From IMG/VR virus record IMGVR_UViG_3300036823_000120, positions 1 through 64,000 of that record: a DNA stretch of 64,000 nucleotides; one strand, given 5' to 3'. The notes below the pieces were generated by a model, which was given only the letters and a program-made list of their open reading frames with translations, was not told the origin of the DNA and made no database searches. The position numbers and the translations under genes were made by a program. How positions within the stretch are numbered: position 1 is the first letter of the stretch; each line of letters opens with the position of its first letter. This document shows positions 1-64,000 of the stretch, in pieces. This DNA is from a virus.

Positions 1-84
1 GGTATCAGAATATTAGAGCATAGTTATTGTTAGACTAACAGATATGATTGTATAACTATTTGATTAGGTAGATGTAAAACTAAC

Positions 85-133
85 ATAGATCATAGTAGCA
101 TACATCATATAGATGTATGCTACTATGATCTAT
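85..133. repeat. Perfect 22-bp inverted repeat (hairpin)
   Basis: Arms 85-106 and 112-133 are exact reverse complements around the 5-nt loop ATATA. The surrounding 60-200 is AT-rich and repeats short words such as ATGATGTAT and TATGATG. No gene is visible in 1-430. It could be a cruciform or origin-type structure or a strong terminator; the function is not known. Confidence 0.75.
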
Positions 134-429
134 ATGATGTATGATACTATGATGTGTATAGATATGATGTATAATATTATGTGTTATAACAGTGCAACAT
201 GGCACATACTATCACTTGTCACTATAATCTATATATGTATGACTAACACTGATCACCTCTTAAGCGTAGTTGCCACCTTGCCAACGGTATGCAGCATTGG
301 TGCTGCAATCATGCTGATGATCGTTACAGCAAGGGCAACAGAGAACAGGACAGACAGAGTAGACTTGAACATGATTCACCTTGTGTTTGTGTTTCCTACT
401 ACACAAACATAGCATACTATCGAGGAGAT

Positions 430-462
430 GCAAGGAAAAAGAATTTATTTCTTTTTCCTTGC
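430..462. terminator. 14-bp stem-loop, probable bidirectional terminator
   Basis: A perfect 14-bp stem (430-443 with 449-462) has the loop TTTAT. The arms contain A and T runs, so either strand would have a U-rich stem. It sits 13 nt beyond the stop of the minus-strand gene ending at 475, so it most likely ends that transcript. Confidence 0.7.
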
Positions 463-474
463 TCGGCATGATAG

Positions 475-843
475 TTAGAAGGACCAGAGTACCAAGGTGC
501 GTGTATCAGTGTCGTCCATGACGTGTGCAGTTGGTGCAACGTTAGCACAGTACGATGCACGAGCCTCGTGCGTGCCCATAATATCATGAGTCACGATATC
601 CTTGTCGCCGTTGCTGTTCACAGGTCGCTTATAACTCTCCCATACATGGGTGACAAGAACGTACAGGACACCGCGTGATTGCCACTGTGCGACACGATCA
701 AACTCAGATCGCACCCACTCACCGTCACTGTCTCGGTAGACGTAGTACGTTCCAGTGTTATGCTTGATCATCGGGTTGATCTTAACAGCGGGTGTCTTCG
801 TGATAGCAATTGCGATATCATCAGCAGTCATCGAGCGAGGCAT
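475..843 (-). CDS. Hypothetical small protein, first of four self-promoted genes
   Basis: About 122 aa, no family recognised. The ATG at 843 (MPRSMTADDI) is chosen because AGGAG lies 6 nt upstream and a promoter at 879-906 excludes the longer upstream start. It is one of four short minus-strand genes (to 1784) that each carry their own promoter and a similar leader (AACAGTTAAGAAACACCAAA). The sequence is soluble and mixed charged with no membrane segment. Base composition is GC-richer than in the main block. Confidence 0.6.
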   Translation of the reverse strand: MPRSMTADDIAIAITKTPAVKINPMIKHNTGTYYVYRDSDGEWVRSEFDRVAQWQSRGVLYVLVTHVWESYKRPVNSNGDKDIVTHDIMGTHEARASYCANVAPTAHVMDDTDTRTLVLWSF

Positions 844-878
844 GTGCATCTCCTGTTTGGTGTTTCTTAACTGTTCTA

Positions 879-906
879 ATCTTAGGACAGGATCGGGTTT
901 TGTCAA
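879..906 (-). promoter_or_regulatory. Sigma70-type promoter P1 with CCCGATC spacer motif
   Basis: On the minus strand TTGACA is followed by 16 nt and TAAGAT. The spacer carries CCCGATC, shared with the promoters at 1480-1508, 1823-1851 and 1119-1147. It drives the gene ending at 475. Confidence 0.7.
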
Positions 907-926
907 CCCGATCCCAAAGTTTTGTT

Positions 927-1082
927 TTAAGCTCGGCGGATGCTTTTCATCGTCCAGAGCGGATGAGTTGCCACCATCTTCGCCTGAACGTCTCGGATGG
1001 CGAATTCTTCGTTCGGAGCATGAACGCCAAACGTGTCACGGAACCCAGACGGCGAGACAATTGTCACGATGTAGTAGTTCAC
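927..1082 (-). CDS. Hypothetical small protein
   Basis: 51 aa from a GTG at 1082 (VNYYIVTIVSP), chosen for AAGGAG 9 nt upstream; a longer in-frame start at 1112 would lie at the transcript 5' end. No family recognised. It has its own promoter at 1119-1147 and belongs to the four-gene group of 475-1784. Confidence 0.5.
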   Translation of the reverse strand: MNYYIVTIVSPSGFRDTFGVHAPNEEFAIRDVQAKMVATHPLWTMKSIRRA

Positions 1083-1118
1083 TTCTTCGTTCTCCTTGTT
1101 TGTTTCCTTCACTGACTA

Positions 1119-1147
1119 ACTCTAGAACAAGATCGGGAGGGAGTCAA
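1119..1147 (-). promoter_or_regulatory. Promoter P2 of the same family
   Basis: TTGACT, 17 nt, TAGAGT on the minus strand. The spacer holds CCCGATCTTG, matching the other three promoters. Confidence 0.6.
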
Positions 1148-1188
1148 GTAATTCCCTCCGGTTCTTATTGACTGAGTTCCGAAGTTTT

Positions 1189-1443
1189 CTAGCTCAGAAC
1201 AAGAAAGATTTCACAGAACTCGCCGAGAGGCCGGGCCTCCGCATGCGTTGCTTCATCCAACCCGTACCATTCCTTGTGAGCGGAGACATAATCCCACACA
1301 AGTTCATCGGCAACCTTATCGTCGTGCCTGTAGGTGATGATGGCAACACCGTGGAACTCATGATAAGTGATAGTGTCGCATGCCTTCACTTCCGCGAAAA
1401 GCTGGTTGAAGCGATCTTCGATAGCCTTGAACGTCGTACACAT
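1189..1443 (-). CDS. Hypothetical small protein
   Basis: 84 aa from ATG 1443 (MCTTFKAIEDRF), with GGGAG 7 nt upstream. The N-terminal half is amphipathic (FKAIEDRFNQLFAEVKA). No family recognised. The leader is almost identical to that of the gene at 475-843, so the two are likely co-regulated. Confidence 0.6.
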   Translation of the reverse strand: MCTTFKAIEDRFNQLFAEVKACDTITYHEFHGVAIITYRHDDKVADELVWDYVSAHKEWYGLDEATHAEARPLGEFCEIFLVLS

Positions 1444-1479
1444 CTGTCATCTCCCGTTTGGTGTTTCTTAACTGTTCTA

Positions 1480-1508
1480 AGTCTAGCTCAAGATCGGACT
1501 GTTGTCAA
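1480..1508 (-). promoter_or_regulatory. Promoter P3 of the same family
   Basis: TTGACA, 17 nt, TAGACT on the minus strand with CCGATCTTGAGC in the spacer. The leader that follows matches that of P1. Confidence 0.7.
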
Positions 1509-1526
1509 CCCGATCCCGAAGATTTT

Positions 1527-1784
1527 TTACTTGATGCTAAGGCTGAATTCTGGGCCTTCCGTATCACCGTCGTTGAGAATGAACTGCACTTGAAACATAC
1601 AAGTGTCAAGTAAAGCCAGACAGAACTTCTGTCCAACCTTAAAGTTGCCAACATCGCACAACAACGTAACATTAGTGTATCGCGTGATGGTAGAGTCAAC
1701 TGCCTCGATACTCGTGAATGAGAACCAGCCATTGTTCAAAGTCTCGACGTTACACTCGGCAGCATTCAACGTGTACTTGCTCAC
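1527..1784 (-). CDS. Hypothetical small protein
   Basis: 85 aa from a GTG at 1784 (GTGAGCAAGTAC) with AGGAG upstream. No family recognised; rich in beta-prone residues (TITRYTNVTLLCDVGNF). Last of the four self-promoted genes. Confidence 0.6.
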   Translation of the reverse strand: MSKYTLNAAECNVETLNNGWFSFTSIEAVDSTITRYTNVTLLCDVGNFKVGQKFCLALLDTCMFQVQFILNDGDTEGPEFSLSIK

Positions 1785-1822
1785 TATCTTCTCCTATTCG
1801 CGTCGTGTTCTTCACTGCACTA

Positions 1823-1851
1823 ACCTTAGCTCGTGATCGGGTTCTTGTCAA
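1823..1851 (-). promoter_or_regulatory. Promoter P4 of the same family
   Basis: TTGACA, 17 nt, TAAGGT on the minus strand, with ACCCGATCACGAGC in the spacer. Confidence 0.7.
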
Positions 1852-1887
1852 GGTAACCGGGCGGTTTTTCTGGAAAAGCTTTTCGGT

Positions 1888-1919
1888 AGCTGTTTCATGC
1901 GGAGCATGAAACAGCTTTT
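1888..1919 (+). terminator. Rho-independent terminator
   Basis: A 13-bp perfect stem (1888-1900 with 1904-1916), loop GGA, followed by TTT on the plus strand. It separates the minus-strand promoter P4 from the non-coding region to the right. Confidence 0.65.
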
Positions 1920-2061
1920 AAGGCCGCTAGGCGTTCGCTGGTCGCGTTTTCGGCTTTTGCGTGTACGGCCCCGATCACATTAAAGAGGATAAGCCAACCA
2001 ACGAAGGGCTAGGACGGTCAGACGGGTTTTCACCGCCCGATCACCTAGCTTTTCTACGACC

Positions 2062-2107
2062 TGCCGTTCTCGCCTTACTTCCCGTTTCCCGCAAGGCGAG
2101 AACGGCA
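2062..2107. repeat. 15-bp inverted repeat
   Basis: TGCCGTTCTCGCCTT at 2062-2076 is perfectly complemented at 2093-2107 around a 16-nt loop. GC-rich stem without a T run. Confidence 0.7.
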
Positions 2108-2173
2108 ACCACTGTCTAGATTCCCGACACTTTCGAGCGGGCGGCTGACTTTCTGTCAGCCTTCAACCCGCCC

Positions 2174-2217
2174 CTGCCAGTTTGGCAGCCCACCACACCC
2201 ACCTGCCAAACTGGCAG
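2174..2217. repeat. 15-bp inverted repeat made of CTGCCAGTTTGGCAG
   Basis: 2174-2188 and 2203-2217 are perfect reverse complements. Each arm is itself nearly palindromic (CTGCCA...TGGCAG), so either single arms or the pair could fold. It may be an operator or an RNA structure. Confidence 0.65.
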
Positions 2218-2522
2218 CCCAACATGCGACACGGGGAGCGGAAACCGTCCGGCCGGCGGTTCCCGCTGCAACCCTTCCTTGTCTGAAAGAAACGTAGCAC
2301 AAACTCCGACGGATGCAACAAACTTTCTGCGGATTCCTGCCCACGATCGCGGGGTCATAGGATAGCAGCGGTTAAGATTCTGTCTGGCCCCAGTGGGGTG
2401 TCAAAGACTCGCTTAACCTCCACAAACATTGCACACGATGCGGCCATGTGCAACTAGAATCTAAAAGAAAACTTGCTTTTGCTCCCGCGTGAAATTTAGT
2501 TGCGATGTCAGCAACCGCTGCC

Positions 2523-2762
2523 GACACCATGATCCTAGCTCCAGTTGTGAGGGAACGCAACTCGGATCGGCCAGATTTTCCAGAATCGATTTTAGCGGCC
2601 CTAGCGTGCGTCTGGCGAGCCGATCGGCTCGCGGATGGATTCTGACTCGCCCGAACCACGTTCGGCTCGCACACGCGATGCTAGGGCGTTAGAATCGAAT
2701 TTAGAGAAAACTCGCCAATTCGAGTTGCGTTTCCTCGCAACTGGAGCTAGGATCATGGTGTC
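2523..2762. repeat. Long imperfect inverted repeat, arms about 110 bp
   Basis: The left arm starting GACACCATGATCCTAGCTCC at 2523 is mirrored by the right arm ending at 2762. Similarity continues through AACGCAACTCG, the ATCGATT/AATCGAA blocks and GCTCGC to a centre near 2640-2655. Open frames on both strands here mirror each other and are artefacts. Weaker similarity may extend outward to about 2480 and 2825. Confidence 0.7.
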
Positions 2763-2865
2763 AGTGAGACGCAACCCACTGACTCGCCGCAAGGCGAAAC
2801 TTTCACGCCAAAGCATAATTTAGAAAGGGCATGAAAACTAAGGCCAGAAAAAGTTTCTCGATTAC

Positions 2866-2893
2866 TTGACACGGGCCAGATCGGTAGTAGAAT
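2866..2893 (+). promoter_or_regulatory. Plus-strand promoter
   Basis: TTGACA, 16 nt, TAGAAT. It is followed by a small hairpin (ATGAACCA...TGGTTCAT) near 2902-2928 and no start codon with a ribosome site, which suggests a structured RNA or leader. Confidence 0.6.
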
Positions 2894-2974
2894 ACATAGG
2901 TAATGAACCAAAAATAATTCTGGTTCATGTCCTATGGGCCAGTCAAGGGAATCTGGAAAACTTTCCGGGATTAG

Positions 2975-3003
2975 TTGACAGGCCATCGAAAGTGTGCTAA
3001 GGT
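2975..3003 (+). promoter_or_regulatory. Plus-strand promoter
   Basis: TTGACA, 17 nt, TAAGGT, identical in -10 to P4 on the other strand. It is followed by CTGATCTTTGAAAACTTAC, a phrase partly repeated after the third promoter. Confidence 0.6.
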
Positions 3004-3195
3004 TAAATAGTGAAGGTAATGCAAACAGAACTCGCCTAGCGGGTACTCTGTCTGATCTTTGAAAACTTACTTTACTGTCGGACCAACGGTTCGGAATTAT
3101 GCACATGGTCTGTCGATCATGTGATAAGCAACCGGATTCTTGGAACGTGCGGCCAACGTCTTACAAACGTAACCGGACAAAACTAGAATTCGCTG

Positions 3196-3223
3196 TTGAC
3201 AAGTTCCAAGCACGAGCTACAGT
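3196..3223 (+). promoter_or_regulatory. Plus-strand promoter
   Basis: TTGACA, 16 nt, TACAGT, followed by CTGATCTTTGACAATTTGG. It is the closest promoter upstream of the ParB-like gene at 3737 and could drive it through a 510-nt leader. Confidence 0.55.
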
Positions 3224-3453
3224 AAAGTAGGCAAAGAACGGGAAACTGATCTTTGACAATTTGGTAACGCTATGTGATGGATACCATCATTGTCGTGAGA
3301 CAAAGATGAATTCCTGCATAGGTCAGTGAGACAAACATCCCACACTAGAGTCTCTCTTTAGTGGCCGGACGTTCCAAGTACCCCGAAAAAGGGTAGGCTA
3401 GGTCTAAAATAGGGTATAAGCCTAAACAGCCCAAAACCGTCACTTTTAAACCG

Positions 3454-3478
3454 AAAAGTGCTTTTTAAAAGCACTTTT
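3454..3478. terminator. Stem-loop with A/T-rich arms
   Basis: AAAAGTGCTTTT is complemented by AAAAGCACTTTT around one base, followed by TTA. It would act as a terminator or attenuator in the leader of the gene at 3737. Confidence 0.5.
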
Positions 3479-3540
3479 TAAAAAGCCTAAAATTTTCAAA
3501 CGCTCGAAAATGGCTGTTTTTGACCTAAAATCGGTAAAAT

Positions 3541-3700
3541 GGTCATGTTTAAGGGCCAAAATAGCCCATAAGCAAACTAAAAGGCCGATAAATGGTCGAA
3601 TCAAGGGCCATAAGCAAATTAGAAGGCAAGCTGGTAAATGGCCTAATTCAAGGGCCATAAGCAAGTTAGAAGTCTGATAAGCAAATCCCAACTTCGGTGA
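3541..3700. repeat. Three degenerate direct repeats of about 55-65 bp
   Basis: The phrase AAGGGCCA(AAAT)A(GCC)CATAAGCAAA/GTTAGAAG recurs at about 3550, 3604 and 3652 with drift. They lie directly upstream of a ParB-like gene, where binding sites for its product could be expected; that link is inference. Confidence 0.5.
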
Positions 3701-3736
3701 TAAGCTTATCTCACAACCAACACAAGGAACGCTCCA

Positions 3737-5047
3737 ATGGCCGCTAAGAAGAACATCAACGTAAGCGTCCCGACAGAAGCTCTTTTGAGCGTCAACCAAC
3801 TTACGGTTGACCCGTCGCTCAATGTGCGTATGCGGAAGGGATCGGAAGTCTATGGTGTGAAAATCCAAAACGATGGTTACGATCTCGATACAATGATCGC
3901 ACAAGTGTTAGAACGTGGCAAGATTCTGGAAGCCATTCACGTTTCTCTCCGAAAGGATGGAACGTATGTGGTTCTCCGGGGCAACCGTCGAACTTTGGCC
4001 GGGCAATCGCTTCTCTCGAATCCAGATTTAGCCGATGATATCCGCAAGGAACTGAACGCTACTCGCGTTCTGGTCTTCAAGGAACTCACGGCTGAAGAAG
4101 AACGCGAAAAGATCATGGATCAAAATTCCAAGAGCTTTTCACGAAGCGAAATGATTCGCTACGCTTGGTCGCTTCGCCAGCAAGGGCAAAGCTTCGAGCG
4201 TATCGCCGTGGATAACTTCGAGATGTGGGGGCAATTTGGGCGAAATGCCCGAACGCTCGCAAAACTCGCGGATATCCGTGCGATTCCGGCCGGAGACATC
4301 GACACGCGACGCAAAGCCATCAAGACTTGGCTTCGCGGAACAGTTGACGAGTACGTGATTCCGGCTTTTGATCTTGGGCCAGTCGTTCAGAAGGCATGCA
4401 TGCTGTCCGAAATGGAATTGGACGGTCTTCTGAAAGGTACGGATGATAAGCCGTACTTCTACACGACCCGTGATCCGCAATCACGTCTGAAAAAGCTGGG
4501 ACAAGCACGAGAGAAGGATGGTTCCAAGTGGACTCATCAGTTGGGCGGCGAGAACTTCAATGCCCAAATCGAGGAATATCACAAGACTGATTTTCCGACC
4601 GCAGGTGCGGCTACTCCGGCTGTTGAAACGCCTAAGAAGCGTCCCAGCGTAGCAGAACTCAAAGTTCACATGGGTACTGCCCAATCGTCTCCGGCACGAA
4701 TGGCCTACAGTATTGCAATCGGTAGTACGGAACCTGAGTTCATCAGTCGGGATCAATCTGTCTCTCTCCTCGAAGCAAAGGAAACGCTTTTCCTTCAATT
4801 CGCTGAGACGCTCAAGCCTGATGCGAGCGTGAATCTGAGAGATATTCTGACTCAGATTTTCTTGAGGGACAACATCCTCGACTTCAAGCAAATGCTTGAA
4901 AAGCATTCAAATGCCGCTCCAATTGAGACGGCGCCAAACAACGAAGCCCCGAAAGGGGCTGATTCAGAAGTGGAAACCGATTCGGATACCACGGAAACGG
5001 GAATTCCCGAAGAGGAAAATGGTACGTTTCCGCTAGTCAGTAAGTGA
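3737..5047 (+). CDS. ParB-like nuclease-fold protein
   Basis: 436 aa. Residues about 60-130 show the ParB/Srx N-terminal pattern (GKILEAIHVSLRKDG, YVVLRGNRRTLAG), where GNRR fits the nucleotide-binding loop. A helical region follows (SRSEMIRYAWSLRQQGQSFE) like a ParB helix-turn-helix. The C-terminus is acidic and low-complexity (about residues 400-436). Such proteins load on DNA or regulate transcription in phages and plasmids. It starts at ATG 3737 after AAGGA. Codon use is GC-richer than the main block, and it heads the plus-strand group ending at 6326. No ParA partner is visible. Confidence 0.75.
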   Translation: MAAKKNINVSVPTEALLSVNQLTVDPSLNVRMRKGSEVYGVKIQNDGYDLDTMIAQVLERGKILEAIHVSLRKDGTYVVLRGNRRTLAGQSLLSNPDLADDIRKELNATRVLVFKELTAEEEREKIMDQNSKSFSRSEMIRYAWSLRQQGQSFERIAVDNFEMWGQFGRNARTLAKLADIRAIPAGDIDTRRKAIKTWLRGTVDEYVIPAFDLGPVVQKACMLSEMELDGLLKGTDDKPYFYTTRDPQSRLKKLGQAREKDGSKWTHQLGGENFNAQIEEYHKTDFPTAGAATPAVETPKKRPSVAELKVHMGTAQSSPARMAYSIAIGSTEPEFISRDQSVSLLEAKETLFLQFAETLKPDASVNLRDILTQIFLRDNILDFKQMLEKHSNAAPIETAPNNEAPKGADSEVETDSDTTETGIPEEENGTFPLVSK

Positions 5048-5154
5048 TAATTAGGAATCGTTGCGGCCACTAAAAAGATACTCTAGTGGTAATGGTGATG
5101 TGTCTACAATTCAAATGCTCCTTACTCTATCCCGTACCAAACAAGGGAGAAAGT

Positions 5155-5355
5155 ATGACTCAAAAACTTAAGTTTCAACTCATCAATGATGCTCGCACAA
5201 ACGACATCAAATTGATTGTTGAAGTTCACACAATCGAAGATGATCCCAATTGTTTGGATGTGACTATCACATCTGATCGTGGTTCAATCGTCGATGCGTG
5301 TCGCGTGCTACACTCTGAGCTTTTCACTTGGATTGAAGCCAGGAAGGACTGGTAA
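5155..5355 (+). CDS. Hypothetical small protein
   Basis: 66 aa from ATG 5155, with AAGGGAG upstream; longer upstream starts have no ribosome site. Mixed alpha/beta, acidic. It is separated by 3 nt from the next gene. Function unknown. Confidence 0.6.
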   Translation: MTQKLKFQLINDARTNDIKLIVEVHTIEDDPNCLDVTITSDRGSIVDACRVLHSELFTWIEARKDW

Positions 5356-5358
5356 ATA

Positions 5359-5667
5359 ATGAGTGAGAATCGAATCTTGTCTCTTGTGTATGACATCTTC
5401 GCTAGTATCGAGGATGAAGCACAATTGACAATCTTCTACAATCACGTTGCTGAGTTCAAGGGAAAGCTTGACAACATGAACGTGTTAGAATGCGGCTTCC
5501 GTCAAGATGAAATCGCATTGGTCTCTCTGGTAATTTTATCAGGTATCATTATACCTGATGGCAAAATCAAAATGATTAAAGCCCGTAGAGAACGGACAGG
5601 CGAATCATTGACCGCAGTTGTGCCGGAAGCTAGGAAGCTTTTCGCACAACGCAATTGGCAATGGTAG
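5359..5667 (+). CDS. Hypothetical protein
   Basis: 102 aa, helical and soluble. It follows the previous gene by 3 nt, so the two are cotranscribed. Both lie between 28-bp inverted repeats. No family recognised. Confidence 0.6.
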   Translation: MSENRILSLVYDIFASIEDEAQLTIFYNHVAEFKGKLDNMNVLECGFRQDEIALVSLVILSGIIIPDGKIKMIKARRERTGESLTAVVPEARKLFAQRNWQW

Positions 5668-5733
5668 TGGTCTCAAACCGGGATAGAGTAAGCAGCATTT
5701 GAATTGAGCAAGAAACAAACCCAATGGTGAAAC

Positions 5734-5937
5734 ATGAACAAGTTTCATGCCAAACTGTTTGACAGTAATGGAAAGCTACAAATTAGCTTTCAAACTAGTA
5801 ATCTGTCAAACATGCTCTCAATCATTCAAATGGAATTGAATGATTGGAAGAATCCGCTAAATGTCACACGCATCGATGTATATGAGTACAGTACATTCAT
5901 ATACAGAAAGAACATTGGAGTTACAAATGCACTATGA
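5734..5937 (+). CDS. Hypothetical small protein
   Basis: 67 aa (MNKFHAKLFDSNGKLQISF). No family recognised. It overlaps the start of the next gene by 11 nt, which suggests coupled translation. Confidence 0.5.
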   Translation: MNKFHAKLFDSNGKLQISFQTSNLSNMLSIIQMELNDWKNPLNVTRIDVYEYSTFIYRKNIGVTNAL

Positions 5938-6160
5938 AATTTGGCGTGACACGAACTACAAAGCCATGACATGCGGCGAGTTCCATTCTGCCCTAAAATG
6001 GCTTATTACACATGCCAAAGACTATGATCCAAAAGTATTGACTTGGATAGACACTATGGCAGGATGCGTAATCACGCTTCAAGTGAAGACACCAAAAACT
6101 ACCACCTTCTACCGCATCATTAGATGCGAAGAAAGTGGGAACGTTACAAATGCAACGTGA
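5927..6160 (+). CDS. Hypothetical small protein
   Basis: 77 aa from ATG 5927 (MHYEIWRDTNYKAM), with GGAG upstream. The C-terminal half is beta-prone (CVITLQVKTPKTTTFYRIIR). No family recognised; overlaps both neighbours. Confidence 0.55.
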   Translation: MHYEIWRDTNYKAMTCGEFHSALKWLITHAKDYDPKVLTWIDTMAGCVITLQVKTPKTTTFYRIIRCEESGNVTNAT

Positions 6161-6326
6161 TATTGGAACAAATCTCATTTTCTGTGCAGTATATTGTATA
6201 GTCATATTTATGATATGGCTATTCAAATGTAGTACATTGAAATGGATCATGTTACTAGCGATAGCTCTTTGTAGCTATAAGCTCACTACAATGCTTTTAA
6301 AGAAACCCGCCATTTCTGGCGGGTAG
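6150..6326 (+). CDS. Small membrane protein
   Basis: 58 aa from ATG 6150 (MQRDIGTNLIFC). One or two hydrophobic segments (LIFCAVYCIVIFMIWLF and IMLLAIALCSY) suggest an inner-membrane peptide. Its last codons lie inside the terminator stem. Function unknown; a holin-type role is possible but unsupported. Confidence 0.5.
   Translation: MQRDIGTNLIFCAVYCIVIFMIWLFKCSTLKWIMLLAIALCSYKLTTMLLKKPAISGG
6305..6324 (+). terminator. Terminator at the end of the plus-strand group
   Basis: ACCCGCC, loop ATTTCT, GGCGGGT, then AGTTTC. It overlaps the stop codon of the gene ending at 6326. Confidence 0.6.
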
Positions 6327-6397
6327 TTTCATTACAAATCAATATTTGTCTCAAAACCCGTGGCACATGTCGCGGGTATCTTTGCTTATGAAGTAAT

Positions 6398-6550
6398 GCA
6401 AGTGACATGTACCGCGTAACAAGTGACACATAGTAAAAGCAAATAACAAGTGACACGTACCGTGTAACAAATGCAAGTGACACGCACCATGTAACAAATG
6501 CAAGTGACACGTACCATGTAACAAATAGTAAAAGCAAATAACAAGTGTCA
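6398..6550. repeat. 27-bp tandem repeats, about five copies
   Basis: The unit GTGACACGYACCRTGTAAC plus AAATGCAA recurs five times with small changes; two copies carry an AGTAAAAGCAAATAACAA spacer. Each unit contains the dyad ACACG-TAC-CGTGT or a variant. Open frames across it are repeat artefacts. Iteron-like, in the region where plus- and minus-strand genes converge. Confidence 0.75.
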
Positions 6551-6599
6551 AAAATCATGTCTCACAACAATTCAATATTAAAATGGTCTATGTAACAAC

Positions 6600-6989
6600 T
6601 AATAGACAATGAAAATCATCTCTTGTTTCAAACACGTTTCAAGGGTAGTAAGCTTTGCAAAAGCTTTGCCTTAAATCGTCAAACCTATAACAAACACAAA
6701 AGTTGTACAACATTATTAACTATTACTAGACTCTATACTACTGTATGACGACTTACAACTTTATTTCTAGTTCATCATATAGTAGTAGTCTAATTGGCAA
6801 CATAAACAACACTTCTAATGGAAGTCAGAATTCCTAGAATCGTCCCAGTGAGCCGATCGCCCAAAAGTGGGTCAGTACACATCTAACCAGAGATTTGCCC
6901 GCCTGAGCGATGCCAGGCCCCTTAAACGGCTCATTAGCCCTTCGCTCGCCAAACGACCCGAACCCCTGGACGTGGCGTTCGCTCAAAAG
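6600..6989. other. Non-coding stretch with a GC-rich island
   Basis: No gene seen. 6690-6712 repeats the AAAAGTTGTACAACATT phrase of the hairpin at 6990-7064. 6840-6985 is GC-rich (GAGCCGATCGCCC, CGCTCGCCAAACGACCC) and resembles the GC-rich cores at 2600-2660 and 56240-56370. Confidence 0.5.
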
Positions 6990-7064
6990 AACAAATGTTG
7001 TACAACTTTTGAGTTGCTTTTGTCAAAATAACAAAAGCAACTCAAAAGTTGTACAACATTTGTT
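6990..7064. terminator. 34-bp perfect hairpin, probable bidirectional terminator
   Basis: Arms 6990-7023 and 7031-7064 are exact complements with a 7-nt loop. Both arms contain the palindrome GTTGTACAAC. It ends 2 nt before the stop of dut, so minus-strand transcripts meet it first. The stem is much longer than a normal terminator. Confidence 0.7.
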
Positions 7065-7065
7065 T

Positions 7066-7791
7066 TTACACGTCAATTGACGAAATGACTGCTATTGGAC
7101 CATACAATGAAATTAATTCATGTATAGTTCCATGATACTTAACACCACTTAGAAGACCAAACATGAACTTATGATTTTTACATTTTGCTTTAAATGTTAG
7201 GTCTCCACTGATTAATTCTACGCCTCGATTTAGTAAATTACCTAAATGCTCAAATGCTGCTTTCTTCTCAAAATGCTCATCTGTTGAGCCAAGTCCCCCG
7301 TCTCTAACAATCTCTGGCATGTCACAAATGGCCGAATCACCAACAATAATTTCTACTATAGGAATTAATTCTAATTTGAATTGAGCAATGGCAGTTCCAG
7401 CCGGTAATACGAAATGCCCACTCTTTCGCCACTCTTGGATAAATGCTTTTTGCTTATCGAGAAATGCATCTTGAGACAGTAAATATTCAATAAAATCGGG
7501 AGATGGTGCATTGAAAGTCATGATGATAAGCCACTCGTCCTTTGGCTTACAAAAATCGCTATCTATACAGCCGGCATGAACTTCAAGTCCAGCTAATGCA
7601 CGTCCCGATTTCTCACAAATACGTGCCCGCAAGTTGGGACTCATCTCAGCAGTGATTCCGGTCTTAACCGCTGTCATCACTCCCGGATAGAACACAGCAT
7701 CAGCAGAGCTAAAAATGTCATACCAACCCGCCTGCAACGTAGCTTTTGCAATGTGGCCAGTCTTCAGTTTGAAGAACAAATCCTGATTCAC
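7066..7791 (-). CDS. dut: dUTPase-like protein (dUTP diphosphatase)
   Basis: 241 aa, GTG start overlapping the upstream stop. Trimeric dUTPase motifs in order: AGWYDIFS (motif 1, about residue 21), EKSGRALAG (motif 2, about 60), GCIDSDF (motif 3, about 74), and PAGTAIAQFKL (motif 4, about 137). The last glycine-rich motif is not obvious; the extra C-terminal 100 residues are unassigned. It would hydrolyse dUTP to dUMP, feeding ThyX and keeping uracil out of DNA. It is the last gene of the minus-strand block. Confidence 0.75.
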   Translation of the reverse strand: MNQDLFFKLKTGHIAKATLQAGWYDIFSSADAVFYPGVMTAVKTGITAEMSPNLRARICEKSGRALAGLEVHAGCIDSDFCKPKDEWLIIMTFNAPSPDFIEYLLSQDAFLDKQKAFIQEWRKSGHFVLPAGTAIAQFKLELIPIVEIIVGDSAICDMPEIVRDGGLGSTDEHFEKKAAFEHLGNLLNRGVELISGDLTFKAKCKNHKFMFGLLSGVKYHGTIHELISLYGPIAVISSIDV

Positions 7792-8194
7792 TTCTTAATC
7801 TCCTTTTGAGCAACTTTGAGAGTCCGTCGAGCAAAATACTTGCCAGCTTCATCAAAAAAGAATTGAGTCTGACAACCGTTGATGCAAGCATTTGAATCCA
7901 TTACAAGTGGATTCCACAAATTCCATACGTTCCAGTTGATCTAAGTTCCAAGGTGCAAGTTTCTTCTGCCAGAACTCGGAAGAAAGGTTAGAATATGTTC
8001 CATCAAACACCTTCAAAGAATGTACTAAGTGAGACGTCAAATACTAAAGCTGCTTTGCGTAATATTGAAAATGGAATCAATTTCTCTCCATTTTCATGCT
8101 TCATCATCCAATGATCATTGGATTCAAGCTTTCTACTAGCTTCCTTGAGGATCAATCCACACTTTGAGCAATTAACATCAATGAATGCACTCAT
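7788..8194 (-). pseudogene. Probable frameshifted gene with N-terminal zinc motif
   Basis: Three adjacent frames look like one protein: MSAFIDVNCSKCGLIL from ATG 8194, then a middle part (SSEFWQKKLAPWNLDQLE) in a second frame, then a C-terminal part (NACINGCQTQFFFDEAGKYF) in a third that ends in TGA overlapping the GTG of dut. Cys pairs at both ends suggest a metal-binding protein. In the third frame an in-frame TAG lies near 7946. It is either broken or carries sequence errors. Confidence 0.4.
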
Positions 8195-8249
8195 TATGAG
8201 CACCTTGCATTAGTGGATAGGTATTTAAAGCAAGCAGTCTAAAGCTTTG

Positions 8250-8471
8250 TTAATGGTCTCCACATCCGCTAAGCTTTACAACTAATATAGCATTATTCGA
8301 ACTTGTTAATGCTAAATTAAGACCTGCAAAGCTGTCCAGAAGGTTGCAATCAAACAATGTTCCATTCATGGAGTCTTCAAATAGCCCACTGGCTAACGTT
8401 TCAAGCCAATCTAGTACGAATTGCCTACCTTTAAGAGCATTATTTTCTTTGTAAAGCTTATCACGAACCAT
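8250..8471 (-). CDS. Hypothetical protein, start uncertain
   Basis: At least 73 aa (MVRDKLYKENNALKG). The frame is open upstream to the end of the preceding gene and reads NDPIGTESLTLDTVR, which looks coding but has no ATG near the good AAGGAG at about 8522. An ATG after that AAGGAG is in another frame, so the 5' end may be frameshifted. No family recognised. Confidence 0.4.
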   Translation of the reverse strand: MVRDKLYKENNALKGRQFVLDWLETLASGLFEDSMNGTLFDCNLLDSFAGLNLALTSSNNAILVVKLSGCGDH

Positions 8472-8514
8472 GCGAACAGTATCTAAAGTTAGACTTTCAG
8501 TTCCGATCGGATCA

Positions 8515-8829
8515 TTAGGTCTCCTTTTTAGCTGAAAGATATTGAATAACTTCAATTGCAAAATCATTAGGAGACTCAACTAATGCTTTTGATATAAATT
8601 CTTGCTGTTCATTTTGATTCAATTTAGCTAATAGGTAGCCAATTGATACGCTTATACGCTCATTTTTCAGCAAAATAGTACAAGCATTATTCAACTTGTA
8701 AAGTTGAAGATAAAATATAACATATTCTACGGTTTGTTGGTACGCTTTTACTACTTCAGACAACGTGAGTCTACTGTTTTGGTTCACAAAATCAGCTAAT
8801 TCACGGCTATTTTTAGTATTTGCTTGCAC
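8515..8829 (-). CDS. ParB-like helix-turn-helix fragment
   Basis: 104 aa from a GTG at 8829, with AAGGAG 5 nt upstream inside the previous gene. Residues about 25-80 follow the ParB central domain (LTLSEVVKAYQQTVEYV, then LQLYKLNNACTILLKNERIS and YLLAKLNQNEQQEF). The nuclease-fold N-terminus is missing. It may act with the neighbouring ParB-like halves or be a degraded paralogue. Confidence 0.5.
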   Translation of the reverse strand: MQANTKNSRELADFVNQNSRLTLSEVVKAYQQTVEYVIFYLQLYKLNNACTILLKNERISVSIGYLLAKLNQNEQQEFISKALVESPNDFAIEVIQYLSAKKET

Positions 8830-9165
8830 AAAGGCTCCTTTAAGTTAAGCTTATCACACCAAATATGGTGTTTCTCCTTGATGTGAAGTCTCACTTTAGT
8901 CTCAAAAGCATATAGATCTTTGATGCAAGGATCTTTTAAAGCGTGTCCTTGCATTGAAGAATTCAATCTAGTCAATGCAATAGCACAAATCAGTGGAATT
9001 TGGTCATCCATTACCAATTTAATTGCTTTTGAGACAAGTTTCTTGAACTTAAGCATCTTAATGACCCATTTTGGGTCTCTACAAATCTGCTTATCACTGA
9101 TGGTTAGCACGTTACACTCAACTTGGGAACGTCCCAATGCTTTACAAGCACGAAAACTCATTAAC
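8796..9165 (-). pseudogene. C-terminal half of a frame-broken ParB-like gene
   Basis: The reading RACKALGRSQVECNVLTISD continues the ParB core that starts in another frame in 9142-9740 (GLIQPISVVERGEW, FMIVNE). The switch lies in GAGTTTTCG near 9155; removing one T restores a single frame. The remainder (KWVIKMLKFKKLVSKAIK, LICAIALTRL) fits the ParB helical domain. It is a real frameshift or a base-call error. Confidence 0.5.
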
Positions 9166-9740
9166 AATCATGAACCATTCGCCACGTTCCACGACAGAAA
9201 TTGGTTGAATAAGTCCAATCTCACGTACACTCGATACCAATTCTTTCATTCGGTCCTCATAATCCTTCGTGCAACTTTTGGATCGCAAGTAACAGCTTCT
9301 TCCAGATACAATCTTTGAGTAATAAGATGCAATTTGCTTAAAGCCAATGCCGTAAGCAAAGCAATTTGATCTTGTCTGACCAAATGAAGCACTTCTCAGA
9401 CATGAAAAGTGGCTCAAAGTGCTTACCATCAGATCGCTTAAATACTTTATCTGAGGGTTTTTGCTTAAAATTGCCCCATATTTCATTGTTACATTTGGTT
9501 TCAGCTTACACAAGAATCCACCTCCCCATACTGAGGAGCAATTGACAAGATTTTGACCATTAAAATAGAGCATTGCTCCATCACCAAGCGACACAAAATC
9601 GGCATAATTCCATTCTGTATCAGCAAATGTGTATACGCCAGCCTTCATTGCAGCTTCTTGGAACGTGTAACGTCGGTCAGATTCACGCTCATAAGCAACA
9701 TGAATAGGTGTGTTGCATTCAATATCAATTGATATATTTA
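9142..9740 (-). CDS. Unknown domain joined to a ParB N-terminal half
   Basis: 199 aa from ATG 9740 (MINISIDIECN). Residues 1-95 are related to the next gene upstream (shared FVSLGDGAMLYF versus FLSLGDGIVLFI), suggesting tandem duplication. Residues about 145-195 are the ParB start (DYEDRMKELVSSVREIGLIQ). The frame ends at FSCL, just where the ParB core should continue, so the ParB part is cut by a frameshift near 9155. The boundary between the two parts may also be frame-disrupted. Confidence 0.45.
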
Positions 9741-10012
9741 TCATATGTGCGTCCCTCTGAATCTGTGTAAGACACATTGATTGTGGCTTTGACTTTGATG
9801 AAAACTGAGAGCATTAAAGTCTCACTTATAGGCCAATAGCCCTTTTTATCGATGAAAAGCACGATTCCATCGCCCAGAGACAAGAAACAAGGCTCTTTTG
9901 TATCTACCAGAGCATAAAGCCCTGGATTAAGAACAACCCATTCATAGTTGTTCCATGTGTTTGAATAAAAATAGAATGGCTCATCAACATTTACTTTGAT
10001 TTCAAACTTCAT
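9725..10012 (-). CDS. Hypothetical protein, paralogue of the next gene's N-terminus
   Basis: 95 aa (MKFEIKVNVDEPFYFY). Beta-rich, with the phrase PCFLSLGDGIVLFIDKKGYW. Its ATG overlaps the stop of the Nudix gene by 4 nt (ATGA). The shared SLGDG motif with the neighbour points to duplication. Function unknown. Confidence 0.55.
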   Translation of the reverse strand: MKFEIKVNVDEPFYFYSNTWNNYEWVVLNPGLYALVDTKEPCFLSLGDGIVLFIDKKGYWPISETLMLSVFIKVKATINVSYTDSEGRTYDKYIN

Positions 10013-10440
10013 TTCAACACCAGAATGTGAATCAGATTGGCGATATTCTTATCTAAGCATAGGGGTATCAGCCAGTTCAGGTTAAATATGCAAGCACTTG
10101 ATAGTGGATGCACGGCATACCAGTGAACTGGTTCATTTTCATCTTGATTTTCGGGAATCTTATAAGTCTCTAACGTCTTTGTAAAGACGTGAAGCTTATA
10201 ATCACGTGACTCTAACACGGCAACGTGATTAAATTCTGGAATAATGAAGCCAGTTTCTTCCTCAATTTCTCGAACTATGGCATCGTGAGGAGTTTCTCCA
10301 GGTTCAATGTGACCACCTGGAGCATTGAGATGACCAGCTTGCCAATCGGGACGTGCTTTGCGTATCAAACATACAAGCTTTTGTTCAGGATCAAATACAA
10401 AAGCAATGCTATACATTTGAATCGTGCGAGTTTTAGTCAT
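10009..10440 (-). CDS. Nudix hydrolase
   Basis: 143 aa. The Nudix box is complete at about residues 43-65: GGHIEPGETPHDAIVREIEE followed by ETGF, matching GX5EX7REUXEEXGU. These enzymes cleave nucleoside diphosphates linked to another group; MutT-like dNTP cleaning or cofactor turnover are the usual phage roles, and the substrate cannot be read from the sequence. Cotranscribed with dut and small genes. Confidence 0.85.
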   Translation of the reverse strand: MTKTRTIQMYSIAFVFDPEQKLVCLIRKARPDWQAGHLNAPGGHIEPGETPHDAIVREIEEETGFIIPEFNHVAVLESRDYKLHVFTKTLETYKIPENQDENEPVHWYAVHPLSSACIFNLNWLIPLCLDKNIANLIHILVLK

Positions 10441-10633
10441 GAATTGTACTCTTTAGTGCTGATTGAAGTTTTAAAAGCAATTTTTTGCGAAACTCTATCT
10501 TATTAGCACGAGTTGTATTGATTGCAGCTTCATATCCAGTTACAACTGCATATAATGCATCAATCATTAAATCCCATGATTCACGAGTTGGATTAACAAG
10601 AGTTTTACTAACTTCTAAATCATCAGCCATCAT
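10433..10633 (-). CDS. Hypothetical small protein
   Basis: 66 aa from ATG 10633 (MMADDLEVSKTLVNP), overlapping the Nudix start by 8 nt. All-helical, basic C-terminus. No family recognised. Confidence 0.5.
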   Translation of the reverse strand: MMADDLEVSKTLVNPTRESWDLMIDALYAVVTGYEAAINTTRANKIEFRKKLLLKLQSALKSTIHD

Positions 10634-10835
10634 TTGAAATCTCACCATTATTCAATTTGCTTTCGATTAGAAGTTTTTCAAATTCATGTAACGTGATTCC
10701 AGCTTTAATGACAAGAGTATGCCCAAATCCACCAGATTCATGTAACGTGATTCCAGCTTGGAACTTGTAATTTTGGATCACCTCCAACTGGACTTTCGGA
10801 ATTAGGTCCAGTTTTCGCAATTTCAAAGCGTCCAT
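10623..10835 (-). CDS. Hypothetical small protein with internal duplication
   Basis: 70 aa from ATG 10835, with a strong AAGGAG 5 nt upstream. It contains AGITLHE twice because of a 23-bp direct repeat (10681-10703 and 10737-10759). It overlaps the end of the next gene by 98 nt, more than usual here. Either a real small gene or the displaced tail of its neighbour. Confidence 0.4.
   Translation of the reverse strand: MDALKLRKLDLIPKVQLEVIQNYKFQAGITLHESGGFGHTLVIKAGITLHEFEKLLIESKLNNGEISNDG
10681..10759. repeat. 23-bp direct repeat
   Basis: TTCATGTAACGTGATTCCAG occurs in both 10681-10703 and 10737-10759, separated by 33 bp. It looks like a recent local duplication across a gene junction. Confidence 0.75.
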
Positions 10836-11220
10836 CTGCTCTCCTTTGAAGGTCTAATCCACGTCTGTGCAATTTATGCCAATATTCAATAGCAAGATCA
10901 TTGACATTTGCCGTTTCAGGAACAGCAAAAAATGAATTTTCAAGATTTGTCTTATGAAATAGGTCTCCAACTTTTACAGAATCTGCATCAGGAAACATGA
11001 TTTGTTCATCTGGAACAAAACTAATCATTTCACCAATGAAAACGGCTGGCTTTGCAGGTTCAAGCATTGACATGAAGCCAGTTCGGAGTCGAATTGGTTC
11101 TTTCCCATCGCCGTTGACACATTCAGTGATAGACCATCCAAACTTTGATGCCCATTGCTCAGCGTCGGAACGTTGACTAAGAACTACAACTGGACCATCT
11201 TTACCAATCAAAACAAACAT
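10738..11220 (-). CDS. Hypothetical protein
   Basis: 160 aa (MFVLIGKDGPVVVLSQRSDA). Mixed alpha/beta and soluble. The last residues (PSWNHVT) come from the 23-bp duplicated segment, so the natural C-terminus may have been changed by that duplication. No family recognised. Confidence 0.55.
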   Translation of the reverse strand: MFVLIGKDGPVVVLSQRSDAEQWASKFGWSITECVNGDGKEPIRLRTGFMSMLEPAKPAVFIGEMISFVPDEQIMFPDADSVKVGDLFHKTNLENSFFAVPETANVNDLAIEYWHKLHRRGLDLQRRADGRFEIAKTGPNSESPVGGDPKLQVPSWNHVT

Positions 11221-11221
11221 A

Positions 11222-11443
11222 CTAACTCCTAGTTAAAAGCCATTTTTCAACAAACTTGATATCGTCGAGAGATATAAGATACAATGCTGAGTAATCTGTA
11301 TCTTGTGTTCGTACAACGAGTAATTTGGATTCAGTCACAAACAATGTGAAAGACTTCAAATCATCAAGTATGATTTCAACAAGTCTCAATTTGGATATTC
11401 GAGACTTAGTAATAAGTGGCGAGTCCATTCGCTTTTTAGACAT
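11222..11443 (-). CDS. Hypothetical small protein
   Basis: 73 aa from ATG 11443 (MSKKRMDSPLITKSR), overlapping the stop of the upstream gene by 8 nt. Basic N-terminus, beta-rich core. No family recognised. Confidence 0.55.
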   Translation of the reverse strand: MSKKRMDSPLITKSRISKLRLVEIILDDLKSFTLFVTESKLLVVRTQDTDYSALYLISLDDIKFVEKWLLTRS

Positions 11444-12209
11444 TATCGAGTTCCACATTATAAGCTGATCCATCGACACGCGGAACAAGCACAAGCTTAT
11501 TCCTCTCAAGCATGCGACGAGTCTCCAACACCAAGTCAGTTAGAATCTTTTCATCTTTTGATGGAACAATCGCCAAACAAGATTCAACGTGATTCGTTTG
11601 AATTCGATCACCAATACTTACATTCTTCATATGAGTAGGCATAAGAGTATACAAATCAGGATAAAACGTCCACATCTTATATGTTTTCGTAGCAATACCA
11701 TACCTAAAGTCAATAGTCCAATGTTGCATTTCAGTTGGAGAGTTGTTATCTTGAATAATATATTTCTTTATTGATATCTCTTGACCAACCTTTCGAAGCT
11801 GTTCACAATAGTGTTTAGCAACTAGTTCATTTTGAAACATGCCATGAAACTTGTCACTATCATCAACTAATATGTAGACATAATACTCTTTGTGAGTCAC
11901 AAATCTATGTAATACATAGTCAATGTTCATATTCTCTTTAATGCAAGATTTGATTATATCGAATAGATCAACAAGCTTGAATGGTTGTGGATAATTAACA
12001 AATATTTCTCTCAAAACAGTGAGCAAGTCACTAAGCTTTGGTTCTTGCTGATTCTTTTGCAAATCTAAAAGCTTTCTTTCAATCTCACGAATTTTTTGCT
12101 GTTGCTCAAATCTCTTTTGTTCCTCTTCATGAATCTGTTTTGGTCTTTTTAGATTTTGTATTGCTTCCTGCATTTCTCTCATTTCTTCTGAATTTGAATC
12201 GCCTGGCAT
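11436..12209 (-). CDS. Hypothetical protein with N-terminal coiled coil
   Basis: 257 aa. Residues about 8-55 are a charged coiled coil (EMREMQEAIQNLKRPKQIHE; QKIREIERKLLDLQKN). The rest is globular with a YYVYILVDDSDKFHGMF segment that repeats the style of other small proteins here. Function unknown. Confidence 0.6.
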   Translation of the reverse strand: MPGDSNSEEMREMQEAIQNLKRPKQIHEEEQKRFEQQQKIREIERKLLDLQKNQQEPKLSDLLTVLREIFVNYPQPFKLVDLFDIIKSCIKENMNIDYVLHRFVTHKEYYVYILVDDSDKFHGMFQNELVAKHYCEQLRKVGQEISIKKYIIQDNNSPTEMQHWTIDFRYGIATKTYKMWTFYPDLYTLMPTHMKNVSIGDRIQTNHVESCLAIVPSKDEKILTDLVLETRRMLERNKLVLVPRVDGSAYNVELDNV

Positions 12210-12231
12210 ATGTCAGCTCCATTAATAAAAC

Positions 12232-12432
12232 TTATTGCTTAATTAGCAAGTTCACTGGACCGTGATTGACAACTCGCATGAAGCAAGTATCTTTTTTGTT
12301 GGTCAAATCAACTTGCTTACCAACCTCTAATTTGACAGTGCCATAGTTTCCTGTTCTATTTTCTGTGATGATAAGCTCCAAGCTACCATCTGGTTAGATT
12401 TGGATATCAAGCGTGACAATTGGATCGTTCAT
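12232..12432 (-). CDS. Small protein interrupted by an in-frame TAA
   Basis: The frame opens with ATG 12432 (MNDPIVTLDIQI), meets TAA at 12394-12396, and continues without shift as PDGSLELIITENRTGNYG to a TAA at 12232. The ATG overlaps the stop of the upstream gene (ATGA). The two parts together make a plausible 66-residue beta-rich protein. It may be a mutated gene, a read-through site or a sequence error; CAA to TAA is a one-base change. Confidence 0.6.
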
Positions 12433-12605
12433 TTACAAACCTCTTTCCCGCAATTTGGACAACACCAAATATTTGTAGCTTCTTCAATAGCTAAAACATG
12501 ACATCTTTCACACTCAGGAATTGAATCAGTTACAAATATACTAAAAACCATATAACCAGCACTTAATGTGAAAATAACAATTATAAGAATTACTAATTCG
12601 CTCAT
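12429..12605 (-). CDS. Small membrane-anchored zinc-ribbon protein
   Basis: 58 aa (MSELVILIIVIFTLSAGY). One N-terminal membrane helix is followed by a zinc ribbon (CERCH then CCPNCG). Another ATG lies one codon upstream at 12608. Stop overlaps the next start (ATGA). Function unknown. Confidence 0.6.
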   Translation of the reverse strand: MSELVILIIVIFTLSAGYMVFSIFVTDSIPECERCHVLAIEEATNIWCCPNCGKEVCK

Positions 12606-12633
12606 CATTTAAGCTCCATGTTATAAGTTGAAA

Positions 12634-13677
12634 TTATCCTTCGATATTTTCATTTTTGAACTCTTTTCTGAACTGCTTCCAGCCTCTCATTGGACCAGAT
12701 CGAAGTTTCGGATCGTCGGTGGCCTGATTAATATGTTCTAAGGGTGAAACGTGTAGCACATCATCGTCACGTTCTATAAGCTTTTTACAAAGATTAATAT
12801 CCTCTTTAAAATCACGAATACCTTCATGGGTTAAGTAGCTAAGACGCGCTGATCGACCAGCAGAAATCATTTTTGCTTTCTCAATAGCGAATTCCATGTA
12901 ACTTTTTCCACTCTGATTTTCAGATTCAGTCAAGAAACCCGGTTCTTGAATTTGAATATTCAGCTTCATTATTTCTTCGCCCATAAGCTCATTGTCAGTC
13001 ATCTTGTCAAAGTATGGCAAGTGCCATTGACCAGCCCTCAAAACCCTTGGCTTGCACTTTGATATTTCGTCACGAATCATGCCTGCAATCTTCTGAAAGT
13101 GGCGTTCAGCAGCCGGATGACAACGCAAACGGAAAAAGTTTCGCCACTCTGTTCCAGTAAGCAAACATGTCATCCACATCCAAGGTTCTGTGAGACGATT
13201 ACAGAGGCTTTTATGTAGTCCCAAAGCAGCCAATTGGTCGGCTGATCGAACTGCATTGTCTCTTGCTTCAAGCCAAATTCGTTTGGCTTGAACTAAGGCA
13301 TCTCCGGTAAGTTCATCATCGTTGCTTTGCATTCCAGTTTGTTCTTTTCCCCAATGAATAGGAATAACTGGATTGCTCATAATATACGAGTACATACAAT
13401 TTGCAACGTAATATTCATATGTCTCATTTTCATCGAGACTAATTTCATTAAATTGTCCTTTACCAATTATCTGTGCTCCGGGTGGAAGTTCAGTAATTGT
13501 GACTTGATGCTTTCCCTTGCGTTTCCACGGAATTGCTCTACTTGAGGCACTATTTCGTGCTTTATCTCGATGTGTTAGCACTTCACCATGAATGAACCTA
13601 GGGTAAGTAGCCTGAATTGTATAAATTGGAATTCCACATGGGCCTATTGAAGCAAGTACAACTTTGGCGTCAAACAT
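12634..13677 (-). CDS. thyX: Flavin-dependent thymidylate synthase (ThyX family)
   Basis: 347 aa, longer than typical ThyX (about 220-250). The signature region reads VLTHRDKARNSASSRA at about residues 36-51, fitting the ThyX RHRX7S motif except that the first Arg is Thr. A later segment, TGTEWRNFFRLRCHPAAERH (about 173-192), matches the conserved helix that binds flavin and nucleotide. ThyX methylates dUMP to dTMP with methylene-tetrahydrofolate and FAD. With dut and the class II reductase it completes a dTMP route. Confidence 0.85.
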   Translation of the reverse strand: MFDAKVVLASIGPCGIPIYTIQATYPRFIHGEVLTHRDKARNSASSRAIPWKRKGKHQVTITELPPGAQIIGKGQFNEISLDENETYEYYVANCMYSYIMSNPVIPIHWGKEQTGMQSNDDELTGDALVQAKRIWLEARDNAVRSADQLAALGLHKSLCNRLTEPWMWMTCLLTGTEWRNFFRLRCHPAAERHFQKIAGMIRDEISKCKPRVLRAGQWHLPYFDKMTDNELMGEEIMKLNIQIQEPGFLTESENQSGKSYMEFAIEKAKMISAGRSARLSYLTHEGIRDFKEDINLCKKLIERDDDVLHVSPLEHINQATDDPKLRSGPMRGWKQFRKEFKNENIEG

Positions 13678-13753
13678 TATATTTTCCTAAGATAGTTTTT
13701 AGTTCAAGTTCCGTAATATGAAATGCTTTTATAAGTATTTCTCTATTTTCCAT
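13670..13753 (-). CDS. Very small hypothetical protein
   Basis: 27 aa (MENREILIKAFHITELELKT). Its start overlaps the upstream stop and its TGA overlaps the ATG of thyX, the pattern seen for real genes in this block. Could also be a leader peptide. Confidence 0.35.
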   Translation of the reverse strand: MENREILIKAFHITELELKTILGKYNV

Positions 13754-13865
13754 TAGGGTAAATTTTAAAAAGTTCACGAATAATTTCGTCTCTCTTTTCT
13801 TGAGTTAGAATAAATCTATGAACATTAGCTAAAATTTGATAAAATTTCATAAAAGCATAATTCAT
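13743..13865 (-). CDS. Very small hypothetical protein
   Basis: 40 aa (MNYAFMKFYQILANVHRFIL), helical. Its ATG overlaps the previous stop as ATGA, and its stop region overlaps the next ATG. Coupling supports a real gene; function unknown. Confidence 0.4.
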   Translation of the reverse strand: MNYAFMKFYQILANVHRFILTQEKRDEIIRELFKIYPNGK

Positions 13866-14332
13866 TTTAGTGCCCAATGTTGTCGTTGTTCAATTAATGT
13901 CATTAAATCACTAAGATTGCCATCGAAATTGACTTTTATCACATGTTGTCCAGATAATAAGATTATATAATTTTTCTCTTGCATAGACACAGCAATAATT
14001 TTTGTGACATCAAAATTAATATCAACATTTGTTTCAGAATCTCTTAAGCTCATGAAACGAGATTCGTAATTCATCTTAAAGTCCAAGAGACAAATATCAA
14101 GATCTTTGAGAACATTTCGCAATTCTCCACCATAGTTGGAAGCAATCTTGTTAATTGCTACTCGAACTTTAGTAAGTCTATCAAGTAGACTTAAGACTTC
14201 TAACTTTTCAGGCTCAACATCATCTAAGATATTCAAAGCATCTTTAACAGTTTTAGCTTGAACTTGACCAGTAACATCACTAAGTAGCCATTGAAGCTTT
14301 TCACGTAATGCGATTTTTTGTTGAGTATTCAT
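13862..14332 (-). CDS. Hypothetical protein
   Basis: 156 aa. The N-terminal two thirds are helical (KTVKDALNILDDVEPEKLEV), with a beta C-terminus (KNYIILLSGQHVIKVNF). Overlaps both neighbours by 4 nt. No family recognised. Confidence 0.6.
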   Translation of the reverse strand: MNTQQKIALREKLQWLLSDVTGQVQAKTVKDALNILDDVEPEKLEVLSLLDRLTKVRVAINKIASNYGGELRNVLKDLDICLLDFKMNYESRFMSLRDSETNVDINFDVTKIIAVSMQEKNYIILLSGQHVIKVNFDGNLSDLMTLIEQRQHWALK

Positions 14333-14556
14333 TTAACTGTTGCTTCGCTAAGCAGTAATATAATGGCTTTAAAATGAGACATGGCCCAATCTTTTGCACC
14401 AACAAGATCACTATTTTTCAGGAATTCCTTTTTCCCTAAGCATTCCATTTTGTAACGCCGATTCTCTGGCATCTTGGTTAACGTCAATAATTTGGCTGCC
14501 GGTTCCACTAGAAGTTGATAGACGCCAGGTTCGGATTCTTTCCAGAACAGTTTCAA
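14329..14556 (-). CDS. Hypothetical protein, possibly the true tail of its upstream neighbour
   Basis: 75 aa if started at the TTG at 14556 (KLFWKESEPGVYQLLVEP). The protein looks natural, but the start is weak and it overlaps the next gene by 146 nt. A one-base shift near AAATTTGAAAC (about 14558) would fuse it to the gene starting at 14833. Confidence 0.4.
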   Translation of the reverse strand: MKLFWKESEPGVYQLLVEPAAKLLTLTKMPENRRYKMECLGKKEFLKNSDLVGAKDWAMSHFKAIILLLSEATVK

Positions 14557-14833
14557 ATTTTAAATCCTCTGTTTCCCATATAAAATTATGTAGCTGACAT
14601 TCATTTGAAATATGTTTGCTGAACAATTCTCGTAAAACTTGTTGCAATTGTCGAGCTTCTTCTACTTTTGTCTCATAATTTGATTTCAAATCAAGTGGAA
14701 GTTCTACACCTTGAGTTTGAAATAGAAAAATTGGCTCTGCAATATCATTATATTTTTTCAATAAATATAATTCTTCATCTGTTAATTCAATGTCAATTAC
14801 TTCAACTTTTGTATAAAAGAGCTTAACTTTCAT
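14411..14833 (-). CDS. Hypothetical protein
   Basis: 140 aa (MKVKLFYTKVEVIDIELTDE). A coiled-coil-like helix lies at about residues 55-75. The last 45 residues (RTWRLSTSSGTGSQ) look less natural than the other frame, so the 3' end may be frameshifted into the gene 14329-14556. Confidence 0.5.
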   Translation of the reverse strand: MKVKLFYTKVEVIDIELTDEELYLLKKYNDIAEPIFLFQTQGVELPLDLKSNYETKVEEARQLQQVLRELFSKHISNECQLHNFIWETEDLKFETVLERIRTWRLSTSSGTGSQIIDVNQDARESALQNGMLREKGIPEK

Positions 14834-14834
14834 A

Positions 14835-14951
14835 TTAATTTATCTCCATAGGATGACCGCATTTGCCTTTAAGCATATGCTCTGCTTTAAGCATAATTAA
14901 GATAAGGCTTAAAATACGGTCATATTGATTTCTAAATTTAAGGTTTGCCAC
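14835..14951 (-). CDS. Small hypothetical protein
   Basis: 38 aa from a GTG at 14951 (ANLKFRNQYDRILSLILI; KCGHPMEIN at the end). No strong ribosome site, but the sequence is protein-like and fills the space between two genes. The CGH tail resembles zinc-binding ends of small phage proteins. Confidence 0.4.
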   Translation of the reverse strand: MANLKFRNQYDRILSLILIMLKAEHMLKGKCGHPMEIN

Positions 14952-15126
14952 CTAAGTGTATTGGTCCTTGATTACCTCCACTAAATCTAGTCCTTGACGT
15001 GCTTGATGCACGCTTCAAATTTGGTTGACTAGAACCAGTGCCAGGTAAAACTGCCTTCTGACTAGTCGCAGACTTAGCAGCGGCTCCAATTGACTTGGCA
15101 CTACCACTTTTGTTAGACTTAGCCAT
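14938..15126 (-). CDS. Small Ser/Lys-rich protein
   Basis: 62 aa, low complexity (SGSAKSIGAAAKSATSQKA), basic and probably disordered. It follows a similar basic small protein. Possibly nucleic-acid binding; no family recognised. Confidence 0.5.
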   Translation of the reverse strand: MAKSNKSGSAKSIGAAAKSATSQKAVLPGTGSSQPNLKRASSTSRTRFSGGNQGPIHLGGKP

Positions 15127-15128
15127 GA

Positions 15129-15269
15129 TTACTTCTTGCCTTTCTTACGGCTTTTGCCTGCCTTATTTAAGGCAATTGCAATAGCCTGTTTTTGTGGATA
15201 ACCAGAACTCTTCAATTCTTTGATGTTCTTACCAACAGTTTTGTTGCTTTTTCCTTTCTTTAGTGGCAT
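15129..15269 (-). CDS. Small basic phage-type protein
   Basis: 46 aa ([20 protein letters not shown] then [18 protein letters not shown]). This K-x-NI-E-L-x-SG-x-PQKQA-x-AIAL pattern is well known among small conserved phage proteins of unknown function. Strong match by pattern. Confidence 0.75.
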
Positions 15270-15315
15270 TATACAATCCTCTTATTGCTTATCTTTCAAA
15301 ATTGAAAGATTAAAG

Positions 15316-15516
15316 CTAATATCCAGGTTCAAGATGAGAATCATCATACTCTTGATCTACGATATCATAATCATCATGGTCACATGGACCTTCATAGAGG
15401 TCTGTTTCTCCATTTGCATCTTTGAAAAGCCATTCTTTTGGCTTACCTTCATCTAAATCTACATTACTAACCCATCCATAACAACTACATTCCTTACAAA
15501 CGAGTTTGTAATTCAT
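15316..15516 (-). CDS. Small acidic Cys-containing protein
   Basis: 66 aa (MNYKLVCKECSCYGWVSN). N-terminal CKECSC and a later CDHDDYD could bind a metal. Its ATG overlaps the upstream TGA (ATGA). Function unknown. Confidence 0.5.
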   Translation of the reverse strand: MNYKLVCKECSCYGWVSNVDLDEGKPKEWLFKDANGETDLYEGPCDHDDYDIVDQEYDDSHLEPGY

Positions 15517-15808
15517 TGTTTTTCCACAAGAGGTAATGATTTCCAGCGTAATTGAATAAGATCTTTATGTATAATAGGATCAAAAGCAATATTGTTTTCA
15601 ATATGACCTGCACATGCAAATTTCGGTGACATGTGACAAGGTTGAATTTCCATATAAAATGGATGAATAGTCTCACCCGGTTCATTAATTTTATGAAATG
15701 GACATTCACTACATTTATTACCAATTGATTTTTCTTTTTAAGTTTTGTGAGTCGTTCAATCTCTTCCTTTTTGGCCAAGATATATTTAGCTTTTTCATAT
15801 TCATTCAT
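15513..15808 (-). pseudogene. Frameshifted small zinc-binding protein gene
   Basis: The gene starts MNEYEKAKYILAKKEEIERL and must shift -1 in the run AAAAAGAAAAA (about 15733-15743) to continue as KSIGNKCSECPFHKINEPGE and so on, ending VEKQ with a TGA that overlaps the next ATG. The shifted part has CSEC and CHMSPKFAC metal-binding pairs. The coupled end supports the shifted frame as genuine. It could be programmed -1 slippage, a mutation or a homopolymer error. Confidence 0.6.
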
Positions 15809-15963
15809 TTTTTAACTTTCTGCTTTTTAGGAAAGATATAAGTTCTAAATCGACCTTTCCAATTAGCACATTTATTAATGTGCTTATTCCAATCTCTTGT
15901 GCCTTTTCTAGATTCTTCTACCTTTATTTCACGACCACAATATTTGCATTTCTTGAGTATCAT
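15805..15963 (-). CDS. Small zinc-finger protein
   Basis: 52 aa (MILKKCKYCGREI). Ligands CKYC and HINKC form a C2HC-type finger; the C-terminus is basic. Start overlaps the ligase stop (ATGA) and its stop overlaps the next ATG. Likely nucleic-acid binding. Confidence 0.6.
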   Translation of the reverse strand: MILKKCKYCGREIKVEESRKGTRDWNKHINKCANWKGRFRTYIFPKKQKVKK

Positions 15964-17027
15964 TCTTCTGGTCTCACTCTCTTAAAACGAGCCTCTTTTG
16001 GAATACCACCATCACTTAATTCTCTATAAGTGAAGGTAATAATACTTCCAACTGGGAACTGAATAGAAAAAGGCTGATCGCTAAAGCTACCAGCATTATT
16101 AATAGCCCAAACTTGGCCAAATTCTGTAAGTTCGCGTTCCTTATCAGTAAAGCCTCCAATATCAAGCTGGACACCATTATAAAGCACTCGGATGCTACCG
16201 AGTCTACCGTGATGCTTGCCATTACCTGCGATATAACCCAAAAGTTGTGCTTCATCGTCTTTGTCTGGTTTGTATTTAAATAGCCAATTACTTCTATATG
16301 GTTCCCACTCCCATGATGGATGACGTAGCATCACGCCTTCACCACCTTCATCAGTGATTTCTGACAAAAGTTGTTCAAGTCGTGCATCTGCATTCACAGT
16401 CATGAATGGCAGAAGTTCTTGCTTATGCAGCAAGACATTGGATTCACCACGAATCCAATATTCATCGCCAACCTTCTTGCATTCTTTCTCAAGAAGATTA
16501 TGTGTGAACTCAAAACTTGTTGGAGTACCAGCATCTACGATCCCAAGATTTACCAAACAATGAGCTTGATTAATTGTCTTCTTGAAGTTTGGGTTATTAA
16601 TTCGACCATCTTTAAAAAGCACGCCATAAGTTGGACTATCAAAGACGTAGAACTTGATCTTGTTCCATTCTTCGACATTTGGTTCATGCTTCTTGACAAT
16701 TTTCATTGTCTTTTGAAAAGATTGTCTGCCCATCCAAAGCTCACCATCAAGACAACGATCACGAGGCAATGAATTAAGAAAATCTGACGGTGCATAGATA
16801 ATTTTGCCATACCTACTAAACAGTCCAGTAGCAATTGAAATCTTTTTGTCCTTTTCGATATTAGCAAAAGGAACAGTGTCAATAGACCTACCGCGAGCAG
16901 CAGGAATCCAAGTCGCACGCATCCCGTCCAACTTCTCGCTGCAAAACATACCCCCAATCCTATGCTTTGACTTGTCGAGAACAGAGGATAACATGACAAA
17001 TTCACGATTGGTCCTCACTGATGGCAT
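15960..17027 (-). CDS. ATP-dependent DNA ligase
   Basis: 355 aa from ATG 17027, chosen because it follows the upstream stop and has GAGGT 6 nt before it. Ligase motifs in order: EKLDGMRATW (motif I, Lys to be adenylylated, about residue 32), RCLDGELWMGR (III, about 90), EGGEGVMLRHP (IV, about 215) and WLFKYKPDKDD (V, about 240), then an OB-fold domain. It seals nicks during replication and repair using ATP. Short, single-polypeptide phage type. Confidence 0.9.
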   Translation of the reverse strand: MPSVRTNREFVMLSSVLDKSKHRIGGMFCSEKLDGMRATWIPAARGRSIDTVPFANIEKDKKISIATGLFSRYGKIIYAPSDFLNSLPRDRCLDGELWMGRQSFQKTMKIVKKHEPNVEEWNKIKFYVFDSPTYGVLFKDGRINNPNFKKTINQAHCLVNLGIVDAGTPTSFEFTHNLLEKECKKVGDEYWIRGESNVLLHKQELLPFMTVNADARLEQLLSEITDEGGEGVMLRHPSWEWEPYRSNWLFKYKPDKDDEAQLLGYIAGNGKHHGRLGSIRVLYNGVQLDIGGFTDKERELTEFGQVWAINNAGSFSDQPFSIQFPVGSIITFTYRELSDGGIPKEARFKRVRPEE

Positions 17028-17028
17028 T

Positions 17029-17472
17029 TTAACCTCGAAACTGGTTACCATATTTGGCTGAACATCTTGGCTGACAAAATGGACCAGCTTTTCCTTTTCT
17101 CTCAGCCTCAGCACGTCTCATTTGTTGTTGAGCAGACATAACAAAGGGACTTTCGCATTGATAACAAATCATTACGATATAGTCCTCATATTTTCTATGA
17201 GTTTTGTTATGATTTTCAGTAGATTTTAAGACTTGCAAATTGCTCAATTCATCATTAAGCTTATTGTCGTCTATATGATCTACTTCTTCATGACTTTCGA
17301 GCAAACGACCTAAATGTTCTTGCATCTTGAATCTGCTCAAGTGCAGAGTGAACTGTTCATCTTTTGAGAAGTAGATTACTACTTCTCTACGTTGCTTAAC
17401 TTCATTTAAATAAGGACCAAGAATTCTTGCATTTCTACACACGCAAGAAATAAGCTTCTGGTTAGTTGCCAT
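17029..17472 (-). CDS. HNH-type homing-endonuclease-like protein
   Basis: 147 aa. Residues about 60-90 read VDHIDDNKLNDELSNLQVL, the HNH_3 pattern of free-standing phage homing endonucleases. The C-terminus has a zinc ribbon (CYQCESPF, FCQPRCS). Adjacent to the ligase by 1 nt. Such genes spread by cutting alleles lacking them. Confidence 0.75.
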   Translation of the reverse strand: MATNQKLISCVCRNARILGPYLNEVKQRREVVIYFSKDEQFTLHLSRFKMQEHLGRLLESHEEVDHIDDNKLNDELSNLQVLKSTENHNKTHRKYEDYIVMICYQCESPFVMSAQQQMRRAEAERKGKAGPFCQPRCSAKYGNQFRG

Positions 17473-17857
17473 AAGCTGTATTGTCCTCAGCTAACTTTGC
17501 AATGTTCAACAAATATGGATAATCACATCGATTACAACATTCTTCCATTGAAGTCACCATAGCCATAGCTAAGGTGAAAGCATCTTGTTTCCTGGTTTCA
17601 AGATTAGGAGTTGTACCTCCAGTAACCTTAGCGACTTCATCAAATTCTGCGGATTCTTTGGCACGATAGAACACAATCCAACTCTTGTTATCGTATTCGA
17701 TACACCATTCACGGTAACCTGCACCGACTGACTTAAAAGCGATCAATACTTTGTCGCTATTGGACGATTGAAGTCGCCAAATTATCCGATGCTTATCGCC
17801 CTTTGCAAAGTTCTTTTTCAGAACTGCTTGGCGGTGCCAATCGTATTGTGTCAACAT
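17462..17857 (-). CDS. Hypothetical protein
   Basis: 131 aa (MLTQYDWHRQAVLKKNFAKG). A beta-rich N-terminus is followed by a C-terminal helix with Cys residues (ECCNRCDYPYLL). No family recognised. Its ATG overlaps the upstream stop. Confidence 0.55.
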   Translation of the reverse strand: MLTQYDWHRQAVLKKNFAKGDKHRIIWRLQSSNSDKVLIAFKSVGAGYREWCIEYDNKSWIVFYRAKESAEFDEVAKVTGGTTPNLETRKQDAFTLAMAMVTSMEECCNRCDYPYLLNIAKLAEDNTAYGN

Positions 17858-18216
17858 AAGCTTTTACCTTTGTACACAGATTTCCCAAGTTTTTCAGCTA
17901 ATTCAAGATAACTTTGCCAGTTAAGACGGAACTCATCACTCTTCTCAAAAGCTCCAATCATGTTCATGACAAGAACTAAAGAAGCATTTTTCTGGATATT
18001 TTTGTTTCCAGATTTCCAACCACTAATAATGGCAATTGTCTAGCCAGTGCCAAGAATAGGGCTATCGGAACGACCAACAATCCAACCAGAAGTTCCATAA
18101 TACAAAATGTATCTGTAAAATTCTTCTTTATTTTGGAATTCAAGATTGAGCCTATACCCATTCAGTTCAACTTGAATCGAAAACGATTTGACGTCAGATG
18201 ATTTCTTTTTTGGCAT
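17851..18216 (-). CDS. Protein interrupted by an in-frame TAG
   Basis: Starts MPKKKSSDVKSFSIQVEL at 18216. The frame meets TAG at 18040-18042 after SPILGTG and continues unshifted as TIAIISGWKSGNKNIQ to KGKSLC and a TGA overlapping the next ATG. Total 122 codons. The exact coupling at both ends argues that the full frame was recently functional. CAG to TAG is a one-base change. Function unknown. Confidence 0.6.
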
Positions 18217-18397
18217 TGAACTTAATTGTTCCTGCCGCAAACTTGGCTTTTTCATCGTCAAGTTGGTTACTAGCTTTTTCTTCATCCCAATCAACCTCCT
18301 TAAGTACACGTTCACAATGAGTAAAATCTGCATGAGTTTTCTTGATAAGCCTCAGTATGGCACTATACTGATTGACAGTTAGTTCAACTGGTTGCAT
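18194..18397 (-). CDS. Hypothetical small protein
   Basis: 67 aa (MQPVELTVNQYSAILRLIKK). Helical and charged. The start overlaps the end of the upstream frameshifted gene, and the end overlaps the next start. Function unknown. Confidence 0.55.
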   Translation of the reverse strand: MQPVELTVNQYSAILRLIKKTHADFTHCERVLKEVDWDEEKASNQLDDEKAKFAAGTIKFNAKKEII

Positions 18398-18709
18398 CGA
18401 CGTTCCTTTTCGCTTATAACTAGGTCTAAGAATTTATAATAATCGTGAACCTCAGAATATCCTGTTTCATTGTCAACCAACAAAACATGGTTCTTTGTTA
18501 ATATCCACGTTGTTATCGGCGTTGATTGCAATACTAAGATCATCATAATTTTTATTCCAATCAACAATTGCAATTGAACCACAACGCAGGCACTTAAAGC
18601 GTATTACTGTGCAAAACTCTTGCACAGTTTGAATCGCTTTGATATCGTTGTCATTTAAATTCTTGCAACCACCTTCACAGTGCCAAATTCCATTGGTATT
18701 TAACATCAC
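18379..18709 (-). pseudogene. Frameshifted zinc-ribbon-like gene
   Basis: The N-terminus reads MMLNTNGIWHCEGGCKNL with a second pair FKCLRCGS. After VDINKEP the frame hits a stop, but the +1 frame continues KNHVLLVDNETGYSEVHDYY to CNQLN and ends in the overlap with the next ATG at 18397. The shift lies near AACAAAGAACC (about 18485-18495). Mutation, error or programmed shift are all possible. Confidence 0.5.
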
Positions 18710-19059
18710 TTATCCTCCATTATGAATTTATCATCTTCACCGCCCACACGTTCCATAAGCAAGAAACTGTGAATCATTATTTTTTGTGCATCTTTACCAA
18801 TTTCATCTCGAACACACTTTTTATCTGAATCAAGTTGCCCGACCCAAATACCTTTATCATTTTCCCAATCTTTAACATAGCGTTTATAGTAAGACATTGC
18901 TCGTTGAGCAGTCGGAAAAGCATAAGTATATTCATGCCTCTCGTCACTCATAAGTCTACCTCTCGCATCATACATTCTATGTGAAATAGTGACAATATAG
19001 ACAAGAATACTGTCATTGCTCGAATCGTATGTGAGCTTCGTTGACTTTAGCTTCATCAC
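18706..19059 (-). CDS. Hypothetical protein
   Basis: 117 aa. A beta strand and helix region (DEYTYAFPTAQRAMSYYKRY has a typical AxxYYxRY helix) is seen in several small proteins here. Overlaps neighbours by 4 nt at both ends. Function unknown. Confidence 0.55.
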   Translation of the reverse strand: MMKLKSTKLTYDSSNDSILVYIVTISHRMYDARGRLMSDERHEYTYAFPTAQRAMSYYKRYVKDWENDKGIWVGQLDSDKKCVRDEIGKDAQKIMIHSFLLMERVGGEDDKFIMEDK

Positions 19060-19244
19060 TTTTCCTCAATTGAAGAAAGCTCTTTTAAAACTAATATTTT
19101 TGCAGCTATTTTTTGTGCATAAATTTCAATTATATTATTAGCAAGAACCTTTTTCATATGTATTAATAATTTCCTTTCTAATTCAATCTCTTGTCTTAGC
19201 CAATCTACAAATTTAGTTCGTTCTTGTAATGTGAGAACTATCAT
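19056..19244 (-). CDS. Hypothetical small protein, tandem paralogue A
   Basis: 62 aa (MIVLTLQERTKFVDWLRQEI). It is clearly related to the next gene (LTQEERIKLSSWLKQEIEL), so the two arose by tandem duplication. Helical, coiled-coil-like. Confidence 0.6.
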   Translation of the reverse strand: MIVLTLQERTKFVDWLRQEIELERKLLIHMKKVLANNIIEIYAQKIAAKILVLKELSSIEEK

Positions 19245-19450
19245 GTCTCTCTTTCTTGTAGCTTATAATCACGAAAACTATCTTGTTCAACTTCTTGTTC
19301 AACAATAATTTTCGCAATAATTTTTAATCTATAAATTTTACTACTAGAAGACAAATTATCCATTTGCTTTAATGTAATCTTTCCTAATTCAATCTCTTGC
19401 TTCAACCAACTAGAAAGCTTTATTCTCTCTTCTTGTGTTAATATAATCAT
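19241..19450 (-). CDS. Hypothetical small protein, tandem paralogue B
   Basis: 69 aa from ATG 19450 (MIILTQEERIKLSSWLKQEI), overlapping the upstream TGA. Paralogue of 19056-19244 over the first 50 residues; helical. Function unknown. Confidence 0.6.
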   Translation of the reverse strand: MIILTQEERIKLSSWLKQEIELGKITLKQMDNLSSSSKIYRLKIIAKIIVEQEVEQDSFRDYKLQERET

Positions 19451-19833
19451 GTAAGCCATCCTGTAACCATAACATCTAATACATAACGATCAACACGCCT
19501 ATCTCCCTTAAGTCTGTATTGTTCCCAGGGAGCTTTTGCATTACAATCTTCATTGAAAGTTATATCATTGTCGTGCATTTTCTTCTTGAGAAAATCTTTG
19601 AGCGTTGGAATCTCACGTAAAAAGCATGGTTCAACACCAATCATATAGGCAAGATGATTAATGAGAATAGCTGGTTCGTCTCCATTTTTTACATCCTCAT
19701 CTATATCTGTATCGGTATTGACACCAATGATAAATCCGTCAGCTTTCCGATATGGTTAAAGCTTTTCTGTTTCAATCAAAAATAAGTCTGGACCTTCTTC
19801 CAAGCCTTCAGTCCAAACTAAAAGTGTCCACAT
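19447..19833 (-). CDS. Protein interrupted by an in-frame TAA
   Basis: Starts at ATG 19833 (MWTLLVWTEGLEEGPDLFLI), meets TAA at 19756-19758 after ETEKL, and continues unshifted as PYRKADGFIIGVNTDTDIDE to VTGWLT and a TGA coupled to the next gene. Total 129 codons. The part after the stop has its own internal ATG at 19644, so re-initiation could give a shorter product. Function unknown. Confidence 0.6.
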
Positions 19834-19834
19834 A

Positions 19835-20107
19835 CTATTCTACCTTTTGTTCAAGTGTGACTGATTGAATCTTTGTTTGATTAGCTTGTGTTAAAGGACC
19901 ACGCATCGCGTTAATTCTATCTAGTTCCTCAACAAAACGATCAATATTGTACCCTAAATTCAAAAATGCTAAGTGTACAATATTGTACGGCAAACCTTCA
20001 ACTAAAGCTTTACCCATACAATAGCTATCAACTAATTGAAGTTTCTGCTCAACTGCAATTTCTTCAGCACGAGACAGAAGAGTGTGAAATCGGACGGTAA
20101 GGTTCAT
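19835..20107 (-). CDS. Hypothetical protein
   Basis: 90 aa (MNLTVRFHTLLSRAEEIAVE), helical, overlapping the ParB-like gene upstream by 44 nt. Could be a partner of that gene. No family recognised. Confidence 0.5.
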   Translation of the reverse strand: MNLTVRFHTLLSRAEEIAVEQKLQLVDSYCMGKALVEGLPYNIVHLAFLNLGYNIDRFVEELDRINAMRGPLTQANQTKIQSVTLEQKVE

Positions 20108-20324
20108 TTTGAATTATCTCCTCAACAGTGTCTACTTCGATTTGAGGTAAATTAAGAGTTTGAGCTGCCTTAACTCTTAATTGGCCATCAAGGACTTTTT
20201 TACCCTGTACCAGTATACGAGATTTGGTACGTACATGCAAGCCCCAAATTACTTCTGCTTCAAGTTGAAGCAAGTCTGGAACTGACCTTAATTTAGGAAG
20301 TTCCAGATCGGCTGGATTAACCAT
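20064..20324 (-). CDS. Small ParB/Srx-like domain protein
   Basis: 86 aa from ATG 20324. The pattern VIWGLHVRTKSRILVQGKKV, then LDGQLRVKAAQTLNLPQIEV follows the ParB N-terminal domain, with DGQLR in place of the usual GHRR loop. No helix-turn-helix part. Possibly a regulatory or DNA-modifying ParB-fold protein. Confidence 0.5.
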   Translation of the reverse strand: MVNPADLELPKLRSVPDLLQLEAEVIWGLHVRTKSRILVQGKKVLDGQLRVKAAQTLNLPQIEVDTVEEIIQNEPYRPISHSSVSC

Positions 20325-20514
20325 CATTAGCGAGTTCCTCTTTCGTTTCCAAAGATTTGATAAAATCTTTCAGAACTTTGAGGCGAGTCTTCAAGTTTTC
20401 TTCGATTTCTTCGTGTGATTCGGCGTCCCTGCCACCCATCCATGACCGTTCTATGCGTGCTTTTGCATAGTTATTAATCAAACGCATCAACTTCTTTGAT
20501 TCAATAGTTGTCAT
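20317..20514 (-). CDS. Hypothetical small protein
   Basis: 65 aa from ATG 20514 (MTTIESKKLMRLINNYAKAR), coupled to the upstream stop as TAATG. Entirely helical. Function unknown. Confidence 0.55.
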   Translation of the reverse strand: MTTIESKKLMRLINNYAKARIERSWMGGRDAESHEEIEENLKTRLKVLKDFIKSLETKEELANDG

Positions 20515-20783
20515 TATAATATAAATCCACAAATTATTATGGCATCGAAACTTCCCGATTGCATTTCGTTATGCTTTGTGAACCGAAATTCAGTATCATC
20601 ATGGTAAAAGAACTTACTCATTTCATCAAGAAGCTTTTCCTGCTTCCTACTATCTGTATTTTCATTAATAAAATGATTATGAAACTGCTTTATAGTCTCA
20701 AATTCACTATCATTTAGTCTATCTAGAATGACAAAATGAGTTTCTTCAGGGATGTCACACCAAATTACAAGTATAGTTTTCAT
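20514..20783 (-). CDS. Hypothetical protein
   Basis: 89 aa (MKTILVIWCDIPEETHFVIL). Alternating strand and helix; the first strand with acidic end suggests an alpha/beta fold. Coupled to both neighbours. Function unknown. Confidence 0.55.
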   Translation of the reverse strand: MKTILVIWCDIPEETHFVILDRLNDSEFETIKQFHNHFINENTDSRKQEKLLDEMSKFFYHDDTEFRFTKHNEMQSGSFDAIIICGFIL

Positions 20784-21364
20784 TCTTGTTTCTCTCCTCC
20801 CATGATTGTAGACAGTCTCTTGGTATCCTTTTCAGTACAATGCTTTCTGGCAATATCCATTGACAATCTGTTTGCCGCAAACTCAGCTTCGAGTTCTTCT
20901 TTCGTTGCAAGATGCCAGTGACGCGCTCTAGCGTAGTAGTGCGTCATCTTGTTCAAGAATTGCTTTTCAGCATGAAGATACTCTGGATTGTTGTTCAATA
21001 CATTTCCAGCCATATTTGCAATTGAAAGTACAAATTCTTCACGAGTCATCTTAGCAACAATTGAGCCTTTCTCATAAAAAGGGAGCCTTTCACCAATTTT
21101 TGTTTCGAGTGCATGAATATCGAATTGATCCGCAATAAGCCGAATCGTGTGTTTGTTAGCATCTCCAGATTCAGTGAAATAATCGATAGGATAGCCAACA
21201 ATTGTGATATCACTTTTGTGATGAAGCGAGTTACGTGCCTCAACAGCTTTGTTTACGGTTGAAAACAAACCGTGAATTTCTGGCTCACTCTCGTAGCCCA
21301 CATCTTCGATCACAATATAGACATGGACAATTGGCCCATTATCACCAAATTCAAACGGATACAT
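20780..21364 (-). CDS. Hypothetical protein
   Basis: 194 aa from ATG 21364 (MYPFEFGDNGPIVHVYIVIE). An N-terminal segment (GLFSTVNKAVEARNSLHHKS) has the strand-helix style seen in other small proteins of the block; the C-terminal half is helical and basic. No family recognised. Confidence 0.55.
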   Translation of the reverse strand: MYPFEFGDNGPIVHVYIVIEDVGYESEPEIHGLFSTVNKAVEARNSLHHKSDITIVGYPIDYFTESGDANKHTIRLIADQFDIHALETKIGERLPFYEKGSIVAKMTREEFVLSIANMAGNVLNNNPEYLHAEKQFLNKMTHYYARARHWHLATKEELEAEFAANRLSMDIARKHCTEKDTKRLSTIMGGEKQE

Positions 21365-21611
21365 TGTCGATGACTCCAATTTCTTGAATGTCAAGAATAC
21401 CAAAGACACATTTATACATACCTAGCCACGGCTTTTCAGGAGCCGTATATGCTAGAAGCATAAAGTCCCAAGTCATTTCTTGAGCGTTTTCATTGAGCTT
21501 ATGCCAAATTGTTTCAAATAACTTTATGATATCATCTCTTGTTGGATGATTCACAAAGTAGTAAGAAGCTCGTAGTTGTTCTGTGAGAAATTTCAGCTTG
21601 AAAGCCTTCAT
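21351..21611 (-). CDS. Hypothetical protein
   Basis: 86 aa (MKAFKLKFLTEQLRASYYFV). Soluble; no family recognised. Separated by 2 nt from the upstream gene. Confidence 0.5.
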   Translation of the reverse strand: MKAFKLKFLTEQLRASYYFVNHPTRDDIIKLFETIWHKLNENAQEMTWDFMLLAYTAPEKPWLGMYKCVFGILDIQEIGVIDNVSV

Positions 21612-21613
21612 TT

Positions 21614-21826
21614 CTATCTCATAAAGATTTCGTAAGTGCCGTGTGTGCCAATAGCAACAGACACCGGACGTAGCATATTAGATGGTACTTGATTTTTCTC
21701 ACAATCTTTGAGAGCTTCTTCAAGTGTAGTATGAATACCATCTACTCCAACAAACCACACTTCAAATCTTTTGATGCCTTGAGTTTCACCATTTAAGATG
21801 ATAGATCTATCATCTAAGTTAATCAT
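21614..21826 (-). CDS. Hypothetical small protein
   Basis: 70 aa from ATG 21826 (MINLDDRSIILNGETQGIKR). It contains FEVWFVGVDGIHTTLEEALK, again the strand then helix pattern common in this block. Function unknown. Confidence 0.55.
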   Translation of the reverse strand: MINLDDRSIILNGETQGIKRFEVWFVGVDGIHTTLEEALKDCEKNQVPSNMLRPVSVAIGTHGTYEIFMR

Positions 21827-22286
21827 TTGAAACCTCATTTAAATTTGCAAAGTCTCCAAAGTAAAGTAAAGCTGCTTTGTTATAAGCTTTTGCTGCAAGT
21901 ATTTCATCTTTGAATACTCCTAGATGGATAAGCTTACCATTTAATTTAATCGAAGCTTTCCATTTTCTTTGGTTAATACTCCAAGATACACCTTTATATC
22001 TTGATGTACAACCTTGTTTCTTTTTAGAGTTTGCTTGATTTTGGCTATTATTAGCTTCTCTTAGATTTGATCGTTGATTATTCAGCTTATTTCGATCTTT
22101 ATGATCTGTCATTAGCTTATAACCAAGTCTCTTACCTAAGATAACATGCAAATATTCATGTTGTCTGCATGTTGTCCTTACATATCCTTCTGTGTCTAAG
22201 CACCAAGTTTGAAAAGCAAACTCTAACCGATCCTCGTCACTAACTAAAACAATTACATTTGAATTAGTCAAAGTGAGGGTTGTCAT
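21819..22286 (-). CDS. AP2/HNH homing endonuclease
   Basis: 155 aa from ATG 22286. Residues about 40-75 carry the HNH motif (TDHKDRNKLNNQRSNLRE), and about 95-145 an AP2-type DNA-binding domain (SRYKGVSWSINQRKWKA, AAKAYNKAALLYFGDFANLN). Closely related copies lie at 24010-24469 (broken) and 46244-46696. Free-standing homing endonuclease; overlaps the exonuclease stop by 23 nt, so it inserted at a gene junction. Confidence 0.85.
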   Translation of the reverse strand: MTTLTLTNSNVIVLVSDEDRLEFAFQTWCLDTEGYVRTTCRQHEYLHVILGKRLGYKLMTDHKDRNKLNNQRSNLREANNSQNQANSKKKQGCTSRYKGVSWSINQRKWKASIKLNGKLIHLGVFKDEILAAKAYNKAALLYFGDFANLNEVSND

Positions 22287-22965
22287 TTGAGTCAATCCAG
22301 ATTCGTTTTTCGTAAGCAATGCGACATAATTCAACAACGTCCATGCAATCTTCAATTGCAGTGTGAGCAGTTTCAAGATGTTGAAACACACCTCCATGCA
22401 ACACAGCACGGGCTTTTGCCAATTTCAATTCTGGTGGAACACGATCCGGTGGTTCGATGTAGTCGAAAGTTGGGTCCAAAACTCGATGCTTGAAGATGCC
22501 TTCTCTATCGTTGATGAAAGGTTGTGGCAAAATATCAATGAACTTTTTGTCAAAAGTTCCGAAGTTCTTTCCGGCACCGATCATCTTCATGATCTTACCT
22601 TTCATAATAAGCTTACCGTATTCTCGGCGATCTTCAGGTTCCGTGTGTCCAATTGACCGCAACCATGCCTGGATATAATCTGATAACCTATCAATTGGTA
22701 TTTGCATTTCTCTATCGAAGAGATGATAAATTTCACACTTCTTGTCAATTGGAATTTCTTCATTGATCAATCTCTTTATAAGTTTCTCGTGAAGTTTCAA
22801 ACAATAACTCGTCCACTTCATATTCTCAGGAATCACATATCTGTGAAAGATTTCAAGAGGTACGTTACGATCGAACAGATCAAAGCTTATAATCGCAATT
22901 TCTAATAGACTATGGACCTTTTCATCGAGACCTGTAGTTTCGATATCTATCGCAAAACAATTCAT
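22264..22965 (-). CDS. DnaQ-like 3'-5' exonuclease
   Basis: 233 aa. ExoI motif CFAIDIETTGLDEK at the N-terminus (Asp and Glu ligands), ExoII-like NFGTFDKKF at about residues 134-142, and ExoIII HTAIEDCMDVVEL at about 206-218 (HxAxxD). Two-metal exonuclease of the DEDDh type, acting in proofreading or RNA/DNA turnover. A second family member lies at 62140-62808. Confidence 0.85.
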   Translation of the reverse strand: MNCFAIDIETTGLDEKVHSLLEIAIISFDLFDRNVPLEIFHRYVIPENMKWTSYCLKLHEKLIKRLINEEIPIDKKCEIYHLFDREMQIPIDRLSDYIQAWLRSIGHTEPEDRREYGKLIMKGKIMKMIGAGKNFGTFDKKFIDILPQPFINDREGIFKHRVLDPTFDYIEPPDRVPPELKLAKARAVLHGGVFQHLETAHTAIEDCMDVVELCRIAYEKRIWIDSNDNPHFD

Positions 22966-23330
22966 TAGAAAGCTTCCTCATTTATTTTAGGATACATTTT
23001 CTTTAGTTCTTCTTGAACATTAATTTGAGCTTCAGTTTCAATTTGTTTTGGCTTTTCAAGTTCAAAATATTCACGAAGCTGATTAGTCATCTCTTCACGT
23101 TTCATTGCAGCAAAGTTTTCTGCATCCTTCTTGTTATCGAACTTAGTTTGCTTTTTGGTGTTGCCACCTTTCTTCATATTTTCTGGCAAAAACTCTGCCA
23201 CAAACCAAGTAGGTCTATTTGTGTATTTGTGCCCGTCCCACACTTGAAATCTGAGATAACAGTAATGTTCTATAAACATTTCAATAGTCAATTCTTCACT
23301 AACAATTTTTATTGTTTTCTTCTTTGACAT
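22965..23330 (-). CDS. Hypothetical protein
   Basis: 121 aa (MSKKKTIKIVSEELTIEMFI). A Lys-rich middle (KKGGNTKKQTKFDNKKDAEN) and a helical C-terminus. Start region directly follows the upstream gene. Function unknown. Confidence 0.55.
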   Translation of the reverse strand: MSKKKTIKIVSEELTIEMFIEHYCYLRFQVWDGHKYTNRPTWFVAEFLPENMKKGGNTKKQTKFDNKKDAENFAAMKREEMTNQLREYFELEKPKQIETEAQINVQEELKKMYPKINEEAF

Positions 23331-23331
23331 A

Positions 23332-24009
23332 TTAAGCTCGCACTGGATAAATTTGTCTCAATTTTATGAGATTGTCACCATTTTTTGGTTCCTCAAACTC
23401 AAGCTGAATATCACGATATCGATCTGTAAGAGTTTTTTGATACTCTTGAAAAACTTCAAGAATATTTAACTTGGATGATATCATAGTTACATATCGACCA
23501 AGCGAGGCTCCAAAAGCAGGCAATAGACATTGCTCGTGTTTAATAATTTTGACTGTATCGCCAAACATTGTAGGCCAATCTAAAGTATCTTGACTTTTGA
23601 TAGTTCCGTCATAAAGATCAAAAATAGCTTTTGTAACCTTTACAATTTGTCCGAACTTTTCAACAATATTCAGGTATTTCTCTTCATAGTGCCACTTTTC
23701 AGTTGAATCGAGGTTATTAAGAGCATTAACCCATTTCTCGGCATCAGCTTTTCTCTCAAATACTCCTTTACAACCAAGTTCATGTCCTTGATAGACTACG
23801 AATACTGTTGTATTCGCTTCTTTAATTGCCAATCTATTTATTTTCCGATCAAAGAAAAGCGTTGCCGCATTGAATTCTTGAATCTCTTCATTGTAGAGAT
23901 CAATATCAATTTCAAAAGCTCGAATATCAGAGCATGTACTAAGTGCCGTTGACAATATATTATGGCCGTCGATAACAGTCATATCCTTCTTCATCTGTAT
24001 TTTTCCCAT
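23332..24009 (-). CDS. Hypothetical protein
   Basis: 225 aa. It starts directly after the stop of the AP2/HNH fragment. A strand-helix segment (KGVFERKADAEKWVNALNNL) recurs in style across this block. Mostly helical C-terminus. No family recognised. Confidence 0.55.
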   Translation of the reverse strand: MGKIQMKKDMTVIDGHNILSTALSTCSDIRAFEIDIDLYNEEIQEFNAATLFFDRKINRLAIKEANTTVFVVYQGHELGCKGVFERKADAEKWVNALNNLDSTEKWHYEEKYLNIVEKFGQIVKVTKAIFDLYDGTIKSQDTLDWPTMFGDTVKIIKHEQCLLPAFGASLGRYVTMISSKLNILEVFQEYQKTLTDRYRDIQLEFEEPKNGDNLIKLRQIYPVRA

Positions 24010-24469
24010 TTATTCCTCGATATTATTAAGAACAGCAAACTCGCCAAAGTATTTTATAGCATAGATATTATATTCTAATGCTGCATCTTTTTCATTGTCA
24101 AAATAACCCAAATGTTGTTTTATATTATCTATTGTGGTTTCACCTCGCCATTTTTGCGTTTCTTTATTCCAATATATTCCTTTATACTTTGATGAAGTTC
24201 CATTTCTCTTGGTTTTATTTGTACTATTTTGTACAAATGTTGACTCTCTTAAATTTTCTTTTTGATTATTAAGCTTATTTCGATCTTTATGATCTGTTTG
24301 CTTAATATTAAGCTTTTCACTTAGAATTTGGTGCATATTGTCTAGAATATCTAGACATTTTTGCATATCCACTATTTAAGCACCAAGGTCCAAGTAATTC
24401 TAAATAAAGATAATCTTCATCATCTACAAAGACTACTTTATTAGAATTTGTTAAGCTTATTATCTTCAT
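24010..24469 (-). pseudogene. Frameshifted AP2/HNH homing endonuclease
   Basis: The ATG at 24469 reads MKIISLTNSNKVVFVDDEDY to WCLNSGYA, matching the start of the intact homologue at 46696. The frame then breaks; the HNH (TDHKDRNKLNNQKENLRE) and AP2 (SSKYKGIYWNKETQKW) parts lie in another frame from about 24372 down. A one-base change near 24355-24375 would rejoin them. The start overlaps the upstream TGA (ATGA). Confidence 0.75.
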
Positions 24470-24855
24470 CTGTACTTTTCCCATTCATTTCCATTCTGGA
24501 GTCCTATGACACGTTGAACATACTCTGGTGTGTATTCAGCGACTTTAATTGGCATCTTCTTCGCTGGTACTTTACCGAAACTTGAATGTGGCATTCCGAA
24601 CAAAAACACGAGACATCCATCGAGACCGTGAATTCCAGTGGAATCTTGTTTGAATCTTTTCACCTTCTCCCATGTCTCGCGGAGATAAATGAATTCATTG
24701 CACTCATCTTCAAAGCCGTCGCGGACCCAATCCGCATGTGAAGATTTACAAAGAATGCAGGTGGGCTTATTCATGAATTTTTTCGGAGTTCCTCTGCATG
24801 CCCTGCACACCATGTCCATACTTAATGACGGATATATTGAAGACAAGATACTCAT
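24466..24855 (-). CDS. Hypothetical zinc-binding protein
   Basis: 129 aa. Residues about 17-40 hold CRACRGTPKKFMNKPTCILC, a four-Cys zinc knuckle. The remainder is globular without known family. Function unknown. Confidence 0.55.
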   Translation of the reverse strand: MSILSSIYPSLSMDMVCRACRGTPKKFMNKPTCILCKSSHADWVRDGFEDECNEFIYLRETWEKVKRFKQDSTGIHGLDGCLVFLFGMPHSSFGKVPAKKMPIKVAEYTPEYVQRVIGLQNGNEWEKYR

Positions 24856-24863
24856 GATTTTTC

Positions 24864-25082
24864 TTAAGCTACCGAAAGAGTTTGGTGTTCGTTAGAAGCT
24901 TTCTTGATATAATCTTCTCGAATTTGTTTCAGCCACTGTTCTGCATATAGCAGTTCATTGAATATTGCCAAAACTCTATTATTATGAAGCTTATCAAGAA
25001 CCTTATAACGATGACGACGTGATCGACCACCATCGTCAATGACGAAACGAAGTGTTGCTAGATCATTCAATATTGCGCTCAT
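24864..25082 (-). CDS. Hypothetical small protein
   Basis: 72 aa from ATG 25082 (MSAILNDLATLRFVIDDGGR). Basic middle (GRSRRHRYKVLDKLHN) and the AEQWLKQIRE helix. Function unknown. Confidence 0.5.
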   Translation of the reverse strand: MSAILNDLATLRFVIDDGGRSRRHRYKVLDKLHNNRVLAIFNELLYAEQWLKQIREDYIKKASNEHQTLSVA

Positions 25083-25347
25083 GATATTCACTCACTGGCT
25101 TAAAGTAATATTTGTCGGTGATTTCTAAAAAACCAGCCTTGCGTTCAGCTTCGATAAGCCTTTCAAGCTTATTGCACTTCTTAGTCTCGTGTTGACGCAC
25201 GCGGAAATACTCATAGATTTGCTTTGATGTTACTCCCTTGCCTCTCTCCATTACACTTGCACGGAGGAGTACACGAAGCTCTTTTCGCGTGAGGTTTGGC
25301 GTTAACATTGCTGCGTTTGGTGTCTCGGAGAATGCGGTCAAGAACAT
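25063..25347 (-). CDS. Hypothetical helix-turn-helix-like protein
   Basis: 94 aa with AGGA upstream. Residues about 20-75 (LTRKELRVLLRASVMERGKG then VTSKQIYEYFRVRQHETKKC) look like a winged-helix DNA-binding domain, with KYYFKP as wing. Overlaps the previous gene by 137 nt, so one of the two ends may be misread. Possibly a regulator. Confidence 0.45.
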   Translation of the reverse strand: MFLTAFSETPNAAMLTPNLTRKELRVLLRASVMERGKGVTSKQIYEYFRVRQHETKKCNKLERLIEAERKAGFLEITDKYYFKPVSEYHERNIE

Positions 25348-25546
25348 GATAATTGATTCCTGTTTGAAATTTTCGATTTTTTAACTCTCTGAACAAATTA
25401 ACAAGACTTTTTATATCTTGCCCATTAAGCATTATGATGTATTTTCGATCATCGTAAATTTCACATTCTTTTTCTCCTTCTTTGATAATAGCCGCAAGCA
25501 CAAAACCATTTTTTACGCGAAATTTCTTTATCTTATGGGCCTTCAT
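25211..25546 (-). CDS. Hypothetical protein, first gene after a strong promoter
   Basis: 111 aa (MKAHKIKKFRVKNGFVLAAI). The first 60 residues are protein-like; the tail (NAKPHAKRASCTPPCKCNGE) overlaps the next gene and may result from a frameshift in the A run near 25375. Function unknown. Confidence 0.45.
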   Translation of the reverse strand: MKAHKIKKFRVKNGFVLAAIIKEGEKECEIYDDRKYIIMLNGQDIKSLVNLFRELKNRKFQTGINYHVLDRILRDTKRSNVNAKPHAKRASCTPPCKCNGERQGSNIKANL

Positions 25547-25629
25547 TGTTTTACCTTGCGATAAGCATAATTTCTCCTCATTCTGATAATTGTCTGAACA
25601 TCAGCTTGACGCCACTACTTCCACACTCA

Positions 25630-25657
25630 ATGATAGCACATTGCGTGCAGTTGTCAA
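25630..25657 (-). promoter_or_regulatory. Strong sigma70-type promoter inside the minus-strand block
   Basis: Minus strand TTGACA (25657-25652), 16 nt, TATCAT (25635-25630). It lies in a 140-bp gene-free gap and would start transcription of the operon running left from 25546. The leader contains AGGAGAAATT before a short ATG, perhaps a leader peptide. Confidence 0.7.
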
Positions 25658-25688
25658 GTTGATGTTAAAACAATTATTAGAATATAGC

Positions 25689-26006
25689 TTATAAGCCATA
25701 GGCATACATAAGCATAGGAGCAGTTGCATGGAACGTGGCACCAATTTCTTTGACTATAAGCACAAATTTCTTTTGATTTGCAACAAGAGCAAGTTTCCAT
25801 TCTTTTGGATTTTTCATAACCCAATCCTTTGGATTGATTTTATTGACTAGACAAAAAACATTTATTGCGTCTGCTTCAAAGAACGAAGCATAGATATTCT
25901 TTGGATGCGGGAATGCTGGAGCATAAAAAGCATGAAAGACAGTTGTTCCGCCTTCCATAATCTTAAGTTCAAAACATTTCGTCCCACATATTATTTTTGT
26001 TGACAT
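25689..26006 (-). CDS. Hypothetical protein
   Basis: 105 aa from ATG 26006 (MSTKIICGTKCFELKIMEGG), with AAAGG upstream. Strand-helix segment (PKNIYASFFEADAINVFCLV). It ends just before the promoter gap. Function unknown. Confidence 0.55.
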   Translation of the reverse strand: MSTKIICGTKCFELKIMEGGTTVFHAFYAPAFPHPKNIYASFFEADAINVFCLVNKINPKDWVMKNPKEWKLALVANQKKFVLIVKEIGATFHATAPMLMYAYGL

Positions 26007-26023
26007 TATAAATACCTTTAAAG

Positions 26024-26857
26024 TCAAGAAATCTTGTCATCCCACATGTTATCCGTAATGATTTCGTTTTCAAATAGATAGTCTCTACATGGACCACAAA
26101 TTAATCCATGCCCTCTTACAAATCGAGTATCAGCACCACTTATACCAACAATTTGCTTGCATTGATTGCATTTTACTTCACCTTCAATATATTGTTCGCA
26201 CTGAAATACGTGCCAATCCAAACTATTTTGTATCTTATCTAGAGAATCTTTATTATTTTCAAGCTTAAGAATCAAGTCAAATGGATTAGCCATCATCAAA
26301 TCATTTTGTCTGTTACTACGAAAGTGACAATTTTTGATTTTATATGTTTTATTTTGATATTTAATGAGACGACCAGCTTTTGGAACGTTTGCAGCTTTAA
26401 GCTTAAGTCTGGTCAATTCATCATAGTATGCTTCCACGATATCTGATAAGCATTTTAGTTCATCACTTGTTCTAAGTTCAATATTAACGATATTAGTTTT
26501 TATTCGTAGACCTTCGTCTCCAGTTATTTCATTATTTGAGTGTCTAAGAACCCAGAGAAATTGGAATTTGTTTGTTCCCTTCCGCTTACAAAGATTGATC
26601 TGTATTACATTTCTATTATCCAAGGAACATTCATTTGCACTTTTTCCACACATTAGGTATAATGCGTCACACATAATGAACTTCCAGCTTTGTATACTGT
26701 AAAGATCATAATATGGCATTGAATGAGATTGAAATTCAGTTAATAGTAAAGCTCTCTCTAAATTTTGATATTTAGAATCAATAAAGCCAAGTTGAAGAGG
26801 CTTTTTATCTTGATACCAATCAATATATTTTATATTAAGAAGTGTAGTCATTATCAT
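26024..26857 (-). CDS. Hypothetical protein with C-terminal zinc motif
   Basis: 277 aa from ATG 26857, coupled to the upstream stop as ATGA. Near the C-terminus, CNQCKQIVGISGADTRF and LICGPCRDY form a CxxC...CxxC zinc site. The N-terminal 200 residues show no family. Possibly nucleic-acid binding. Confidence 0.55.
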   Translation of the reverse strand: MIMTTLLNIKYIDWYQDKKPLQLGFIDSKYQNLERALLLTEFQSHSMPYYDLYSIQSWKFIMCDALYLMCGKSANECSLDNRNVIQINLCKRKGTNKFQFLWVLRHSNNEITGDEGLRIKTNIVNIELRTSDELKCLSDIVEAYYDELTRLKLKAANVPKAGRLIKYQNKTYKIKNCHFRSNRQNDLMMANPFDLILKLENNKDSLDKIQNSLDWHVFQCEQYIEGEVKCNQCKQIVGISGADTRFVRGHGLICGPCRDYLFENEIITDNMWDDKIS

Positions 26858-27192
26858 TTGTATCTCACACAAGTACGAAGCATATAATCCACATTATACC
26901 TTGCTCCGCGACGACCTACACTTTTGGTACAAAGCATATTTAGTCGAAACGTGTTTTGTTTTTGCAAATTGTTGGGAAAGAGTTTCTTTGAATGACAATA
27001 CAAACACATATTAAAGCGTACAATATATGCTTCATGTCTTTTATCTAAATATTCTTTCATACATTCAGAACAGGTTGTCTCTTCAAAGATAACTGCACTT
27101 TGTGCAATCTTTGCTCCTGTAGTTAATAAATAACCAGGTTCTCCATTAATTTTGCACCAAGCTTTTATCATTCGTTTGCTAATTTTTACCAT
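26854..27192 (-). CDS. Hypothetical protein with zinc motif
   Basis: 112 aa. CSECMKEYLDKRHEAY and CLYCHSKKLF form a four-Cys site at about residues 37-70; the C-terminus is very basic. Possibly an HNH- or recombinase-related small protein; not assigned. Confidence 0.5.
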   Translation of the reverse strand: MVKISKRMIKAWCKINGEPGYLLTTGAKIAQSAVIFEETTCSECMKEYLDKRHEAYIVRFNMCLYCHSKKLFPNNLQKQNTFRLNMLCTKSVGRRGARYNVDYMLRTCVRYK

Positions 27193-27210
27193 TTAGACCT
27201 CATTAAGCAT

Positions 27211-27543
27211 TTAGTTCACCCAAGCTTCTTCCCATTTAAGCTCTTCACCATGACAACCAGCTAAGCGAATGAACTCAATCGTATAACCTCTTGAATCGGC
27301 ATCACGAATAAAGCGTGCAACTTCATGATTTGTTTTAAAATCATCGTGAATAGTTACATTGTAATGTTCGTCCATATAAACTGAGACAATTGATACAGCA
27401 ATGTCATATAATTCCTTCTCTGACATATTTTTATAATGACGACGAAGATCATACATATTTGCATATGCAGCATCATGTTCTGCATATAATTGCATTAAGT
27501 AATCTTTATTTTCTGGTCCTTGTAAAATGAAAAGCTTATACAT
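27211..27543 (-). CDS. Hypothetical protein
   Basis: 110 aa (MYKLFILQGPENKDYLMQLY). A strand-helix start, acidic, soluble. It follows the terminator at 27553-27582, so it needs its own promoter or read-through. Function unknown. Confidence 0.5.
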   Translation of the reverse strand: MYKLFILQGPENKDYLMQLYAEHDAAYANMYDLRRHYKNMSEKELYDIAVSIVSVYMDEHYNVTIHDDFKTNHEVARFIRDADSRGYTIEFIRLAGCHGEELKWEEAWVN

Positions 27544-27552
27544 AATTTCTCC

Positions 27553-27582
27553 AAAAATGCTGGCGGCAAAAGAGCCGCCAGC
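27553..27582 (-). terminator. Strong rho-independent terminator
   Basis: Minus strand: GCTGGCGGC, loop TCTTTT, GCCGCCAGC, then ATTTTT. It directly follows the gene ending at 27599. Confidence 0.9.
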
Positions 27583-27598
27583 TTTAACGTCAACCTAA

Positions 27599-28057
27599 TT
27601 ACGGAGTCGGAACGTTCGGCGTATTAGCCTGAACAGCCGCACTCAGTTCATCGGAGGCATTCTTCAGCGAATTAACCTCATCCGTAAGCGGAGCGAGTTC
27701 ATCAGCGGTGGCACCATTGGCCAAAGCTGCATCGATGCCAGCCTGCACGCGGGCAGCAATTCCATTGATAAGAACAGTAGCAGATGCCATTGCACCATTC
27801 GCAGCTTCAACCTGACCACGAAGCTGTTCGAGAACAGGATTGGTCGTAGCAAGCTTTGGCTTAGCAGCCATATCAGACTCCATGTTTGAAGACAAATTTG
27901 TGTTATTACGAACAGAGCGTAATAACATATGAGTGTGGTGGGCAAGACTTCGACGAAGTTCGTCTAATTCCGCATTCAATCGAATGCTTTCACAGCACAT
28001 GCCATTGAGAAAGGTTTGATATTCCTCAACTGACGATACTTCAAATATCACCCTCAC
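27599..28057 (-). CDS. Ala-rich helical protein
   Basis: 152 aa from a GTG at 28057 (VRVIFEVSSVEEYQ), chosen for AAGGAGG upstream; an internal start at 27871 (MAAKPKLATT, with GGAG) is also possible. The C-terminal half (LRGQVEAANGAMASATVLIN; ALANGATADELAPLTDEVNS) is a coiled-coil type common in small phage proteins of unknown role. Terminated by the strong hairpin at 27553-27582, so likely well expressed. Confidence 0.65.
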   Translation of the reverse strand: MRVIFEVSSVEEYQTFLNGMCCESIRLNAELDELRRSLAHHTHMLLRSVRNNTNLSSNMESDMAAKPKLATTNPVLEQLRGQVEAANGAMASATVLINGIAARVQAGIDAALANGATADELAPLTDEVNSLKNASDELSAAVQANTPNVPTP

Positions 28058-28084
28058 ATATACTCCCTCCTTCGAGTTTGGACG

Positions 28085-28166
28085 AGTGCCGAGGGAAGGA
28101 TTTGAACCTTCACTTGAGTCCAAGTCTTCCATTTGGACGGCTGTGCTACCGTTACACTACCCCGAC
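28085..28166 (-). tRNA. tRNA-like gene, isotype not resolved
   Basis: Acceptor stem GTCGGGG/CCTCGGC, D-arm GTGTAACGGTAGCAC and a canonical T-arm (GAAGG TTCAAAT CCTTC) are present. The middle is about 7 nt longer than normal and pairs as GTCCAA/TTGGAC with a 9-nt loop containing TGGAA, or else forms a small variable arm. No anticodon assigned. Confidence 0.6.
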
Positions 28167-28185
28167 AAAGATGTAAGCTTCTTGC

Positions 28186-28383
28186 TTACCATTTTCGTGC
28201 AACTTCATTTTCAAAGACATCATCAGCTTCATTGTATTCATTGATAATTTCATCATCTTTGAGAATTTCAAAGATACGAATTAATCCACGAATAGCTTTT
28301 TTGAATTCATCTGGATTTACATAATCTCTACTATAGGCTGGAATATTTGTATCAGTTGGAACGAATAAGAACTTTTGCATCAC
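28186..28383 (-). CDS. Hypothetical small protein
   Basis: 65 aa (MMQKFLFVPTDTNIPAYSRD). Acidic C-terminal helix (EYNEADDVFENEVARKW). Function unknown. Confidence 0.5.
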   Translation of the reverse strand: MMQKFLFVPTDTNIPAYSRDYVNPDEFKKAIRGLIRIFEILKDDEIINEYNEADDVFENEVARKW

Positions 28384-28398
28384 ATCTCCAATATTATA

Positions 28399-28668
28399 TT
28401 ATCGTTGACTTTCTTGAATAAGCCACAAACCATTAAGATCTTGTATTTTAAAGCCTTTCTTTTGTTGAGGAAATAATACAAAGATCACACCATTACTTTC
28501 ATCAGCTTGAATACCACAAACCTCAAGAATTCCATCTTTTTCAGCTAGAAACTTGGCATTTGGACCAATATTTATGTGATTATCATTGTCATCAATCATA
28601 ATTTGCTTATTAACATCATTAGCTTTCTGACGTGTTAGATTGATTGGACACATAAATAGATATTTCAT
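28399..28668 (-). CDS. Hypothetical protein
   Basis: 89 aa (MKYLFMCPINLTRQKANDVN). Beta-rich and probably small globular. No family recognised; 10 nt from the upstream TIGR02996-type gene. Confidence 0.5.
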   Translation of the reverse strand: MKYLFMCPINLTRQKANDVNKQIMIDDNDNHINIGPNAKFLAEKDGILEVCGIQADESNGVIFVLFPQQKKGFKIQDLNGLWLIQESQR

Positions 28669-28678
28669 CGTTTTCTCC

Positions 28679-29377
28679 TTAGTTCTGTTTTATAAGTTCA
28701 CGCATAGCTTCTTGATTTCCATTCAATGTTTCTTGCTTATTGCGCAAGTTTTCAACTATCTGTTCATCGGTTAGATTTTCTATATTCACAATATGAACTT
28801 CACTGCAAGGATTACCTGTCATCAACTCAGGTTCTCCAAACGTAGTAAACTGGCTGCTGATGTTATTTTCCAACTTTACCTGTCGTTTCGGAACGCGGTA
28901 TATTGGATGTATTCCTGGTGCCACCGACCACCTATCTAAAACATGTCCTTGCTGTCTCTCTTTCTTCTTTTGCAAGTGACTAAAAAATGCTTTTCTCAGC
29001 TTTTTCCTGTATTGAATACGTATTTCATAATTATTTATCTTAAAGCTACCGAAAAGTACGTGCTTTTGTGAGCTGTAACTTTTATATCTTCCAACTATTA
29101 ATCGGCCATCATTTTTAAATTCAACAATCATATCTTGATTTTTAGTTGAAATCAAACCATAGACTTTCTTGGGTTTTAGTCTGCCATTCTTTCCACTATA
29201 CTGTGGAGTAACAACACTATAAATAACATAGCATCGTTCAATTAATTTAACAGTGGCACGTTGTTTCTTTGCTGCTACAGTACAACCTTGTTCATCAAGC
29301 CAATCAGCGAAAACAAGTCTTGTCGTCGTGCAGTAAGGCTTTTGTTTTATTTTATTAATCCAATTCCAGTAGTTCAT
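28679..29377 (-). CDS. Planctomycete 'repeat-companion' domain protein (TIGR02996 type)
   Basis: 232 aa. Residues about 15-45 read TTRLVFADWLDEQGCTVAAK, the hallmark of the TIGR02996 domain known mainly from Gemmata and relatives. The rest is basic and beta-rich. In the host the domain accompanies repeat proteins; its role in a mobile genome is unknown. A paralogue lies at 30022-30486. Strong host marker. Confidence 0.75.
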   Translation of the reverse strand: MNYWNWINKIKQKPYCTTTRLVFADWLDEQGCTVAAKKQRATVKLIERCYVIYSVVTPQYSGKNGRLKPKKVYGLISTKNQDMIVEFKNDGRLIVGRYKSYSSQKHVLFGSFKINNYEIRIQYRKKLRKAFFSHLQKKKERQQGHVLDRWSVAPGIHPIYRVPKRQVKLENNISSQFTTFGEPELMTGNPCSEVHIVNIENLTDEQIVENLRNKQETLNGNQEAMRELIKQN

Positions 29378-29395
29378 AATTGTCTCAAGATAAAG

Positions 29396-30020
29396 ATTGG
29401 GAGCCTATGGGTGCCTAAATCCAAAAGTCTCCCAACCATATTTTAGTATGTTTCACGGTACATCTGGGGTCCAACATACAATTATAAGCATAAATATGCT
29501 TACAGGTAGTTACCTTTCTCTGAAGAGTTAGGTATTCTATTTAATCCTCCCCCAGCCCTCTACAACTGGCATGATTTGTGCTGTAAGCACTATTTACACA
29601 GTATTACTGCGTAACACCATAGGTCACGGTTGTAGACACGTTTTGACCAAAATCCCGGTGGCACTTGACTACCACACATTTATCAACAATTTGTTGATTT
29701 GCTCTACCCTTAAGCTACGGGATTACTTTGCTTTACTCTTTAACATTAAGTAAAGACTTAATTACTGACGGTTAATATCCTAGCTCTTCGAGGACCGTTA
29801 CCTCTCGACACCAACACCACTAAAGTAGTGTTCTAGTTGCTTCGCAGGCATCTAACGATAGTAGTTCTGGCGGTTTTTGATTGCCGCTTCATTATCACAG
29901 TATTTTAAACTGCGAAGTGCTTTACCTATAAGCTACAGAACTAACAGTCACCCGTGTGACTACTAATGGCCGTTACAGATTACCTGTGTTGGAGACGGCC
30001 TTACGTCCAACCGGCAATAT
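29396..30020 (-). ncRNA. 620-nt cluster of tRNA-like and hairpin RNAs
   Basis: No protein frame fits. On the minus strand two units close with 7-bp acceptor-like stems: AATCCCG/CGGGATT (about 29650-29725) with D-arm GCTTAAGGGTAGAGC, and AGTTCTG/CAGAACT (about 29865-29942) with D-arm GCTTATAGGTAAAGC. Both have T-arms with 8-nt loops lacking TTC (GTGG..CCAC; GCGG..CCGC). Further hairpins (AGTCAC/GTGACT, CACTA/TAGTG, GTGC/GCAC, and GGTTGGGAG/CTCCCAATC) occur. Probably degenerate or unusual tRNAs. Confidence 0.5.
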
Positions 30021-30021
30021 T

Positions 30022-30486
30022 TCATCCTTGTACTTCTTTAAGTTTTATGCTTTGAATAGGCTCATGAATGCCAACTTTACTTGCTACTGATCTAAATAAA
30101 TTTTCCTCAATCCAAAGTACACCATTTTCATATATTGAAAAATCTTGATAGTCTAAATTTTGATACCTATGATGAGAAAAGCATGCAGTAACGAGTTCTT
30201 CAATATAACCAATTCTAATTGGACTAGAATTGATAGAAATATTGCCATCTGTACGGACATAGAAAAGTCTATATACTTGACTCTTTACAGGAGCATAGAA
30301 TATTAATCCAACAATAAGCTTTTGGAATAGTATTGCTTTAGTAACATGTTTAGCCCATTCACGTTGACGTTGAGCAGCATTGCTATGCCCATTTTCGTCA
30401 AGCCAATCAGCAAAGACAAGACGACAAGTAGCATTTTTAGGATCATCCATAATTTTACGACAAAAATCCCAACGTGAAGCAAACAT
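30022..30486 (-). CDS. Planctomycete TIGR02996-type domain protein
   Basis: 154 aa from ATG 30486 (MFASRWDFCRKIMDD), with AGAGGT upstream; the open frame extends further up to 30591. Residues about 19-45 read CRLVFADWLDENGHSNAAQ, the TIGR02996 signature. Paralogue of 28679-29377. A short upstream start (MKVTFEIDPGLGRIHG at about 30604) is in another frame and may mark a frameshifted first part. Confidence 0.7.
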   Translation of the reverse strand: MFASRWDFCRKIMDDPKNATCRLVFADWLDENGHSNAAQRQREWAKHVTKAILFQKLIVGLIFYAPVKSQVYRLFYVRTDGNISINSSPIRIGYIEELVTACFSHHRYQNLDYQDFSIYENGVLWIEENLFRSVASKVGIHEPIQSIKLKEVQG

Positions 30487-30631
30487 GTTATTACCTCTTT
30501 TCTTAAGCTCACGAAAATATCTTGGTGCATCTTTTAGCCACATATAGATCTTACGTTCCATGAATCCTACCAAGGCCAGGATCAATTTCAAATGTTACTT
30601 TCATTTTGATTCCTAAAAGGATGAAGTGGAC

Positions 30632-30731
30632 ACGTCGGGATCGAACCCGCACACGCGATTTAGTGCCATCTTACTTGCCAATGGTACTTACTTATTAGAT
30701 TTCTCATTGGATTAATCGCAATCGTGCCCAA
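30632..30731 (-). tRNA. tRNA-like structure, isotype not resolved
   Basis: GGGCACG and CGTGTCC can form a 7-bp acceptor stem, and GCGGG TTCGAT CCCGA resembles a T-arm with a 6-nt loop. The middle lacks a normal D-arm; CCAATG/CATTGG and GCGATT/AATCGC helices replace it. Length about 98 nt. Degenerate tRNA or tRNA-like RNA. Confidence 0.4.
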
Positions 30732-30868
30732 AAGAAGGAACCGGACATTATAAGCCACTGTCCGATTCCTCGCAAACTTTTAATTTTACATAACTATTAC
30801 TCCTCTCATATTAATAGACATAGTGTTTTATTTTAGTATAACGATACTAACCTAGTTCTAGGTTACAG

Positions 30869-30941
30869 TACGGCAAGTGGGAATCGAACCCAACTTACAT
30901 CGGCTTATAAGACCGAGCCACTTCCAAAGTGGTATTGCCGT
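30869..30941 (-). tRNA. tRNA-Ile(TAT)
   Basis: Full cloverleaf: acceptor ACGGCAA/TTGCCGT, D-arm CCACTTTGGAAGTGG, anticodon stem TCGGT/GCCGA with loop CTTATAA (anticodon TAT), T-arm with TTCGATT. 73 nt, no encoded CCA. It reads AUA, a codon expected to be rare in a GC-rich host but common in this AT-rich genome. Confidence 0.85.
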
Positions 30942-31022
30942 AACAAGCGATTCTAGTTTTTAGTGGTTCTTCTCAGTTTGCTACGCTGAGACACTCACTG
31001 TCTCCTATAATTGAGCAACAAT

Positions 31023-31397
31023 TTAACCCTTTCGGATCAAAACAGCAATATATTTTTCTAAGGCTTTAACTTCCTCTTCATCATCAAGCGTACCAAACTC
31101 CGTTTCATAATCAAATCTAATGTCGCCCAAATACTGTAAAGCATCTTGCTTATCTTCACATTCGGAGATGGTTACATGAACTTGCTTTATAAGGAAGTTA
31201 TTTTGCCTTTCAGTCAAAACAATAATTCTTCCTTCTTGGTAAGTTCGTATTGCCTCTGCCAATTCAGGCAGAGACATAGAGTAGATTGTTTTCGGGCCAG
31301 CAAAGTTTGCTGCAACCTTATCAGCAGCTTCTTCGCTTGGATAAAGCTCAAGTCTCCAATCTTCAGTACCAAGTTTCATCAGTAAAACGTGATTCAA
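31023..31397 (-). CDS. Hypothetical protein
   Basis: 124 aa if started at the TTG at 31397 that overlaps the upstream TGA; an ATG at 31379 (MKLGTEDWRLELYPSEEAAD) is the alternative. Strand-helix N-terminus like other small proteins of the block. Function unknown. Confidence 0.5.
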   Translation of the reverse strand: MNHVLLMKLGTEDWRLELYPSEEAADKVAANFAGPKTIYSMSLPELAEAIRTYQEGRIIVLTERQNNFLIKQVHVTISECEDKQDALQYLGDIRFDYETEFGTLDDEEEVKALEKYIAVLIRKG

Positions 31398-31801
31398 AGC
31401 TTTCTCGCTTTCATGTAACTTGTGTTTTCATATGGAGCAAAGGCACCACAATCATCAGGAAAGTCATCGAAGACTTTTTCATAATGTGTTGGTGGCGGTG
31501 GAGCAGTGTCAACCGCCAAGAAGTAGCTATAAGCATCATGAAAATCTTTATCAAGATGAGTGAACATTCGTCCACTTCTTCGATAAGTGTTTGGCATGAT
31601 TCTGGCTTTAAAGCCAATCTTTTCAAGGATCTTAAGAACTTGTTTTGAGGCGTAGTAAGGAGTCATGTTAGGTGTTATGATAACAACGATTTCAACTGGA
31701 TCGTCATCATCGTAACAAATAAAATAATTTGGTCCTCTCCATACAGGCTCCCTGTACCACTTCTTGTCTTTGCAAAAAACTGTCGTGTGCGTTAAGCTCA
31801 T
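31394..31801 (-). CDS. Hypothetical protein
   Basis: 135 aa from ATG 31801 (MSLTHTTVFCKDKKWYREPV). The segment DDDDPVEIVVIITPNMTPYY then a helix with KVLKILEKIGFKA. C-terminal proline run (PPPPTHYE). Function unknown. Confidence 0.5.
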   Translation of the reverse strand: MSLTHTTVFCKDKKWYREPVWRGPNYFICYDDDDPVEIVVIITPNMTPYYASKQVLKILEKIGFKARIMPNTYRRSGRMFTHLDKDFHDAYSYFLAVDTAPPPPTHYEKVFDDFPDDCGAFAPYENTSYMKARKL

Positions 31802-31806
31802 TTGTT

Positions 31807-32334
31807 TCACCGAACAAAGATGTGCATGTAGCGTTTGCCATCTCCACCCATCGCCCATGCAGCACCAGCGTAGGTGTAGTTATCGTATACGTCGCAACTC
31901 ATCCAACCATAAGAAGCAGGATAAGCAGCACAACCAGCAGAGGAGGCATAACTACCAGAAGGAAGAAATTGAAAATCATTGCCCGTATGCCCAAACATTT
32001 GCCTTGAGGCACGAAAGCTTGCACAGGATTGGGCGGCTTGAGTAAGACCGGCGTCGAATATGTACGGTCGCAACCCATGCATCGCCCTCTTCGCATTGAC
32101 TTCTGATAGAGCTTCATTCCCTCCCTCCGTAGGCTGTGAGTTGAAACTCACGGGTTGTGAGTTGAAACTCACGGGTTGTGAGTTGAAACTCACGGGTTGA
32201 TAAGCCGGCTGTTGAAAATTACTTTGGCCTTGAACCGGATAATACTGAACCCGATTCCTACGAAGCAGTGGACCACTGTAAGCATCCACACTGGCCAAAA
32301 GCACAACCAAGCTACTCAGGATCAAACGCATCAT
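31807..32334 (-). CDS. Secreted CAP/SCP-like protein
   Basis: 175 aa from the ATG pair at 32334/32331 with GGGAG upstream. A signal peptide (MRLILSSLVVLLASVDAYSG) is followed by a PVSFNSQ triple repeat and a CAP-like domain (NEALSEVNAKRAMHGLRPYI ... AAQSCASFRASRQMFGHTGN) with the typical SCASFRA helix. Such domains are common in planctomycete secretomes. Probably acquired from the host; may act at the cell surface. Overlaps the HNH gene end by 23 nt. Confidence 0.75.
   Translation of the reverse strand: MMRLILSSLVVLLASVDAYSGPLLRRNRVQYYPVQGQSNFQQPAYQPVSFNSQPVSFNSQPVSFNSQPTEGGNEALSEVNAKRAMHGLRPYIFDAGLTQAAQSCASFRASRQMFGHTGNDFQFLPSGSYASSAGCAAYPASYGWMSCDVYDNYTYAGAAWAMGGDGKRYMHIFVR
32139..32205. 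repeat. 21-bp tandem repeat, three copies, in coding sequence
   Basis: The 21-bp unit built on GGTTGTGAGTTGAAACTCAC occurs three times and encodes the PVSFNSQ repeats of the CAP-like protein. Each unit holds the palindrome GAGTTGAAACTC-like arms (TGAGTTtgAAACTCA). Confidence 0.85.
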
Positions 32335-32653
32335 CCATCTCCCTTGACAAGTGAACACTTGACTGCACATTGCATCTAGCACAGAACAACACCAAGTTAT
32401 CCTGACTATTTGTGCCACCTTTACAAAGAGGTGTCACATGCTCTATTGTGGCTCTAGCCACTTTTTCAGTACGATCAGGTGATAAAAGGTAATAGTTACT
32501 GTAACCACCAATCACCCAACCTAATAAGAGCTTATCACGATCTAGTGCAATTTTCACTTGACAAAGATGACAACACTCATTTTGTTTGGCCATAAGCATA
32601 CGTTGTATTTGATACTTACGTCTGCTATGTATCTTCTTTCTCTCTTTACTCAT
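32312..32653 (-). CDS. HNH endonuclease
   Basis: 113 aa. CHLCQVKIALDRDK (about residue 28) supplies the first zinc Cys pair, ATIEHVTPLCKGGTNSQDNL (about 68) the His and catalytic core, and CARCNVQ the second Cys pair: a complete HNH/zinc fold. Small phage HNH proteins act as homing enzymes or packaging nucleases; the context (isolated, in an operon of small genes) favours homing. Confidence 0.8.
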   Translation of the reverse strand: MSKERKKIHSRRKYQIQRMLMAKQNECCHLCQVKIALDRDKLLLGWVIGGYSNYYLLSPDRTEKVARATIEHVTPLCKGGTNSQDNLVLFCARCNVQSSVHLSREMDDAFDPE

Positions 32654-32787
32654 TAATCTACTTTCAGTAAGTAACCAATAATAAATCCTATTGGCAAAAG
32701 TATAAGTAAGAAGATATACATTGGCAGATTATATTTTGAATATTCAATCAACCAATAATACAACTTGTCGATATTATTTATGATCAT
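32653..32787 (-). CDS. Small membrane protein
   Basis: 44 aa (MIINNIDKLYYWLIEYSKYN) with a C-terminal membrane segment (MYIFLLILLPIGFIIGYLL). Starts with ATGA overlap and ends with TAATG overlap, so coupled to both neighbours. Function unknown. Confidence 0.55.
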   Translation of the reverse strand: MIINNIDKLYYWLIEYSKYNLPMYIFLLILLPIGFIIGYLLKVD

Positions 32788-33791
32788 GTTCGATATGTGG
32801 CTCCTATCGGGCCTGTTAAAAGATGCTTATTGACAATGCATCGTGGAATACGAATTCTTTTCTTCAAAGAATTTCCAACTCCATAACGTTGCATACGATA
32901 GTATCCTCGTCTTGCATGTGCAGGAAGCTTACGTCCAGTATGCGTGCCAAGTTCACTTACATACTGATCTTCAGTGATAACTCGAACAAGTGGAGTTTCA
33001 CGTTGAAGATCATATATAATTGGTTGGGCCAAAAGTTCTATCTTATTATTCTTAGTATGCTTGGTCTTTTTCTGGCACCATTTCACAAGCTTTGCATACT
33101 GGTTTGGTGCTTCCGGACCACACTTCTTGATTCCAACTTCATCAAGAAGTAAACAGTAATTCAATACTGCTCGTCGAACTTGTGCTTCACAAAGATACTC
33201 TTGTTCTGTCGTTGGTAATCTATCAAATTTATCATCAATAGAATAATCAGACTGACACCACTCTTCAAGTTCATCTTTCTCGTTGCCAGCCCACCAGCTT
33301 TTAAGTGAGTGAAACGGTTCTTTGTCAAAGACAATACTATGGATGAAGAAATTTTGCTTCTTATCGTGATGAAGCCACGCAAAAGCAGGCTTTGCATCAC
33401 CACAAATTTTCTTTGCAGAATACTCTGCTGGTATTTCAATTACAATAGTCTCAAAAGGCATATTATAATCTTCACAAGCTAGAGTAAGCTGCATTTCTTC
33501 CAACATCTCTAACTGATAGCTTGTTGGTCGAAAGACTTTCGGTCCATTTCCAAAGATTTCGGCTGTAAGAAAGCCTTCAATCTTCATCAAAAAATCCATA
33601 TTTGCCATAGTCAATAAGATTCGACCAGCATCATCACTAACCTTAGTTAGTGCTTCATCATTAAGCAGTACAGAAGTTTTCTTTCCTTCAACTTTCAGGT
33701 TCAATACCTTATGTTGACCAATTTCAACATAAGGTTTGATGTCAATTTTCATTTTCTGAAGTAATTCGTTGAGCGTCATTGTTAAGCTCAC
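32784..33791 (-). CDS. Hypothetical protein with Arg-rich C-terminal motif
   Basis: 335 aa. The C-terminus (LPAHARRGYYRMQRYGVGNS then RIRIPRCIVN) resembles the RRGHW-R...W-I-P motif found at the end of many phage and plasmid proteins of unknown function. The N-terminal part is soluble and mixed alpha/beta. No enzymatic motif seen. Confidence 0.6.
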   Translation of the reverse strand: MSLTMTLNELLQKMKIDIKPYVEIGQHKVLNLKVEGKKTSVLLNDEALTKVSDDAGRILLTMANMDFLMKIEGFLTAEIFGNGPKVFRPTSYQLEMLEEMQLTLACEDYNMPFETIVIEIPAEYSAKKICGDAKPAFAWLHHDKKQNFFIHSIVFDKEPFHSLKSWWAGNEKDELEEWCQSDYSIDDKFDRLPTTEQEYLCEAQVRRAVLNYCLLLDEVGIKKCGPEAPNQYAKLVKWCQKKTKHTKNNKIELLAQPIIYDLQRETPLVRVITEDQYVSELGTHTGRKLPAHARRGYYRMQRYGVGNSLKKRIRIPRCIVNKHLLTGPIGATYRT

Positions 33792-33827
33792 TAGTTAAAG
33801 CGTTTCATGTTTTAGCTTTTGCCACAA

Positions 33828-33966
33828 TACCTCCGGTCGGACTCGAACCGACAGTTTCTCACAAGACCCTCACAACAAGTGAGTAGCTTTACAGGTGCCA
33901 TGCGTCCAACGCTCGTGAGAGACACTTGGGTCTCGACCAAGCTGCTATACCCTTTTGCATACGGAG
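33828..33966 (-). tRNA. tRNA-like gene with very long variable region
   Basis: Acceptor ACCTCCG/CGGAGGT and a canonical T-arm (GTCGG TTCGAGT CCGAC) enclose about 139 nt. An anticodon-like arm CTTGG/CCAAG has loop TCGAGAC (GAG, but C at position 33). It is followed by about 72 nt containing TCTCAC/GTGAGA, GCG/CGC and CTCAC/GTGAG helices. Either a class II tRNA-Leu with a giant variable arm, or two fused or interrupted tRNAs. Confidence 0.5.
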
Positions 33967-33976
33967 GTGTAGGTTC

Positions 33977-34195
33977 TTAACGTGGAAGATCATTTTCGCT
34001 AATATGAGTACTCCATTTTGCTTTTACTATTTCAAGTGTTTTAATTCTTTTTTGAAGTATTCTCACTGAAAAATTCTCATCCGCTTGTACTCTACAAGCT
34101 TCTAGCGTTGCTATAAAAGCGTCTAAGATATCTTCCTCTCCGTAGCCTTCGTCGAACATTGATTTAAATTTATCCACTAATGTAATAAGTGCCAT
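33977..34195 (-). CDS. Hypothetical small protein
   Basis: 72 aa from ATG 34195 (MALITLVDKFKSMFDEGYGE), with AGGG upstream; longer frames run through the tRNA gene and are excluded. Helical. Function unknown. Confidence 0.55.
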   Translation of the reverse strand: MALITLVDKFKSMFDEGYGEEDILDAFIATLEACRVQADENFSVRILQKRIKTLEIVKAKWSTHISENDLPR

Positions 34196-34217
34196 TTTAA
34201 TGCCCTTATGTTGGAAT

Positions 34218-34291
34218 GTCCCTGGTGGGATTTGAACCCACACTAAACAGATTTTAAGTCTGTTGCCTGCTACCAATTGGGCTACAGGGAC
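34218..34291 (-). tRNA. tRNA-Leu(TAA) with short variable loop
   Basis: Acceptor GTCCCTG/CAGGGAC, D-arm GCCCAATTGGTAGCAGGC, anticodon stem ACAGA/TCTGT with loop CTTAAAA (anticodon TAA), T-arm GTGGG TTCAAAT CCCAC. 74 nt, no encoded CCA. Bacterial tRNA-Leu normally has a long variable arm; here it is only TTAGT, so charging by leucyl-tRNA synthetase is not assured. Confidence 0.8.
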
Positions 34292-34299
34292 GAATGACA

Positions 34300-34445
34300 G
34301 ACTACCACCGTTATTTCTTCGGTCTGTCAGCGAATTTTCGAGCGTCATTCCCTTGTTATCGGGATGCAATAGTTCTACCATTAAGTATTGCACTGAACTA
34401 TTTAGCGACAGAGACAGTGGCTTTACTCTTGCGAAGCGGTGCTTC
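34300..34445 (-). ncRNA. tRNA-like structured stretch
   Basis: A 150-nt gene-free gap. On the minus strand ATAGTTC/GAACTAT, a D-arm-like TTAATGGTAGAAC, an anticodon-like ATCCC/GGGAA arm and CTGTC/GACAG outer pairing suggest another degenerate tRNA. No canonical T-loop seen. Confidence 0.3.
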
Positions 34446-34462
34446 AAACAATTCTTCCCAGG

Positions 34463-35134
34463 TCATGCAACATACCTCTTAGTTCCAATTTGGACTGTGC
34501 AACCTTTGGCAAGCTTTTTACTACTTAACAATGTCGAGCTAACTTTAAAATTTGTATCACGAATGCCGCGAAAGGCAATGCTTTTCAGCGAAAACATTGG
34601 CTTCATCATTTTAATCACATCTACTATGTTTGATTCTTGACGGAACCAAGCATAATATTGTACATCAAGATGCCAAAGCTTTTGAAGCCGCCAGTTTGAA
34701 AAAACATCAAACAATTGTGCTCGTTCGGCTCGACTTGCTCGTAAGATCATATGTCGAATCGGTTGAGCAGATAGAATATTTGGACGTTGACTAAGATATT
34801 CAGGTGTTATATCTATCGTGGTATAAGCATCACCTAAGCGGCCATTAAAATAACACAAGTTTCGCTTTTCTTCAAGCTGATTTGGAGATTCTTGAGCATA
34901 ATTTTTGTTCCAATTATGAATAATCATATCCAATGCTGAAACAATATTTGGTAAAAGCTCACCAGTAGAGAACGTTCTAATGATCGTTTTAGTATTGATC
35001 CACTGCCGCAAAATAGACGATAGTTCGTGGTCGCGTGACTCGTCTGATTCGTCCAGACAATCACAGTAGATGAGGATGCCCGTGTCATCTCCATCGTTAA
35101 TCGAGACTTTCCAATCAGGCAACAATGTCGGCAT
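34463..35134 (-). CDS. Hypothetical protein
   Basis: 223 aa from ATG 35134 (MPTLLPDWKVSINDGDDTG), with GGAG 8 nt upstream; ATG 35140 is the alternative. The second half has a QKLWHLDVQYYAWFRQESNI segment and ends in a beta-rich tail (GCTVQIGTKRYVA). An extended -10 (TGCTATGAT) lies about 20 nt upstream. No family recognised; style resembles host-type conserved proteins. Confidence 0.55.
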   Translation of the reverse strand: MPTLLPDWKVSINDGDDTGILIYCDCLDESDESRDHELSSILRQWINTKTIIRTFSTGELLPNIVSALDMIIHNWNKNYAQESPNQLEEKRNLCYFNGRLGDAYTTIDITPEYLSQRPNILSAQPIRHMILRASRAERAQLFDVFSNWRLQKLWHLDVQYYAWFRQESNIVDVIKMMKPMFSLKSIAFRGIRDTNFKVSSTLLSSKKLAKGCTVQIGTKRYVA

Positions 35135-35229
35135 GTCCATAGCTCCGGTGTGTACTGAATCATAGCACACATACAGACAGATGGTAGCCCAGTTCACTCG
35201 ATTTTTATTAAAGTACAAACGTTAGAATG

Positions 35230-36192
35230 TCACTCACATAGTGAGTCAAAAAGCTTATCTTCATCTGTAACAGGGCCATATCGCATTTCCATTTGAGCAT
35301 CTAAAGCTTCACAACGTGCCATACTAGTTTCCTTAGACATTTCATCAAAAATGTATTCACTTTGTATTCCATACCAAGCAGCATGTGCCCGTTTAAATAG
35401 ATCATATTGAAAATCTACATTAACTAAAGCTCTGTGTTGAGCAATACGAATATCTCTACTCCCCATCCAATCTTTTGTGCAACATATTTCATCAATTGCA
35501 ACTACAAATTTACTACCAACTTCATTGCCAAGAAGCCAGGCATAGATACTCAACTGAGTTGCCCACTTCTTTTCAACAGAATCAAGAGTTTCTTTTACAT
35601 TAATTCGATAGCCTTCATGGTCCATCGGAAAAGCGTCTTTATGTGCATTACGATCTGGAAGACAGCGAATATAGCCTCTTTTTGGACTATAATTTGTCTT
35701 GGCATAAAAGCCTGTTACTTTCCAATCAAAAATGATACGTACACCATTAATTGTTAAAAAGTAAATATCAGGCTTTCCAAGCATTGGTACTGCACCGATA
35801 CCCTTTGATACGCATTCAACATAACCTTCAATTGATGTCTCAAACTTAGGCTTACCAAGACAGCCTTCTAAGTCTTTGAGAACGTCAAGTAATCCTCCAT
35901 GCTTTTGGTACAAGTCCCATACAATCTTACCATCAATCAAAGCTTGATCACGGTTATGGGGTTCAACTTGAGCTTCAAACAAAGTTGTGAACTCAAACTT
36001 TGGATCACGACCGACAGTTTTCTCATGGAGGTAACTCTTTGCATAAGCATCAAAAGCAGAGCCAACTGACATTGGACCAGTTTGTGGATCACGTTTCTTA
36101 CGTTTTTCACATAAGTATTCCAAATAAAAAGTTTCTCGATTACTTTCCCAAAGAGCAAGACTAGTAGGACTTAAATAATTAAGCTTACGCAT
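35230..36192 (-). CDS. PD-(D/E)XK nuclease (Cas4/RecB-like)
   Basis: 320 aa from ATG 36192, overlapping the upstream stop. The N-terminus (RKLNYLSPTSLALWESNRET, then YLEYLCEKRKKRDPQ) matches the RecB-family start. The catalytic core is at about residues 138-160 (GKPDIYFLTINGVRIIFDWK), giving the D...DWK metal site. A following Gln helix (KKWATQLSIYAWLLG) matches the QxxxYxxLL motif. Probably a 5'-3' or end-processing exonuclease in recombination. Confidence 0.85.
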   Translation of the reverse strand: MRKLNYLSPTSLALWESNRETFYLEYLCEKRKKRDPQTGPMSVGSAFDAYAKSYLHEKTVGRDPKFEFTTLFEAQVEPHNRDQALIDGKIVWDLYQKHGGLLDVLKDLEGCLGKPKFETSIEGYVECVSKGIGAVPMLGKPDIYFLTINGVRIIFDWKVTGFYAKTNYSPKRGYIRCLPDRNAHKDAFPMDHEGYRINVKETLDSVEKKWATQLSIYAWLLGNEVGSKFVVAIDEICCTKDWMGSRDIRIAQHRALVNVDFQYDLFKRAHAAWYGIQSEYIFDEMSKETSMARCEALDAQMEMRYGPVTDEDKLFDSLCE

Positions 36193-36391
36193 ATCGATTT
36201 CTCTTATCGGTTTTTTCTTTGTAAGTTTTATGATTTTTGTTTCTGTGAATATAAGAGACAAAGATCAATTCGCCATCACCTTGCTCATATACAGCTTCAA
36301 TATCATCTGCAAAGCCATCAGGACATAAGAATCTAATATTTAGATTCTCATCTAAAGTTTCCAGCAAAGCTTTCATTGATTTAATAGTCAT
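36185..36391 (-). CDS. Hypothetical small protein
   Basis: 68 aa (MTIKSMKALLETLDENLNIR). C-terminal half basic (NKNHKTYKEKTDKRN). Coupled to both neighbours. Function unknown. Confidence 0.55.
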   Translation of the reverse strand: MTIKSMKALLETLDENLNIRFLCPDGFADDIEAVYEQGDGELIFVSYIHRNKNHKTYKEKTDKRNRYA

Positions 36392-36750
36392 TATTTTTCC
36401 TTTTTAACTCCTTCACACGCAAGCTTCAACTCTTCAATCTCATCGCTAGTTAATGGAGTTACTTTTTTAATATCTCCTGTTAAAATCTGATCTGCTCTTG
36501 CAACTGAAATACGTTTTACAACTCTTAATAAAAGTTTGCGAATTGGTGCTGTTTTAGGTAAAACTGTTTCAAGCTCTTCAAACAATTTTCCAACTGCAAT
36601 ATGTGGTGGTAAAACTGTTGGATCAATTCCAGATAGTTGTGATTCAGCTTTTGCAAACCATTTATCAAATAACTTCTTTATCAATCCAATAAGCCAGGGA
36701 CCAATTATTTGCATAATTAATCCAAATATTACAGCCCATGTCATTAACAA
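36391..36750 (-). CDS. Membrane-anchored hypothetical protein
   Basis: 119 aa with an N-terminal membrane helix (WAVIFGLIMQIIGPWLIGLI) and an amphipathic soluble C-terminal part. Could serve a lysis or anchoring role; unsupported. Confidence 0.55.
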   Translation of the reverse strand: MLMTWAVIFGLIMQIIGPWLIGLIKKLFDKWFAKAESQLSGIDPTVLPPHIAVGKLFEELETVLPKTAPIRKLLLRVVKRISVARADQILTGDIKKVTPLTSDEIEELKLACEGVKKEK

Positions 36751-36756
36751 ATCTCC

Positions 36757-37221
36757 TTATTCTTGTGGAGTATTAAGTTCTGGTGAATCAATATGTTGTT
36801 GCATTGCTTCTTGTGAATCGTCACTATTTTTCTTTACAACACTTGCACGAAATTCTTCAAATGTTGCTGTAGCTGCATCTGGAAAACTATCAATCTTATT
36901 TAATTTTATATCTCCGCCAAGTCCAAGCTTAGCTCGAATCTTGCGTTTTGCATCTTCCTCAGTTGCTGAAGATGCACCAATTTTCTTAAGACCGTCTGCC
37001 GTTTCAACGGTAAAAAGATAAAACATTGTTCTATTTCCTGTTTTCGGAGTGTAGAGAACCCAACCACGATTCACATCAATGAGACGTGTATCAATTTCAT
37101 TTCCTGTCAAAGCATTTCTACAAACAAAACGACGTTCATCTTTTGTAAAAAAGCAAACGCCAAGTTTTACATGCTTTACCAAAATATTTTCTGGTACTGG
37201 AAAAGACAACTCAAATGGCAT
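36757..37221 (-). CDS. Hypothetical protein
   Basis: 154 aa (MPFELSFPVPENILVKHVKL). Beta-rich N-terminal half, acidic C-terminus. 6 nt from the next gene. Function unknown. Confidence 0.55.
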   Translation of the reverse strand: MPFELSFPVPENILVKHVKLGVCFFTKDERRFVCRNALTGNEIDTRLIDVNRGWVLYTPKTGNRTMFYLFTVETADGLKKIGASSATEEDAKRKIRAKLGLGGDIKLNKIDSFPDAATATFEEFRASVVKKNSDDSQEAMQQHIDSPELNTPQE

Positions 37222-37258
37222 ACTTTCTCCTCATGTTGAATTAGGAACCTCTTCCTAT

Positions 37259-37540
37259 TTATGATCCAGTAAGAGTAAAGCCACAATCTTCTGGTATGTG
37301 ACATTTTAAATGAAATATATATTTACTTCCTGCATTATAATATATTGCAATAAAATAATCTTGATTTTGACTTTTAACAGTGAATTTTGTACAAAGTTCA
37401 GTCAAAAGTTTCAAGAGAGTTGGATTTTCATCAAAATCAATTCTTGAAACCATAGTATTTGGTAATGGTGGATTATCACCATAAAATACTTCAACATCCA
37501 TGTATGAACCATTTGTAATTACAAGTGTCCATACTTTCAT
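37259..37540 (-). CDS. Hypothetical protein
   Basis: 93 aa (MKVWTLVITNGSYMDVEVFY). Strand-rich with LLKLLTELCTKFTV helix. Function unknown. Confidence 0.5.
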   Translation of the reverse strand: MKVWTLVITNGSYMDVEVFYGDNPPLPNTMVSRIDFDENPTLLKLLTELCTKFTVKSQNQDYFIAIYYNAGSKYIFHLKCHIPEDCGFTLTGS

Positions 37541-37581
37541 TATATACCTTTCATTATATTTAGTAATCTCTTATAGAATTT

Positions 37582-37609
37582 GCAGAATGGTATTTTAATA
37601 CCATTCTGC
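37582..37609. terminator. 13-bp inverted repeat hairpin
   Basis: GCAGAATGGTATT at 37582-37594 is exactly complemented at 37597-37609. It lies 27 nt beyond the stop of the minus-strand gene at 37636, in a 95-nt gap, so probably ends that transcript. Confidence 0.65.
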
Positions 37610-37635
37610 ATCTGCTTCATCAGCAATTGAAAAGC

Positions 37636-38097
37636 TTAAATGGATTCATATTTTTGCCAATCATAATTATGTGCAGGCCAAAAGTAAGGTAAATTTGGAC
37701 CTTCTGTCCAGCCAAATTTAGAGTAATAGTCTGGCACTTTACGTAGTAAGTTACTTCGATGTGAAGCGTGTAACTTAGGACTTCCAAGCCAAGGTGGTAA
37801 TATTAAGTCTTCTTGCTTATCATGGTATGGTCCTTTAAGCCAACTCATGAATATAAGCCATGTAGAGTCGTTCTTATCGCGATCTCTCCATACATCACAG
37901 CAAGTCATACCATAATGTAGTAAAGCGTCTACATATGGAACCCACATTTGGGCCACTGGATGATGAAACCATCCTGACTGAGTTACAATAGAGGTATATA
38001 AACATTTTACCTCTCTACGTTGATTGCCTAATCTACTATTATCAAGTGCTTGAGCACTTTCTCTAAAATTTGGACTAATCAGAAACGTCTGCATCAT
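37636..38097 (-). CDS. Pyrimidine-dimer DNA glycosylase-like protein (Pyr_excise type)
   Basis: 153 aa. MMQTFLISPNFRESAQALDN, then RLGNQRREVKCLY, PVAQMWVPYVDALLHYGMTC and the C-terminal LHASHRSNLLRK with YFWPAHNYDW follow the PF03013 pattern conserved in phages. By homology to T4 DenV-type enzymes it would excise UV pyrimidine dimers, but the family is wider than proven activity. Overlaps the sigma-like gene by 23 nt. Confidence 0.85.
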   Translation of the reverse strand: MMQTFLISPNFRESAQALDNSRLGNQRREVKCLYTSIVTQSGWFHHPVAQMWVPYVDALLHYGMTCCDVWRDRDKNDSTWLIFMSWLKGPYHDKQEDLILPPWLGSPKLHASHRSNLLRKVPDYYSKFGWTEGPNLPYFWPAHNYDWQKYESI

Positions 38098-38692
38098 TAC
38101 ACCTTTCTAAGTCCTTTAATCTTTTTCTTATGCGAGCTAAAACTTTTTGTACTTTTTTAGTACGTATTTGTAAAGCTATACCAATTTCTTTTGGCGTTTC
38201 ATTTAGCAAATGATGTTCATACACTCGCCAATCAAGTTCTGTTCTAAGAGCACTTTGTAGACATTCAAAACATTCTATATCTACATTTGTTGTTTGTACA
38301 TCCTCCTCTTTAAATTCTACTGTTTCAGGTAACTGTTCACCTTTCTTTTTAATATACGACATAGTTGATGTGGCATATGGTGCCCAATATTCTTTGAGCT
38401 TATAGCCAATCTTCATGCGTATGTATGCAAGAGTGTTTTCTTTTTCAAAAAGTTCTTGTTTGAACTCTACGAATAAGATTACTAGCCAGAAATTTGCTTC
38501 AGCTATACATTCATCTACAAATTGCAAATCTCTACTCTTGAAATTTTTTCTGGCAAAGTTAATTGCCGTTAGTCTTACTCTACTCATAAGAAAAGCAACA
38601 TTACTTTCGTCCAATTTAACATCTGTAAGCTCCGTAAAAAGTTTCAATTTCGAAGCATCCGGCGATAGAATACTTCGTACCATTAGGGTCAT
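38075..38692 (-). CDS. Sigma-70-family-like transcription factor
   Basis: 205 aa at most; the ATG at 38692 lies inside the previous gene, and a later start near 38640 is possible. The C-terminal part (LLNETPKEIGIALQIRTKKV then QKVLARIRKRLKDLE) matches sigma region 4 helix-turn-helix; the middle (NTLAYIRMKIGYKLKEYW) fits region 2. It probably redirects host RNA polymerase to phage promoters. Confidence 0.65.
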   Translation of the reverse strand: MTLMVRSILSPDASKLKLFTELTDVKLDESNVAFLMSRVRLTAINFARKNFKSRDLQFVDECIAEANFWLVILFVEFKQELFEKENTLAYIRMKIGYKLKEYWAPYATSTMSYIKKKGEQLPETVEFKEEDVQTTNVDIECFECLQSALRTELDWRVYEHHLLNETPKEIGIALQIRTKKVQKVLARIRKRLKDLERCNDADVSD

Positions 38693-39074
38693 AGATTAAC
38701 CCGTCTTTAGCTGACCATGCAACAACATGATGCAAGCTTTTTCCTTTGGGTTTGCCGAAGAGGAGTCCATCTCTCTCTTCTAAAATGGCATTAAATTTAT
38801 CGCAAAAAATCAAATCCTTTCTGTGATTGACAGTGGGACAATAACTGATCCCACCACTGTATGGAACCAGTACAAACCCAAATAACGGCGTTATATATTG
38901 AATTTCTTCAATACAAAAAGCACGCCGTCGTATTGGTTCATCTAGGTCGGGAAATATAATTTCCGAACCGTCATGCTCTAATGTTTGAATTATGGAACTT
39001 AAAGGAACATCAGCAACCATTGCTACTGATGTTGGCAAACAACTGAATCTATTCGGCTGGGACTGCAACTTCAT
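38616..39074 (-). CDS. C39-like cysteine peptidase-fold protein
   Basis: 152 aa from ATG 39074 (MKLQSQPNRFSCLPTSVAMV). QPNRFSCLPTSVAM carries the Gln and Cys of a papain-like active site; HHVVAWSAKDGLIYDPNG (about residue 125) supplies His and Asn. Similar small proteins are frequent in phages; substrate unknown. Overlaps the NYN-like gene by 26 nt. Confidence 0.65.
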   Translation of the reverse strand: MKLQSQPNRFSCLPTSVAMVADVPLSSIIQTLEHDGSEIIFPDLDEPIRRRAFCIEEIQYITPLFGFVLVPYSGGISYCPTVNHRKDLIFCDKFNAILEERDGLLFGKPKGKSLHHVVAWSAKDGLIYDPNGTKYSIAGCFEIETFYGAYRC

Positions 39075-39525
39075 CAGATTTCTTCTCCCGAAGTAAGCTT
39101 TGATCAATTTCAATTGGAGTGGAGTAATAGTTCACAAATCGTGGTAGCTTAACACCAACAGCATATGTGAGCTTTCCATGTGTCTTTGCATACTCCAAAA
39201 CTGGAAAGTGACCATACCAACATGATGCCAGAACAAGTGCATCAACATGAGGCATTACAGTTGCTGCCATTAAAGCTAATGGTGCATCATAAAACTTACG
39301 GTCAAAAAATACTTTAAAACCAGTTTCAACTAACAACGTGTTAAAACGATAACACTTATCTTGTTCATATTTTCCATATGCAAACTTAAATGTGAACAAA
39401 AGATTATGTTCTTCCTCAAGCTTCTTTATAAGATCAAGATAATTCAAGCTATGACTTGGAAACTTTTCTTTAACTCCATAGTACAAACTACGAGTATCTG
39501 CAATAAATACAGCCTTAAGCTTCAT
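39049..39525 (-). CDS. NYN/LabA-like PIN-fold protein
   Basis: 158 aa. The start VFIADTRSLYYGVKEKF and the later MPHVDALVLASCWYGHFPVL then HGKLTYAVGV follow the NYN nuclease layout, though the second Asp pair is changed (SCWYGHF for SxDxDF). It may therefore be an inactive or divergent RNase-like protein. Confidence 0.6.
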   Translation of the reverse strand: MKLKAVFIADTRSLYYGVKEKFPSHSLNYLDLIKKLEEEHNLLFTFKFAYGKYEQDKCYRFNTLLVETGFKVFFDRKFYDAPLALMAATVMPHVDALVLASCWYGHFPVLEYAKTHGKLTYAVGVKLPRFVNYYSTPIEIDQSLLREKKSDEVAVPAE

Positions 39526-39546
39526 TTTAGCCTCATTTTGGAATTA

Positions 39547-42500
39547 TCAACTAATCGGCATTTCACAGACTTCGCCTTCACAAAACTTCGTATCAATTCC
39601 GTCTGAGCCACAAAAGCCTGACCAATCAATTTTTTGTATGGCCGCTAATCTAGCTTTGTACTCTTCTTCAGATATACCTTCCTCTGGCATTTGTTCATAT
39701 ACACCTTTTGGTGTATGAGGTAATAATGAACAAGCTTTAATTAGTGGAGCAAAAGCTGATAAGACTTTTTCAAGAATATCCTCCTCGTGATTAGGATCAA
39801 ACTTATAGACTCTCATTTCCGTAGTTTTAGTCCAATAGTTTTCACGGAACGTGACTTTGATTGAATTATTTTCAAAGTCAGCTTGTCCAGCAGCAATATT
39901 GGTCCAAGGATATTCATCTTTAAAGTATTCAATCAATTCTTTGACAAATTGGCCTTCTTTCCTAATATGCATGATAAGCTTCCACTTAGGCCGGAAATAT
40001 AGTGTATTAGAAACACTATTATCTGCCCATTCTCTCTGAACTGTGGCAAGATTAACCGCTTGCTCCCAGAGACTTATCGTATCTGCTGGAGGCGTTGGTC
40101 CTTGAAGAGTGGGATATTCATAAATTAGAGTTCCATTTGGATCAGTTACATCTGGTTCATATGGGATACATGCTTTATCAAGGATTGGACACATAGGATG
40201 GTTACGTGCAACACGAGTGCGACGCAACGTGTAATCGAATGTTGGATAACCAATACCAGCCGTTCTTCCTGCAAGCTTTGGAGTAGTACCCATTTAATCC
40301 CATAATTTTCATTATAGGCTGGACTATATCTTTATCTTTTCTAATTCACTATGACGATATCTAAAACATGAAGCATATTTTTCTACAAAACGATTATATT
40401 TTTTCTTTCCACAAATAGTTAGACGCCAAAAACTTTGGTGTTTTTCTGTAACATCAAACTTATGAATATGTGGATTAATCCAATCTTGTTGTAAAATATA
40501 TTGAGCTTTACAAATAATACTAAAATTAGTATTACATAGTTGAATTATAGGTGAAGTAGTCCAACTATGGTTAGTAAAGCTACCTTCTGCTTCATATATT
40601 CCAGCTAACCAATCTCGTGAATAAGAGTAAGATACCTCGCGTGTAGTCTCTGAGGATCGCCATTGATTGTGCTTTTCAACAATTTCTAATTCTTTGTCGT
40701 TATGCAGCGAGTATCTAGTTCTTTGCATTCGACTATTAACAAATTGTTGAAAACATTCTAATCTGACTTTATCACATTCAATGAGTGATTTAAAGTAATC
40801 TACAAATAAGCTTATAGCTACATTTGAACAAATACTTAAATCATAACAGTCAATTTTACCTGTTCTTATACTTTTAGTTTTAGAATAGTTAATAAGCTTT
40901 TGTTGTAAAATCTTTTCGCAAAGCTCAATAGCAATTTTATTAGTATTAGATATACTAATTTTTGGTTCAAAGAAAAAGCCTACATTATTGCCTCTTCTTT
41001 GTCTTTCTCTAAAACTAAAAGAACCCTCACCTTCAAAAAAGCCAGAAAACCAATGGATGTCCTGCGGGTTGTCCATTTTTATCTCTTGTTTTGTTACTTA
41101 TAAGTAACAAGAGGTCTTGGAGTTTCACGCATATAGCGAGGAGTACACTAATACATTTCTGTATTAGGCGGCAGTACATTTACCGGGTTTGCGACATTAT
41201 CCAAAAGTTTCGCTTTTGGGTCGGACTATATCACATTCCGCAAAGCATAAAAAATTTCATGCTGTCTTTTAGTATATGGCTCTTTGATATTTTGAAGCAA
41301 TCTAAGATTAACAAATTCTTTTAACAAAGAAGATTTTAATTTATACTTTTTTGTTTGGAATTCATTAATAATCTGAAAAAATCTTTGTACTCTTTTATAA
41401 CCATGAATAGTTATTACTTTATATGGACTATGTTTTAGTGGTATATAAGATGATATATGCCAACTAAGTCCTAAAGAATACAAAGTTTTCACTGTCTTGT
41501 CAATAATTTTAGTATTAGTAGAGCATACAGTTATTTCAGGATTATAATTGACTGTATTATTTCTACTCATATGACAAGAAATATGAAAACTACCTTCAGC
41601 TTCTAAAATACCAATAAGCCACCAAAAGTCTGCGGAACACTCGCATGTAGTCTCTGAGGACTCAAGATGAAATTGTCGGCAATAAAGTTTGGTCTTTAGT
41701 TCCTCTAAAAAACACAAACATTTAATTCTACCATTAATGGCTAGATCATATTCTCGTTTTCTTTTTCCTCTTTGAGTCGAAGAGATTGAAACAGATATAC
41801 CAAAAGAAGATATTATATCTTCACATTGATGTATTAGATCAATTTCAGTATTACTGATTCGTAATCTATTTTTATCAAAGGAACCTTCGCCATCAAGTAT
41901 GCCAACAAGCCAACTTGTTGCCTGCTGATTATCCATTTTAAGCCTTTATTACATAAGAAGTAGACTTAATTAAAAGAGGATTTTCCAGCAAATAGCGAGT
42001 TTCTCACTAATACATTACTGTATTAGGCCACCAATTTCTTAATGGTTGTCTTACGAATTGCTTCAGGAACACCAGCTTCAGCATTTGCTTCTTGATTGAT
42101 TTTTGTAACTTTCTCATATCCCTTTCTCATATAAGAAGTTACTTTATTCAATCCAACATCATATACCCAACCAGTCCAATCAATAATACCAATGCCAATT
42201 CTTCGGTTTCTAGCAACAACTCGATTTGTTTCCTCTCTATGAGTAGGAAGTAAGCTTACACTGCTACAATACATTGTAGCATACTCAACTGCTTCATACC
42301 ATTGTTGGACACCATTACAACGAGTTGGCAAAGTTTCTGAAACGTTGCACAATTCCTTATCTTCGAGTGGAATTTCTCCGCCGCTATTGTTACTCATGCT
42401 TAATACATGGGAGTGGTCATTTCTGCCACTCTCTGCATGTTACCATGCAGGCCGGACTATATCATCATCCTTGTAGGATGTCTCGCGTGTAGTCTCTGAG

Positions 42501-44124
42501 GTTCCAGATTATCGCTTAAGTTGACGTAACAAATGGTATGTTTGCAAGTCTAAAACTGCATCCATTTGACCATATAGTGTAGCAAGACGCTTTGTAACAT
42601 ACTCAAATAGAATTGTAGCTTCTTCATTTTTAGCTACGATATATTTGAGTAATATTTTCAAAGCTTTTTCAACACGCATCACACCATTTATTTCAACGCG
42701 CTTCGCAGCGCGTTGATTAGAGGCACGAGTTGCATCATAAATATGATATGCTAGTCCTAGCTTTTGCAGGATAAAACATATATTTTCTATGATGATTTTA
42801 TTTGTGTTGACAATTTTAATCCCTACATTGTAGGAACCTTTGCTACCTGGACTCATTGAAAAGCAACCTTCACCATCAAGAATACCACTTAACCAACCAA
42901 GCTCAAAATCTGTTACCTGCGGATTGTCCATTGCAATATACTTGGGATTTTTGCATTAGAAGCACCCAAGCCTTTAGGTACTTTCCAGCATATAGCGAGA
43001 TTGTTCACTGATATATTACTATATCAGGCCGCTAGGATTAACGGATTCAGTCCACTTGCCTTATCTTTTCTAACAGGAATTGGCTTACCAATTCGCCCAA
43101 AAGGAAAGTTTTTCAGGTTCAAGATTCCTGGCTCTCCTCTAACTGTTATACGCTTTGCTACTTCTCCTAACTGTTCAAAGTCTTCTGGATTATATAGAAC
43201 CGCTGTATTGTTAGACATCCAGCCCCATTCTTGGCGTTCAGGATTCATGTCATAGTCTTTAAGATTCATAAAAACAGGATCATGAATATCGCCCTTCATA
43301 AGTTCTGCACTACGTCTAACGTTACCAGCAACGACGCAAACTCCGAGTATATTACCTATGTCTGCTTTTAATCTGACTTCGTCAATTGATTCAGATTCAA
43401 AAAGCATTTCCATATTTTCGTGTAATCTTTTCAAAGGGACTGGGCCAGAAGCTTTTCCGCCAAACCCTTTAATTAGTAGACCTTCTTCACGAAGTTTGTC
43501 GTATTTGAAAATAGGCTTTCGTCTATTTGGCTGAGTATAAGCTTCGACAAGAAGCTTTACACTATCAGCCCAACCTTCTCGTGAATCTGGAATTTCAAAG
43601 ATATAAGTTCCAACAGGCTTATATCTAATTAATCCAGTTCGTTTTGGTTCAAATCCAACACCAACACCAAGCATCAAAGCATCCATCATCCAATTCAAAT
43701 CATTGGCGAGAGTATCATTATCGCCCAAAACGCAATATCCGCAATTGTTAAGAGCCATAGAGCCACGTTCATATATGAACGATGTACCCATAGCCCATAG
43801 ACCCCGACCACCAGGAAACCAATGCATATTGAACAAACTGATTGCCATTCTATAGGCATAAGCTTGCCAGTATTCTTCGTCCCATCTGATATAGTTTCGA
43901 GCATAAAAGTCTTTTCTAATCGAGAAAGTTCCATTAATTACCCTTGTTACAACATCAGCCCAATTTTCCTGTCCACCATTTGTTTTTATGCGACTATATG
44001 TCCTAAAGAAAACTAATTCACCATAGCCGTCATAACCAAAATCTGGCTTCATAAGCTGAAGTCTTGAAGCAAAATCAAGACTTAGTGAGAAGTGTTCATT
44101 TACATACTTAGTGGGGACCACCAT
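39547..44124 (-). CDS. nrdJ: Adenosylcobalamin-dependent (class II) ribonucleotide reductase, split by three group I introns
   Basis: Exons 44124-43041, 42381-42042, 41191-41182 (10 nt) and 40290-39547 join to 2178 nt, 725 aa, close to the 739 aa of Lactobacillus RTPR. Visible sites: NNCGYCVLG (first redox Cys), NPCGEIPLEDKELC (thiyl-radical Cys and partner; the Cys codon is split T/GC by intron 1), KTTIKPGGT (across introns 2 and 3) and the C-terminal FCEGEVCEM (reducing pair). It makes deoxynucleotides from ribonucleotides with B12. Start overlaps the upstream stop by 17 nt; a downstream start is possible. Confidence 0.9.
40291..41181 (-). ncRNA. Group I intron 3 (891 nt)
   Basis: Minus strand 41181 to 40291. 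The internal guide GCCG near the 5' end pairs with exon CGGT, ending in a U-G pair. P7 strands are CAGAGACTACA (about 40650, inside the ORF) and GATATAGTCC (about 40310); the last base is G. It encodes a LAGLIDADG protein. P2 hairpin CTAATAC/GTATTAG is shared with intron 2. Confidence 0.85.
40324..41076 (-). CDS. LAGLIDADG homing endonuclease of intron 3
   Basis: 250 aa with two motifs, WFSGFFEGEGSF (about residue 9) and WLAGIYEAEGSF (about 152), so a monomer that cuts the intronless RNR allele. The ORF begins at the ribozyme core (MDNPQ from GACAACCCGCAGG) and encodes the 5' P7 strand as SSETTRE. Confidence 0.9.
   Translation of the reverse strand: MDNPQDIHWFSGFFEGEGSFSFRERQRRGNNVGFFFEPKISISNTNKIAIELCEKILQQKLINYSKTKSIRTGKIDCYDLSICSNVAISLFVDYFKSLIECDKVRLECFQQFVNSRMQRTRYSLHNDKELEIVEKHNQWRSSETTREVSYSYSRDWLAGIYEAEGSFTNHSWTTSPIIQLCNTNFSIICKAQYILQQDWINPHIHKFDVTEKHQSFWRLTICGKKKYNRFVEKYASCFRYRHSELEKIKI
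41192..42041 (-). ncRNA. Group I intron 2 (850 nt)
   Basis: Minus strand 42041 to 41192. Guide GTGG pairs with exon CCAT (U-G at the splice site); terminal G before the micro-exon. P7 strands CAGAGACTACA (about 41655, inside the ORF) and GATATAGTCC (about 41228). P2 hairpin as in intron 3. Confidence 0.85.
41226..41936 (-). CDS. LAGLIDADG homing endonuclease of intron 2
   Basis: 236 aa with motifs WLVGILDGEGSF (about residue 9) and WLIGILEAEGSF (about 103). It starts MDNQQ on the ribozyme core sequence GATAATCAGCAGG and encodes P7 as SSETTCE. Paralogue of the intron 3 protein. Confidence 0.9.
   Translation of the reverse strand: MDNQQATSWLVGILDGEGSFDKNRLRISNTEIDLIHQCEDIISSFGISVSISSTQRGKRKREYDLAINGRIKCLCFLEELKTKLYCRQFHLESSETTCECSADFWWLIGILEAEGSFHISCHMSRNNTVNYNPEITVCSTNTKIIDKTVKTLYSLGLSWHISSYIPLKHSPYKVITIHGYKRVQRFFQIINEFQTKKYKLKSSLLKEFVNLRLLQNIKEPYTKRQHEIFYALRNVI
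42382..43040 (-). ncRNA. Group I intron 1 (659 nt)
   Basis: Minus strand 43040 to 42382. Guide GCGG pairs with exon CCGT; the last base G precedes GCGGAGAA. P7 strands are CAGAGACTACACGCGAG (about 42480-42498) and GATATAGTCC (about 42452). P2 CTGATATAG..ATATCAG. The ORF ends before P7, unlike introns 2 and 3. Confidence 0.9.
42509..42931 (-). CDS. Single-motif LAGLIDADG endonuclease of intron 1
   Basis: 140 aa with one motif, LGWLSGILDGEGCFSM (about residues 12-27), so probably a homodimer. Starts MDNPQ on core sequence GACAATCCGCAGG. Shorter than the proteins of introns 2 and 3 but with a related N-terminus. Confidence 0.85.
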   Translation of the reverse strand: MDNPQVTDFELGWLSGILDGEGCFSMSPGSKGSYNVGIKIVNTNKIIIENICFILQKLGLAYHIYDATRASNQRAAKRVEINGVMRVEKALKILLKYIVAKNEEATILFEYVTKRLATLYGQMDAVLDLQTYHLLRQLKR

Positions 44125-44542
44125 TTACTTTGTCCTCATGTATTATATACATATCTATAAGCTCATCAACAGTTTTGAACTCAACATTACTTTTCAAAGT
44201 CTGTGAACATCTGAACCTGTCTCCAACGCACATTGGCATACTACTATTGAAAAAAGATTCAGTAATAAGCGTATTATTAATAGTGAAGAGAGCAACACTT
44301 TTCAAGTGCAATGATTGAGAAGGTTGTAACTCTTCTGCAATGAATTCAAAGCCTCCTTTGATTTTATTAATGGCTTTGATACCAGGAGCTTGTATTAGTT
44401 CATTGGTACTAACTTCCCTATAAAATAGCTTATAAGGAAGAATCACACGTTGTGGCGAGTCTGTGAAACCCTTCACCAAGAAGTTCTGAGACGCAACAAT
44501 TCCAAGAACCGAGCCAAAGAAGCCTCGACGTGAAATGTTCAT
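44108..44542 (-). CDS. Hypothetical protein with Tat-like signal
   Basis: 144 aa. The N-terminus MNISRRGFFGSVLGIVASQN has the twin-arginine pattern SRRGFF before a hydrophobic stretch, so it may be exported folded. The mature part is beta-rich. Coupled with the RNR gene by overlap, which is probably positional only. Function unknown. Confidence 0.6.
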   Translation of the reverse strand: MNISRRGFFGSVLGIVASQNFLVKGFTDSPQRVILPYKLFYREVSTNELIQAPGIKAINKIKGGFEFIAEELQPSQSLHLKSVALFTINNTLITESFFNSSMPMCVGDRFRCSQTLKSNVEFKTVDELIDMYIIHEDKVNGGPH

Positions 44543-44826
44543 TATAATACCTTTTTGAAGCGAGGTATCTTCTTACCATCATTTTCAACAAACTCAAAGA
44601 ATATTGACCAAGGACGTACAAAGAGTTGATATGAGGAATATAATGCTTTGTACACTGCAACTTTCTCTTTTGTCTCTGTATCAATACCTTGGCCAATTAA
44701 TTGATAATCTTTACCATTTTTATAATGACGATATATACCAATTGATTTATAAGGATTATCTCGAATATCCATATGTTGGGCCATTAAAAACATCAATTCT
44801 TTTTCTGCCTTTTCCTCGTCGCTCAT
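44542..44826 (-). CDS. DUF1653-family protein
   Basis: 94 aa. Residues about 30-85 read YRHYKNGKDYQLIGQGID, then VAVYKALYSSYQLFVRPWSI and FFEFVENDGKKIPRF, which fits the DUF1653 layout (YRHYKG...VVYR-LYG...WVRP...F). Function unknown; small beta-barrel expected. It overlaps the upstream gene by 71 nt. Confidence 0.75.
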   Translation of the reverse strand: MSDEEKAEKELMFLMAQHMDIRDNPYKSIGIYRHYKNGKDYQLIGQGIDTETKEKVAVYKALYSSYQLFVRPWSIFFEFVENDGKKIPRFKKVL

Positions 44827-45274
44827 TCTTTTCTTCCTTTTTCTTACGAATTTTTTCGTTATGACGCTCCAAATTTAATTCAGAAATTCCGGCCCAAAAT
44901 TGTGCCCATTGAATTGATCGAGTAGTTGTTCGTGAACTTATTGTTCCAGGAAGTTCTGGCTTTTCAGCTAAAGCTAAATTGATTTTCTTTTCGTGTTCAA
45001 AAAATGTTAAAATTTCTTCTACGCAATTTGGAAAGCGTTTCACTGCATCAACAGTCATCATTTCATATGGATGAAGCTTTTCACCTGAATTTTGCATTTT
45101 AAAAATACGAGCAAGAATATCTTTTGTTTCAGACATTTCGCCAGTTAATGGACACTTAAGCAATGGAGCTTTTGGTTCATTTTTGATTAACTCATTTGGC
45201 CGATTACCAAGAATATCAAGCTTACCGAGATCTTTATCAATCTTATAGATCGGAGTAGAAAGAAATTGACTCAT
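44756..45274 (-). CDS. Hypothetical protein with basic C-terminus
   Basis: 172 aa from ATG 45274 (MSQFLSTPIYKIDKDLGKLD). The C-terminal 40 residues are strongly charged (NEKIRKKKEEKNERRGKGRK). The overlap of 71 nt with the next gene is large; the 3' end may be frame-shifted. Function unknown. Confidence 0.5.
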   Translation of the reverse strand: MSQFLSTPIYKIDKDLGKLDILGNRPNELIKNEPKAPLLKCPLTGEMSETKDILARIFKMQNSGEKLHPYEMMTVDAVKRFPNCVEEILTFFEHEKKINLALAEKPELPGTISSRTTTRSIQWAQFWAGISELNLERHNEKIRKKKEEKNERRGKGRKRIDVFNGPTYGYSR

Positions 45275-45309
45275 TTTAAGCTCCAAAGAATTAAAATAAA
45301 GTACACTCA

Positions 45310-45717
45310 CTATTTAGGCACAAGTTTTACTCCATTAACCCAGCAATAATATACTTCAAAATAATTTGCTGGCTTGTGTAATTTCATTAATTCTGTATCA
45401 TCATCTGACATAAGAATCCATATTCCAACACCAGCAGCTTTGAACTTAGGAAAGTCAATTTGTTGTGCTGGAGTAAAACTGAAAGCTAATGGATTTTTAA
45501 TCTCAATCATGCGTATACCATGATTGATATGTGCGGCAAATAAATCTGGAAAACCAGACTGAAAAGCATTTCCATGAGTAATTTTAACAAACCATCCACG
45601 AGATTCAAGTTTCGTTATTATCTTTCCCCGAATTATTGATTCCGGGCCGGATGCTGCCGTTGCCACTGGTTTGAGTGGCATCATTCCCCGAGTTGTGTCC
45701 CGCTTTCCTCTGGCCAT
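45310..45717 (-). CDS. VRR-NUC nuclease
   Basis: 135 aa. Pattern SGPESIIRGKIITKLESRGW, then GNAFQSGFPDLFAAH and IRMIEIKNP with FTPAQQIDFPKFKAAGVGIW: the PD-ExK core of VRR-NUC domains (catalytic D in GFPDL, E-x-K in IEIKNP). Stand-alone phage versions are thought to be Holliday-junction or flap nucleases. It sits near the polymerase. Confidence 0.85.
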   Translation of the reverse strand: MARGKRDTTRGMMPLKPVATAASGPESIIRGKIITKLESRGWFVKITHGNAFQSGFPDLFAAHINHGIRMIEIKNPLAFSFTPAQQIDFPKFKAAGVGIWILMSDDDTELMKLHKPANYFEVYYCWVNGVKLVPK

Positions 45718-45937
45718 ATTTTTCTCGAAGTTTGAATCTAGTAATATTGAGCATCTGAATCACAGATTTCAATAGCTCCTCTTGTTTTTCGTAATTTAAT
45801 TCATCTGCGGCTTTTTCAAGGTCTTCTTGCGCTCTTAATATCGTATACGTTGCATCAGCTTTTATTAGAAATGGCTTGAGTGCCGTTTGCCCCAAATGAC
45901 ATTCAGCTAACATTGTTTTCAACTGACTTAGTTTCAT
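45605..45937 (-). CDS. Hypothetical protein
   Basis: 110 aa (MKLSQLKTMLAECHLGQTAL). Helical N-terminal 75 residues; the Asn/Gly-rich tail overlaps the VRR-NUC start by 113 nt and may be non-native. Function unknown. Confidence 0.5.
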   Translation of the reverse strand: MKLSQLKTMLAECHLGQTALKPFLIKADATYTILRAQEDLEKAADELNYEKQEELLKSVIQMLNITRFKLREKYGQRKAGHNSGNDATQTSGNGSIRPGINNSGKDNNET

Positions 45938-46247
45938 TTCTTCTTACCTGAATAATTAAAATAAGCAAATCATCTTTTGATACACCAGTGTAATTTCTAA
46001 TTCCTAGTTGAGCAGCTAAAGCTCGTAGCTGACGAATAGTTTTATCGCAAACTTCATTACGAAGTACATTATCCATCCATTCTCTGACGTATTCAAGATC
46101 AGCATCTTGAATTGCTCGCTCTAAGCGGGGATTATTTGAATCCAATCTCAGACATTGAGTGAATGATACTGAGTGAACTATTCTCTCTAAAGCTCTAAGA
46201 TCATTGAATCTCGATCTTATTCGATATTGTACATCAGCTATATTCAT
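45903..46247 (-). CDS. SAP/Rho-N-like domain protein
   Basis: 114 aa. Near the C-terminus IRQLRALAAQLGIRNYTGVS then KDDLLILIIQ fits the SAP/Rho-N helix-extended-helix motif that binds nucleic acid. The N-terminal part is helical. Possibly a DNA-binding accessory protein of the polymerase cluster. Confidence 0.6.
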   Translation of the reverse strand: MNIADVQYRIRSRFNDLRALERIVHSVSFTQCLRLDSNNPRLERAIQDADLEYVREWMDNVLRNEVCDKTIRQLRALAAQLGIRNYTGVSKDDLLILIIQVRRNETKSVENNVS

Positions 46248-46696
46248 AGAGTGTTAATGCATGCATATGCTCCAAAGTGCTTAATAGCAGCTTCGTTATA
46301 AGCTTTTGCTGCATCCTCCTCTTTATCAAAGTAACCTAACCTCATAATTTTGTTATTAACAAAAATATAAGAATCCCATTTCCTATATAATTTGTTATAA
46401 CTTACTCCTTTATATTTGGAGCTACAGTGTGTTTGTCTTTTAGACTTATTCTTTTCATTGTCGCTTCGTGTTGCAGCTCGCAAATTAAATTTTTGATTAT
46501 TTAACTTATTACGATCAATATGATCTATAATTTGAAAATTTAATTTGACTGTTAAAAGCTTATGCATATAGGTATTATCGCCATTGTCTCTGGCATACCC
46601 ATTACATAAGTACCAAGTTCTTAAGGCAAAAAGAAGCCAATCTTCATCATCTACGAGTATAAGCAAATCTGAATTTATTAAGCTTATTGTCTTCAT
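46244..46696 (-). CDS. AP2/HNH homing endonuclease (intact copy)
   Basis: 150 aa. HNH at about residues 58-75 (IDHIDRNKLNNQKFNLRA), AP2 at about 90-145 (SSKYKGVSYNKLYRKWDS, AAKAYNEAAIKHFGAYACIN). Its start overlaps the polymerase stop (ATGA). Serves as the reference for the frameshifted copy at 24010-24469. Confidence 0.85.
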   Translation of the reverse strand: MKTISLINSDLLILVDDEDWLLFALRTWYLCNGYARDNGDNTYMHKLLTVKLNFQIIDHIDRNKLNNQKFNLRAATRSDNEKNKSKRQTHCSSKYKGVSYNKLYRKWDSYIFVNNKIMRLGYFDKEEDAAKAYNEAAIKHFGAYACINTL

Positions 46697-49059
46697 TTCT
46701 TTCCCCAGCTATTTTGCTCCGACCAATCTATTTCTATTAATGGGATTCTAGCTCGAAAGCTTTCGACTACTTCATGCACAACTGCTGCTATCTTTGGAAT
46801 CAATTCAGGCTTACTTGGAGTAAGCACCTGATCATGGGCATTTAATGGTTGAGTAAGCCATTCATGACAACCATGTGGTTGTAAATCCCATATACGACGT
46901 TGCATTCGCTTTGTAATTTCTGCACCACTAGATTGTATTTGGTGGTTTGCTGCTGCTCTACAATTACCAGCTTGAACTTGAAAAGCTGCTGCAAACAATG
47001 CTGATTGCAATGCTCCAACAGCAGTTTGTTCACGATCACGTCGTACAACTTTAATTTTTAATTCTTTCCAAGCTTTTGGGGGTTTCTCTGCCAATTCAAA
47101 AAGAGCTTTTACAATTCTATTTTCAAGATTAAAATATCGTCGGAATCCGAACAAAGATTCCACATATTCAGCAGGATCATTCCATATAATGCGACTACCA
47201 ATCCCACCTGTTTGTCGCATTGAGCAAAATGAATCAATGACTTTATTTCTTGCTTTACCAACTCCCTTATATTGTTCCGCAAATCGTTGGTAGGCTGCAT
47301 CTGCAATTTCTCTTTCTACACCTAAGCGTGTTTGAAGAGTGTAACCTTCTCCACCATAAAGCATAGCAAAAACTGCTGATTTACACTTTGTGTACTTGTC
47401 ATCAACTCCACCTGGACTACCATCAGTAGCTACAATATCATCATAAGTCATATGTGGATAGACATGTACGCCAAACAAAGCATGAATTTTCATCGTCTTA
47501 CTGCCACCACATTTTGGACACTTCTTCTTTCCTTCATTATAAATCACTTCCACGTTGCGACACTTAGAACAAGTAAGAAGGTCACGACGTAAAAGAGGAT
47601 CATTATAGGTAGCATCAGCAAGAACAACTTCGAAGCCCGAGAAGTCGCCTCCCACCAACTTAAGTCCACCGAATGCCAACGGGAATTTGGACCTAACCTC
47701 GTCAGTCTTCTTAATCCCCTGGGCGTTAAGACCGCCAGTCCCAGACATACGACCAGACAAAGCGCCGATAACATTAAAGTTGGCATGAAAGCGTCCTGCC
47801 AAAATAAGCTTATCATAAAGCTCAATCTCCTTTTTGGCGAATCGTGTTTCAAGAACGCCTTTTGCTCTCTCACATGCAGGATGTGAAAGCTTACCTGTGT
47901 TGTTACACAAGTCGCATGGTCCAAATTGGCAAGGAATATTGTCCCATTCTGCAATTTTTTGTAGTATAATCTTTCCAGTTTTATTTCCATTCATTGATTC
48001 ATTTGAAAGTCGTTCTTCTGGACTTAATGCTTCATCAATGAATTTCTTCACTTTTCTTGGTGCGGTTGGATATTTACCTAATTTTTTAATAGCCTCGGCT
48101 TTAAGTGCCTCTATACCTGGCAAATCAATAGCATAACCTCTCCAACGAACACAGCCTACCATACAGGCAAGTTCAGAATCATCGTCGCCAGGAGTTGGAT
48201 CATTGAAATAATGATACAAACGACGAGTATATTCTACATCTTTTCGGGCATATTCTCTTGCACTATCATTATGTCTCCAATGAGAAATATGCTTTTCAAT
48301 TACTTCTGGCCAGGCTTTCTTCCACCTACCAGGCCGTCCAACTGCTAATGCATATGGAGCGTATCCATATTCTTCAGGATAAAAAGCTTTTTCTACTTCA
48401 ACGTCACTAAAGAATATTACTTCTTCGAGAGGAATTTGTAGAACATGAATAGCTAGATTTTTTAATGCACTTGAAGCTTTGAACTTTAAAACAATATCTT
48501 TGAATTCTGTTTCTATTTGACCATTTTGTTTTGTAATAGGATGTACTTTGAATCTTGGAGCAAGCTTATCTTTTGCTCTTGCAAATAAAATACTTTCAAA
48601 GAAAATACGCTTTTCAAGTTCTTTTGCAAGTGAATATGCCAATTTCGTTGGAACACGTCGAATACGAATATCCGAACGTTCCATTGTCATTTGAAATTCA
48701 GTCTTACGAGCATGAAGCATAATATCAAAAGCTGCTTTTGGCTTGAAGCAAGGACCATCTCTTGCCCTTTCTTCAAGTAAAGCAACTTGATCAATATGCT
48801 CATCAAGATATTCCCACTCACCAAAGGTATCACGAGCAAGCAAAAGAATTGTATACATCTTATTTATCATGAACCAATCAAATGCTAAATTGTAGCCAAT
48901 AACTTCACATTGAGCTAATTTGTCCAACAAGTCAATACTATCTTGTATTGGACTCGTCCAAAATTCATGAATCTCAATTGGTCCATCATCAAAAGCATAT
49001 TGAATCGTAACTGGCATACCATGAAAGCCACAAGACTCAACATCAATGTAACATTTCAT
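46693..49059 (-). CDS. polA: Family A DNA polymerase with 3'-5' exonuclease domain
   Basis: 788 aa. N-terminal exonuclease motif CYIDVES (Asp6, Glu8), then VIGYNLAFDWFMIN. Polymerase motif A is LVGGDFSGFEVVLADA (about residue 468), motif B KCKSAVFAMLYGGEGY (about 563) and motif C LNAHDQVLTP (about 740), where the usual HDE is HDQ. A zinc-finger-like insert (CSKCRNVEVI, CPKCGGSK) lies just after motif A. Replicative phage polymerase; neighbours are helicase, ParB-like and nuclease genes. Confidence 0.9.
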   Translation of the reverse strand: MKCYIDVESCGFHGMPVTIQYAFDDGPIEIHEFWTSPIQDSIDLLDKLAQCEVIGYNLAFDWFMINKMYTILLLARDTFGEWEYLDEHIDQVALLEERARDGPCFKPKAAFDIMLHARKTEFQMTMERSDIRIRRVPTKLAYSLAKELEKRIFFESILFARAKDKLAPRFKVHPITKQNGQIETEFKDIVLKFKASSALKNLAIHVLQIPLEEVIFFSDVEVEKAFYPEEYGYAPYALAVGRPGRWKKAWPEVIEKHISHWRHNDSAREYARKDVEYTRRLYHYFNDPTPGDDDSELACMVGCVRWRGYAIDLPGIEALKAEAIKKLGKYPTAPRKVKKFIDEALSPEERLSNESMNGNKTGKIILQKIAEWDNIPCQFGPCDLCNNTGKLSHPACERAKGVLETRFAKKEIELYDKLILAGRFHANFNVIGALSGRMSGTGGLNAQGIKKTDEVRSKFPLAFGGLKLVGGDFSGFEVVLADATYNDPLLRRDLLTCSKCRNVEVIYNEGKKKCPKCGGSKTMKIHALFGVHVYPHMTYDDIVATDGSPGGVDDKYTKCKSAVFAMLYGGEGYTLQTRLGVEREIADAAYQRFAEQYKGVGKARNKVIDSFCSMRQTGGIGSRIIWNDPAEYVESLFGFRRYFNLENRIVKALFELAEKPPKAWKELKIKVVRRDREQTAVGALQSALFAAAFQVQAGNCRAAANHQIQSSGAEITKRMQRRIWDLQPHGCHEWLTQPLNAHDQVLTPSKPELIPKIAAVVHEVVESFRARIPLIEIDWSEQNSWGKK

Positions 49060-49061
49060 AG

Positions 49062-49172
49062 CTCATCCTTCGTGAACAAGTGAACAAAATATGCAAAACA
49101 CGCGAGATTCTCGCAGTTTTGATGCCACCAATCATCTTCATTAAGGACAAACCAATCTACTTCATAGATCAT
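49062..49172 (-). CDS. Hypothetical short protein, 5' end disturbed
   Basis: At least 36 aa from ATG 49172 (MIYEVDWFVLNEDDWWHQNC). The frame is protein-like further upstream (TEPVEINRLIEWC), where a GTG (VNNLN) lies one base out of frame, suggesting a frameshift near 49212. The TGA overlaps the polymerase ATG. Confidence 0.4.
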
Positions 49173-49216
49173 ACACCATTCAATAAGCCTATTAATTTCA
49201 ACAGGCTCAGTTAAGA

Positions 49217-50143
49217 TTATTCACTTTTATCACCAACTAATGCCTTACTTACCCAAGAAGGCATAATAAAATCTTTACCTTCTTTCCTAGCTGCTGCTTG
49301 AACTTCATTAAGCAATTCAATTGTACTAATCTTTGCGGTACACCATGCTGCAAATCGAGTTGCTAAACACGCACCAAGAGTATCATAAATGAGACCACCC
49401 ATTTCAACTATCTCTGGTCCCTTTCGCTCACGAGTTTTCATTGCGTCGCTACTTCGTTGAATAGAAGGAACAACGCTGAGAGATTCTCCTTTTTCGCGCT
49501 TTTCTTTGACTTTCTTCACAAATTCAATTTGTTGTTCAACTTTTCGAAGACTCGCACAGTGTTTGATTTGTGCTTGAGTAAGCAAACCAGCAGCGGCAAC
49601 TGCTTGAATTTCCTTCGGCAAACTCAAAAGAGCTTTACGAATTTGCACCCATCCACGAGAAGTACCAGTGAGATCGGCAACTTCAACTTCATTGAAGTGA
49701 ATATCAAAGTAATATTTAATTGCATAAGCTTCTTGAAGAATATTTAATTGCTTACGATGCAAATTCTCTCTTAGGTTCTGTGTTCGTGCGGCTGTTTCAT
49801 CAAGACCTTCTTCAATGAAACATGGAATCTTTGAATGCTTCTCAGCAACGACAGGATCAGCATCTAAGGCGTTAATTTCAAATGCCGTAAAACGTCTATG
49901 TCCTGCCACAATACGGTATTTCTTACCTGATATAGCATCGTGTGGTTGTACAGTAATTGGAGTATCAAGCTTTCGGTCCTTGATATCTCGTGCAAGATCA
50001 AGAACATCGATTGGGCTTATGTTTCCACGACAATTGAAGTTTTCATCAAGAAAAATATCTTCAATAGGAATTAAAAATACTTTGTAGCCAGTTATAGGAT
50101 CAATATCAACTGTTTCTTGATTATTTGCAATTGCTATAGACAT
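49217..50143 (-). CDS. ParB-like nuclease-fold protein
   Basis: 308 aa. ParB core: ILDLARDIKDRKLDTPITVQ-like segment at about 50-70, then KKYRIVAGHRRFTAFEINAL (GHRR loop, about 80-95), the helix-turn-helix KYYFDIHFNEVEVADLTGTS and RGWVQIRKALLSLP, and the QAQIKHCASLRKVEQ-like segment. Complete chromosome-partition-like architecture without an N-terminal ParA-binding region seen. It lies between helicase and polymerase, so may load or regulate replication. Confidence 0.85.
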   Translation of the reverse strand: MSIAIANNQETVDIDPITGYKVFLIPIEDIFLDENFNCRGNISPIDVLDLARDIKDRKLDTPITVQPHDAISGKKYRIVAGHRRFTAFEINALDADPVVAEKHSKIPCFIEEGLDETAARTQNLRENLHRKQLNILQEAYAIKYYFDIHFNEVEVADLTGTSRGWVQIRKALLSLPKEIQAVAAAGLLTQAQIKHCASLRKVEQQIEFVKKVKEKREKGESLSVVPSIQRSSDAMKTRERKGPEIVEMGGLIYDTLGACLATRFAAWCTAKISTIELLNEVQAAARKEGKDFIMPSWVSKALVGDKSE

Positions 50144-50289
50144 TATTTTGGTCCTTGCTTATTCAGAGCTAAAAGCTCCTTGTATATTAACTCATGTTCT
50201 ACGATTAACTCATAAGGTTTCACTATACCTTGGGAGTTTCTTTGACTTTTTAGTAATATAAATTTTTCAATCTCATTTATTTGATTCAT
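50143..50289 (-). CDS. Small hypothetical protein
   Basis: 48 aa (MNQINEIEKFILLKSQRNSQ). Helical. Its stop overlaps the ParB-like start (TAATG), showing coupled translation. Function unknown. Confidence 0.55.
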   Translation of the reverse strand: MNQINEIEKFILLKSQRNSQGIVKPYELIVEHELIYKELLALNKQGPK

Positions 50290-50297
50290 TAAGACTC

Positions 50298-52931
50298 CTA
50301 GTTTCTAGAATCACTTGTTACTCCCATTTCATGGGCTTTTGCAGCTTCTTGTTGAGCTTGTTTCATTTCTTCTAGTACCAAACCCATACTCAAACTTTGC
50401 AAATCACGTTTGCGTTTGAGATTTTTTAATACATAAGCATCAGTTGGAAGATGGAGCAAATCAATTATAGTAGCTCCTCTTTCTACTGACATACCTGCCC
50501 TATGTATGCGATCTTCTGATTGCAATCTAGACTCACCATTGAAATCATTGCTGAAATAAATGATGGCTTTTGATGCCGTCAGTGTCAGGCCCATTCCCGC
50601 TGATCCAGCGTGCCCAACAAAAGCTATCTTTTGATCGTATTGCTTAGGATTCTGAAAGACTTTCAAGAATTCTACGTTATCTTTTGGCAAGAAGTTACCA
50701 TATGGCACCCATCCACGTCCGTCCACACGCATCACTTGCCAACCAAGCTTAGTCACATGGTCACTAACTCGATCAATTGTTCCTGTGAAAGCTCCATAGA
50801 TAACAATTCTATTCTCATCTTCAAAATCATCTGAGAGAAGTTCTGTAAGAGTATCAAATTTTGGACTATCGACTGTTTTTACTTCTCTCTTAATAACATT
50901 AGTTGTTCCGCGGCCTTCGCAAGCAGGACACTTAATTTTTTCATTAAGATCGTTATCGAAAAGCTCTCTATTGCCTTTACAAGTTGTACAAGTTGCAGTA
51001 GATTCGACAGTTTCAATATATTGAAAGCCATCTGATAACTCACGAAGCTTTGTAAGAGCTTCAATTGCATTGCGACAACCAACTTGTATCAAACTAGCCG
51101 CACGAATCATCGGCAGACTTGGCTTTATATTAATTTCTCGATATACCTTATCAGGTAGATCAAGACAATCTTTCTTGTGTTGAACTAATACAAGTCCACT
51201 CATTCGCCGATAAAGTTGACTAATTTCATCTTTCAAAGCTATATATTCATGGAAGTTTTCTTTGTCTTCTTTGGCATAATGATTAGCATGAGAACTAAGC
51301 TTACCACATTTATTACAGATTGCTTGACCACCATCTCGCCATGCAATGAATTTCGGGAACCGACCACCAGTGATATCACCAACGTATTCAGTAACAGCTA
51401 ATCGTTCCTTGAACTTGTTGACATCACCTTCAATCAAGAAGCCTGGACAAGCAGTTTCACATTGCCAATACCAATCTACAGGGGACTTGGGAGCGGGAGA
51501 ACCACTCATAAGTACAATGTATGCATCGTGTCCATAGTTATTACGCATACTTTCAGCAACATGAAAAGCTGATTGTGAGCGTTGAGCAGTTGGTGTCTTT
51601 AATTTTGAAGATTCATCGAATATAATTCCACGAGGTGGCATTTTCCGTGGAATCCAATTTTCAACTGTTTTCTTCAATTCATCATAAGTCATAAATATTG
51701 GACGTATGAAAGATTTCCAATTCCAAAACTCAAGACGAACACTTGCAATTGATGATTTTGTTCCAATGTACCACCAATCTGCGATACCACTTCGTTCCAT
51801 TGCCTCTATTGAGGCAAGAGTCTTTCCACAATTATGTACTACAATACCATTTGCGACAAAATTTCTATAAGGATCATCACAAATAACATCATAGACAAAT
51901 AATTCTCCATTATTTTCAATACTTATAATTTTATCTTTATGTGGTATAAATTGACATTTCTCAGTATGTAGATTTACATAATTTGTTTGGCCATGTAATT
52001 TTGCATGCTTACTACTTGAACTTAATAGTTCCAAGTTTTCAATTTTATTATCATTTTTAATTTCATTTTTATGATGAACTATCTCATTTTCTTTAATATA
52101 TCGTCCAAGATGTTCTTCCATAATTAAAATGTGTTCATATACTCCACCTGTAGACCATCTTGGATGCTTGTTTTTTAAGCCTCCAACTCTAATATAGCCA
52201 TCTTTATCTTTCCATTTACCATTAACTAAAATTTCATCACCAATATTTAGCTTTTCTGCTGAAATATAAGTATTATTATTTACAGCAATTTCGTGATCTA
52301 AAGTTACACAAATTTCATAACCTAATTTTGTTTTTATTTTTAAAGTAGACTTTTTACCTTTGCTTAAGACATTTTTAATTTTATTTAACTTTAATATCCC
52401 AGCACAATTACTTCGAATATAAGTTTCTATTCCTAAATCCCAGCATCTGCCTTTTAAATTATGAAATTTCTCAAAAAGATTTTTTAGTTTTATCTCAAAT
52501 CCTTTTCCAGCTCTATTTACATGCACGAGTGCTTCACCATCAACGCATCCCATTTCCGCAGCTAGTATACATTGCTTACGTAGCAAAATATGACCAATCT
52601 CATATTTTTGATGCGTATATACAGGTCGTTGAAAAGTTAGCTTATCAACAAATGATTCAAGTGAAGCGTCGTATCGAGAAAAAGGATTCTTACCTTCTAA
52701 GTGTTCAATACGAAATTCATTTCGTCGTGACTTATTAACGCGCCAAACTTTCATTGGATTATCTTCGTCTCTACCAAGCCATTTTGAACCTTGCATCACT
52801 TTCAATTTATCTTTGAATTCGAAAGCTGAACTAATATAATAATACTTTGAATCTTCATAAATAGTAGCTGGATGACGAAACTGCTTTCCTTCAAACTTAG
52901 TTTGTCTTTCAGCTATAAAATTAATTGCCAT
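50298..52931 (-). CDS. SNF2/DEAD-type helicase containing an intein
   Basis: 877 aa precursor; 638 aa after splicing. The Walker A motif is rebuilt across the intein as AAEMG-CGKTLASIEAM. Walker B is GIIFDESSKL and motif III VLMSGSPAP. Domain 2 has IVIYGAFTGTIDRVSDH, AFVGHAGSAGMGLTLTAS and SEDRIHRAGM (motif VI). A DnaJ-like zinc ribbon (CTTCKGNREL, CPACEGRG) lies in the middle. Probably DNA remodelling at replication forks or recombination. Confidence 0.9.
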   Translation of the reverse strand: MAINFIAERQTKFEGKQFRHPATIYEDSKYYYISSAFEFKDKLKVMQGSKWLGRDEDNPMKVWRVNKSRRNEFRIEHLEGKNPFSRYDASLESFVDKLTFQRPVYTHQKYEIGHILLRKQCILAAEMGCVDGEALVHVNRAGKGFEIKLKNLFEKFHNLKGRCWDLGIETYIRSNCAGILKLNKIKNVLSKGKKSTLKIKTKLGYEICVTLDHEIAVNNNTYISAEKLNIGDEILVNGKWKDKDGYIRVGGLKNKHPRWSTGGVYEHILIMEEHLGRYIKENEIVHHKNEIKNDNKIENLELLSSSSKHAKLHGQTNYVNLHTEKCQFIPHKDKIISIENNGELFVYDVICDDPYRNFVANGIVVHNCGKTLASIEAMERSGIADWWYIGTKSSIASVRLEFWNWKSFIRPIFMTYDELKKTVENWIPRKMPPRGIIFDESSKLKTPTAQRSQSAFHVAESMRNNYGHDAYIVLMSGSPAPKSPVDWYWQCETACPGFLIEGDVNKFKERLAVTEYVGDITGGRFPKFIAWRDGGQAICNKCGKLSSHANHYAKEDKENFHEYIALKDEISQLYRRMSGLVLVQHKKDCLDLPDKVYREINIKPSLPMIRAASLIQVGCRNAIEALTKLRELSDGFQYIETVESTATCTTCKGNRELFDNDLNEKIKCPACEGRGTTNVIKREVKTVDSPKFDTLTELLSDDFEDENRIVIYGAFTGTIDRVSDHVTKLGWQVMRVDGRGWVPYGNFLPKDNVEFLKVFQNPKQYDQKIAFVGHAGSAGMGLTLTASKAIIYFSNDFNGESRLQSEDRIHRAGMSVERGATIIDLLHLPTDAYVLKNLKRKRDLQSLSMGLVLEEMKQAQQEAAKAHEMGVTSDSRN
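51831..52547 (-). mobile_element. Intein with HNH endonuclease domain (239 aa)
   Basis: Residues 129-367 of the helicase precursor. It begins with Cys (CVDGEALVHV, block A), has a block B-like VTLDHEIAV, and ends FVYDVIC...NGIVVHN before Cys (blocks F and G, with terminal His-Asn). An HNH segment (HILIMEEHLGRYIKENEIVH then HKNEIKNDNKIENLELL) lies in the centre. Insertion in Walker A is a classic intein site because removal must be precise. Confidence 0.9.
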
Positions 52932-52938
52932 AACTTCC

Positions 52939-53385
52939 TCAAGCTAATACAAACGTTTTATCTTGTAAATGCTTAATCGTTACATTTAGAAAAATACCAT
53001 ATACATTATTAAAATGAGTATACAGTAAATTTGCTAATACTCTTAATTCTCTTGGTGTATCTTCAGTAAGATATTTTGTTACAAATGTTAAATATTCTTC
53101 AATTGATCCTGTAATAAAGCCTTTTGAGTCTCTATCACAATAGGCTGTTGTAATTTTTAAGTAACCAGTGTTTATAAGTAAGTCAACAACATCTTGAGGC
53201 AATTCAAAATAAAAAGTTACAAATATCCACTGATAAGATGGATTTAAGTTAAATAGGCTCCTAGCCAACATAGACAATTTGTCAAGTGGCTTGGAGCTTT
53301 TCTTATCAATCTCAGTAAGTTCAATACACTTTGAAAGTATATTAAAATCAATTTGTGATTGAATCACAGATTGTAATTTATACAT
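52939..53385 (-). CDS. Hypothetical protein
   Basis: 148 aa (MYKLQSVIQSQIDFNILSKC). Helical, mixed charge. Immediately upstream of the helicase by 7 nt. Function unknown. Confidence 0.55.
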   Translation of the reverse strand: MYKLQSVIQSQIDFNILSKCIELTEIDKKSSKPLDKLSMLARSLFNLNPSYQWIFVTFYFELPQDVVDLLINTGYLKITTAYCDRDSKGFITGSIEEYLTFVTKYLTEDTPRELRVLANLLYTHFNNVYGIFLNVTIKHLQDKTFVLA

Positions 53386-53396
53386 TATTTACCTCC

Positions 53397-53469
53397 AAAC
53401 ACCCCGATAGAGAGTCGAACTCTATTAACCAAACTTTGTAAAAGATGGTTAAATACCATTATTCGGAGC
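53397..53469 (-). tRNA. tRNA-like gene, anticodon uncertain
   Basis: Acceptor GCTCCGA/TCGGGGT and T-arm TAGAG TTCGACT CTCTA are clear. The D-arm is reduced (ATGGT/ACCAT), and the anticodon arm CTTTTACAAAG can be read as TAC (Val) with T33 and A37, or in other registers. About 69-73 nt. Possibly a degenerate tRNA-Val. Confidence 0.5.
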
Positions 53470-53512
53470 GGATGAGGAACTGTCGCTTCACTTACAGTTC
53501 CTCACCTTGTTT

Positions 53513-53878
53513 TTAATGCCTCAGATATTCTATGCCATTGATTGTAAGCTTTGCAGGAAGTTCTGGCATTGGACCACCAACAGTGAGTGGCAAGCTCGAA
53601 GGCTTTCCAGTAAGCACAGCCGGCCCTGTTTGCAGAATCGTAGTCACTTGTGGAACTGCACGGACAACTGGAGCAGCCATATTATACGAAGAAGTAGACG
53701 AAAAGCTGCTTTGAGTCGTCGAAGACGAACAATTACCATTCGAACAATTACCATTCGAACAATTACCACTCGCAGTGGCCTGATGGCGACCCTTACCAAA
53801 GATACCAAACGGACCGGCAAACGTAGTGGATGCAACAGCCAGAACCAGAAGCATTGCAAGCATAAATTGCTTACGCAT
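53513..53878 (-). CDS. Secreted small protein with NCSNG repeats
   Basis: 121 aa. Signal peptide MRKQFMLAMLLVLAVASTTF (cleavage near FAG), then GNCSNGNCSNGNCSSST and a Ser-rich linker. Cys-Asn-rich short repeats after a signal are typical of planctomycete secreted peptides. Probable host-derived gene; function unknown. Confidence 0.6.
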   Translation of the reverse strand: MRKQFMLAMLLVLAVASTTFAGPFGIFGKGRHQATASGNCSNGNCSNGNCSSSTTQSSFSSTSSYNMAAPVVRAVPQVTTILQTGPAVLTGKPSSLPLTVGGPMPELPAKLTINGIEYLRH

Positions 53879-53884
53879 TACTTT

Positions 53885-53960
53885 CTCCTAAAAGTTAAAA
53901 GTGCCTGTACCGTATTACACGGTATTCACATGTGGAGGTTACAGGCTTATACCTCTACCC
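53885..53960 (-). terminator. Structured terminator-like region
   Basis: Minus strand GCCTGTA...TACAGGC encloses TACCGT/ACGGTA and is followed by ACTTTTAACTTTT. It lies between the stop of the gene ending at 53972 and the next ATG at 53878, so likely ends the upstream operon. Confidence 0.55.
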
Positions 53961-53971
53961 AACAAGGGATA

Positions 53972-54667
53972 TTATTCTCGTGATACAGCACCTTCAGGCT
54001 TTTTATCCACGAGTTCAACTTTGGTCTCAGGAGGATTCTTAAATTCCTTTAAGACATTATGATATTCTTCAATATTTGGTGTATCAAATTGTTGCGATGC
54101 TGATACAATTTGTGGACCATACCAATTATATTTCTTTGTTTCTATGAACTTACTAGAAATGATTGCACACTTGTCAATCAAAGCTTTAAAGTTCGCGGCT
54201 TCATTCTTTGCAGTCTTTGACGCCATCAGATACGTTGCAAATCCATGACCTGGGATGAAAATCAAAAATTGTGGACCACACATTGCACCATCACCAAAAA
54301 TACCACGATCTGCAATTTCACGAACTTTCTTGAAGCCTTCACTATTAGGATCATAGAAAGAAATTGGCTTATCGCCAGAAGTAGACAATGCAATGGGTCT
54401 CCATGCACAAACCCAACATTGGACATTTTGTCCAAGGTCAATAATTGCTTTTCCCTTGAAAATTGCATGGTTACCAACTCTTACATCGCCACGCTGAACA
54501 GGCACACTCGTAGCACTCATAAGCTGAACATATGGAAGATAATTTCCAATTGTTGCTAAATCGTCGAATGCTGCTTCAGTATACCTGTCAGGCACCAATT
54601 CCGAAGACTTAGGCATTGCAGCAATTGCATTACTTGCTGAATTCGGATTTACAATCTCAGTGTTCAT
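53972..54667 (-). CDS. Hypothetical protein, possible DNA-binding accessory
   Basis: 231 aa. The middle has beta-rich segments (GDVRVGNHAIFKGKAIIDLG, then QCWVCAWRPIAL) and a C-terminal acidic, Lys-rich tail. Its place between ParB-like and helicase genes and the general layout recall phage single-strand-DNA-binding proteins, but no signature proves it. Confidence 0.5.
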   Translation of the reverse strand: MNTEIVNPNSASNAIAAMPKSSELVPDRYTEAAFDDLATIGNYLPYVQLMSATSVPVQRGDVRVGNHAIFKGKAIIDLGQNVQCWVCAWRPIALSTSGDKPISFYDPNSEGFKKVREIADRGIFGDGAMCGPQFLIFIPGHGFATYLMASKTAKNEAANFKALIDKCAIISSKFIETKKYNWYGPQIVSASQQFDTPNIEEYHNVLKEFKNPPETKVELVDKKPEGAVSRE

Positions 54668-54702
54668 TCATCACCTTTCAAAGTCAAGATCATTGGATGT
54701 TA

Positions 54703-54729
54703 TAAGCTACCACGAAATGTGGTAGCTTA
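54703..54729. terminator. 10-bp hairpin
   Basis: AAGCTACCAC and GTGGTAGCTT pair around ATTTC in the 72-nt gap between two minus-strand genes. No T run, so attenuator or processing site is equally possible. Confidence 0.5.
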
Positions 54730-54738
54730 CGTTAAAAC

Positions 54739-55869
54739 TTACTGGCCATTCTGAGGCACAAAGGACGGGTCAATTGGTTGATTCAGATTGACAGGTACAA
54801 CAGGGTGACCATTAACGCCAACACCGGCAGTAGTTGTAACTGCTTTTGCGGCCTGATCTTTCTTTTGTTGGCGTTCTGCTTCACGCTTCTTCTTATCCTC
54901 ATCACGTTCCTTCTTACGTTGCTCATACCGATGACGATCAAATTCGACAGATTCAGGATCGAGATGCATTGAATACTTGAGAGCAATTTCAGCAGAAGCT
55001 AGGCACATAAGCTTTACTTCATCAGGTTGATTCTGAACCTGTTGAAGAACAAGGGTTCCAACCTTAGACGAAGTGAATTCTTTCTTCGCAAAAGCGGCAA
55101 GTTCTTCCTTGAGAGTCACAGGACGTTGAAGTCGAGGAACAGGAACAAACCCTTCCTCAGCCGGAGCACGTCCTTCAGAGCGAGCATCACGAATCGCCTT
55201 ATAAGCAGAAGTTGCGATTGGGATGAATTCATTCGGGGACAACGAAATTGCCTGATTCGCAAGTTCATCTTGCTTTTCAGGAGGCAACTTGGCGAGTGCA
55301 TAAGCATTCGCCAACCCGATGTCACCACTATCAACCAACTTTTGGATAGGCTCATTAAGCTTCACGAGTTGCAAGCGATCACGTAGCCAAGAGTTCGACT
55401 TACTAAGACGTGAGGCCAACTCAGTCATAGTTAAAAGCGGATTTGCACTCATGATCTTGATGAGTGCCTTTGTGTATTGTACCGCCTTAGTTTCAATCCT
55501 ATGTACATTGGCAAGAATCTGAGCTTCAATCAAATCCGCGTCTTTCAGCGAACCAATTTGTGCAGGGATTTCATTAAGACCTGCATCCATTGCAGCATTG
55601 AAACGGTGTAAGCCATCAATAAGACCGTAAAGGATTTCACCACTTGCAGGGTCTTTAATTTCTCGCACCAAAATGGGATTCATAATCCCACGCTTTTTCA
55701 CACTGTCTACAAGTTGGATATAATCTTCATCTTGCTTATCGACAGCGGTGCGAAGTGCTTCACTGTTCTCACGAATCTTCTTAAGAGGAATCTTTGCTTG
55801 TGTCGTATTCTTGAAGTTAAAATCGTCCATTTTATAATTCTGGCTTCTTGGGTGGTGGTACAGTTGCAA
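54739..55869 (-). CDS. ParB-like protein
   Basis: 376 aa. ParB order: VDSVKKRGIMNPILVREIKD (about 45-65), YGLIDGLHRFNAAMDAGLNE (GLHR loop, about 80-100), LTMTELASRLSKSNSWLRDR helix-turn-helix (about 145-165) and LANAYALAKLPPEKQDELA. The C-terminus is a charged coiled coil (KKERDEDKKKREAERQQKK) with Pro/Val-rich tail. It overlaps the short ParB-like gene by 38 nt. Likely DNA-binding regulator or partition-like protein. Confidence 0.85.
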   Translation of the reverse strand: MQLYHHPRSQNYKMDDFNFKNTTQAKIPLKKIRENSEALRTAVDKQDEDYIQLVDSVKKRGIMNPILVREIKDPASGEILYGLIDGLHRFNAAMDAGLNEIPAQIGSLKDADLIEAQILANVHRIETKAVQYTKALIKIMSANPLLTMTELASRLSKSNSWLRDRLQLVKLNEPIQKLVDSGDIGLANAYALAKLPPEKQDELANQAISLSPNEFIPIATSAYKAIRDARSEGRAPAEEGFVPVPRLQRPVTLKEELAAFAKKEFTSSKVGTLVLQQVQNQPDEVKLMCLASAEIALKYSMHLDPESVEFDRHRYEQRKKERDEDKKKREAERQQKKDQAAKAVTTTAGVGVNGHPVVPVNLNQPIDPSFVPQNGQ

Positions 55870-56086
55870 TCTGGATGGGTAACTGCGTTATCCCTAATTC
55901 CAGTGCAGCTTGATACCGATAATAGCCATCTATAATGGTATATAAGCCATTCGTCTTATGCTGTACAAGAAGTGGCTCAAGAATACCATCAAGGCGGATA
56001 TCTTCTCGTAACTCGACGAAAAGCTGTCCGCTAGGCTGTGAAGGTTTGGGTGGTTGCCTGATTTCCATGATGTTAACTATTAACAT
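55832..56086 (-). CDS. Short ParB N-terminal-domain protein
   Basis: 84 aa from ATG 56086 with AGGAG 9 nt upstream. It has ELREDIRLDGILEPLLVQHK and LYTIIDGYYRYQAALELGIT, the ParB N-terminal domain only, with DGYYR for the usual GHRR. First gene of the leftward block; coupled to the full ParB-like gene downstream. Confidence 0.7.
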   Translation of the reverse strand: MLIVNIMEIRQPPKPSQPSGQLFVELREDIRLDGILEPLLVQHKTNGLYTIIDGYYRYQAALELGITQLPIQIATVPPPKKPEL

Positions 56087-56190
56087 GTTATAAGCTCCTA
56101 CCTGATAAGCATATTTTCATTTCTAATGTCTAGTCTGCTTTTCTCCTTATTCTTATATTCGTTTTAATATTTCCTAGATGCCGCAATGGG

Positions 56191-56544
56191 CCTCTACTCA
56201 TATAACCGCAGTTACAGTCAAAAATCCCAAAATAATTCTGGCGGCTCGCTCCACCGACCAGCATCGCCCTGGCGAGCCGTTTGGCGGCTCTCACGTCGCC
56301 CAAACGGGGCGAACGCGATCGAGTCTGAAGATCGGGCCGGGCGAGACGATCGACGGGCAGACGCGAGCTAATGAGCCGGTCTCTCGATTGTTGTTCATGT
56401 TGCGATTTAGACTACTACTATATGAAGGAATTAAAATGAAATTTGAATGGGTCATAGAGTAGTATATAGGAAGTAAATGAAGAACAACACGATTCCGGAC
56501 TATTTTGGGATTTTTGGCCGTAACTGCGGTCATATAGGTAGAGG
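56191..56544. mobile_element. 350-bp element with 51-bp terminal inverted repeats (MITE-like)
   Basis: Left arm 56191-56241 and right arm 56494-56544 are reverse complements with about 9 differences over 51 bp (CCTCTAC...ATA.AACCGCAGTTAC, then CCAAAATA). The core (56240-56400) is GC-rich (GGCGAGCC, GCCGGGCGAGACGATCG) unlike its surroundings. No gene in it. Target duplication not resolved. Confidence 0.6.
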
Positions 56545-56603
56545 AACCACAACATCACTAATCGTGAAAATACCAAACAATTGTTAGAATGACAATAAAA
56601 ACA

Positions 56604-56795
56604 GCTTATGAGCCTTATTTTAGCTTATCAGGTATGCTTATGAGCCTTATTTTAGCTTATCAGGTATGCTTATGAGCCTTATTTTAGCTTATCAGGTATG
56701 CTTATCAGATATGCTTATCAGGTATGCTTATGAGCTTTATTTTAGCTTATCAGGTATGCTTATGAGCCTTATTTTAGCTTATGAGACTTATTTTT
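56604..56795. repeat. 32-bp tandem repeats, about five copies
   Basis: The unit GCTTATGAGCCTTATTTTAG plus CTTATCAGGTAT occurs three times exactly (56604, 56636, 56668), then as a shortened piece and two more variants to 56795. It sits between the leftward and rightward blocks, just before the primase-helicase gene. Iteron- or operator-like; GCTTAT is also overrepresented elsewhere in the window. Confidence 0.85.
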
Positions 56796-56817
56796 ACAAA
56801 CTGAATAAGGTGAACTA

Positions 56818-59565
56818 ATGAATCCTATGCGTTGTGAAGCAATTGCACGCTTATTGATTGCAAAAACACATCCAGACCTTGCTAAGCTTTACACGCCTGA
56901 GATGGAAGTACAAGTTCTTGCTGCTAAAGATGATGGTGAGATGATTAAAGAACCAGGCTTTCAAGGTAAGGAATGGAGAGCTTTTACAGATGGCTTTAAC
57001 ACATGGAAATCAATAAGAATTCCATATAAAGCTAACACAGAACCTGAATATGAAGATAAGCCAATAAGCTTTTCACTTGAACATCATGCTGAAGGTATTG
57101 GCATGACTGGTTGGAATTGGAAGAAAAGAACATCTCAATGGGTAGCTTATGACTTCGATGCAATTGTCGGACACTCTGATAAGCACTCTAAAAAGCTTAC
57201 AGATAAGGAACTTGAAGAAGTCACAGAGCAACTTAAGAGGATTCCATTTTCCACTTTACGCTTATCAACGTCTGGAAAGGGCTTACATCTCTATGTATTT
57301 CTTGATTCCATTCCTACTGCTAATCACACTGAACATGCTGCTCTTGCTCGTAGTGTCTTAAGTATGCTTAGCGGTATGGTTGGAGCAGATTTCACCACAA
57401 GAGTAGATATTTGTGGTGGAAATATGTGGGTATGGCATCGTAAAATGTATACATCATATGTATTACATAAAGATAACATAAGCTTTGGTGATAAGAATCA
57501 AGGTCTTAAGCTTATTAAGCAAGGTGAAGTGTTAAAAGAAGTTCCAGCTAATTGGCGTGATCATGTTCCCGTTATATCTCGCACATGTAAAACAACTATA
57601 CCTTCATTTGTATATGATTTAAATACAACTGATCCCGATAAGCTTTTCACAGAGTTGTCTAGTCAACGTCCTAAAACTCCACTTGATCTAGAGCATAAAA
57701 AGCTTATAGAATGGTTATCGCACAATAATTGTCGCTGGTGGTGGGATAATGATAACTGGATGCTTGTAACTCACACATATCACTTAAAAGAAGCCCATCT
57801 TGCTTTAAAAATGAGAGGTAAATACGAAACTTTAGCGACTGGAAGTGAAAGAGGAGGAGATCACAATGCATTTTGTTTTCCTGTGCGTGGCGGAGCTTGG
57901 GCTATACGCCGTTATTCTCTAGGAGTTAAAGAAGCTGATACATGGGAACAAGATGGTTCCAGATGGACGAGATGCTACATCAACAGGGATATTGACCTGT
58001 CTTTAGCTGCTAGAATGTATGATGGAGTAGAACATGAAAAAGGTGGTTTCATCTTTAGAGATGCTGAATCAGCCGTAAAAGCTTTGTCAGAAGTTGGAGT
58101 TAATTTTGACCCACTACCAGCTTGGATTACTGGCAGAAAAACAATTTTAAAGCCAGTTAGAGGCGATAATAAGCTTTTGGTGACAATTGAAGCAGAAGAA
58201 GGCAAGGACGATGCAACAAAGATGTCAGGATGGTATATTGAAAAGAAGTTTTGGCGAAGAATTTTTAGAGTAGATCTTCCTACAGTACCAAGTGGAGATA
58301 ACAAAGAAGATTATAATGATTTAATTCGCCATGTAAGTAACGAAGAAGGTGCAGATGCTGGGTGGATGCTTAGGCGAGAAGGACATTGGTGTGATGAACC
58401 AATCGAACACATTAAAATTGTACTTAGAAGTATGGACCAAGATCAGCGATCTATTGATCAAATCCTAGGCGGATCAATTATTAATGCTTGGAAGCTAGTA
58501 AATCATCCTTTTCAGCCAGAATATCCAGGAAATCGTGAATGGAATCGTGATGCTGCACGCTTTATAGTTGCTCCAACAGCCGATGCTGAGCAACTTAGCT
58601 ATCCAACATGGCAAAAAGTCCTTGAAAATTGCGGTAAAGGTCTTGATTACGATATAAAAGATCATGTATGGTGTAAAGAAAATAGTATAAGCAATGGTGC
58701 CGATTACTTAAAGCTTTGGTTAGCATGTATGTTCAAGTTCCCTGATCGTCCTACACCATATTTGGCCTTTTGGGGCGATCAGGATAGCGGAAAAAGCACA
58801 TTTCACGAAATGTTAAATTTGCTTTTTGAAGGCGGTACAATGGGTGCTGATACTGCACTCACATCAAAGGAAGGCTTTAATGGTGAATTACTATCTGCAA
58901 TTCTATGTATAGTTGAAGAAACTAGCATGAAAGGTAGCACATTAGCTAATAGAAGAATCAAAGATTGGGTAACAAGCCCTTACATCACGATTCACGCAAA
59001 GAACTGTACTCCATATCGTGCAAAAAATTACACGCATTGGATACAAACAGCTAATGAACAAGAAGATTGTCCAGTATTTCCTGGAGATACAAGAATTACG
59101 TTAATTCATGTATCTGAATTACAAAAAGATAAAATGATCCCAAAAGACGAATTACGAACATTGCTCCAAAAAGAGGCTCCTGATTTCTTAGCAAGTGTCC
59201 TTGCTATTGAAATTCCTAAGTCAAATAGTCGTCTAGCGCTCCCAATTATTGAAACTTCTGATAAAAAGAGACTTGAACAGAAAAATATGTCTCTTATTGA
59301 GCAATTTATCTTAGAAGAAGTTGCTTGTGTAGATGGTTATTTAATTGCTGCAACTGAATTTCACGAGAAATTTAGTTGTTGGGTTGATGACAAGGAACGT
59401 GGAAATTGGTCAAAGACCAAAATTGGTCGAGAGTTACCTAATAAGTTTCCTCGGGGTCGTATTGGTAATTCCAACGAAACTGGTTATGGGAATATGACGT
59501 TCGATAAAGAAGCCAAACCCGCCAGAAAACTTATTTTAAAAGGTATGTACTTACGCCCGGAGTAA
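56818..59565 (+). CDS. Primase-helicase (AEP-like primase plus superfamily 3 helicase)
   Basis: 915 aa. The N-terminal third has WVAYDFDAIVGHS (catalytic Asp pair, about residue 106) and LRLSTSGKGLHLYVFLD (about 148), the archaeo-eukaryotic primase layout. The C-terminal helicase has Walker A GDQDSGKST (about 653) and Walker B ILCIVEETS (about 698), with a conserved Asn in WIQTANEQ. It would prime and open the replication fork. The ATG follows AAGGTG and the tandem-repeat array. Confidence 0.85.
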   Translation: MNPMRCEAIARLLIAKTHPDLAKLYTPEMEVQVLAAKDDGEMIKEPGFQGKEWRAFTDGFNTWKSIRIPYKANTEPEYEDKPISFSLEHHAEGIGMTGWNWKKRTSQWVAYDFDAIVGHSDKHSKKLTDKELEEVTEQLKRIPFSTLRLSTSGKGLHLYVFLDSIPTANHTEHAALARSVLSMLSGMVGADFTTRVDICGGNMWVWHRKMYTSYVLHKDNISFGDKNQGLKLIKQGEVLKEVPANWRDHVPVISRTCKTTIPSFVYDLNTTDPDKLFTELSSQRPKTPLDLEHKKLIEWLSHNNCRWWWDNDNWMLVTHTYHLKEAHLALKMRGKYETLATGSERGGDHNAFCFPVRGGAWAIRRYSLGVKEADTWEQDGSRWTRCYINRDIDLSLAARMYDGVEHEKGGFIFRDAESAVKALSEVGVNFDPLPAWITGRKTILKPVRGDNKLLVTIEAEEGKDDATKMSGWYIEKKFWRRIFRVDLPTVPSGDNKEDYNDLIRHVSNEEGADAGWMLRREGHWCDEPIEHIKIVLRSMDQDQRSIDQILGGSIINAWKLVNHPFQPEYPGNREWNRDAARFIVAPTADAEQLSYPTWQKVLENCGKGLDYDIKDHVWCKENSISNGADYLKLWLACMFKFPDRPTPYLAFWGDQDSGKSTFHEMLNLLFEGGTMGADTALTSKEGFNGELLSAILCIVEETSMKGSTLANRRIKDWVTSPYITIHAKNCTPYRAKNYTHWIQTANEQEDCPVFPGDTRITLIHVSELQKDKMIPKDELRTLLQKEAPDFLASVLAIEIPKSNSRLALPIIETSDKKRLEQKNMSLIEQFILEEVACVDGYLIAATEFHEKFSCWVDDKERGNWSKTKIGRELPNKFPRGRIGNSNETGYGNMTFDKEAKPARKLILKGMYLRPE

Positions 59566-59825
59566 TGATGACGCCTTACAATCAGTTTATAGATATGCTT
59601 AACAAGGCAGGATATATACTTGTTAAAGGAACGACTTATATCAATATCAAAGACAAAGAATATGTGATTGATCGAGGGATGCCCGGCATCATTTTTGTCA
59701 GCCTTGGAAAAGGACTAATGGGAACAGAAAATGCTTATACAAATTTAGATTTTGACGCAAACACAGGAGAATTCCTTGACCATTCAAGTCGATTCGACGA
59801 GGGAATTGTTTCAAATGAATTATAG
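59565..59825 (+). CDS. Hypothetical protein
   Basis: 86 aa starting at TAATG overlap with the primase-helicase stop. Beta-rich (KGTTYINIKDKEYVIDRG). Coupled translation suggests a replication accessory, but no family is recognised. Confidence 0.55.
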   Translation: MMTPYNQFIDMLNKAGYILVKGTTYINIKDKEYVIDRGMPGIIFVSLGKGLMGTENAYTNLDFDANTGEFLDHSSRFDEGIVSNEL

Positions 59826-59861
59826 TCAACTTTAGGAACCTATTAATCTTAAGGATAACAA

Positions 59862-60431
59862 ATGCGTAAAGTCATTGGGATAGGACATCAAAAGGGAGTT
59901 GGCAAAGATCATTTTGTTAATTATTGTTTTGATGTCTTACGTACAGAGACTCGTAAGCTTAAGATTGTACGACGTGGATTTGCTGATAAGCTTTATCAGT
60001 TTCTTCATAGTACATATGCTTGGGCAGGTTTTCGAGAGAAAACTTATTATGACGAAAAGCCTGAACGAAAGAACGAAGTCCTAAAGAATGGTAAAACTCC
60101 TCGTCAAATGCTTATTGATGTAGGAACACCTGTTATGCGTGCCTATGATAATGATATTTGGATTAATGCTTGTCTAAAAGATGAAGATTATGACATTTTA
60201 TTTGTAACTGATCTTCGTTTTCCAAATGAATTTATAGCTATAGAAGAAATGGGAGGTTATTTGATACGTATTATACGTCCTGGATTACCTATTCCAACTG
60301 ATGTAGCTGATACTGCTCTAAACGGATGGGAAGAACGATGGAAGTTCACATTCCAAAATAACGAAGATAAAAAGAAGCTTTACACTTTAGCTGAAGCTTT
60401 TACATTGACTCATATTTTGGAAAGAAAATAA
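59862..60431 (+). CDS. Deoxynucleoside monophosphate kinase-like P-loop protein
   Basis: 189 aa. P-loop GIGHQKGVGKDHF (about residues 6-18), FADKLYQFLHST (about 42) and VTDLRFPNEFIAIEEMGGYL (about 110), as in phage T4 gp1-type dNMP kinases. It would convert dNMPs (including dTMP from ThyX) to dNDPs. Stop overlaps the Dam start as TAATG. Confidence 0.8.
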   Translation: MRKVIGIGHQKGVGKDHFVNYCFDVLRTETRKLKIVRRGFADKLYQFLHSTYAWAGFREKTYYDEKPERKNEVLKNGKTPRQMLIDVGTPVMRAYDNDIWINACLKDEDYDILFVTDLRFPNEFIAIEEMGGYLIRIIRPGLPIPTDVADTALNGWEERWKFTFQNNEDKKKLYTLAEAFTLTHILERK

Positions 60432-61333
60432 TGTCAGATGATATCCTTGGAATGCTTATGGGCATGAATGATGAAAAGGAAGTTCGAGAAACTTATCTTA
60501 GACTTCCTTTTGGTTATCCAGGTTCAAAAGCTAATGAATTGCACAATATTTTGCCTCACTTACCTTATACAGACAAGTATGCAGAACCATTTGGTGGCTC
60601 TGGAATTGTTCTACTGAATCGAAAACCATCAAAGTTAGAGGTTTTCAATGATAGGTATGCCGGAGTTACTTGCTTCTTCCGGGTTATCCGAGATCCAATT
60701 CTCAGGGAACAGCTTATTGAGCGACTTGCCATTACTCTTCACTCACGAGAAGAGTTCTGTTGGTGTAAGTCAACATGGAAAGACCATGCTGATCCTGTTG
60801 AGAGAGCGGCAAGATGGTTCTACACAATTAGATATGCGGTCAATAGTAAGCCAACATCAACATTCGGTCGCTCACTCACTGCCAAGGCGAGTTTTGCACA
60901 CAAGCTCCCAATTTCACTTGAGCTTTTTCTCCCGGTTTCTGTTCGACTTGAAAGAGTGCAGATCGAGAATTTGGATTGGAGATTATGTCTAAGGGACTAC
61001 GATCAAGAAGGAATGGTTTGGTACTTAGATCCAAGTTATCTTGGTACTCAAGGTAATTATGAATTCGAACTTACTAGAGCCGATCATATTGAACTTTGTG
61101 ATCGTGTACATAATCTTAAAGGTTATGTTGCTTTAAGTGGTTTCGATAATGACTTAACAAATGAGATATATGGACGTTACAAATGGAAAGAAGTTTTTGC
61201 TTGGAAACGCCAAACTAGAGCTTTGACACAAAGTTTTAGTGACACGAATAATCTTGAAGGTTATGAGGGTGACACGGAACGTGGTGTGAAATCACATGTC
61301 AAAGAGGCTTTATGGTTAAAGGACTTCAAATGA
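60431..61333 (+). CDS. dam: D12-class DNA adenine methylase (Dam-like)
   Basis: 300 aa. SAM motif FGYPGSKANEL and YAEPFGGSGIVLLNRKPSKL at about 27-65, catalytic motif WYLDPSYLGTQ (DPSY in place of DPPY) at about 199-209, and a typical C-terminal HIELCDRVHNLKGYVALSG. Methylates adenine-N6 in a short site; could protect phage DNA from host nucleases. Followed by a coupled zinc protein. Confidence 0.85.
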   Translation: MSDDILGMLMGMNDEKEVRETYLRLPFGYPGSKANELHNILPHLPYTDKYAEPFGGSGIVLLNRKPSKLEVFNDRYAGVTCFFRVIRDPILREQLIERLAITLHSREEFCWCKSTWKDHADPVERAARWFYTIRYAVNSKPTSTFGRSLTAKASFAHKLPISLELFLPVSVRLERVQIENLDWRLCLRDYDQEGMVWYLDPSYLGTQGNYEFELTRADHIELCDRVHNLKGYVALSGFDNDLTNEIYGRYKWKEVFAWKRQTRALTQSFSDTNNLEGYEGDTERGVKSHVKEALWLKDFK

Positions 61334-61557
61334 ATGGTTTTAAGTGCGTAGAGTGTCAATCACTGTTTCCTGAAGCTGTAATTTTGGAACATGCTGTAAG
61401 GTTGAGATTAGATGTCAACCATTTAAAGTGCCCAGTTTGTGGCTGTCAATTCACAGATGAAAAACTTGGTCAAGAGTTTCATGGCCAAAGTAACTCGCCC
61501 TCAATTCGTGAATGTAGTTGGACTAATCCAAGTACCGCTTCACCTGACGACCGATAG
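61330..61557 (+). CDS. Small zinc-ribbon protein
   Basis: 75 aa from ATG 61330 coupled to the Dam stop (ATGA). FKCVECQSLF and LKCPVCGCQF form a CxxC...CxxC zinc site. Function unknown. Confidence 0.6.
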   Translation: MNGFKCVECQSLFPEAVILEHAVRLRLDVNHLKCPVCGCQFTDEKLGQEFHGQSNSPSIRECSWTNPSTASPDDR

Positions 61558-61564
61558 GAGCAAT

Positions 61565-62140
61565 ATGTCTGGTGGTAAAAACATTGACGAACTTGGACCA
61601 TACACACGACCACGCTCATTGACAAAAGTTCACTTCATGAGCTTTTATCCAAACGAAATCAAGATTGATGATATTAGTTATCACTTGGCACGGGCAGGTC
61701 GATTTGGCAATGCTATCGAACCTTGGTATAGTGTTGCAGAACATTCTGTAATGATGGCAAATATATTCATTGAACGGGATGATGACTTAGTTCTTGCTCG
61801 TCAAGCTTTGATGCACGATGCTGCGGAATATTTATTTACAGATCTTCCAGCACCAATCAAGAAATTCTGCAAAGACTATGAAAACTTAATAGATAACTTT
61901 GAAGCCAAGCTTATGGACCACTTTGGTGTTCAGTTTCCGTATGATCCAAAGATAAAGAATCTTGATAAGATCATGTGTTCGACTGAACAGTTAATATTAC
62001 GTGGACATGAGCCAGATACATATGACGATATTAAGCCAGATGAAAATATGTTCTTTCATTTGTGGCCGTGGCAAAAAGCTCAAAATGAATTTCAAATAAT
62101 GTTTCAATATCTCTTTCCTGATTATAAGGATACTGAATAA
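61565..62140 (+). CDS. HD-domain phosphohydrolase (YfbR-like 5'-deoxynucleotidase)
   Basis: 191 aa from ATG 61565, with AGGAG upstream (longer starts have none). HD motifs: WYSVAEHSVMMA (first His, about residue 59), ALMHDAAEYLFTDLPAPIKK (His-Asp pair, about 80) and a late Asp (NLDKIM). YfbR enzymes dephosphorylate dNMPs, useful for scavenging or for draining host nucleotides. Overlaps the exonuclease start. Confidence 0.8.
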   Translation: MSGGKNIDELGPYTRPRSLTKVHFMSFYPNEIKIDDISYHLARAGRFGNAIEPWYSVAEHSVMMANIFIERDDDLVLARQALMHDAAEYLFTDLPAPIKKFCKDYENLIDNFEAKLMDHFGVQFPYDPKIKNLDKIMCSTEQLILRGHEPDTYDDIKPDENMFFHLWPWQKAQNEFQIMFQYLFPDYKDTE

Positions 62141-62808
62141 TGAGCGAAGAAGAATTCAGAAAACCTAGTAAAATAACTTCTGCAAATAAAACTTTTTGGG
62201 GAATGAACCATCTTAATGGCAACTTGCTTTGTGCAGTTGATGTTGAAACAACTGGTACTGACCCCAATATTCATGGAATTGTTGAAATTGCCATATTGCC
62301 TTTGAATGGTAATCTTGAACCACATGAACATTTTCCTCTCTTTCACATGCGAATGAAGCCTGAAGAAGGAGAAGAAATTGATGAAGAAGCTTTTAAAATC
62401 AATCAAACTGATTTAGCAGATTTAATTCTTACAGGATTTCCAAGAGAGACTGTAGCTGATTTTTTAATGAATTGGTTTGAAACTCTTGGACTTATTAAAT
62501 ACAAGAAAATTATGGCTCTTGGTTGTAATTGGCCATTCGATAGAGCTATGCTTGAAAGATGGGTTGGAAAAGAAAGCTTTGAGCATGTTTTTGATGTACG
62601 ATATAGAGATGTGCAAGTAGCAGCTAATTTTCTAAATGATTGTGCCGATGTAAGATGTGAACAAGTACCATTTTCAAAGGTTAATTTAAAGTATCTTTGT
62701 AGTACACTTAAAGTTGAAAATCCACGGGCACATAGTGCGATTGGCGATTGTCTCGCAACCGCACAGATATATAGAAAATTGCTTAATATGCGGCCAGGAT
62801 TACTGTGA
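62140..62808 (+). CDS. DnaQ-like 3'-5' exonuclease (second copy)
   Basis: 222 aa. ExoI LLCAVDVETTGTDPN (about 26), ExoII-like ALGCNWPFDRAML (about 125) and ExoIII RAHSAIGDCLATAQIYR (about 197). DEDDh type, starts by TAATG overlap. Only distantly similar to the copy at 22264. Likely proofreading or DNA turnover. Confidence 0.85.
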   Translation: MSEEEFRKPSKITSANKTFWGMNHLNGNLLCAVDVETTGTDPNIHGIVEIAILPLNGNLEPHEHFPLFHMRMKPEEGEEIDEEAFKINQTDLADLILTGFPRETVADFLMNWFETLGLIKYKKIMALGCNWPFDRAMLERWVGKESFEHVFDVRYRDVQVAANFLNDCADVRCEQVPFSKVNLKYLCSTLKVENPRAHSAIGDCLATAQIYRKLLNMRPGLL

Positions 62809-63336
62809 TGCATAGAAAGAATTGATTAGATCAGTAAAATCAGAGGCAGTGACTTCACTTGAAATCCTGCCTCTCCAGTTCCAACCATAGTTTTGCATTG
62901 TACTACAATCAGTTTCCATATTATTAAAAACAGTGTTCAAAAGTATTTGAAATTTTGAGCCACCATCTGGGTCAGCATCGGCAGCTTTTTGTCCAAGTAA
63001 AGCATCTCCAAAGAAATTCAACTCAAACTTCGACCATTGCCAAAACAAATCCCTTAAAGTTTGCATTGAATCAGCATATCCAGGAGGAGGCCAACTGATT
63101 GATTGATGGCCCTGATCACCAGTAACTCCATAGGCTTTACTGACAATAAAAATAATACAAACTTTAGGTCCAAAGAATTGTGCATGGAATGGTGTAATGC
63201 CAGCTAAAGGATTTGTTAATGTTTGTGGAATAAAGCAATAATATTGACTTGGTCTATTACTATTTCTTTCATGATAATAATTTTCAAGTCCTACTGCAAC
63301 TTGACTCCACATTTGAGATGTTGAAACTATTGCCAT
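62800..63336 (-). CDS. Hypothetical protein
   Basis: 178 aa, converging on the exonuclease gene and overlapping it by 9 nt. Rich in aromatic residues (SISWPPPGYADSMQ; WSKFELNFFGDALLG). Could be a structural or host-interaction protein; no family recognised. Confidence 0.55.
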   Translation of the reverse strand: MAIVSTSQMWSQVAVGLENYYHERNSNRPSQYYCFIPQTLTNPLAGITPFHAQFFGPKVCIIFIVSKAYGVTGDQGHQSISWPPPGYADSMQTLRDLFWQWSKFELNFFGDALLGQKAADADPDGGSKFQILLNTVFNNMETDCSTMQNYGWNWRGRISSEVTASDFTDLINSFYASQ

Positions 63337-63343
63337 TTTATCC

Positions 63344-63949
63344 TCAACATTGATTCACATCATCACAAACCCAATATACTCCTTGTGTATTTGGATTTGG
63401 TGCATGTCCTGGACTTCCTCCACAAATCATACTTGTATCATAAAAGCCTGATGCTGCATTAATTGAAAGTTGAGTATAGTTACATTCCGGAGAGCAATCA
63501 CAACTATTTGGACTACCACCTTTAGTACCACAAAAGACAGAAACATGTGATTGACCACTTCCAGATATACAAGTCCAATTAACATAAAAATAAGCGCAAT
63601 CCAAAAAGCCACCCATAGGCTGTGAATCAAGCATCTCACATCTTAAAGATGGTCTTGGGCCCGGCGGTGGAGGTGGCGGAGGTACACCACCACCCCAATC
63701 TGTTGTGTTAATTACTGCATCATCAAAATAAAAACGTACCATCTTTGGAATTGACATCAAAGGATAATTACTCCACTCTGTTACAGGTGGAGCAGAATAC
63801 GTTTGAGTTGTATCAGCATTAGGAGACCAGTAAATCGGGATCTTCCCGTTTGCGAAGTTGTGGTAACACACCAACAAATCCGGTGGGGAGGACGAGGGAG
63901 ATTTGGGTTGTCCGAGATTGTGGTTCGTCGGGAGCATCACAATTCTCAC
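63344..63949 (-). CDS. Cys-rich protein with polyproline linker
   Basis: 201 aa, start GTG 63949 or the ATG at 63937. A (GVPPPPPPPGP) linker at about residues 93-105 separates an N-terminal Pro/Ser-rich part from a Cys-rich C-terminal module (CGTKGGSPNSCDCSPECNYT). Style of planctomycete secreted proteins or phage fibres. Upstream sequence runs off the window. Confidence 0.5.
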   Translation of the reverse strand: MRIVMLPTNHNLGQPKSPSSSPPDLLVCYHNFANGKIPIYWSPNADTTQTYSAPPVTEWSNYPLMSIPKMVRFYFDDAVINTTDWGGGVPPPPPPPGPRPSLRCEMLDSQPMGGFLDCAYFYVNWTCISGSGQSHVSVFCGTKGGSPNSCDCSPECNYTQLSINAASGFYDTSMICGGSPGHAPNPNTQGVYWVCDDVNQC

Positions 63950-64000
63950 AATCTTTTATACTTGTTGTCCGGTAAAACTTTAAGCACCACCAAAGAAAGC

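What the first reader, a model, noticed from the sequence alone, without database searches (positions are those of the whole stretch)
12232..19833. Three accessory genes with a single in-frame TAA or TAG in otherwise perfect frames
Seen: TAA at 12394-12396, TAG at 18040-18042 and TAA at 19756-19758 each interrupt a continuous frame whose start and final stop are both coupled to neighbours. Sequence on both sides is protein-like. Each could come from a Gln codon by one C-to-T change. Whole-genome recoding is unlikely because TAA ends thyX and other genes. Options: read-through or suppressor tRNA (several unusual tRNAs are present), recent mutation, C deamination, or base-call error.
Basis: partly seen in the sequence, partly recalled or inferred. 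Interest (0 to 1): 0.72.

Follow-up and report, generated by a model that had tools for sequence, protein, structure and literature searches.

The report
Broken accessory genes in a phage
Three small genes of an uncultured bacterial virus really are cut by one stop codon each, but other genes nearby are broken by frame slips as well and there is no sign of a machinery that reads through stops, so these look like ordinary broken genes or sequence errors, not a new decoding trick.

Summary
On the minus strand of this 94.6 kb phage contig, TAA 12394-12396, TAG 18040-18042 and TAA 19756-19758 each split a frame that is coding-like on both sides, has a coupled start and end, and has no nearby restart. 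The read-through and suppressor options find no support: all three stop codons end many genes, the contig carries only tRNA-Ile(UAU), tRNA-Leu(UAA) and one odd tRNA-like gene with no stop anticodon, and the stop contexts show no stimulating structure. Best reading: recent loss-of-function mutations in dispensable genes, or consensus errors; these two cannot be separated without reads or relatives, and no close relative was found. Ordinary; low interest.

The parts
12232..12432 (-). gene A, 66-codon frame of unknown family, interrupted at codon 13
   Evidence: translation; start coupled to TGA at 12429; tail of 53 open codons without early ATG
12394..12396 (-). in-frame TAA of gene A
17851..18216 (-). 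gene B, 121-codon frame, interrupted at codon 59; weakly similar to its downstream neighbour on both sides of the stop
   Evidence: phmmer E 0.16; 17 of 2000 shuffles reach the score
18040..18042 (-). in-frame TAG of gene B
17462..17857 (-). intact neighbour and weak paralogue of gene B (131 aa)
19447..19833 (-). gene C, 128-codon frame of unknown family, interrupted at codon 26
   Evidence: no family match
19756..19758 (-). in-frame TAA of gene C
   Evidence: (gain 7.2)
14329..14833 (-). gene broken by a frame change near 14555-14570, at a short A/T run; the last frame ends in an ATGA overlap with the next gene
   Evidence: three-frame translation. Not called by the Viterbi scan
15513..15808 (-). 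gene broken by a frame change near 15725-15740, in A-rich runs
   Evidence: (gain 10.0)
8515..9500 (-). ParB-like gene region whose pieces lie in two frames (at least two frame changes)
   Evidence: tblastn of the phage's own ParB (54742-55869) hits the pieces in different frames, E 9e-9 for the best; ParB_N and HTH_ParB fragments

Best explanation
The three genes are broken copies of small, dispensable phage genes. One base substitution in each created a premature stop so recently that the rest of the frame still looks coding. They belong to a wider set of broken genes in this contig: single stops plus frameshifts, nearly all seen at 8.5-20 kb and one in a homing-endonuclease-type gene, while the long replication, nucleotide-metabolism and structural genes are intact. 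Shown: the stops, the coding-like frames on both sides, the frameshifted neighbours, the intact core genes, and the lack of a suppressor tRNA in the contig. Inferred: that the changes are real mutations under relaxed selection, so that only a short N-terminal peptide is made from A and C and half a protein from B.
For: Stops and frames. Frame breaks in neighbours. Broken HNH/AP2 gene in L002 3930-4420 (HNH_3 E 3.1e-9 in a frame without its own start; the N-terminal part is in another frame; intact paralogues at window 21819-22409 and L003 4142-4627). About 11,800 codons in ORFs of 300+ aa are uninterrupted. Eight supported breaks in the remaining ~59 kb would predict about 4.8 in that ~35 kb if breaks were uniform; none is seen (own arithmetic, P about 0.008). 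Standard stop usage. No suppressor tRNA.
Against: No relative was found that shows an intact or equally broken copy, so decay cannot be dated and error cannot be excluded. Frame breaks sit near short homopolymer runs, as some sequencing errors do. The core-versus-accessory contrast is partly circular, since long ORFs are by definition unbroken, and I inspected the 8-20 kb region more closely than the rest.
Confidence: 0.52

Rival explanations
1. Consensus errors in a metagenome assembly (locally low coverage, error-prone reads, or a minority variant chosen by the assembler) created the stops and the frameshifts; the real phage genes are intact.
For: Frame changes near short homopolymer runs; several breaks crowded into one ParB-like gene that otherwise keeps coding-like pieces; coding signal undiminished on both sides of each stop.
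Against: Uniform errors should also break the ~35 kb of long core genes, and none is broken. Read depth, sequencing platform and assembly data are not available here.
Confidence: 0.38
2. Programmed read-through or suppression: the stops are decoded at some rate and full-length proteins are made.
For: Coding-like sequence continues to a coupled terminator; two of the three contexts are TAA followed by CCA.
Against: No tRNA with a CUA, UUA or UCA anticodon in 94.6 kb; both TAA and TAG are involved; TAA, TAG and TGA end many genes normally; no stable structure around the stops (z -0.96, -0.39, -1.18); a single stop per gene, in only three genes.
Confidence: 0.06
3. The pieces are separate short genes: a small upstream ORF and a downstream ORF that starts at an internal codon.
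For: Tandem same-frame genes do occur here, with a start right after the stop (24010, 36757, 28399). Gene A has a TTG four codons after its stop.
Against: No ATG for 24-38 codons behind the three stops although the skipped codons score as coding. Upstream pieces of 12 and 25 codons are unlikely genes. Gene B aligns with its neighbour on both sides of the stop.
Confidence: 0.04

Closest known systems
Nonsense and frameshift pseudogenes of dispensable phage genes
   Same: Single disabling changes in otherwise coding-like short accessory genes; a homing-endonuclease-type gene is broken too; core genes intact
   Different: No relative is at hand to show the intact form or to date the change
Stop-recoded phages, e.g. 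phAss-1 (TAG inside 41 ORFs plus three suppressor tRNA genes; PMC10607447)
   Same: In-frame stop codons inside coding-like phage frames
   Different: Only three genes, two different stop codons, none in a core gene, no suppressor tRNA, and all stops used as terminators
Consensus errors in metagenome-assembled viral contigs
   Same: Mixture of stray stops and frame changes near homopolymer runs
   Different: Long core genes are free of them, so a uniform error rate does not fit well; reads are unavailable

Membership tests
Stop-codon-recoded phage (code 15 or similar) | Reassigned stop occurs in many genes, core genes included | tested here: not met
   Only three read-through calls in the 50 kb gene block, none in a long core gene
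Stop-codon-recoded phage (code 15 or similar) | Reassigned stop is avoided as a terminator | tested here: not met
   TAA 37, TGA 32 and TAG 15 gene ends among 84 ORFs
Stop-codon-recoded phage (code 15 or similar) | Suppressor tRNA gene | tested here: not met
   Only Ile-UAU, Leu-UAA and an odd tRNA-like gene without a stop anticodon; none in the other 30.6 kb
Programmed stop-codon read-through | Stimulating 3' context or structure | tested here: not met
   Folds of 66 nt around each stop: z -0.96, -0.39, -1.18; single-sequence test only
Programmed stop-codon read-through | Stop conserved at the same codon in relatives | not testable with these tools
   No relatives of genes B or C found; gene A was not searched in nucleotide collections by itself
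Nonsense pseudogene | Premature stop in a frame that is coding-like on both sides | tested here: met
Nonsense pseudogene | Relatives or paralogues without the stop | tested here: inconclusive
   Gene B has only a weak paralogue that spans the site (E 0.16; 17/2000 shuffles); none for A and C
Consensus sequencing error | Reads disagree with the consensus | not testable with these tools
   no reads held

The most novel reading that the evidence does not exclude
A handful of accessory phage genes carry a retained early stop that is read through at low level, by a host suppressor or an unrecognised signal, so that both short and full-length products are made.
Probability: 0.04. Interest if true: 0.55.

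Novelty: already known. Interest (0 to 1): 0.14.

Why it matters
Mainly as a caution: in an uncultured phage contig, a few in-frame stops together with frameshifts in dispensable genes point to gene decay or consensus error, not to a changed genetic code. If read-through were shown, it would be a rare case of gene-specific use of two different stop codons in a phage with a standard code.

Tried and rejected
Recoding: rejected (stop usage and tRNAs). Suppressor tRNA in the odd tRNA-like gene at 28087-28166: its anticodon arm does not fold cleanly and no plausible loop offers CUA, UUA or UCA. Relatives: thyX gave one at 38% identity and the terminase five at 45-48%; ligase, DNA polymerase and the read-through proteins B and C gave none, and DNA patterns across sites B and C found no second copy. 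Family searches of A, B and C found nothing above chance. The structure of read-through C from a single sequence has mean pLDDT 44.6 and says nothing. A first, looser gene-model script did not require start codons for coupled genes and was replaced. Several weak frameshift calls (36.25, 37.6, 38.6, 44.8, 49.2 kb) are probably overlapping gene ends or TTG starts and are not counted; calls at 10.0, 10.8, 25.3 and 45.7 kb were left undecided.

Full report
What is there. The window is the first 64 kb of a 94,582-base linear virus record. It encodes a tailed phage: terminase-like protein, DNA polymerase, primase, an intein-bearing helicase, ribonucleotide reductase, ThyX, DNA ligase and ParB-like proteins. 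The finding lies in a tightly packed minus-strand block of small genes. Starts and ends are coupled to neighbours, as described.

More than chance. A 3-periodic coding model trained on the window's own long ORFs gives positive scores on both sides of each stop. Of 103 gene ends in the block, the median in-frame open tail is 5 codons. Ordinary ends with long coding-like tails all have a start codon within 6 codons (ATG, or TTG at 34463). The three sites have tails of 53, 62 and 102 codons, no ATG for 24-38 codons and positive coding scores. A Viterbi gene model allowed to pass stops at a penalty chose exactly these three sites in 50 kb and none in 42.5 kb of Vibrio phage SHOU24 as a control. 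Gene B also resembles its downstream neighbour on both sides of the stop, weakly (phmmer E 0.16; 17 of 2000 shuffles reach the alignment score).

Stops are not the only damage. The gene at 15513-15808 changes frame near 15725-15740 (gain 10.0). The gene at 14329-14833 changes frame near 14560, and its last frame ends in an ATGA overlap with the next gene (seen by eye in the three-frame translation, not called by the model). A ParB-like region at 8.5-9.5 kb matches the phage's own intact ParB (54742-55869) in pieces lying in two different frames (E 9e-9 for the best piece; ParB_N and HTH_ParB fragments). Outside the window, the HNH/AP2 gene at L002 3930-4420 (about 68 kb of the contig) has its HNH domain in a frame without a start and its N-terminus in another frame, while two intact paralogues exist. 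I describe where frames break and do not write out repaired genes.

Read-through and recoding. Gene ends use TAA 37, TGA 32 and TAG 15 times. ARAGORN finds tRNA-Ile(UAU) and tRNA-Leu(UAA). Rfam adds a third, tRNA-like gene at 28087-28166 with a good acceptor stem and T arm but a disordered anticodon region without CUA, UUA or UCA. The remaining 30.6 kb has none. Sequence around the stops folds no better than shuffles (z -0.96, -0.39, -1.18). [quoted passage not shown] The proposed Gln origin is one of several: for TAA, Glu, Lys, Gln and Tyr are comparable; for TAG, Tyr, Trp and Lys lead.

Mutation or error. Long core genes (about 11,800 codons in ORFs of 300+ aa, about 35 kb) carry no break. 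Counting eight supported breaks (three stops, two frameshifted small genes, two in the ParB-like gene, one HNH) in the other ~59 kb, a uniform rate would predict about 4.8 in the core, P(0) about 0.008 (own arithmetic). That favours relaxed selection on dispensable genes, or a locally poor consensus, over uniform error. The comparison is partly circular because long ORFs are by definition unbroken, and because I looked hardest at 8-20 kb. Short homopolymer runs near the frame breaks fit slippage mutation and sequencing error alike. No read data are held. No relative of B or C, and no close relative of the core proteins tried, was found in the phage, viral-contig or genome collections. The two ordinary explanations stay unresolved at about 0.52 to 0.38.

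Verdict. It is an ordinary set of broken accessory genes, real or artefactual.

Noticed in passing
window 50298-52931 (-): Helicase gene carries an in-frame intein with an HNH endonuclease: Intein_splicing PF14890 E 4.5e-11, HNH_3 E 4.8e-11, helicase domain behind it.
   Followed up: partly
window 28087-28166 (-): tRNA-like gene found by Rfam (41.8 bits) but missed by ARAGORN; good acceptor stem and T arm, disordered anticodon arm, possible extra variable arm. Degenerate or unusual tRNA.
   Followed up: partly
window 8515-9500 (-): ParB-like region with several ParB HTH-like pieces in two frames; the phage has two further ParB-like genes at 49217-50143 and 54739-55869.
   Followed up: partly
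window 19056-19450 (-): Two tandem paralogous small genes (about 62 and 69 aa) right behind gene C.
   Followed up: no
L002 3930-4420 (-): Frameshifted HNH/AP2 homing-endonuclease-type gene with intact paralogues at window 21819-22409 and L003 4142-4627.
   Followed up: yes
L003 13941-14362: Dense A/T-rich tandem repeats near the right end of the contig.
   Followed up: no

Follow-up and report, generated by a model that had tools for sequence, protein, structure and literature searches.

A predicted 10-nt exon between two LAGLIDADG-bearing group I introns in a phage class II ribonucleotide reductase gene

The DNA analyzed here, hereafter the window, is a 64,000-nt stretch (positions 1 to 64,000) of a 94,582-base virus record from a metagenomic assembly (IMG/VR IMGVR_UViG_3300036823_000120). 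Its minus strand, on which all features of the locus lie, carries a ribonucleotide reductase (RNR) gene divided into four exons. Exon 1 (43041..44124, 1084 nt) has the 3′ end ...AATCCGT, the last T of which opens the codon of Cys362 (split as T and GC); exon 2 (42042..42381, 340 nt) runs from GCGGAGAAATT to AAGACAACCAT; exon 3, the micro-exon CAAACCCGGT (41182..41191), comprises 10 nt and codes for the (I)KPG of KTTIKPGGT; and exon 4 (39547..40290, 744 nt including the stop codon) starts with GGTACTACTCC and contains Cys715 and Cys720. Joined, the exons give 2178 nt, or 725 amino acids and a stop codon, in which the NPCGE and TTIKPGGT motifs are uninterrupted. A preliminary description of this DNA had joined four coding pieces into exactly 726 codons of a class II RNR; its coordinates, exon sequences and total length were all reproduced, and homology agrees with the enzyme class that it had assigned.

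By sequence comparison the product is an adenosylcobalamin-dependent (class II) RNR of the NrdJ/RTPR type. The spliced protein aligns along its length with the intron-less RNRs of Actinomycetia phage DSL-LC01 (38% identity) and Mycobacterium phage Nebkiss (35%), its best solved relative is Lactobacillus leichmannii RTPR (1L1L, E 3.6e-64), and the matches to the intron-less relatives and to RTPR extend across all three junctions. Pfam recognizes the RNR alpha and class II insertion domains in exon 1 (PF17975, PF21995). In a three-sequence alignment, cysteines 128, 362, 373, 715 and 720 are invariant; given what is established for RTPR, we take these to be its C119, C408, C419, C731 and C736. 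If this correspondence holds, Cys362, the codon of which is split by intron 1, is presumably the thiyl-radical cysteine. Since the invariant cysteines are spread over exon 1, the first junction, exon 2 and exon 4, the enzyme needs all of the junctions. The 94.6-kb record yielded no further RNR copy. A search of IMG/VR with exon 1 as query found no close relative of this phage's RNR, which is why an empty-site allele of the gene is absent from the comparison. RNR residues from about 577 to 641 (within window positions 39547-40290) form a 65-residue insertion absent from both aligned phage relatives.

The three intervening sequences have the architecture of group I introns. Intron 1 (42382..43040, 659 nt) lies within the Cys codon of NPCGE, and introns 2 (41192..42041, 850 nt) and 3 (40291..41181, 891 nt) flank the micro-exon; helices P1 to P9 can be drawn in each. 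The pairs between exon ends and internal guide sequences (CCGT/GCGG, CCAT/GTGG and CGGT/GCCG, each closed by a U.G), the terminal G of each intron and the two P7 strands were all recovered as the preliminary description had given them. All four P1 pairs form in every intron, with the U.G at the 5′ splice site, and the terminal G falls at 3′ junctions fixed by the protein alignment. The P7 5′ strand (CAGAGACTACA in intron 1) lies at 42488..42498, 41646..41656 and 40642..40652 in introns 1, 2 and 3, respectively, and the 3′ strand (GATATAGTCC in intron 1) at 42454..42463, 41223..41232 and 40321..40330. When the helices were assigned by hand, P1, P2, P3, P6, P6a, P7, P8 and P9 were fully paired in all three introns, and P4 of introns 1 and 3 contained a single mismatch each. 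Pairing is kept in several helices despite sequence differences among the introns: the outermost pair of P3 varies (U-A, A-U or C-G), and the strands of P6a and P9 match their own partners well, but those of the other introns poorly (25-75%). P10 can form in intron 2 (CAA/UUG) and intron 3 (GGUAC/GUACU); in intron 1 it consists of three pairs only (GGA/UCC), offset by two bases. Unconstrained minimum-energy folds of the trimmed cores, which cannot hold the P3/P7 pseudoknot, recovered the majority of these helices for intron 2 and a smaller number for the other two introns.

The covariance search suggested in the preliminary description (Rfam Intron_gpI, RF00028) detected a group I signal in each intron, although none reached the gathering score of 50, which is a threshold for detection and not a structural criterion. 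Intron 1 scored 48.6 bits (E 1.9e-10); the 3′ and 5′ halves of intron 3 scored 40.6 bits (E 4.9e-8) and 21.4 bits (E 0.028); and in intron 2 the 5′ half scored 22.7 bits (E 0.011), with no match reported for its 3′ half. The scores fall below the cut-off because the inserted LAGLIDADG open reading frames (ORFs) split the match, and introns of the same type at three other loci (L252, L264 and L300) score 72-79 bits. Low scores would also be expected of dead introns in a decaying pseudogene. This possibility has very little probability, given that every exon is open, the cysteines are kept, the core helices are intact, and the three intron-borne endonuclease genes are all open and retain acidic LAGLIDADG residues. 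Together, pairing and covariance signal support the assignment of all three as group I introns, and self-splicing is predicted for each.

Each intron carries a gene for a putative LAGLIDADG homing endonuclease, with PF14528/PF00961 matches above cut-off and motifs with an acidic residue at the catalytic position (GILDGEG, GILEAEG, GFFEGEG and GIYEAEG); endonuclease activity would be expected of the proteins. H1 (42509..42931; PF14528, PHROG 5046) has a single motif; it starts in P5′, occupies the loop of P6a and has its stop codon ahead of P7. H2 (41226..41936) and H3 (40324..41076) each have two motifs and match PHROG 5046 twice. Both start in P5′ and are read in frame through P4′, P6, P7 and P3′, so that the P7 5′ strand is coding as well and the P7-P3′ strand is translated as SSETT[CR]E (SSETTCE in H2, SSETTRE in H3). 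Their second LAGLIDADG domain sits in the P8 loop, flanked exactly by the P8 stems (UUCCGCA/UGCGGAA and UAUCUU/AAGAUA), and both end at a TAG within the P7 3′ strand GATATAGTCC. Such overlap of an endonuclease gene with a ribozyme core is unusual, and an ORF running from P6 through P7, P3 and P8 has been published for the Synechococcus L1917 intron (PMC1995217). Among the loci examined, the window included, 28 of the 43 intron cores with a LAGLIDADG ORF open through P7 use the H2/H3 reading frame there.

The two-domain layout of H2 and H3 was also found in capsid-gene introns of other phages (L217, 2989-3729; L218, 2462-3229). Among annotated phages, tblastn with H2 and H3 gave no match. A quick tree, computed without support values, unites the first domains of the H2, H3, L217 and L218 endonucleases and places the second domains of H2, L217 and L218 among single-domain enzymes. 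Because of these placements the tree weakly suggests that one ancestral fusion lies behind the two-domain endonucleases. A ribozyme core that serves as the linker between two LAGLIDADG domains suggests a route by which a dimeric endonuclease could become a monomer inside an intron. Two further arrangements were noted in passing. A short group I intron at L104 (6380-6600) contains a small ORF, starting MDNPQ and including SSET, that resembles the endonuclease ORFs minus the endonuclease, and it adjoins an endonuclease-bearing intron in the same gene. At L011 (5060-7320, minus strand), a capsid-like gene is interrupted by two introns that belong to this family and each encode a LAGLIDADG protein with one motif; one of the two endonuclease genes crosses P7 in the SSETTRE frame.

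Frame and conservation point to inclusion of exon 3 in the mature RNA, with predicted junctions CCAU-CAAACCCGGU-GGUAC. Near introns 2 and 3, all combinations of splice sites were enumerated in which the 5′ exon ends in U and forms a 4-bp P1, the intron ends in G and the frame stays open without a stop; there were 98 such parses. The 10-nt exon restoring KTTIKPGGT, as proposed in the preliminary description, ranked first when these were aligned with an intron-less relative (score 87), followed by a parse scoring 76; the best without exon 3 scored 62. The parses ranked second and third satisfy the frame and the P1 and terminal-G rules, and on this basis the junctions might be placed slightly differently to give, for example, a 13- or 16-nt exon. 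This is most improbable, as such exons would add one or two residues to a motif that has no insertion in the relatives, and they score 11-12 lower. Among 80 intron-less IMG/VR relatives, NPCAE is continuous in all 80 and T[VI]KPSG[TS] in 78, the other two being unmatched by the search expression.

The unspliced frame stops at codon 367, and at the main sites skipping of exon 2, or of exons 2 and 3 together, causes a frameshift with a stop at codon 413 or 391, respectively. A more substantial alternative is that exon 3 is mostly or wholly skipped, exon 2 being joined to exon 4, in which case most transcripts would be nonfunctional or introns 2 and 3 would behave as one unit. Exon skipping between phage group I introns has been published for Twort orf142 and a SIOphi gene (PMC11878797), and the frame would be kept, with loss of KPG, if intron 2 used a single weak alternative register of its splice site. 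However, skipping of exon 3 at the main sites shifts the frame to a stop at codon 523, the alternative register relies on two U.G pairs, and the KPG residues belong to a motif that is continuous in nearly all relatives. Predominant skipping is therefore improbable, although partial skipping of exon 3 may occur.

The reading that we favor, at a probability of roughly 0.9, is that this phage class II RNR gene contains three LAGLIDADG-bearing group I introns, two of them 10 nt apart in KTT(V/I)KPSGT with a genuine 10-nt exon between the ribozymes; from the observed gene structure, pairing and conservation we infer splicing by the usual route, in either order, and an origin by homing. Each intron would act as an independent ribozyme and remove itself by the usual two transesterifications. 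For intron 2, P1 (CCAU/GUGG) would select exon 2 and P10 the three bases at the 5′ end of the micro-exon; for intron 3, P1 (CGGU/GCCG) would select the last four bases of the micro-exon and P10 exon 4. The micro-exon is thus divided into CAA (P10 of intron 2), ACC, and CGGU (P1 of intron 3). Since the two recognition sites share no base, either order of splicing would be possible and would lead to the same product; with a gap of just three bases (ACC) between the helices, simultaneous action of both ribozymes on the exon is unlikely. The micro-exon itself may have arisen when endonuclease-driven homing placed two introns side by side in a highly conserved stretch of the gene. A typical LAGLIDADG target spans 18-24 bp. 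The insertion points are 10 bp apart, about half such a target, and introns 2 and 3 should therefore destroy or rewrite each other's homing site. If the flanking ribozymes are mutually exclusive in time and the endonuclease targets mutually destructive, then introns 2 and 3 could form a co-adapted unit in which obligatory sequential splicing gates dNTP synthesis, and phage genes would contain a widespread class of 10-20-nt micro-exons that has been overlooked. We regard this extension as rather unlikely.

The arrangement described above is not unique. A tandem-intron pattern, GATATAGTC-N(73-103)-CTATWTGCNNGRA, which runs from the end of one core (P7′) into the P3/P4 region where the following core begins, has a single match in the window, and 100 shuffles gave none. 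In IMG/VR it retrieved loci L250, L251 and L252, and a shifted version applied to GTDB genomes retrieved L302, a Chitinophagales MAG contig, together with several 23S rRNA genes. In the first four, group I introns interrupt a phage-G-like capsid gene and are separated by small exons of 12, 19 and 14 nt (L252, reverse complement, 2260-2271; L250, reverse complement, 2531-2579 and 2850-2868; L302, 4786-4799). The 12-nt exon of L252 is GGCAAATCCCAT; L250 lacks the intron that follows it, and the matching bases there are continuous with the next exon. The 19-nt exon of L250/L251 and the 14-nt exon of L302 (TGTTGTAGATCCGT) lie elsewhere in the gene. L250 and L302 lack some of the L252 introns and so provide natural empty sites. 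After splicing, the L252 protein shares 69% identity with the L250 protein and 74% with the L302 protein; for the L302 protein, the major head protein of phage G is a one-piece match. A reading of the capsid acceptor as ...DPYLVPQG was rejected, because at each of the three loci a shift to the next G yields DPLPQG and an intron that ends in G. These genes resemble the RNR gene in their closely spaced group I introns and obey the same rules, with a 5′ exon ending in U and an intron ending in G; they differ in that the host is the major capsid gene (phage G gp27-like) and several of the introns have no ORF. The 23S rRNA genes with two group I introns near positions 1917 and 1931 number eight (L262, L264, L265, L273, L284, L287, L295 and L300), several of them in Patescibacteria; Rfam confirmed three of these as 23S rRNA, and the spacing of about 14 nt is our own reading. 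Other pattern matches (L009, L010, L012, L015, L247-L249 and most of those in GTDB) were ordinary coding DNA or unrelated loci in which P7 or P9 is absent.

Published systems place the RNR exon in a similar light. In the mitochondrial cox1 gene of placozoans, a 1-nt micro-exon lies between two group IB introns (PMC5436844). As in the RNR gene, the micro-exon is isolated between two group I introns at a conserved site with the frame kept; the placozoan exon, however, is organellar, shorter and supported by RNA-seq, whereas the phage RNR exon is predicted from sequence. Fungal mitochondrial mini-exons of 3 nt, as cited in PMC8971849, are likewise organellar and shorter, so far as that citation describes them. 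Among phages, the large-subunit RNR gene of Bacillus phage phiNIT1 has a cDNA-confirmed small exon between two group I introns (PMC11878797); the gene is likewise an RNR gene, but the enzyme is class I and the exon, by our reading of the record, 66 nt rather than 10 nt long. Synechococcus sp. C9 carries introns L1917 and L1931 in one 23S rRNA gene (PMC1995217). These two group I introns, like introns 2 and 3, are close together (14 nt) and have LAGLIDADG genes, with an ORF through P7, P3 and P8, but the host gene is rRNA rather than protein-coding and the endonucleases have a single motif. Introns in nrdE and orf142 of Staphylococcus phage Twort are cited in PMC3653736 and PMC11878797. As described in those citations, they resemble the present case in the presence of several group I introns in one phage gene and in RNR as a target. 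For these two Twort genes we know of no micro-exon of the 10-nt size.

The preliminary description had called exons this small very unusual. The 10-nt exon is indeed extreme, and among phage and bacterial genes it is the shortest that we found between group I introns; in literature searched outside most subscription journals, no report was found of one as short in a phage or bacterial protein gene. It nevertheless belongs to a known kind, of which it is a clean and extreme example, in view of the 12-, 14- and 19-nt capsid exons, the 14-nt 23S rRNA exons and the published mitochondrial exons of 1-3 nt. A length of 10 nt is near the minimum (3+3+4) at which P10 and the P1 of the next ribozyme avoid shared bases, which opens splicing order and exon skipping to direct tests in a simple system in vitro. 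Exons of 12-19 nt recur in capsid genes, and gene finders reliant on ORFs will therefore miss conserved residues in uncultivated phage genomes. Elsewhere in the window, an HNH endonuclease gene (46244-46696, minus strand; PHROG 99), probably free-standing, lies directly downstream of a DNA polymerase gene and overlaps its end.
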